From a virus: a stretch of DNA of 20,314 nt. The notes beneath the pieces were generated by a model. It was given only the letters and a program-made list of their open reading frames with translations, made no database searches and was not told where the DNA came from. Position numbers and translations under genes: made by a program. Position 1 is the first letter of the stretch, and each line of letters starts with the position of its first letter. Location of the stretch: positions 1 to 20,314 of IMG/VR virus record IMGVR_UViG_3300042563_000361, one strand, 5' to 3'. Below are positions 1 through 20,314 of the stretch, piece by piece.

Positions 1-205
1 GTTATGCTAGTAATAATAACTAATAATAGGATTTGTTTCATTTTGCTATTTTTTAATTAGTTTGCTAAAATACTTATAATAACTTATTCTTCTTCATCCC
101 ATTCGTAATGCTCACCGTAGAGGTCTGGTTCCATTTGTTAGGCAGTTTATACAGATTGATTGATTGGGTAACAACACGGGTAGTGGTTCTTTGCAGATCA
201 CACAG
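1..205. other. Intergenic, no supported gene
   Basis: This AT-rich stretch lies downstream of the leftward operon. It contains TAATAATA triplet runs near its left end and a GATT x3 tetranucleotide run near 153-166. The only start-to-stop reading with coding flavour is a 16-codon acidic minus-strand frame at 134-84, too short to support. I see no clear hairpin with a T-run for the leftward transcript and no plus-strand gene. Confidence 0.5.
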
Positions 206-607
206 TTATTCTGATGGCTCATTTCGTTGGAATTGAATTCTTACTTTTTCATCAATGGGTATAGGATCACCTATCTCATCGATTCTTACAAATCGTACGT
301 TAGTGTGTAGAACAACAGTTTGTGTGCCACTGTATACGTTGTGAGCCCTAGCTTCCATGTACAGAGTGATACTAGTTGTACCTACATGCGTGATGTTTCC
401 GTAGATCTTAAGCAGCTGACCTTCCTTTGCGGGCTTCTTAAAGATGCACTTGTCAATCATTACAGTGACCATCCGGGGATTGTTACAGACTTCCATAGCA
501 TAAGCTGCTGCAGCTGCATCTAGCCAAGCTAGTAGCTTACCCCCAAACAGGTTAGCATGAAATCCTAAATCCGACTTTTTAATAGGATGTGTTGTGATTA
601 GTTGCAT
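206..607 (-). CDS. Hotdog-fold acyl-CoA thioesterase (YciA-like)
   Basis: This 133-aa protein matches the small bacterial acyl-CoA thioesterase pattern along its whole length. It has the N-terminal HANLFGG segment (17-23), a long helix LLAWLDAAAAAYA (25-37) with the acidic residue D30 where the family carries its catalytic Asp, the vT..vdk..F..Pa..G strand-turn (47-63), the GTTSI strand (76-80) and a C-terminal vRFVRID..GDP strand. The family hydrolyses acyl-CoA to free acid and CoA in the cytoplasm, usually as a hexamer. The ATG at 607 shares one base with the upstream stop (TAATG), so translation is probably coupled. It is the last gene of the leftward operon. The role in the phage is unknown; remodelling host acyl-CoA or lipid pools is an inference. 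The fold call is firm, the substrate is not. Confidence 0.85.
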   Translation of the reverse strand: MQLITTHPIKKSDLGFHANLFGGKLLAWLDAAAAAYAMEVCNNPRMVTVMIDKCIFKKPAKEGQLLKIYGNITHVGTTSITLYMEARAHNVYSGTQTVVLHTNVRFVRIDEIGDPIPIDEKVRIQFQRNEPSE

Positions 608-1083
608 TACCAGTGTTTGTTTTCTCTTTCCCAGTAGAATTCTAGTTGTTCTTGTTCCCAGTTGTAATATCTGCCTACTACATCACATTTGAAGATGCTA
701 TGGATATTCTCATACTGAGCTACAGTTATAACTTCTTTATCTACGATGTTTGTTAGTACGTTTACTATGAAGGTGTAGTTAGATCCGGTGATTATTCCTG
801 CCTCTACTAGTACGATTTTAGTTTTAGTCAGCAGCGGTAGCTTTTTCATAAAAGCATCCCTGTAGGGCTGGGGGTCTTCATCGGGGTAGGGTACATCCAC
901 GGGTATCATCTCCATCATTTCACCCATAGAGCTTAGATGGTGTGCTATGTGCATGGAGATACTGGAGCTGTAGTCTGGAGATATATTTAGAATCAAACCG
1001 TTTAAGGGGTTGATCCCGTATTCTTCAAGATCCTTACAGACACTCTGGATAGTAATCCACTCTTCTTCTCTATTTACTTTCAT
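607..1083 (-). CDS. Phosphoribosyltransferase-like protein
   Basis: This 158-aa protein has a hydrophobic strand followed by a glycine loop, IVLVEAGIITGSNY (90-103). That resembles the PRPP-binding loop of type I phosphoribosyltransferases (consensus about VhhVDDhhhTGxT). The middle acidic pair is partly lost: the loop has E94-A95 where two acids are usual. The C-terminus, with its run of Tyr, Trp, Phe and acidic residues (139-158), is like the ends of several phage PRTase-like proteins. The start overlaps the thyA stop by one base (TGATG), so it is coupled to nucleotide metabolism. If active it would transfer phosphoribose to a base or related acceptor. With a degenerate loop it may instead be a binding or regulatory relative. 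Family assignment is moderate; activity is uncertain. Confidence 0.5.
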   Translation of the reverse strand: MKVNREEEWITIQSVCKDLEEYGINPLNGLILNISPDYSSSISMHIAHHLSSMGEMMEMIPVDVPYPDEDPQPYRDAFMKKLPLLTKTKIVLVEAGIITGSNYTFIVNVLTNIVDKEVITVAQYENIHSIFKCDVVGRYYNWEQEQLEFYWERENKHW

Positions 1084-2066
1084 CAGTTACTTAAGGGTGC
1101 TTTAATACTTGGGTGTGATTGATAGTTTTTTAATATTACGTCTACAGGTGAACTACAGAAGATTCCATCCCTAACATGTACTGTAGGTAATTCCATCGGC
1201 TTTCTACCTATTTGTTCTTTAGCTTGTTTGATATGATTCAAATATAAATGAGTATCACCCAAGTTTCCAATTAATTCATCAGGTACCATATCAACCTCAT
1301 TTGCTATCATTTCAAGTAGTAAGCCGTATGAAGCTATGTTAAACGGTAAACCTAAGAACGTATCTACACTTCTTTGATTCCACATTAGAGAGATTGCTCT
1401 ATACTTTTCAGGATTAACAATCTTTTCGTCTCTGGTAGTTAGTCTTGTATAAACTTGAAATCCATAATGACAAGGTGGTAAAGTCATTTTATCCAACTCC
1501 CCTACATTCCAAGCAGATACCATTAATCGTCTGCTATCAGGATTTGTTTTAAGGTCGTTGATTAGGTTTGCGATTTGGTCAATATACATAGAGCCAGCTT
1601 CATAGATGTTTCCTCCATCTGGGTGAGGTAGTGATGTTTCAATTCCTTTACCTACTCTCCAGCTTCGCCACTGTGCTCCATAGATTGGACCTAAATTACC
1701 CCACTTCCTAGCAAACTCATCATTAGTTTTAACTCGTTCAATGAAATGATTCAGATCTGAATGAGGTTCCCATGCTTGAACTTTACTTGAATAATTCTTA
1801 TAAGCATCACCATTCCAAATATGACAATCGTTGTCTATGAGGTACTTGATGTTGGTATCTCCCTTTAGAAACCAAAGTAATTCAGTTACTATAGTTTTAA
1901 ACGCCATCTTCTTAGTAGTAAGAAGTGGAAACCCTTCAGACATCTTATGTCGGATTTGACGACCAAATACAGAAAGTGTACCTGTACCGGTTCTGTCTTT
2001 CTTGACTTTACCGTTTGTAATGATGTCAGACAAAAGGTTCTGATAGTCTTTATCTAGTTTATTCAT
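1083..2066 (-). CDS. thyA: Thymidylate synthase
   Basis: This folate-dependent enzyme converts dUMP and methylene-tetrahydrofolate to dTMP, feeding phage DNA synthesis. At 327 aa it is longer than the 264-aa E. coli enzyme, with extra sequence in the small domain (about 103-160), as in longer bacterial forms. Visible landmarks are the RTGTGT phosphate loop with R25, GFPLLTTKK (45-53), the ELLWFLKGDTN motif (62-72), LGPIYGAQWR (125-134), SRR (178-180), the catalytic LPPCHY with C199, WNQRSVDTFLGLPFNIASY (229-247) and GDTHLYLNH (270-278). All key positions are present, so it should be active. The ATG at 2066 overlaps the upstream HAD gene by four bases (ATGA). Confidence 0.97.
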   Translation of the reverse strand: MNKLDKDYQNLLSDIITNGKVKKDRTGTGTLSVFGRQIRHKMSEGFPLLTTKKMAFKTIVTELLWFLKGDTNIKYLIDNDCHIWNGDAYKNYSSKVQAWEPHSDLNHFIERVKTNDEFARKWGNLGPIYGAQWRSWRVGKGIETSLPHPDGGNIYEAGSMYIDQIANLINDLKTNPDSRRLMVSAWNVGELDKMTLPPCHYGFQVYTRLTTRDEKIVNPEKYRAISLMWNQRSVDTFLGLPFNIASYGLLLEMIANEVDMVPDELIGNLGDTHLYLNHIKQAKEQIGRKPMELPTVHVRDGIFCSSPVDVILKNYQSHPSIKAPLSN

Positions 2067-2428
2067 TGTTGAAATGCTTGGATTTTAGCGTCTACTTCTT
2101 TTAACTCTGACCAAGTGCCTAGATATGTGATTGCTCTTACCTTTCGGTTATCAATCCATACGTACTCCTGTCCGTCTTTGATTCTAGGTTTATCCATTAC
2201 CAATCCGTGGTACTTGAAACTATTTTGTTTTAGCCAATTCTCAGTTATGGTTCTGTCTTTAGACTCTCTAGCAGTAAAGAAGGTGATAATATTACCTTCA
2301 TCATACCACTTGTTGATGATTTCTAAAGCATTTGGTAAAATGTTGGCTGTGAGATACAGATGACTATCCTCGTTTTTGATGTCATTACAGATAGTACCGT
2401 CAATATCAATAAGAAAAATCTTGTTCAT
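2063..2428 (-). CDS. HAD-superfamily phosphatase
   Basis: This 121-aa minimal HAD-fold hydrolase has no obvious cap domain. Motif I is LIDIDGT with nucleophile D8 and acid D10. Motif II is the threonine in FFTAR (T52). Motif III is the lysine in MDKPR (K80). Motif IV is WIDNRK with D93. HAD enzymes of this size dephosphorylate small phosphorylated metabolites, nucleotides or nucleic-acid ends through an aspartyl-phosphate. Being first in the operon and overlapping thyA by ATGA suggests a nucleotide substrate, but this is inference. Its start lies about 20 bases from a minus-strand TAnnTTTG element, giving a short leader. A polynucleotide 3'-phosphatase or a capsule-biosynthesis-type phosphatase are alternatives. 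Confidence 0.8.
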   Translation of the reverse strand: MNKIFLIDIDGTICNDIKNEDSHLYLTANILPNALEIINKWYDEGNIITFFTARESKDRTITENWLKQNSFKYHGLVMDKPRIKDGQEYVWIDNRKVRAITYLGTWSELKEVDAKIQAFQQ

Positions 2429-2438
2429 GGAGAAGCGT

Positions 2439-2468
2439 TTTGCAGTATCAAATATAAATATAAATTTG
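2439..2468 (+). promoter_or_regulatory. Bacteroidota-type promoter for the rightward packaging operon
   Basis: TTTG at 2439-2442 and TAAATTTG at 2461-2468 fit the -33 TTTG and -7 TAnnTTTG consensus, separated by 18 bases. The leader to the first start at 2522 would be about 45 bases. The plus and minus -7 boxes lie only a few bases apart, so the two operons probably compete for polymerase. Confidence 0.5.
2449..2456 (-). promoter_or_regulatory. Bacteroidota-type -7 element for the leftward operon
   Basis: Read on the minus strand this is TATATTTG, an exact fit to the TAnnTTTG consensus of Bacteroidota primary-sigma promoters. It sits about 20 bases upstream of the HAD phosphatase start. No good TTTG -33 box is seen at the expected distance, so the promoter is half supported. 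Confidence 0.45.
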
Positions 2469-2521
2469 TAATGTTTAAACTTTTAATGTATATTTATAGT
2501 GTACCAACAAACCTTTAAAGT

Positions 2522-2797
2522 ATGAGTGAAGATCAGCAACCTTACGAAACTCCTGAAATGACTTCAGAGCAAATGCAGGAAAAACGTGCTCAGCTTGATG
2601 CTTTCTATAATGATGTTATTCCTCATCTTGAGAAACAACTGAAGTATGAAGAGCTTCGTGCAGCTATTGAAATTGCACGTTTGAAGAATCTCCAAGCTCA
2701 GGTGACTATGGCTAATATGATGGCACCAGAAGTTGAAGAAGATGATGACGATGCTACTGAACAGCCCTTCAAAAGAACTCTAAAAAGAGAGAAATGA
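2522..2797 (+). CDS. Small helical acidic-tailed protein, first gene of packaging operon
   Basis: This 91-aa protein is predicted almost entirely helical, with a central segment rich in Leu, Glu, Lys and Arg (about 15-65) that could form a coiled coil. A run of acidic residues (about 70-79) is followed by a basic end. I do not recognise a characterised family. It is the first rightward gene and overlaps the next by ATGA. Small helical proteins just ahead of TerL blocks in phages are sometimes small terminase subunits or assembly factors, but no DNA-binding motif is visible here, so no function is claimed. Confidence 0.75.
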   Translation: MSEDQQPYETPEMTSEQMQEKRAQLDAFYNDVIPHLEKQLKYEELRAAIEIARLKNLQAQVTMANMMAPEVEEDDDDATEQPFKRTLKREK

Positions 2798-3168
2798 TGG
2801 CAATCGTAAATCAAGTAGCAAAGAAAGTTGTACTACCCCGCTGGAACATTGTACAGTTTCAGATCATGGTGTATTGCTATTTGAGTAATACTTCAGTTAG
2901 CAGTGCTGATTTAGATTGCCTAACTCATCTTGGTGTAGATCAAGAGGCAGAGCTTACTGAGTTCTGTAATAAGATTACAGACTTGGGGGTATTTAAATCT
3001 CCGCAAAGTGCAAGAAATGCTTTATCAAAAGCAGAGAAGAAAGGTTTGATTATTAAGAAGGGTAAGAGTAAAAAGAAGATTTCTGTTCACCCTGATATTA
3101 ATATTCAAACTGAAGGAAACATTCTGTTGGACTATAAGTTTGCTCATATTGAATCCAAGAAAGCCTAA
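2794..3168 (+). CDS. Winged-helix-like DNA-binding protein
   Basis: This 124-aa protein has a C-terminal half that reads like a winged helix: a helix with SPQSARNALSKAEKKG (67-82), then a strand-turn-strand LIIKKGKSKKKISVHP whose lysine-rich turn would be the wing. The N-terminal half is helical and includes a WNIVQFQIMVYCYL segment. Two start codons are possible, ATG at 2794 (overlapping the upstream stop) or ATG at 2797; the first is kept for the coupling. A DNA-binding role is plausible, either as a transcription regulator or as the missing small terminase subunit. Neither can be decided from the sequence. Confidence 0.7.
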   Translation: MMAIVNQVAKKVVLPRWNIVQFQIMVYCYLSNTSVSSADLDCLTHLGVDQEAELTEFCNKITDLGVFKSPQSARNALSKAEKKGLIIKKGKSKKKISVHPDINIQTEGNILLDYKFAHIESKKA

Positions 3169-3556
3169 ACAAGCAATTAAGAAGACGGCTCAAGCGGAGA
3201 CTGTTAGTGAGCAGCTTGTATCAGATCTAACGCACTACTTTTGGTTAAGAGCAAGAAAAGATATATCTAGTCTTGAATACCCTAGAGTTAGTATTGCAAA
3301 TTTTGGTACATTCATAGTCAGATATAATAGGATGGAGAAACAGATTGAGAAGTACGAGGAAATTCTTGGTAAACTCAATATGACCAGATATAGAGACTAT
3401 CAAATATTTGATGAGTTGTCTAAAAGAGTAAGTAGAATGAAGACTTTGATTCTACGGTTAGAAACTGAACGAACTGAAAGATCCGAACATTATGAAATTA
3501 AAAACGCTAATAGAGAACCTAAAAACGATCTGGAAGAACAAGACACTGATTCTTGA
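3140..3556 (+). CDS. HU/IHF-like DNA-binding protein with C-terminal coiled coil
   Basis: Residues 8-62 follow the HU/IHF layout: two N-terminal helices (KPKQAIKKTA..., then VSEQLVSDLTHYFW), then the strand pair with RVSIANFGTFIVRY (49-62). This lines up with the HU segment vqL.gFGnFevR. The usual arm with the intercalating GRNP turn is not apparent. Instead residues 63-112 are charged and helical, probably a coiled coil, and the end is acidic. The protein may bind or bend DNA during packaging or transcription. Its start lies 29 bases inside the upstream gene and its 3' end overlaps the next gene by 65 bases. A TTG at 3149 is an alternative start. IHF-type genes are known in crAss-like phages, which supports the call. 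Confidence 0.65.
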   Translation: MLILNPRKPKQAIKKTAQAETVSEQLVSDLTHYFWLRARKDISSLEYPRVSIANFGTFIVRYNRMEKQIEKYEEILGKLNMTRYRDYQIFDELSKRVSRMKTLILRLETERTERSEHYEIKNANREPKNDLEEQDTDS

Positions 3557-3818
3557 AGGTCTTAGGTACAAAATTTTCAAAACTGAATTAACCGAGAGGG
3601 TATATGCTAAAAGACATTCTATCTGTGCGACTTGTCCTAATAGAACAATGGAGTCTTATAAATGCATTGCTCCTGGAACACAACCCTGCTGTTCATTATG
3701 TGGTTGTTCTTTGTCTCTTAAACTTAGATCTTTAAGTTCAGAGTGTCCTGCTGAAAAGTGGAAAGCCCACTTTACAGATAAGCAGGAAGAAACTTATTTA
3801 AAAAATTATGGGCGTTAA
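3492..3818 (+). CDS. Cys-rich zinc-binding protein
   Basis: This 108-aa protein has eight cysteines: C45 and C48 (CATCPNR), C58, C66-C67, C70 and C72 (PCCSLCGCSL), and C85 (SECPAEKW). The pattern, two CxxC-like knuckles followed by a CGCSL...K...CP..KW end, resembles small zinc-ribbon proteins found widely in phages and Firmicutes and annotated as DUF6171-like; that family name is from memory. The N-terminal 40 residues are basic and helical. It overlaps the upstream gene by 65 bases in another frame and the nuclease gene by 11 bases. Both reading frames keep a sensible protein, so the long overlap seems genuine. Function is unknown; nucleic-acid or protein binding is inferred. Confidence 0.7.
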   Translation: MKLKTLIENLKTIWKNKTLILEGLRYKIFKTELTERVYAKRHSICATCPNRTMESYKCIAPGTQPCCSLCGCSLSLKLRSLSSECPAEKWKAHFTDKQEETYLKNYGR

Positions 3819-4638
3819 GTTTTTACCTGAAGATCACAAATATGTTAGTATTGATCCGGCTGAGAATATCAGTTGGATGAGTGTTACATCATTGATTAGT
3901 AAACTTAAGCAGCCTTTTGAGGCTGAAAAGATTGCTGAAAAGTCCTCTAAAAACAGAAGATCCAAGTGGTATGGTATGACCAAGGATCAAATTCTTTCTG
4001 TGTGGAAGTCAGAATCGGAAAGAGCTATTACTGTTGGAAACTGGTACCACAACCAAAGAGAAGAAGATCTTTTGGGTTTAGATAGTATTGAGCGTCATGG
4101 TAAGGTTATTCCTATTATGCAACCCTTGGCTGATAATTCCGGTTTTAAGGTTGCTCCAGACCAACGTCTTACAGATGGCATGTATCCTGAGCATTTTGTT
4201 TATATGAAAAGTTTGGGTATTTGTGGTCAATCAGATCTTGTAGAAGTTGTAGATGGTGTAGTTCACATTACGGATTATAAAACCAACAAAGAAATCCGTA
4301 GTAAGAGCTACAAAGACTGGGAGGGTTTGTCTCAAAAGATGAACCCCCCGGTCAGCCATCTTGATGATTGCAATCTAAACCACTACAATCTACAGCTTTC
4401 TATCTATATGTACATGATTCTTAAGCATAACCCAAAGCTTAAGCCTGGTACATTGATGATTCAGCATATTATGTTTCAGGATGAGGGTAAAGATCAAAAC
4501 GGATACCCTATTTTAAAGACAAACATTGATGGAGATCCTGTTATTAAAGATGTTATATACTACGATATTCCATATCTTAAAGATGAAGTCCTTGCACTAG
4601 TCAAGTGGTTTCAGGATAATAAATCTAAATTCAAATGA
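3808..4638 (+). CDS. PD-(D/E)XK nuclease (RecB/Cas4-like)
   Basis: This 276-aa protein has the core motifs of the RecB/Cas4-type nuclease fold in order: H81 in ITVGNWYHNQ, D143 in CGQSDLVE, the D-x-K centre HITDYKTN (D156, K158), and a QxxxY helix LNHYNLQLSIYMYM (Q196, Y200). These residues bind two metal ions and cut DNA. The N-terminal VTSLISKLKQPFE segment is typical of the helical cap. Lying just upstream of TerL, it probably acts in replication-intermediate processing or packaging rather than defence. PD-(D/E)XK nucleases occur at similar places in crAss-like phages. It is coupled to the next gene through an ATGA overlap. Confidence 0.85.
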   Translation: MGVKFLPEDHKYVSIDPAENISWMSVTSLISKLKQPFEAEKIAEKSSKNRRSKWYGMTKDQILSVWKSESERAITVGNWYHNQREEDLLGLDSIERHGKVIPIMQPLADNSGFKVAPDQRLTDGMYPEHFVYMKSLGICGQSDLVEVVDGVVHITDYKTNKEIRSKSYKDWEGLSQKMNPPVSHLDDCNLNHYNLQLSIYMYMILKHNPKLKPGTLMIQHIMFQDEGKDQNGYPILKTNIDGDPVIKDVIYYDIPYLKDEVLALVKWFQDNKSKFK

Positions 4639-5153
4639 TAATAAGACTCTTCGATGTACAGAACGGTAAAGTAATTCCCTCTGAGCACTGTTATACACTA
4701 GAAAGTCTGAAGAAGATTATAGATACGTATAATGAAAATGCACCTAAAGTATATACGTACATCTTTTACATGACTTGCCCAGATCCGGATATCAATCCAT
4801 TTTTTAACGTACTGGAGTCTGAAAAAGAAGAATTAGTTCTTAGAGAAGTTAATATGGATTACTCTACAGAAGATCCTGAGATTTTAGAAGCAATGGATTT
4901 GTGTAGAAAGTTGTATGAAACTCCTACATTTCGTGCATACAAGGGTATTGCCAGTATGCTTGATAGACTTGCTCGGTACATGGAAACCACTGATATTGAG
5001 CATGGTAGAGACGGTAATATAAACTCTTTGATTAATGCTGCGGCTAAATTTGAACAGATTCGCAACTCATTTAAGGGAGCTTATAGTGATTTGAAAAATG
5101 AACAAAAAACTACTGTCCGTGGTGGACAGGGTCTAGCATATGATCAATTATGA
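4635..5153 (+). CDS. Conserved packaging-operon protein, possible small terminase candidate
   Basis: This 172-aa protein has no motif I can name. The N-terminal half is mixed strand and helix with a YIFYMTCPDPDINPFF segment. The C-terminal half is helical, with a KLYETPTFRAYKGI helix, a MLDRLARYMETT helix and a GRDGN turn. The end, with Arg-Gly-Gly and an AYDQL tail, could be flexible. It sits directly before a 59-aa gene and TerL, a usual place for the small terminase subunit. That is the only reason to consider TerS; no helix-turn-helix is evident. It overlaps both neighbours by ATGA. Confidence 0.75.
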   Translation: MIIRLFDVQNGKVIPSEHCYTLESLKKIIDTYNENAPKVYTYIFYMTCPDPDINPFFNVLESEKEELVLREVNMDYSTEDPEILEAMDLCRKLYETPTFRAYKGIASMLDRLARYMETTDIEHGRDGNINSLINAAAKFEQIRNSFKGAYSDLKNEQKTTVRGGQGLAYDQL

Positions 5154-5329
5154 ACGATAACTTTCACGACTATCTTTTTCATTACAATGTTTATGAAAAG
5201 CTTTGGTATGTTTTTACAAGGGACGACTCTAATAATTATTTTAGTGATAGAGCCTCTATAAAGACTTTATCCGCACCAGATATTAAAATCTTGATCAAGG
5301 CTATTGCTGAAGGAGTTACTATTGAGTAA
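5150..5329 (+). CDS. Small 59-aa protein coupled to TerL
   Basis: The frame opens with ATG at 5150, overlapping the upstream stop (ATGA), and ends with TAA at 5327-5329, sharing its last base with the TerL start (TAATG). The product is aromatic-rich at the N-terminus (HDYLFHYNVYEKLWYVF) and ends in a helix. Perfect fit between two coupled junctions, with no alternative gene for the gap, is the main evidence that it is translated. Function is unknown; the phase-perfect fit suggests a translational bridge or a packaging accessory factor. Confidence 0.7.
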   Translation: MNDNFHDYLFHYNVYEKLWYVFTRDDSNNYFSDRASIKTLSAPDIKILIKAIAEGVTIE

Positions 5330-7503
5330 TGTTTATTACTGTACCTACATATAGAAATGGTGAGTGGACTGAAACTTCTTTTGATTCAAGAGAAGACTTC
5401 AGAAATTTTTTGCTTACACTTTTTAAAGAACCGGGGCAGTATGAATTTGATGAGAGTTCTAAACTTTTTCAAGAACAATCTGATAAATTTAATTCTTTAG
5501 GTTACTACACGGATGCTCCGTTTAGATCCAAAGACTTTATAAACTATTGGGATCAAGAGAAAAAGAAGTGTCGGAATGGTGTAATATTCGTGGGTAAAAG
5601 AACCACCTGGTATCTTACTAGAGATTATTACATGTGGCTTAACTTCCTACCCATCTATGATAAAGAAGAAAAGAAATACGGTTTTGCAAAAGTTCGTGAT
5701 GCTCAGTATCACATGGCAATGTATGAGATCTTAGCAGAACTTTCATTTAAACATGTTGCTATTTTAAAGAAACGTCAGATTGCATCATCTTACTTTCATA
5801 TGGGTAAACTCATCAACCAATACTGGTTTGAAGAAGGTTCTATCTGTAAGATTGGCGCAAGTCTAAAAGACTACATTAATGACAAGGGTTCATGGAAGTT
5901 TCTTGATGAATATGCAAACTTTGTAAATGAACACACCGCGTGGTATAGACCTAATAACCCAAACAAAATTCTGCTGTGGGAACAAAAGATTGAAGTACGG
6001 ATTGGTGGTCGTATAAGTAAAAAAGGTCTTATGTCTAAGATCCAGGGTCTTTCATTTGATAAAGATGCAACAACCGGTGTTGGTGGACCTGTAACTTATT
6101 TCTTTCATGAAGAAGCTGGTATTGCTCCTAAGATGGATAAGACGTATGAGTATATACGTCCTGCTGTTCAGTCTGGCTTTATTACTACTGGTACTTTTAT
6201 TGCTGCAGGATCTGTGGGTGATCTGGATCAGTGTGAGCCTCTTAAACAAATGATTTTAAACCCCGAAGTAAATGATATCTATGCTGTTGAGACTAATCTC
6301 ATTGATGATCAAGGCACCATTGGGACTGCTGGCCTTTTTATTCCTGAGCAGTGGAGCATGCCTCCTTTTATTGATGAGTTTGGTAACTCACTTGTGCAAT
6401 CTGCTCTTGCTGCCATTAACTTGGAAAGAGAAAGGTGGAAGAAGGACTTAGCACCTGAGCAGTATCAACTACGTATTTCTCAGAAGCCAACTAATATTCA
6501 GGAAGCATTTGCTTTTAGAAAAATATCTGTATTCCCCACTAATCTTGTTACAGCTCAATTAAAAAGAATTGAAGAAAAAGAGTATCCTTTTGAATTTTTA
6601 GAACTAGAATACGGAGAAGACGGAAAAATCGTAGCAAAAGACACAAGAAAATTGCCGATTCGTGAATTTCCTATTTCTAAAAAAACAGAAGATAAAACGG
6701 GGGTTCTTGTAGTTTATGAAAGACCGGTGGCTAATGCAGAGTTTTCTACATACTATGCATCTGTTGACCCCGTGGGTGAGGGCAAAACAACCACCTCAGA
6801 GTCTCTCTGTAGCATTTTTGTGTACAAGAACCCAGTGGAGGTTACCCGTGAGACAGATAACGGCATAGAGAGCTTTATTGAGCAGGATAAAATTGTAGCC
6901 TCTTGGTGTGGTAGATATGATGATCTAACCAAAACTCACCAGATGTTGGAGAAGATCATTGAATGGTATAACGCATGGACTGTTGTGGAGAACAACGTAT
7001 CTCTGTTTCTTCAATACATGATCTCTAGACGTAAGCAGAGATACTTGGTACCTAAGAGTCAGATGCTTTTCTTAAAAGACATTGGTTCTAATGCTAACGT
7101 ATTTCAAGAATATGGTTGGAAGAATACCGGTAACTTGTTTAAGGGTCATTTGCTTTCTTATGCAATTGAGTATCTCAAAGAAGAAATTGATGTAGTGACA
7201 AAAGCAGACGGGGGTATTGTAAAAACTACTTATGGGGTAGAGCGTATTTCAGATCCTATGCTGTTAAAAGAAATGATGGCATATCACCCTGGCCTTAACG
7301 TTGACCGATTAGTAGCGTTTGCTGCATTAATTGCTTTTGCAAAAGTGCAACAATCTAATCGCGGATATGCAAAAAGAAAAGAATCTACCATCAAAGGTTT
7401 GGAAAAGTCAGATAATTTGTATAAATTAAAAATGAGCCCGTTTAGACATATGGGAGCATCATCTATTTCCAAGTCTCGTAATCCATTCAAAAATTATAGA
7501 TAA
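5329..7503 (+). CDS. terL: Terminase large subunit (TerL)
   Basis: This 724-aa packaging motor has an N-terminal ATPase and a C-terminal RNase H-fold nuclease. Residues 121-155 carry a Q-motif-like RDAQ and then the P-loop position KKRQIASSY (147-155). Aligned with the phage form RQLGKT, the GK core is A-S, so the canonical Walker lysine is missing. The Walker B strand is VTYFFHEEAG (255-264) with the catalytic glutamate kept and His where Asp is usual. The coupling motif is about FIAAGSVGD (290-298). The nuclease acids are D480 (ASVDPVGEG), E554 (VVENN) and D659 (VDRLVAF). It would cut concatemers and pump DNA through the portal. Family assignment is firm from layout and nuclease triad. See the finding on the degenerate ATPase signature. 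Confidence 0.93.
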   Translation: MFITVPTYRNGEWTETSFDSREDFRNFLLTLFKEPGQYEFDESSKLFQEQSDKFNSLGYYTDAPFRSKDFINYWDQEKKKCRNGVIFVGKRTTWYLTRDYYMWLNFLPIYDKEEKKYGFAKVRDAQYHMAMYEILAELSFKHVAILKKRQIASSYFHMGKLINQYWFEEGSICKIGASLKDYINDKGSWKFLDEYANFVNEHTAWYRPNNPNKILLWEQKIEVRIGGRISKKGLMSKIQGLSFDKDATTGVGGPVTYFFHEEAGIAPKMDKTYEYIRPAVQSGFITTGTFIAAGSVGDLDQCEPLKQMILNPEVNDIYAVETNLIDDQGTIGTAGLFIPEQWSMPPFIDEFGNSLVQSALAAINLERERWKKDLAPEQYQLRISQKPTNIQEAFAFRKISVFPTNLVTAQLKRIEEKEYPFEFLELEYGEDGKIVAKDTRKLPIREFPISKKTEDKTGVLVVYERPVANAEFSTYYASVDPVGEGKTTTSESLCSIFVYKNPVEVTRETDNGIESFIEQDKIVASWCGRYDDLTKTHQMLEKIIEWYNAWTVVENNVSLFLQYMISRRKQRYLVPKSQMLFLKDIGSNANVFQEYGWKNTGNLFKGHLLSYAIEYLKEEIDVVTKADGGIVKTTYGVERISDPMLLKEMMAYHPGLNVDRLVAFAALIAFAKVQQSNRGYAKRKESTIKGLEKSDNLYKLKMSPFRHMGASSISKSRNPFKNYR

Positions 7504-7622
7504 TGTTTACGACTATTACTTCTACAAGTGATCACACATCTTTTTCGTACGTGTACATAGATGAATTAACAGATATGGAGTACACAACAATTTATGTGCT
7601 TAACACAATTGAAGAATTATGA
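7503..7622 (+). CDS. Small 39-aa protein between TerL and portal
   Basis: ATG at 7503 shares a base with the TerL stop (TAATG), and TGA at 7620-7622 overlaps the portal start (ATGA). The product is rich in Thr, Tyr and Ser, acidic overall, and likely two strands plus a short helix. As with the 59-aa gene before TerL, the exact fit between two coupled junctions is the evidence for translation. No family is recognised. It may simply couple portal translation to TerL, or it may bind one of them. Confidence 0.6.
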   Translation: MFTTITSTSDHTSFSYVYIDELTDMEYTTIYVLNTIEEL

Positions 7623-10360
7623 AGATTTATAATGCACTAGATCTTAAAGCTGGAGCCAAAGCGGAATACAGTAAGACTGGTACTCTGATTCAGCCTGTTC
7701 AGTTTATTCCTAGAAAAGAAAAAGATGAAGAGTGGGCTGCTTGGAATATGGACTGGCATGAGTGGCAGGGCATTAAACAACTTAGAAGAAATTCAAGACG
7801 TATTCTTAAAAACTATAAGCTTGCAAAAGGTATTATTGATAAAACAGATTATATCATTGAGCCTGATAATGAATATGCAGATCTTGTAGATACACTTATC
7901 CAAGAGGATCAGTCTGCTCTTGAGATTAAGTTTTATCCCATTATTCCTAATGTAATTAACGTACTTACAGGTGAGTTTGCTAAACGCTATTCACGTGTAA
8001 CATTCCGTGCAGTAGATGACATCTCTTACAATGAAATGATGGAGATGAAGAGAGCAATGATTGAAGAAACATTGCTTTCACGAGCTGAGCAAAAACTGAT
8101 GGCTAATTTGATTGCACAAGGATTTGATCCTGAATCAGAGGAAGCACAGCAAGTTCTTAATAGAGATAATCTTAAGAGTCTTCCAGAGATTGAAGATTTC
8201 TTTTCTAAAGATTACCGCAATCTTATAGAAGAATGGGCAATGCACCAGCTTAAGGTTGACGAGGAAAGATTTAAAATGCAAGAACTTGAAGAGCGCGGGT
8301 TCCGTGATATGCTTATTGCAGACCGTGAGTTCTGGCACTTCAAGATGAATGAGGATGACTATGAGATTGAACTTTGGAATCCTGCCCTTACATTCTATCA
8401 CAAGTCTCCAGATATCCGTTACATTTCTCAGGGTAACTGGGTAGGTAAGATGGATATGATGACCGTATCTGATATTATTGATAAGTACGGTTATCTGATG
8501 ACTGAAGATCAGCTTATGTCATTGGAGGCTATTTATCCAGTACGTTCTGCAGGATATCCTATTGGAGGAAGTCAGAACGATGGAACTTACTATGACGCTA
8601 CTAAGAGCCCCGAGTTCAATAGTATTGAGAATGGCTCTCTTGGTTATAGACAATTTATGTCTACATATCAAAACAGCTCATACACAGGTGATGTAGTAAA
8701 TGAGATTCTTAATGAATCTGAAGACATGTTTGATAACGAGACAGCATTTATGCTTCGTGCTACTACTGTTTACTGGAAGTCACAACGTAGAGTTGGTCAC
8801 CTAACTAAGATTACTGAGGAAGGTGAAATTCTACAAGATATTGTAGATGAGACTTTTAAGGTTACCGAGAAGCCTATTTACAATTTGTCATTTAACAAAA
8901 ACAAGACTAAAGAGAATCTTGTATTTGGTGAACACATTGAGTGGATTTGGATTAATGAAACTTGGGGTGGTGTAAAGATTGGACCTAATGCTCCTACATT
9001 CTGGGGTCAGAAGAATCTTTCTGGTCTTGATCCTATCTATATTGGTATTAATCAACCTAAAGTTGGAAGACTTAAGTTTCAGTTTAAGGGTGATAATACG
9101 TTGTACGGTTGTAAACTACCGGTTGAAGGTGCTGTATTTTCAGATCGTAACACACGTTCAACATCTTTGGTAGATTTGATGAAGCCTTACCAGATTGGAT
9201 ATAACATTGTAAACAATCAGATTGCTGACATTCTTGTAGATGAACTTGGTACAGTTATCCTACTGGACCAAAATGCATTACCTCGTCACTCTTTGGGAGA
9301 AGACTGGGGTAAGAACAACCTGGCAAAAGCATTTGTGGCAATGAAGAACTTCCAGATGTTACCTCTGGATACTTCTATTACAAACACAGAGAATGCTTTG
9401 AACTTCCAACACTATCAAGTTCTTAGCCTTGAGCAGACAAATCGTTTAATGTCTAGAACTCAACTGGCTAATTACTTTAAGAACCAAGCGTTTGAGTCTA
9501 TTGGTATTAACATGCAACGCATGGGTAGTCCACTAGAACAGCAAACAGCTACCGGAGTACAAGCATCTCTTGAAAGCTCATATGCACAAACAGAGATCTA
9601 CTTTATTCAGCACTCTGATTACTTGATGCCACGTGTACACCAAATGCGTACAGACCTGTCACAGTACTACCACAGTAATAAACCTTCAGTTCGTCTTCAG
9701 TACATTACTACTGCTGATGAGAAGATTAATTTTCAGTTAAACGGTACAGATCTTCTTCTTAGAGATCTTAATGTATTCTGCACTACTAAAGCTAACCATA
9801 GACAAGTTCTTGAGCAGATGAAGCAGCTTGCAATGACTAATAATACTACCGGAGCAACTATCTATGACCTGGGTAATATTATGAAATCAGATAACATTGC
9901 AGAGGTTTCACGTATTCTGAAAGAAGCTGAAGCTAAGCAACTTGGTCAGAAAGAAGCAGAAATGCAGCAAATGCAGCAAATGAAGGAGCAAGAAATTCAA
10001 GCTCGTCAGCAAGAGGCTATGATGAAGATGCAGTTTGAGCAAGAAGAAGCTGATAAAGATCGTCAGAAGGATATTACAGTTGCTGAAATTAGAGCTGCTG
10101 GATATGGTTCTATGCAAGACATTAATAAGAATGAGGTATCAGACTTCCAGGATGCATTAAAAGATATCCGTGAGACTGATCGCTATAGAGAACAAATGAC
10201 TATTAAAAGAGAGTCAGAAATTAATAAGGGTGCCATGCATCAAGACAAGATGGGTATTGAGCGTGAAAGACTGCAAACACAACGTGAAATTGCAGAAAAA
10301 CAGCTTCAGGTTGCTAGAGAGAATAAGAATAAGTACGATGTTCAACAAAAGAAAAAGTAA
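7619..10360 (+). CDS. Portal protein with long Gln/Glu-rich C-terminal coiled coil
   Basis: The 913-aa product has the position after TerL, the size and the texture of crAss-like portal proteins: an N-terminal WNMDWHEWQGIKQLRRN region, FYPIIPNVINVLTGEFAKR (about 115-133), a central wing with REFWHF...WNPALTFYH, and a stem/crown part with LASLE-type helices around 650-690. From about residue 765 to the end the protein is a Gln-, Glu-, Lys- and Met-rich helix, probably a coiled coil or crown barrel extension. It includes a short repeated QQM unit. Portals form a dodecameric ring through which DNA enters and leaves and which nucleates head assembly. The start is fixed by its ATGA overlap. A 118-base gap follows before the scaffold gene. 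Confidence 0.85.
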   Translation: MKIYNALDLKAGAKAEYSKTGTLIQPVQFIPRKEKDEEWAAWNMDWHEWQGIKQLRRNSRRILKNYKLAKGIIDKTDYIIEPDNEYADLVDTLIQEDQSALEIKFYPIIPNVINVLTGEFAKRYSRVTFRAVDDISYNEMMEMKRAMIEETLLSRAEQKLMANLIAQGFDPESEEAQQVLNRDNLKSLPEIEDFFSKDYRNLIEEWAMHQLKVDEERFKMQELEERGFRDMLIADREFWHFKMNEDDYEIELWNPALTFYHKSPDIRYISQGNWVGKMDMMTVSDIIDKYGYLMTEDQLMSLEAIYPVRSAGYPIGGSQNDGTYYDATKSPEFNSIENGSLGYRQFMSTYQNSSYTGDVVNEILNESEDMFDNETAFMLRATTVYWKSQRRVGHLTKITEEGEILQDIVDETFKVTEKPIYNLSFNKNKTKENLVFGEHIEWIWINETWGGVKIGPNAPTFWGQKNLSGLDPIYIGINQPKVGRLKFQFKGDNTLYGCKLPVEGAVFSDRNTRSTSLVDLMKPYQIGYNIVNNQIADILVDELGTVILLDQNALPRHSLGEDWGKNNLAKAFVAMKNFQMLPLDTSITNTENALNFQHYQVLSLEQTNRLMSRTQLANYFKNQAFESIGINMQRMGSPLEQQTATGVQASLESSYAQTEIYFIQHSDYLMPRVHQMRTDLSQYYHSNKPSVRLQYITTADEKINFQLNGTDLLLRDLNVFCTTKANHRQVLEQMKQLAMTNNTTGATIYDLGNIMKSDNIAEVSRILKEAEAKQLGQKEAEMQQMQQMKEQEIQARQQEAMMKMQFEQEEADKDRQKDITVAEIRAAGYGSMQDINKNEVSDFQDALKDIRETDRYREQMTIKRESEINKGAMHQDKMGIERERLQTQREIAEKQLQVARENKNKYDVQQKKK

Positions 10361-10406
10361 CTATAGCCTTATTACTGCAAATTTTTTAGACTAAACCAGT
10401 AAACGG

Positions 10407-10438
10407 TTGCAAATCTTATAAGTTTATCTAATTTGCAA
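10407..10438. repeat. Inverted repeat TTGCAAAT/ATTTGCAA after the portal gene
   Basis: Perfect 8-base arms at 10407-10414 and 10431-10438 flank a 16-base AT-rich spacer. A related ATGCAAAT-like word (TGCAAAT) also occurs at about 10376-10382. There is no T-run after it, so it is not a typical terminator. It could be a protein-binding operator or an RNA hairpin that partly separates portal from scaffold expression. Confidence 0.4.
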
Positions 10439-10449
10439 TCCGTATATTA

Positions 10450-10470
10450 TTAGTGAGATAAACCAAAACA
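10450..10470 (+). promoter_or_regulatory. Shared leader motif upstream of scaffold gene
   Basis: The words TTAGTGA, TAAACC and AAAAC occur in order here, nine bases before the scaffold start. They recur in the same order at 13588-13607 before the 338-aa gene, over the same total span. Only a 2-base insertion moves between spacers. A phage-specific promoter or leader is the likely reading. Confidence 0.4.
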
Positions 10471-10478
10471 TTGACATA

Positions 10479-11747
10479 ATGGCCGACGATAAAACCAACC
10501 TCACGGACCACACCACCGTTAACCAAGTAGATATTGATCTTGATGATCTATTTGGCGGTGCACCGGGTTCTGACAGTATCGTTCTTCCTGACTCTACGCC
10601 AAAGAAACCAAATATGTTTTCTACGGCATCAGTAGACCTCTCCTTCATTGATGAAGATGATGATACTGATACTGATGATGGAAAAGCAACCACCGAGGAT
10701 ACCACGGATGTTGCTGATGACGCTAAAGCTACCCCTGATACGGGTGATACTTTAGATGACATCTTGAACGACACTGATAATCAAGATAATGAACCCAGTA
10801 AAGCGGGTCGTAAGAAAGTAGACAAGTCAGGACTTGTAGAAGTCATGTCTAAATTGGTAGAAGAAGAACTTCTTATTCCATTTGATGATGACAAGTCTTT
10901 TGATGAGTACACCGTTGCTGACTGGAAAGAGCTTTTAGAAGCAAACTTCCAGGAAAGAGAAAATAAAGTGAGGCAGGATACTCCTCAACAGTTCTTTGAA
11001 TCACTACCTGAAGAGCTCCAATATGCTGCTAAGTATGTTGCTGATGGTGGTCAAGATATGAAAGGTTTGTTTAGAGCCTTGGCAGAAGCAGAAGAGACAC
11101 GTGAATTGTCTGTTGAATCTGAGTCTGGACAAGAGGAAATTATTAGACAATATCTTTTGAATACAGGTTTTGGTACTTCAGAAGAAATTTCTGAAGAAAT
11201 TGATACCTGGAAAGATCTTGGCAAACTTGAACAACAAGCTAAAAAGTTTAAGCCGAAATTGGACGCAATGCAAGAAGGAATTCTTATGGATAGACTTGCA
11301 GAGCAAGAGCAAATGAAAAAGCAGCAAGAAGCCGCTGCTCGTCAATACATGCAAAATGTATATGAAGCTCTTAAGCCGGGTGAGGTAAATGGTATTAAGC
11401 TTGATAAGAAAACTCAAGCTAATCTTTACCAAGGTTTGGTACAACCAAACTACCCGTCTTACATGTCAGGTAAAAAGACTAACCTCCTAGGTCACCTCTT
11501 GGAGAAGTATCAGTTTGTAGAACCTAACTACGGATTGATTGCAGAAGCTGCATGGTTGCTTTCTGATCCAGAAGGATACAGAAACAAAGTGCAGGAGATT
11601 GGTAAGAGTAAAGCAGTTGAAAAGACTGTACGCCAACTTAAGACTGAGCAATCAAACAGAACAAGTTCTACTGCTGCTAATTCAAGAGATGACGAACCAA
11701 ACAGAAGAACCATTACTCGTCCGGGTAATATCTTTAAAAGAAACTAA
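10479..11747 (+). CDS. Scaffold-like acidic protein
   Basis: This 422-aa protein lies between portal and major capsid genes, the classic place for a scaffold. Residues 1-110 are low-complexity and very acidic, with a poly-Asp/Glu stretch near 48-58, and are likely disordered. Residues 110-180 and 220-300 are helical, including a Gln/Glu/Lys-rich coiled-coil-like segment (MDRLAEQEQMKKQQEAAA). The C-terminus is basic (TITRPGNIFKRN), which is typical of the capsid-binding tails of scaffolds. Scaffolds guide capsid assembly and then leave or are cut. No protease is visible in the window. It has its own leader motif and a 62-base AT-rich gap to the capsid gene. Identity rests on context and composition. 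Confidence 0.6.
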   Translation: MADDKTNLTDHTTVNQVDIDLDDLFGGAPGSDSIVLPDSTPKKPNMFSTASVDLSFIDEDDDTDTDDGKATTEDTTDVADDAKATPDTGDTLDDILNDTDNQDNEPSKAGRKKVDKSGLVEVMSKLVEEELLIPFDDDKSFDEYTVADWKELLEANFQERENKVRQDTPQQFFESLPEELQYAAKYVADGGQDMKGLFRALAEAEETRELSVESESGQEEIIRQYLLNTGFGTSEEISEEIDTWKDLGKLEQQAKKFKPKLDAMQEGILMDRLAEQEQMKKQQEAAARQYMQNVYEALKPGEVNGIKLDKKTQANLYQGLVQPNYPSYMSGKKTNLLGHLLEKYQFVEPNYGLIAEAAWLLSDPEGYRNKVQEIGKSKAVEKTVRQLKTEQSNRTSSTAANSRDDEPNRRTITRPGNIFKRN

Positions 11748-11809
11748 CGTAATACGTTTTTATTAATTTTTTATTAATTTTTTTTTCATTAACTTAATCT
11801 ATATTTAAA
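11746..11809 (+). promoter_or_regulatory. AT-rich capsid gene leader with palindrome and T-run repeats
   Basis: An odd-centred palindrome (AACGTA-A-TACGTT, 11746-11758) overlaps the scaffold stop and runs into five Ts. A foldable version has only four base pairs, so it is at best a weak terminator. Three imperfect T-rich units ending in ATTAA follow (about 11757-11792). The end of the leader, TTAACTTAATCTA then TTTAA before the start, is shared with the leader of 16052-17182. A promoter or AT-rich enhancer for capsid expression is the likely role. Confidence 0.45.
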
Positions 11810-13447
11810 ATGGCAACACCTGTTTTAAACAACGGTATCTTTTTAAGAGATACTCAGTATCAGGCATCCAGCCATGTAGATTCTTACCACCTGGTAAACA
11901 TGTTGAAGTCGGCTGAGCCGATGGACATGGGTCCAGTTGATTTGTGGGCTATGGCACAAAAGGTAGAGATGCCTTTGTATCAAATGGCTTCTTTCGGCGG
12001 TAAGAATACTATCATGGTTGACAATGCTAAAGGAGAGTACAAGTGGCAGGTTCCTGTTACTCAAGACCTTCCTTACATCATTGAAGACATTGAGACTGGC
12101 AACACCTCTAAGGGTATTGACGGTACTACCTTCAAAATTAAAATTAACAAGCGTACTTTCGGTCACGGTGATATCATTACCTACGATAAGTACAACGGTG
12201 CTGAAATGTACATCACTGCAGAAGATATTCTTCCTGCTGGTGACGGTTTCATTTACACTGTACAGCTTGTAAATAATGACAACGTGAAGTTCTTGGAGAA
12301 CAAGTACCTGGCTTCCGGTACTAAAGTTTTCCGTAAAGGTTCTGCACGTGGTGAGTACGGTGAGCGTTTCTCTGATATCGGAGAATTCGGTGCTGGATTC
12401 CGTGAGTTCTACAACTTCGTAGGAGGTGCAGAAGCTCACGTACACTACAGCATTTCTTCACGTGCTGATATGATGATCAAAGGTGGTCTTAACCAAGATG
12501 GTTCTGTACCTGTAACTGAGATCTGGAGAAACTTTGACAAGAACATTGATCCTTCTATCACTTCTTTGGAGATGATGGCTAGCCGCATGGGTAAAGACTA
12601 CGTAAAGAAAGCTATGGCAAATGGCTCTTTGAACCGTACTTTCTTGACCACTCTTGAAGCTGCTCACCTGTCTAAGATTGCTACTGACATGGAAACTTAC
12701 CTCATGTGGGGTCATGGTGGACGTGTACGTCAAGATGGTCCAGATGATGTTCGTCTGTCTGTAGGTTTGTGGAAGCAGCTTGATAACTCTTTCAAGCGTG
12801 TATACAACAAGTCTTCTTTCTCTCTTGATATGTTCAAGGCTGAATTGTACAACTTCTACCAAGGTCGTGTTGAACTACAAGGTCCAGACCCCAAGCGTCA
12901 GATCATTGTACAAACTGGTCTAGGTGGTATGAAGCTTGTTAACGAGGCTATTAAGAAAGAAGCTTTCGGAACTGGTCTTACCGGTATGGTAGTTAATGGT
13001 GATAAGTCTGGTATCAATGCGATCTCTGGTTCTAGTGCAATGGATCTTAACTTCGGTTTTGCATTCACTAGCTATGTGATTCCATTCTTGGCAAACGTTA
13101 AGTTTGTTTTGAATCCTGCATTTGACAACTTGCATACCAACGACATTGAAAACCCATTGATTGACGGTCACCCCTTGAGCTCTTACAGCTTTGTAGTATT
13201 TGACATCACCGAAACTGGTAATGACAACATCTACTTGTTGAAGCTTTCTTGGGATAACCAATTGAAGTGGTTCTATCAGAATGGTACTATGGACTACATG
13301 GGACGCAGTCAAGGTTTCCAGTCTTCTGGTAACTTTAACGGATACCGTGTATTCATGACTCAAAACATGCCTGCTCTGTGGGTTAAAGACGCTACTAAAG
13401 TGTTGAAAATTGTTATGAGAAACCCAATTACTGGCGGATCATTCTAA
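11810..13447 (+). CDS. Major capsid protein
   Basis: The 545-aa product follows portal and scaffold. Its N-terminus (FLRDTQYQ..SHVDSYHLVNM) and the LWAMAQKVEMPLYQMASFGGKN segment resemble capsid proteins of crAss-like phages as I remember them; the fold should be HK97-type. Codon choice is distinctive: by my count 20 of 24 Tyr codons are TAC, against 12 of 40 in TerL, and Asn and Phe also favour the C-ending codons. That fits very high expression. The gene stands alone between an AT-rich leader and a hairpin-rich 3' region, unlike the coupled genes around it. Three long antisense frames over it are artefacts of this codon bias. Hundreds of copies would build the shell. Confidence 0.85.
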   Translation: MATPVLNNGIFLRDTQYQASSHVDSYHLVNMLKSAEPMDMGPVDLWAMAQKVEMPLYQMASFGGKNTIMVDNAKGEYKWQVPVTQDLPYIIEDIETGNTSKGIDGTTFKIKINKRTFGHGDIITYDKYNGAEMYITAEDILPAGDGFIYTVQLVNNDNVKFLENKYLASGTKVFRKGSARGEYGERFSDIGEFGAGFREFYNFVGGAEAHVHYSISSRADMMIKGGLNQDGSVPVTEIWRNFDKNIDPSITSLEMMASRMGKDYVKKAMANGSLNRTFLTTLEAAHLSKIATDMETYLMWGHGGRVRQDGPDDVRLSVGLWKQLDNSFKRVYNKSSFSLDMFKAELYNFYQGRVELQGPDPKRQIIVQTGLGGMKLVNEAIKKEAFGTGLTGMVVNGDKSGINAISGSSAMDLNFGFAFTSYVIPFLANVKFVLNPAFDNLHTNDIENPLIDGHPLSSYSFVVFDITETGNDNIYLLKLSWDNQLKWFYQNGTMDYMGRSQGFQSSGNFNGYRVFMTQNMPALWVKDATKVLKIVMRNPITGGSF

Positions 13448-13462
13448 TAAGAAATAGGGTAG

Positions 13463-13482
13463 AGGGGGTAGCAATACCCCCT
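13463..13482 (+). terminator. GC-rich hairpin after the capsid gene
   Basis: AGGGGGTA and TACCCCCT form a perfect 8-bp stem closed by a GCAA tetraloop of the stable GNRA class. It starts 16 bases after the capsid stop. Outer GGTA/TACC pairing can lengthen it. No T-run follows, so it may stabilise the 3' end of the capsid mRNA or partly terminate rather than act as a standard intrinsic terminator. Confidence 0.55.
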
Positions 13483-13501
13483 TATACCTTTACCTTGTCG
13501 T

Positions 13502-13582
13502 GCATCATTTATGATGCTTCACCTGTGCATGCCAGCAGATTTGTTTCTAGAACAAGTTTAGAGGTCGGCAGCCTCTCCAGGT
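13502..13582 (+). ncRNA. Candidate structured RNA between capsid and next gene
   Basis: Successive pairings can be drawn. GCATCA/TGATGC makes a small hairpin (13502-13517). ACCTG (13521-13525) pairs with CAGGT (13578-13582) and encloses a TTGTT/AACAA hairpin (13541-13555) and an AGAGG/CCTCT hairpin (13560-13576). The loop of the last contains GGCA (13567-13570), which can pair with TGCC (13530-13533) to make a pseudoknot. The segment is more GC-rich than its surroundings and has no open frame. It is not a tRNA: no T-loop or acceptor stem is seen. Whether it is an independent RNA or a leader element of the next gene is open. Confidence 0.35.
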
Positions 13583-13587
13583 ACTAA

Positions 13588-13609
13588 TTAGTGATAAACC
13601 CCAAAACCA
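13588..13609 (+). promoter_or_regulatory. Shared leader motif upstream of 338-aa gene
   Basis: TTAGTGA, TAAACC and AAAAC occur in the order and total span found at 10450-10470. Here the start codon is 28 bases further on. A looser relative (TATAGTG..ACC..AAACC) lies at 2491-2513 before the first gene of the packaging operon. This may be a phage promoter with its start point near the GTG. Confidence 0.4.
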
Positions 13610-13635
13610 ACAATTATTAACCAACAATAATCACT

Positions 13636-14652
13636 ATGTCATCTGTAACAATCGTTGAAAAGTATCAACAATCTAAGAGCAACAAAGTTGCTGTTAAACC
13701 GTTCTTTGAACCAACCGTAACCAACATGGGTCTTGAGAAATATGGAATGTCTCTCATGGATGGTGTTTATCATGAAGAGCAACTTGCTTGCTTAGAGTTT
13801 AATGGTATTAAGCGTTACTTGACTGGACTCAATGAGTTTGCTCCAGAAGTTAAACTTCTTCCGGATGATCAAAGAGATGCTATTATTCAAGACATTCGCA
13901 AGACTGTAGCACAACTTGAAAGAGAACTTGCTTCTAATATCATTAACCTAGATGATCCTGAGTTCTGGAATAAGGTAAAACTTCTTCGTCCAGATAATGA
14001 TGAGTTCTGGGGTAGGATTACTATCCGTTGTGGTAATGAGCCTTTGTTCTTGGATCCTGTAAGAGATCCGTATGATCTGATTAAACTGAGAGCTATTGAA
14101 GCTGGTGGTTTTTCAATTATAGCTAAAAGCTTGCAACATGCTAAGAGTATGCCTGTTGCACCTAAGTTTTTCCTTGATAAAGTAGAAACCACAGCTTCTA
14201 CTACAACTGAACTTAAGAAGTTGCGTAACAAAGCTCTTGCTGAATTGCAAAAACTTTTTGATAAATCACCACAAAAGCTTTTTCTTGTCGCAAAAGTTGT
14301 TGATATTAATAGTGCCCAGTATAAGAAATCTACTCCTAACGATGTTATTTATGACAACATGGATAGATTTATTAACGGTGAGTCGGTAGAAAAGAACAAG
14401 AAAAAAACTGCTGAACAGTTCTTAGATGCTGCTAGATTAGATATGGAAACTATTAAGATTAAATCAGTAGTAAAGGATGCAACATATTACCGCTTCCTTG
14501 CAACTAAACCTGATGGTTTTATTTACCATATGGATTCTGGTACAGCTCTTGGAAAGACCCCGCTGGCTGTAATTGAATATCTTAAAAACCCACTCAATCA
14601 GGATGTTCTTATTGGACTGATGGAAAGAGTAGAAAAAATGTGGAACGAGTAA
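13636..14652 (+). CDS. Structural-block protein of unknown function (338 aa)
   Basis: The protein follows the capsid gene and opens a coupled run of four genes. It appears soluble and mostly helical, with no signal peptide or membrane segment. A lysine- and glutamate-rich helix lies around 190-210 and a KKKTAEQFLDAARLD helix near 258-272. No catalytic motif is recognised. By position it could be a capsid accessory, internal head or connector protein. The ATG at 13636 is preceded by an A- and C-rich leader without Shine-Dalgarno sequence. The stop overlaps the next start (TAATG). Confidence 0.75.
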   Translation: MSSVTIVEKYQQSKSNKVAVKPFFEPTVTNMGLEKYGMSLMDGVYHEEQLACLEFNGIKRYLTGLNEFAPEVKLLPDDQRDAIIQDIRKTVAQLERELASNIINLDDPEFWNKVKLLRPDNDEFWGRITIRCGNEPLFLDPVRDPYDLIKLRAIEAGGFSIIAKSLQHAKSMPVAPKFFLDKVETTASTTTELKKLRNKALAELQKLFDKSPQKLFLVAKVVDINSAQYKKSTPNDVIYDNMDRFINGESVEKNKKKTAEQFLDAARLDMETIKIKSVVKDATYYRFLATKPDGFIYHMDSGTALGKTPLAVIEYLKNPLNQDVLIGLMERVEKMWNE

Positions 14653-14762
14653 TGGCTGAAGATAAAGATCCATTTGCAGATTGGTTAGGGGAGCTTGAAA
14701 AAGCTTCCCAACCGACCTGTAATATTGACAATCCTGAAGATTGTGAAGCTTGTGGTAGTTAA
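14652..14762 (+). CDS. Tiny acidic Cys-containing protein (36 aa)
   Basis: ATG at 14652 overlaps the upstream stop (TAATG). The peptide begins with an acidic helix (EDKDPFADWLGELEKA) and ends with C23, C31 and C34, a C-x7-C-x2-C pattern that could hold a metal or pair with another protein. It lies in a gap otherwise left empty, and the next tiny gene has the opposite charge. Coding status rests on the coupled start, the neighbours' habit of coupling, and amphipathic composition. Function is unknown. Confidence 0.5.
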   Translation: MAEDKDPFADWLGELEKASQPTCNIDNPEDCEACGS

Positions 14763-14777
14763 TGAAGTGTTTAATCC

Positions 14778-14912
14778 ATGAATAAGAAGAAATTATCACC
14801 AGAAAAAGGTCCAAGAAAAATGAAGCTTTATGATGAAAGCTTGAATAAAAAGAAGTACGGTGGTGGATCAAATAACAAGTCTGTTAAAAAAGGCTTTAAA
14901 AGAATGAAGTAA
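14778..14912 (+). CDS. Tiny basic protein (44 aa)
   Basis: The frame runs from ATG at 14778 to TAA at 14910-14912, which shares a base with the next start (TAATG). It has 14 lysines and two arginines against three acidic residues, plus a flexible GGGSNN segment at 28-33. Such a peptide could bind DNA or RNA, or neutralise the acidic 36-aa protein encoded just before it. The start is 15 bases after the upstream stop. No family is recognised. Confidence 0.55.
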   Translation: MNKKKLSPEKGPRKMKLYDESLNKKKYGGGSNNKSVKKGFKRMK

Positions 14913-15613
14913 TGACTAATGCAGCTCTACAGCTTAAGATTAAGCAACGTCTTAACAAGCTAGCCAGCAATGACTATGATAACATAGAGTGTTGGCAGAT
15001 AGTAGAGGCTTTTAATAAAGCTCAAGTTGAATGGGTACGTCGTCAATTGCACGGCAATAACTTATTTAAAGAGGGTGATGAAGGCTCTAAAAGACGTGTA
15101 GATGATCTGCAGATTCTTCTTATTCAGAGTAAATTGTATGGTAATAATAGAAAGAAGTACTTTGAATCAAGAGAACTTCCTTCTAATTACCTGCAGTATA
15201 AGCGTGTAGATGCTTATGCTAAATCTGAATGCTGTCCTGAAAGAGGGATTACAGTATACTTGGCAGAGGAGGCAAATGCTGAACAATTTCTTAGAGATAT
15301 GTATCGTCAACCAAGTTTTGAATGGGGTGAGACTTTTTGCACGTTGATTGGTAATAGAATAAGAGTGTATACTGATAACAAGTTTGATTTATCAGATTGC
15401 AGTTTTACTTATTATAGACAACCAAAAAGAATTGAAATTCTAAACTGTGTTGACCCTTATACTGGAGTTGCTTCTGCTCAAAATATTATCTGTGAATTTA
15501 AAGATGATATTGTAGAACTTCTTATTGATGAAACAGCAAGCATACTTGCTGGTGATATTGAATCTACTAATCAGTTTCAAAGAGGAACACAATCAGCTGA
15601 ACGCAGCAACTAA
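14912..15613 (+). CDS. Head-tail connector-like protein
   Basis: This 233-aa protein has an N-terminal helical half (LKIKQRLNKLASNDYDNIECWQ, then a Trp-Val-Arg-Arg helix) and a strand-rich middle. The C-terminal helix is IICEFKDDIVELLIDETASILAGDIES (about 194-220), followed by a QRGTQSAERSN tail. The C-terminal helix pattern DDIVE.LIDE.AS.LAGDIE..NQ..R is one I associate with connector or ring proteins of crAss-like phages; that is memory, not a search. The size and the place after capsid genes fit a head-completion or adaptor protein that joins portal to tail. Both ends are coupled by TAATG overlaps. Confidence 0.6.
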   Translation: MTNAALQLKIKQRLNKLASNDYDNIECWQIVEAFNKAQVEWVRRQLHGNNLFKEGDEGSKRRVDDLQILLIQSKLYGNNRKKYFESRELPSNYLQYKRVDAYAKSECCPERGITVYLAEEANAEQFLRDMYRQPSFEWGETFCTLIGNRIRVYTDNKFDLSDCSFTYYRQPKRIEILNCVDPYTGVASAQNIICEFKDDIVELLIDETASILAGDIESTNQFQRGTQSAERSN

Positions 15614-16017
15614 TGGCACTACAAAGACTCAAAACGTCTGAAGATAAGGCATTTGCAACCTTGGTTGGCAATTTGTTTGCATCTACTACAGTAGCTCATA
15701 TGCTGCATTTAAAGGTAACCGGTGAAGGTTCTTACTCTCAGCATAAAGCTCTTGGTGAGTATTATGAATCTCTTCCCGGATTTCTTGATTCAATTGTTGA
15801 AGGATATCAAGGTCATCATCTTAAGCTTCTTGAACCTATAATTGTGACTCCTCCGAGCTTAAAGACTGTAAAAGAATTTGTTGATCATCTAAATTCTTTG
15901 TATATTATTATTGACGAAGCACAGCAGGCAACTATGTGTAGTTCTTTAAAGAACGTTCTAGATGAAGCTAAAAGCTTAGTCAACACTACAAAATACAAGC
16001 TCTATTTTTTGAGCTAG
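15613..16017 (+). CDS. Dps-like ferritin-fold protein (DUF5856-like)
   Basis: This 134-aa, all-helical protein matches the small phage family I know as DUF5856, which has the four-helix ferritin/Dps fold. The segment from FASTTVAHMLHLKV to FLDSIVEGYQG corresponds to Dps helices A-B. H32, H44, D59 and E63 keep the spacing of the Dps ferroxidase ligands (12, 15 and 4 residues, as for H31, H43, D58 and E62 of Listeria Dps). E49 lies one place off the remaining Asp. Helices C and D follow, but the chain is shorter than a usual Dps. It could bind iron, protect DNA from oxidation, or be a structural reuse of the fold. It lies inside the connector block, coupled to the previous gene by TAATG. Confidence 0.65.
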   Translation: MALQRLKTSEDKAFATLVGNLFASTTVAHMLHLKVTGEGSYSQHKALGEYYESLPGFLDSIVEGYQGHHLKLLEPIIVTPPSLKTVKEFVDHLNSLYIIIDEAQQATMCSSLKNVLDEAKSLVNTTKYKLYFLS

Positions 16018-16030
16018 TTGTTTTTTCTTT
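15998..16030 (+). terminator. Weak terminator-like hairpin overlapping a stop codon
   Basis: AGCTC (15998-16002) and GAGCT (16011-16015) form a five-base-pair stem with an eight-base T-rich loop. TTGTTTTTTCTTTT follows. The stem is short but the T-rich tail is right for an intrinsic terminator or attenuator. It would separate the coupled connector genes from the next, strongly expressed gene. Confidence 0.35.
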
Positions 16031-16051
16031 TAACCTAAATTCTATTTAATC
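16021..16051 (+). promoter_or_regulatory. Leader shared with the capsid gene
   Basis: T6C, then TTAAC-(C)-TAA, TCTA and TTTAA appear in order just before the ATG at 16052. The leader of the capsid gene (11781-11809) has the same blocks in the same order, differing by one- or two-base gaps. Position right at the start codon suggests a translation enhancer or a late promoter with a very short leader. Confidence 0.45.
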
Positions 16052-17182
16052 ATGGCATATTTTCCCCATGCGTATAAAAAAGTGTTCGTAGCCGCTTCAG
16101 TTGAAACAGCTGCAGGACAAAAGTCACATCAGTTGTCAGCCGGTGAGCTGGGACTGTTGGACAAAACATTTACCTCAGTTGCTGCTGGTGGTGCCGTTGC
16201 AGGTGGTCTTTACTACTTGGCACAAGGTAGCTATCACACAACTGACAAACTTGGACCTTTTCACGGAGGTTACAAAGAGTCTGTTAAATCTAAGGGTATC
16301 AACCCTAAGTTTATCAGCAAAGTATGGACTGTAGCCGCTGCTGCTCCTACTAATGCTATCTTGACTGTAGAAGCTCAAGGTGATTGCTTTAAGTGTGGTG
16401 TTGAGCGTTACCTTCGTCTTGACATTAAGGGTTCGCCTGCACTCCGTTTCTTGGGTCGTAACGCTTACTTTGTAGGTGACTTTACCAGCTACTGCTGTGT
16501 TACTGGTCAAACTACTGTAGATCCTTACACTGTATTGTCTACTTGGGCTACGCAAATTGCTGGTGATGCTTTGGTATCTCCCTTTGTACAAGCTGTTGTA
16601 GAGAAGTGGAATCCTGCTGCTAATGAAGGAGCAGGTGCTTGGGTATCTTCTGCAGGTCACACTGTAACTACTTCTAGCCACGGTAAATTTCGCATTGTTC
16701 TTACTGGTGCATATGTAGATACTAAGTTTGGTGATTGCTCATTTTCTCCAACCGATTTCTACGAAAGAGAGCCTGTTCAGCTTCTTGCTTCTGAGATTGA
16801 TGAAACTGGTAACGCTTGTAACGTAGCTTGTACTGTTATTACTGAAGTACAACGTGGTGAGCAAGGTAACGGATTTGGTGAAACTGTTCTTCGTGAGTTC
16901 ATTCTGTCTAACAGATATGCTCAAGAAGATTTTCAGACTGATCCAAGAATGCGTGAGATTTTGAATGATATTGCTTTGACTGGTGTTTCTCGTAATGCTA
17001 GCTACAAAGCCTTTAACATTCTTCACAGCATTCCTCGTTCTTACAATCCATCAGGTATGCACAATAGTGATCAGTACTTGTTGACTGTATACGCTGTTGA
17101 CGGTTCTGCCGCATCAACTGCCGTAGGTGCAATCTGCACTGATCTTGCTGACGCTGCTGGTGTTACTGTTGAGGCTTACTAA
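16052..17182 (+). CDS. Abundant structural protein, probably major tail or sheath/tube-like
   Basis: This 376-aa protein starts MAYFPHAYKKVFVAAS, in the style of phage tail-sheath or tube N-termini. The N-terminal 70 residues are Ala- and Gly-rich, the middle is strand-rich, and a helical C-terminal part has LREFILSNRYAQEDF (about 283-297) and a HSIPRSYNPSGMHNSDQYLLTV segment. Cysteines occur in pairs (DCFKC, YCC). It has its own leader (shared with the capsid gene), a strong terminator right after it, and C-ending codons in many Tyr and Asn positions. All of this points to a protein made in many copies. A major tail, sheath/tube or capsid decoration protein are the options; I cannot separate them by eye. 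Confidence 0.55.
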   Translation: MAYFPHAYKKVFVAASVETAAGQKSHQLSAGELGLLDKTFTSVAAGGAVAGGLYYLAQGSYHTTDKLGPFHGGYKESVKSKGINPKFISKVWTVAAAAPTNAILTVEAQGDCFKCGVERYLRLDIKGSPALRFLGRNAYFVGDFTSYCCVTGQTTVDPYTVLSTWATQIAGDALVSPFVQAVVEKWNPAANEGAGAWVSSAGHTVTTSSHGKFRIVLTGAYVDTKFGDCSFSPTDFYEREPVQLLASEIDETGNACNVACTVITEVQRGEQGNGFGETVLREFILSNRYAQEDFQTDPRMREILNDIALTGVSRNASYKAFNILHSIPRSYNPSGMHNSDQYLLTVYAVDGSAASTAVGAICTDLADAAGVTVEAY

Positions 17183-17203
17183 GAGTTTTTAGTAAAGAAA
17201 TTT

Positions 17204-17245
17204 GGGGGAGTGAGAGTTTTATGACTCTCCTCCCCTTTTTTCTTT
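17204..17245 (+). terminator. Strong intrinsic terminator
   Basis: GGGGAG (17205-17210), a bulged T, and GAGAGT (17212-17217) pair with ACTCTC and CTCCCC (17224-17235). The stem is 12 bp with a six-base loop, followed by TTTTTTCTTT. It lies 22 bases after the stop of the preceding gene and is the clearest terminator in the window. Confidence 0.9.
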
Positions 17246-17309
17246 GATATATGGATCATTTTTAGTAAATTATTTATGAGCACGACTATGTGCGTAATTC
17301 TTGTCTGTT

Positions 17310-17846
17310 ATGGGAGCGAAACATCATTTAAGTTTAGAAATTCCGGAAACTGCTAACACTAAACTTTTTAGAGTTAGTGATACCAGTTTCTATGCTAACG
17401 ACTTAGCAGTAGAGTGTCCTACTCTTCAAATTCTTTCACCTGGTTTTAATGTTGCTAAAGATGTAGAAGCAATTCCAGGGTTTAACTATGTGCTCAACGC
17501 TTGCACACTCGGTACTCAAGTATCTGGTTGTGGAGATGTAAATGCTGATCTTGCTGATGGTATTTATGTTATTCGCTACAGTGTGTCTCCAAACACACAA
17601 GTATTTGTTGAGTATAACTATTTGAGAGTTACTGCGGCACTTAATCTTTATTACTCAAAGCTTGGTCAATTAGACGTAAAAGCTTGTGAGCCTGATCAAG
17701 AAGTTAAAAAGAATCTTGCTGAAATGCGTTTAATCAAATCAATGATTGATGCAGCAAAAGCAAAAGTCGAATATTGCCACAACCCTAAAGAGGGTTATGA
17801 ACTCTTTGTATATGCTCTAAGACGTTTAGAGAAAGTTTGTGTCTAA
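17310..17846 (+). CDS. Structural-region protein with helical C-terminus (178 aa)
   Basis: The ATG at 17310 (MGAKHHLSLEIPET) is preferred. A TTG nine bases upstream would add three residues. The N-terminal 110 residues look like a beta sandwich, with YANDLAVECPTLQILSPGF and a DGIYVIRYSVSPNTQVFVEYNYLRVT strand pair. Residues 115-178 are helical, with an AAKAKVEYCHNPKEGYELF turn (149-167). I recall similar proteins in crAss-like and related Bacteroidota phages near tail genes, without a proven function. It begins after a strong terminator, so it needs its own promoter. The gap (17246-17309) has a TTTG at 17243-17246 but no clean TAnnTTTG box. Confidence 0.75.
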   Translation: MGAKHHLSLEIPETANTKLFRVSDTSFYANDLAVECPTLQILSPGFNVAKDVEAIPGFNYVLNACTLGTQVSGCGDVNADLADGIYVIRYSVSPNTQVFVEYNYLRVTAALNLYYSKLGQLDVKACEPDQEVKKNLAEMRLIKSMIDAAKAKVEYCHNPKEGYELFVYALRRLEKVCV

Positions 17847-17865
17847 TTTTTAAAACCAAAAACTA

Positions 17866-17997
17866 ATGGCTATTTGTCCCAACTGCAGGTCTGTTCTCTC
17901 TTGCGGCTGTCAACAACGTACAGCATCTAATGGCGCTTCTATTTGTCAGAATTGCCAAACTGAATATGAGAAACAGTTACCTCAAGAAAAGAAATAA
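17866..17997 (+). CDS. Tiny zinc-ribbon protein (43 aa)
   Basis: The frame runs from ATG at 17866 to TAA at 17995-17997, two bases before the next start. The product has C4 and C7 (CPNC), C13 and C15 (CGC), and C27 and C30 (CQNC), spaced like a one- or two-metal ribbon, and a charged C-terminal helix. Six cysteines in 30 residues in a short frame between two coupled genes is strong evidence that it is real. A structural or protein-binding zinc ribbon linked to tail assembly is plausible; function unknown. Confidence 0.75.
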   Translation: MAICPNCRSVLSCGCQQRTASNGASICQNCQTEYEKQLPQEKK

Positions 17998-17999
17998 TT

Positions 18000-18602
18000 A
18001 TGACTAACGAAGATAAGGCAGGTATTTACGGTAAGTTTTCTGATTCTATATATAAGAAGTTCAGAGAGCTTAGATATGGTATTACCTCTTGCTGTGATCA
18101 TAAGTCCTTAGAGGAATATGAGATGAGCAAAGATCTTTGTGATTGGAAGCAGCTTAAAGGTTCTCAAGACCTTTCTGATACTCAGATCAGATACTTTGCT
18201 AATATGCCTATTTTCGTTGATGGTCAGAGTGGAGAAATCAGCAGTGATTCACACTACCGCTATGCCGGTTCTGCTTCTAACAGATCCGCTACTGTCACTT
18301 ATGAATATGCTAGTGATGGTAATGTAAATATTATTGAAGTAAACTCTGGAGGAGCTGTTACACGTATTAACCTTAATCCGGTTATTAACATTGACAGACG
18401 TGCTCCATCAGAATTCACCTTTGAGCAACTTACCCCATTGGCTGTTTGGGTAATTACTCATAACCTTGGATTTGTTCCAGGTAATGAGCTTATTACGGAT
18501 CTTAACGGTAATGAAATTGATGGTATTACTCGTCCTATTAACGATAATACTATTGAGATTACGTTTAGTGAACCAGTAGCCGGATACGCATACTTGAGTT
18601 AA
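18000..18602 (+). CDS. Tail-appendage protein with C-terminal HNLG domain
   Basis: The first 60 residues are charged and helical (YGKFSDSIYKKFRELRYGIT, CC at 31-32). A strand-rich middle follows. The C-terminal 55 residues (about 145-200) form a compact domain with LAVWVITHNLGFVPG, a D-x-x-G turn, a GITRPINDNTIEITF strand pair and a GYAYLS end. The same domain closes the next gene. In phage tails this domain commonly caps receptor-binding or fibre proteins. The N-terminus is different from the two genes that follow, so this may be the baseplate-anchored member of the group. Confidence 0.65.
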   Translation: MTNEDKAGIYGKFSDSIYKKFRELRYGITSCCDHKSLEEYEMSKDLCDWKQLKGSQDLSDTQIRYFANMPIFVDGQSGEISSDSHYRYAGSASNRSATVTYEYASDGNVNIIEVNSGGAVTRINLNPVINIDRRAPSEFTFEQLTPLAVWVITHNLGFVPGNELITDLNGNEIDGITRPINDNTIEITFSEPVAGYAYLS

Positions 18603-18603
18603 T

Positions 18604-19131
18604 ATGTCTACTCCTAAGAAAAGAATATTTTATAGTGACCTCAGCTTAGCTAAAAATGAGCTGTTAGATTTCCGTATTGAAAATACATCAACTTCGGAAC
18701 GTCTCGCTATGTCACTGGGTGCTCCCCATACAGGTCTTGCCGTATGGGATACTGATCTTGAAGGTTTGTATATCTGGCACGTAGATCATTGGGTAAGGGT
18801 AGGTGCAACTGTACAACAGATTAATAACTGGAATCAAGCTTATAATGATTCGGTTATTGACTTTACTTTAACACAAGGCACGGATAGTGTATTTACTATT
18901 AATCGAAGGAACAGTCCAGATCTTTCTGTAACATACCGAAGTGGTTATATCTATAATCAGGGAGCACCCTCAGATATCTGGGTTATTAATCATAACCTAA
19001 ATAAAAATCCATCAATTACAATAGTAAGTTCTGCTGGTGAAGAGGTAGAGGGTGCAGTAGTGATTAACTCATTAAATCAAATAACAATAACTTTTTGCGG
19101 TGCGTTTTCTGGGAAAGCGTATCTCAACTAA
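18604..19131 (+). CDS. Short tail-appendage adaptor with shared N- and C-terminal domains
   Basis: This 175-aa protein links its two neighbours. Residues 7-67 (RIFYSDLSLAKNELLDFRIEN ... GLAVWDTDLEGLYIWHVDHWVRVG) match the N-terminus of the following fibre gene, which has the same DLS..EL..aRI pattern and a G.iyf.T...myfydg..W strand set. Residues 120-175 (APSDIWVINHNLNKNPS ... NQITITF ... GKAYLN) match the C-terminal domain of the previous gene. The middle 50 residues are short linking sequence. The layout is anchor plus tip with almost no shaft. It starts one base after the upstream stop. A short fibre or cap on a shared attachment point is inferred. Confidence 0.65.
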   Translation: MSTPKKRIFYSDLSLAKNELLDFRIENTSTSERLAMSLGAPHTGLAVWDTDLEGLYIWHVDHWVRVGATVQQINNWNQAYNDSVIDFTLTQGTDSVFTINRRNSPDLSVTYRSGYIYNQGAPSDIWVINHNLNKNPSITIVSSAGEEVEGAVVINSLNQITITFCGAFSGKAYLN

Positions 19132-19145
19132 TTCTTTTAAATATT

Positions 19146-20314
19146 ATGGCAAAGAAATTTTTTACATCAATTGATCTTAGCAAGTGTGAACTTATTAATG
19201 CTAGGATTCACAATTTACCAGATTCACCAGGGTCACCGGTATCTGGTCAGATTTATTTTAACACTGGTGACGGTCAAATGTACTTTTATGATGGTACCGT
19301 TTGGCAATCAATGCGAGGTGATATTACCAGCGTTACACTCACTGGTGGAGCTGGAGCAAGCGTTACTCAAAATAATAGCAACGGTGGTGCTTATACTGCA
19401 ACTATTGACGTTAATGTAGACACTACAACCATTGCTATTAATGGCTCTGACAATCTTTATGTTGTTAAAGATGCGGCATATCTTGAAACGTTTTATACTA
19501 CTAATGGTACCTTTTCTTCAAATCGTACTGCAACTCTTGGTACCAGCAATCTAACTTTTGACGCTACCTCTACCGGTAAGTATACTATTAAGAATGAGCT
19601 TTATCTTGGAGCACAGGCGTCAGGTGGTCATGGTGTATTGCACATTTATGCTCCTTCAGATGCTCTTGGTTCTGGAATTGTTTGGGAAGACGGTACTGCA
19701 CCTACGGGTATAATTAAGTTCCAACATAATATTGGAGACTTTGTATTTGAAATTAATGGTGCTGAACTTCTTCAATTAGACGGTACAACAGGTAATAAGG
19801 GTCTTAAAATTAATAAAGGTGTTGTAGCATCTGTATTTGCACTAGATGTAACCTCAAACTCTGGGTCAGATGTTGCTCGTCTTGAGGGAATGCTTGAGTC
19901 TACAACAGAATCTAAGCTTGTTACAATTTCAAATGGTGGTGTTCTTAAGTATCGCACAGTAACAGGTATTAATGCTGATGGTAGAATTCAAAACCTTGGT
20001 ACAGATGATCTTTCAGTAGATGCTGGTGAGTCTAGAACCTTTACTATTAATGACGCTAGAGCTGATGCTTTTAAAATTGCTGATGTTGATGGTGCTCTTC
20101 TAAACTTTAATACTACGGGTGCTACTATTGTAGACAAAGTAGCAACGTTTGGTACCTCTGTTGTAATTGACGGTAACCTTACTGTATCTGGTACTACCAC
20201 AACTATTTCTACTGAGACTGTAACAATTGCAGATAACATTATTGTTCTTAACTCTAATGCTACGGGCACTGCTACAGAATCTGCAGGTTTTGAGATTGAG
20301 CGTGGTACAGATAC
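19146..20314 (+). CDS. Long tail-fibre protein, 3' end beyond the window
   Basis: At least 389 codons are open from ATG at 19146 to the window edge. The first 55 residues share the anchor domain of the previous gene (FFTSIDLSKCELINARIHN ... GQIYFNTGDGQMYFYDGTVW). The rest is Thr-, Gly-, Asn- and Ser-rich, low in charge, and built of short strands like trimeric fibre shafts. Near the end (about residues 338-389) stands the fibre motif VIDGNLTVSGTTTT ... ADNIIVLNSNATG ... SAGFEIERG, which recurs in many phage long tail fibres and often repeats. The receptor-binding tip should lie past the window. It is expected to bind the host surface and to vary between relatives. Confidence 0.85.
   Translation, partial: MAKKFFTSIDLSKCELINARIHNLPDSPGSPVSGQIYFNTGDGQMYFYDGTVWQSMRGDITSVTLTGGAGASVTQNNSNGGAYTATIDVNVDTTTIAINGSDNLYVVKDAAYLETFYTTNGTFSSNRTATLGTSNLTFDATSTGKYTIKNELYLGAQASGGHGVLHIYAPSDALGSGIVWEDGTAPTGIIKFQHNIGDFVFEINGAELLQLDGTTGNKGLKINKGVVASVFALDVTSNSGSDVARLEGMLESTTESKLVTISNGGVLKYRTVTGINADGRIQNLGTDDLSVDAGESRTFTINDARADAFKIADVDGALLNFNTTGATIVDKVATFGTSVVIDGNLTVSGTTTTISTETVTIADNIIVLNSNATGTATESAGFEIERGTD

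Follow-up and report, generated by a model that had tools for sequence, protein, structure and literature searches.

The locus considered here raises the question of what a Dps-like protein does among the structural genes of a phage. The window, that is, the whole stretch of DNA analysed, comprises 20,314 nucleotides (IMGVR_UViG_3300042563_000361, positions 1 to 20,314). It carries the features by which Crassvirales are recognised, namely capsid, portal and terminase large subunit (TerL) genes in conserved order together with ring and auxiliary proteins, and it is a crassvirus. The features referred to in the following are:

5329..7503, plus strand: terminase large subunit (phrog_6681, E 2.9e-64)
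7619..10360, plus strand: portal protein (phrog_6547, E 3.4e-91)
11810..13447, plus strand: crassvirus major capsid protein (PF23898, Crass_capsid, E 1.7e-28)
13456..13490, plus strand: strong hairpin 3' of the capsid gene, upstream border of the unit (fold z -5.5)
13636..14652, plus strand: 338-aa protein encoded by the gene that opens the unit, at the position held by gp33 in crAss001
14912..15613, plus strand: tail-barrel ring/adaptor protein of crassviruses, 233 aa (phrog_29507; comparison with phi17:2 and csAssE-Sib)
15613..16017 (coding 15613-16014), plus strand: Dps-like protein, 134 aa (Pfam DUF5856 / PHROG 858; H29, H32, H44, D59, E63)
15697..15708, plus strand: codons 29-32 (H29 M30 L31 H32) in helix A, with putative ligand H32 and second-shell H29
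15742..15756, plus strand: codons 44-48 (H44 K A L G48), with putative ligand H44 and the fifth-ligand slot G48
15787..15801, plus strand: codons 59-63 (D59...E63), with putative ligands equivalent to HP-NAP D52 and E56
16052..17182, plus strand: capsid auxiliary protein, 376 aa (crAss001 gp36 fold, 7qof_a, E 1.4e-12; order in relatives)
17203..17242, plus strand: hairpin and T-run 3' of the auxiliary-protein gene, downstream border of the unit (fold z -7.0)

The two hairpins bracket a late unit that consists of the gp33-like, ring, Dps-like and auxiliary genes. The downstream hairpin is a probable terminator. The upstream hairpin may be a terminator or a processing site; because it has no clear T-run, a terminator is something we infer for this position. 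Simple sigma-70 promoter matches occur at shuffle level. The Dps-like reading frame is intact (ATG start, 134 residues) and its start shares one base with the stop codon of the ring gene (TAATG). The ring/adaptor protein is related to proteins of phi17:2 and csAssE-Sib, as judged by protein comparison, and has no relevant match among PDB sequences. The 376-aa auxiliary protein is recognisable by its fold only, since a sequence search of 50,697 phage records returned no match. With a crassvirus ring protein directly upstream and a crassvirus capsid auxiliary protein downstream, the original prediction of a co-translated gene within the structural block is borne out. We note that the interval between the gp33-like and ring genes (14653-14913) contains two tiny reading frames of about 36 and 44 aa, the latter also present in three related contigs (L001-L003).

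The Dps-like protein belongs to a widespread phage family. It matches Pfam DUF5856 (PF19174) with 58.4 bits (E 1.6e-15), above the gathering cut-off of 34.6 bits, as well as PHROG 858 (E 1.5e-23), which is labelled 'starvation-inducible transcriptional regulator'. DUF5856, PHROG 858 and VOG0375 are one family that includes T4 rI.-1 (MobD.6); in Pfam, DUF5856 is a family of unknown function. All 35 sequences of our homologue alignment (A2) match DUF5856. Depending on the query, between 841 and 1333 phage records contain a homologue, and at least 567 IMG/VR stretches do so too. The idea of a close homologue in bacterial genomes was discarded: a motif scan of GTDB contigs, covering motif-bearing sequences only, returned 18 stretches, none of which is related (0/18). 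Compared with a close relative, dN/dS is approximately 0.13 (dN 0.016, dS 0.121), and the protein is therefore under purifying selection.

The AlphaFold2 monomer is a four-helix structure (pLDDT 93.3, pTM 0.86) with helices at residues 9-32, 40-69, 86-106 and 110-132. Its B-C loop (residues 70-85) contains no helix, a position at which canonical Dps proteins have a short perpendicular helix (PMC13168243). A Foldseek search against PDB ranks Dps at the top, with no match at E 0.001 or better. The VIA comparison lists Dps and ferritin-like proteins, including MsDps2 with Z 15.7 and an rmsd of 2.4 over 127 residues; helical bundles frequently score 13-14, and a high Z alone is not counted as proof. 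Because helical bundles score high in general, the sequence evidence bears most of the weight. A search of PDB with the single sequence gives weak matches only, the best of which are Dps proteins (E 0.03-0.3), and a profile built from 35 phage homologues matches H. pylori NAP (HP-NAP) with E 1.7e-6. Model, structural matches and profile agree with the Dps-like fold proposed originally, and the window protein is predicted to adopt a Dps-like four-helix fold.

Does the protein retain the ferroxidase site? The residues H32, H44, D59 and E63, which the original prediction had placed on the ligand positions of Dps, align in the profile search with H25, H37, D52 and E56 of HP-NAP, and in the single-sequence search with the ligands of L. 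innocua Dps and S. suis Dpr. H32 corresponds to L. innocua Dps H31, and H29 to HP-NAP H22. The iron site of HP-NAP is built from H25, H37, D52 and E56, two per subunit from two subunits; in the apo protein His22 is salt-bridged to Asp52, and Glu41 and Tyr44 are close by (PMC4192664). The phage equivalents of this site are H32, H44, D59, E63, H29, G48 and Y51. Conservation was evaluated in a motif-independent set (A4) of 16 phage homologues with 23-38% identity to the window protein, drawn from T4, RB49, Aeromonas, Proteus, Klebsiella, Shigella, Erwinia, Caulobacter, Methylophilaceae, Ackermannviridae and environmental phages. Only seven alignment columns never vary: H29, H32, H44, D59, E63, Y128 and L130. 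Conservation of the four ligands in relatives had been named beforehand as one of two points on which the proposed site stands or falls, and all four are unchanged across the 16 phages. The hypergeometric probability of finding four pre-named ligands among 7 invariant of 134 residues is P = 2.7e-6, a guide only, since neither columns nor sequences are independent. H29, H32, H44, D59 and E63 are also invariant in the 35-sequence alignment A2; the A2 invariance of the stretch H44-Y51 is set aside because most A2 sequences were found by a pattern spanning it.

The fifth ligand is a different matter. E49, regarded originally as a near miss, is replaced by Lys in a relative with 96% identity (L003) and in 20 of the 35 homologues, and was rejected as a displaced ligand; the true slot is residue 48. 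T4 and an Erwinia jumbo phage have Asp at this position, RB49 and phages of Proteus, Aeromonas and Klebsiella have Glu, and the window protein, the crassvirus clade and the Ackermannviridae have Gly. The acidic residue of the fifth slot (Dps D47, HP-NAP E41) is thus absent from the window protein (Gly48), and the conserved Trp of Dps is replaced by Leu33. The intra-subunit di-iron set of ferritin, bacterioferritin and DpsL (Glu plus ExxH, helices A-D) is not formed by the invariant columns. The window protein has a computed pI of 6.3 and no basic tail, features that lend no support to a putative DNA-binding role.

We read the gene as encoding a phage-specific minimal Dps-like ferritin from a late head/tail unit of an environmental crassvirus, which would oxidise iron, be associated with the virion or loaded at assembly, and protect DNA. 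We assign this reading a probability of roughly 0.5. The protein is very likely a metal-binding and probably iron-oxidising minimal Dps; virion association in this crassvirus clade has about an even chance. Two subunits would pair and build a metal site at their interface, to which one chain would contribute H32 and H44 and the other D59 and E63. This site would bind Fe(II) and oxidise it with peroxide or oxygen, and the reactants of the Fenton reaction would be removed. The protein would become part of the virion, bind to it or be loaded at assembly, and would protect DNA while it is packaged, in the extracellular phase or shortly after entry. We infer the virion role on two grounds, the detection of homologues by proteomics in a different phage family and the repeated association of the gene with those for portal, ring or terminase. 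A bolder version remains tentative, and we consider it rather unlikely: an active mini-ferritin in or on the crassvirus particle near neck or capsid, T4 rI.-1 as the same enzyme with a fifth ligand, and a virus-specific ferritin branch that guards DNA during packaging and entry and was used repeatedly by unrelated phages.

Within crassviruses, the order capsid, gp33-like, ring, Dps-like, auxiliary and a 181-aa protein is constant in related contigs as far as each of them extends. In crAss001, gp36 comes directly after the rings gp34 and gp35, whereas in the window the Dps-like gene intervenes. The structural region of crAss001 contains no Dps-like gene, and the solved crassvirus virion is therefore uninformative on the location of the protein. 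None of the whole genomes of Leptolyngbya phage Lbo-JY46, csAssE-Sib and phi17:2 (0/3) has a Dps-like match, hence not every crass-like phage carries the gene. Capsid proteins of the clade are approximately 80% identical to that of the window, whereas the Dps-like proteins outside the closest three contigs are only 44-50% identical, which implies fast divergence everywhere but at the site. Both the ring and the capsid proteins of the clade evolve more slowly than the Dps-like protein. Some crassvirus relatives (L038-L041) carry an extra N-terminal tail of 30-50 residues that is rich in Lys, Pro and Glu.

The wider family was surveyed in 26 homologue clusters at 80% identity, several of which represent one phage lineage. 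The directly upstream gene is of head or connector type (head, portal, adaptor, terminase) in 11 of the 26 clusters, made up of crassvirus ring (5), portal (3), head-tail adaptor (2) and TerL (1). Where the gene directly follows a portal, head-tail adaptor or terminase gene, 4-base overlaps are common, and the portal or TerL linkage recurs in phage DSL-LC05 and MW202711. An exclusive head linkage of the family was dismissed, as the upstream gene is a recombination or nuclease gene in 8 of the 26 clusters and other or unknown in the remaining 7; the T4 homologue adjoins rI. Linkage to head genes is thus recurrent, not exclusive. In one lineage (L049:4690-4992) the Dps-like gene is found near a phage GroES co-chaperonin gene, and in DSL-LC05 (L109) GroES directly precedes portal and Dps. 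The rI.-1 gene of RB43 (L029, NC_007023, around 81566-81947) is annotated with 77 aa and the match goes on in a second piece, likely reflecting a frameshift or sequencing error.

Evidence from virions comes from two homologues of the same family. ORF78 of Dickeya phage LIMEstone1 was reported in 2012 as a 'confirmed structural protein' by virion mass spectrometry, with 3 unique peptides, 28% coverage and a listed mass of 13.15 kDa (PMC3296691); the mass that we compute, 13.15 kDa, equals the published value. The predicted ferritin gp217 of Salmonella phage Sajous1 yielded 10 spectra from CsCl-purified virions in 2024, in a study whose authors caution on contaminants in virion preparations (PMC10892097). 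In the literature searched, the published virion reports draw no link to T4 rI.-1 or to crassviruses. The novelty originally expected of such a protein in association with virions was therefore overstated, since homologues had already been found by mass spectrometry in Ackermannviridae virions; neither phage Dps nor a virion-associated member of DUF5856 is new. Three features do appear new: a crassvirus carries the gene between those for the ring and auxiliary proteins, the site is unchanged throughout the family, T4 rI.-1 included, and both the fifth ligand and the B-C helix have been lost.

The main rival assumes the same chemistry inside the infected cell: the protein would scavenge iron and peroxide and guard the cell or the replicating DNA until lysis, late co-transcription would be all that ties it to the structural genes, and traces in virions would be carry-over. 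Dps proteins in general act in the cytoplasm, in line with such a role, and the T4 copy resides in the rI operon while others lie beside NinB, NinG, RusA or HNH genes. The modest spectral counts in virions and the contaminant warning for Sajous1 (PMC10892097) point the same way, and an intracellular role has been proposed for other phage DPS by Benler et al. 2021 (PMC8008677). Independent virion detection in two Ackermannviridae genera and the direct coupling, seen repeatedly, to genes for portal, ring or terminase argue against mere carry-over, and we regard the intracellular role as a serious contender that falls short of an even chance. If the protein were instead a ferritin fold recruited as a structural part of the head-tail region, with its ligands being remnants or a purely structural metal site, its position between ring and auxiliary genes and the lost fifth ligand would be accounted for. 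However, very distant phages share only 7 invariant positions and the ligands are among them, the protein diverges faster than the ring and capsid proteins of its clade, unlike a conserved connector, and the crAss001 tail is built without a Dps-like protein. We consider this improbable; the alternative named originally, fold reuse with residual residues, is likewise disfavoured because the ligands are part of a very small set of residues without any variation.

The remaining two explanations derive from individual homologues. T4 rI.-1, for which a function as a lysis-timing accessory has been proposed, belongs to the same family, and its over-expression slightly lengthens lysis inhibition (Golec 2010, reviewed in PMC6832632). 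We rate this function as very improbable here: the T4 effect is slight, most of the examined homologues are distant from lysis genes, and conservation of the metal site is left unexplained. For Sajous1 gp217 a Ferrojan-horse role was proposed, in which virion-borne iron is offered to a host iron-uptake receptor for adsorption, yet Sajous1 infects tonB and feoB mutants similarly (PMC10892097). The window protein gives no sign of surface exposure, and we find this explanation barely credible.

The preferred reading, a late minimal ferritin that is virion-associated or loaded at assembly, can be set against known systems. All members of DUF5856/PHROG 858/VOG0375 compared, including T4 rI.-1, share invariant H29, H32, H44, D59 and E63. 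In most T4-like members residue 48 is Asp or Glu and the gene lies beside rI, whereas the window protein has Gly48 and is encoded between ring and auxiliary genes. LIMEstone1 ORF78 and Sajous1 gp217 are approximately 32% identical to the window protein and have the same site including Gly48, but belong to a different order of phages and are encoded in a separate cluster of small virion proteins near the DNA primase gene, away from ring and capsid genes. Bacterial Dps proteins (HP-NAP, L. innocua Dps, S. suis Dpr) have the four-helix fold in common with the window protein, which has residues at positions matching the four inter-subunit ligands and the second-shell His and Tyr. The window protein is smaller (134 aa, with a minimum of 117 in relatives), its model is without a B-C helix, and it has neither an Asp/Glu in the fifth slot nor the Trp (Leu instead) nor a basic DNA-binding tail. 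In T4 rI.-1 itself (L110:320-706; NC_000866 58819-59205) all five Dps ferroxidase positions are present (H, H, D, D, E).

Among crassviruses, gp063 of the human gut phage cr108_1 (Steigviridae; L119:27839-28222) also lies in the structural block and has H32, H44, D48, D59 and E63. It is annotated as a DNA-binding protein (VOG0375), is 22% identical to the window protein, falls slightly below the DUF5856 cut-off, and occupies another position in the block, adjoining an exonuclease gene. The mini-bacterioferritin Mper-mBfr is likewise a bare four-helix bundle of approximately 136 aa without B-C helix, as in the window model, but has its di-iron site within one subunit (four Glu, two His) and binds haem, whereas the window protein has ligands of Dps type (PMC13168243). 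The DPS proteins of Gratiaviridae and other gut phages are phage-encoded and of Dps type as well; they are described as metabolic oxidative-stress enzymes (PMC8008677).

For DUF5856, the comparison provides a concrete and testable chemistry. One invariant metal site joins three annotations that had no connection with each other, namely a lysis accessory in T4, a structural protein or ferritin in Ackermannviridae, and a DNA-binding protein in crassviruses. If the protein is present in virions, iron redox chemistry would be a property of phage particles, with a bearing on phages of aerobic and anaerobic hosts and on the debate about phages and iron. In BFVD, phage proteins of 333-763 aa labelled as prohead protease (A0A6J7WIS1, A0A6J7WPK9, A0A6J7XDU5) contain a stretch that matches the Dps model, which suggests protease-ferritin fusions in some phage heads.
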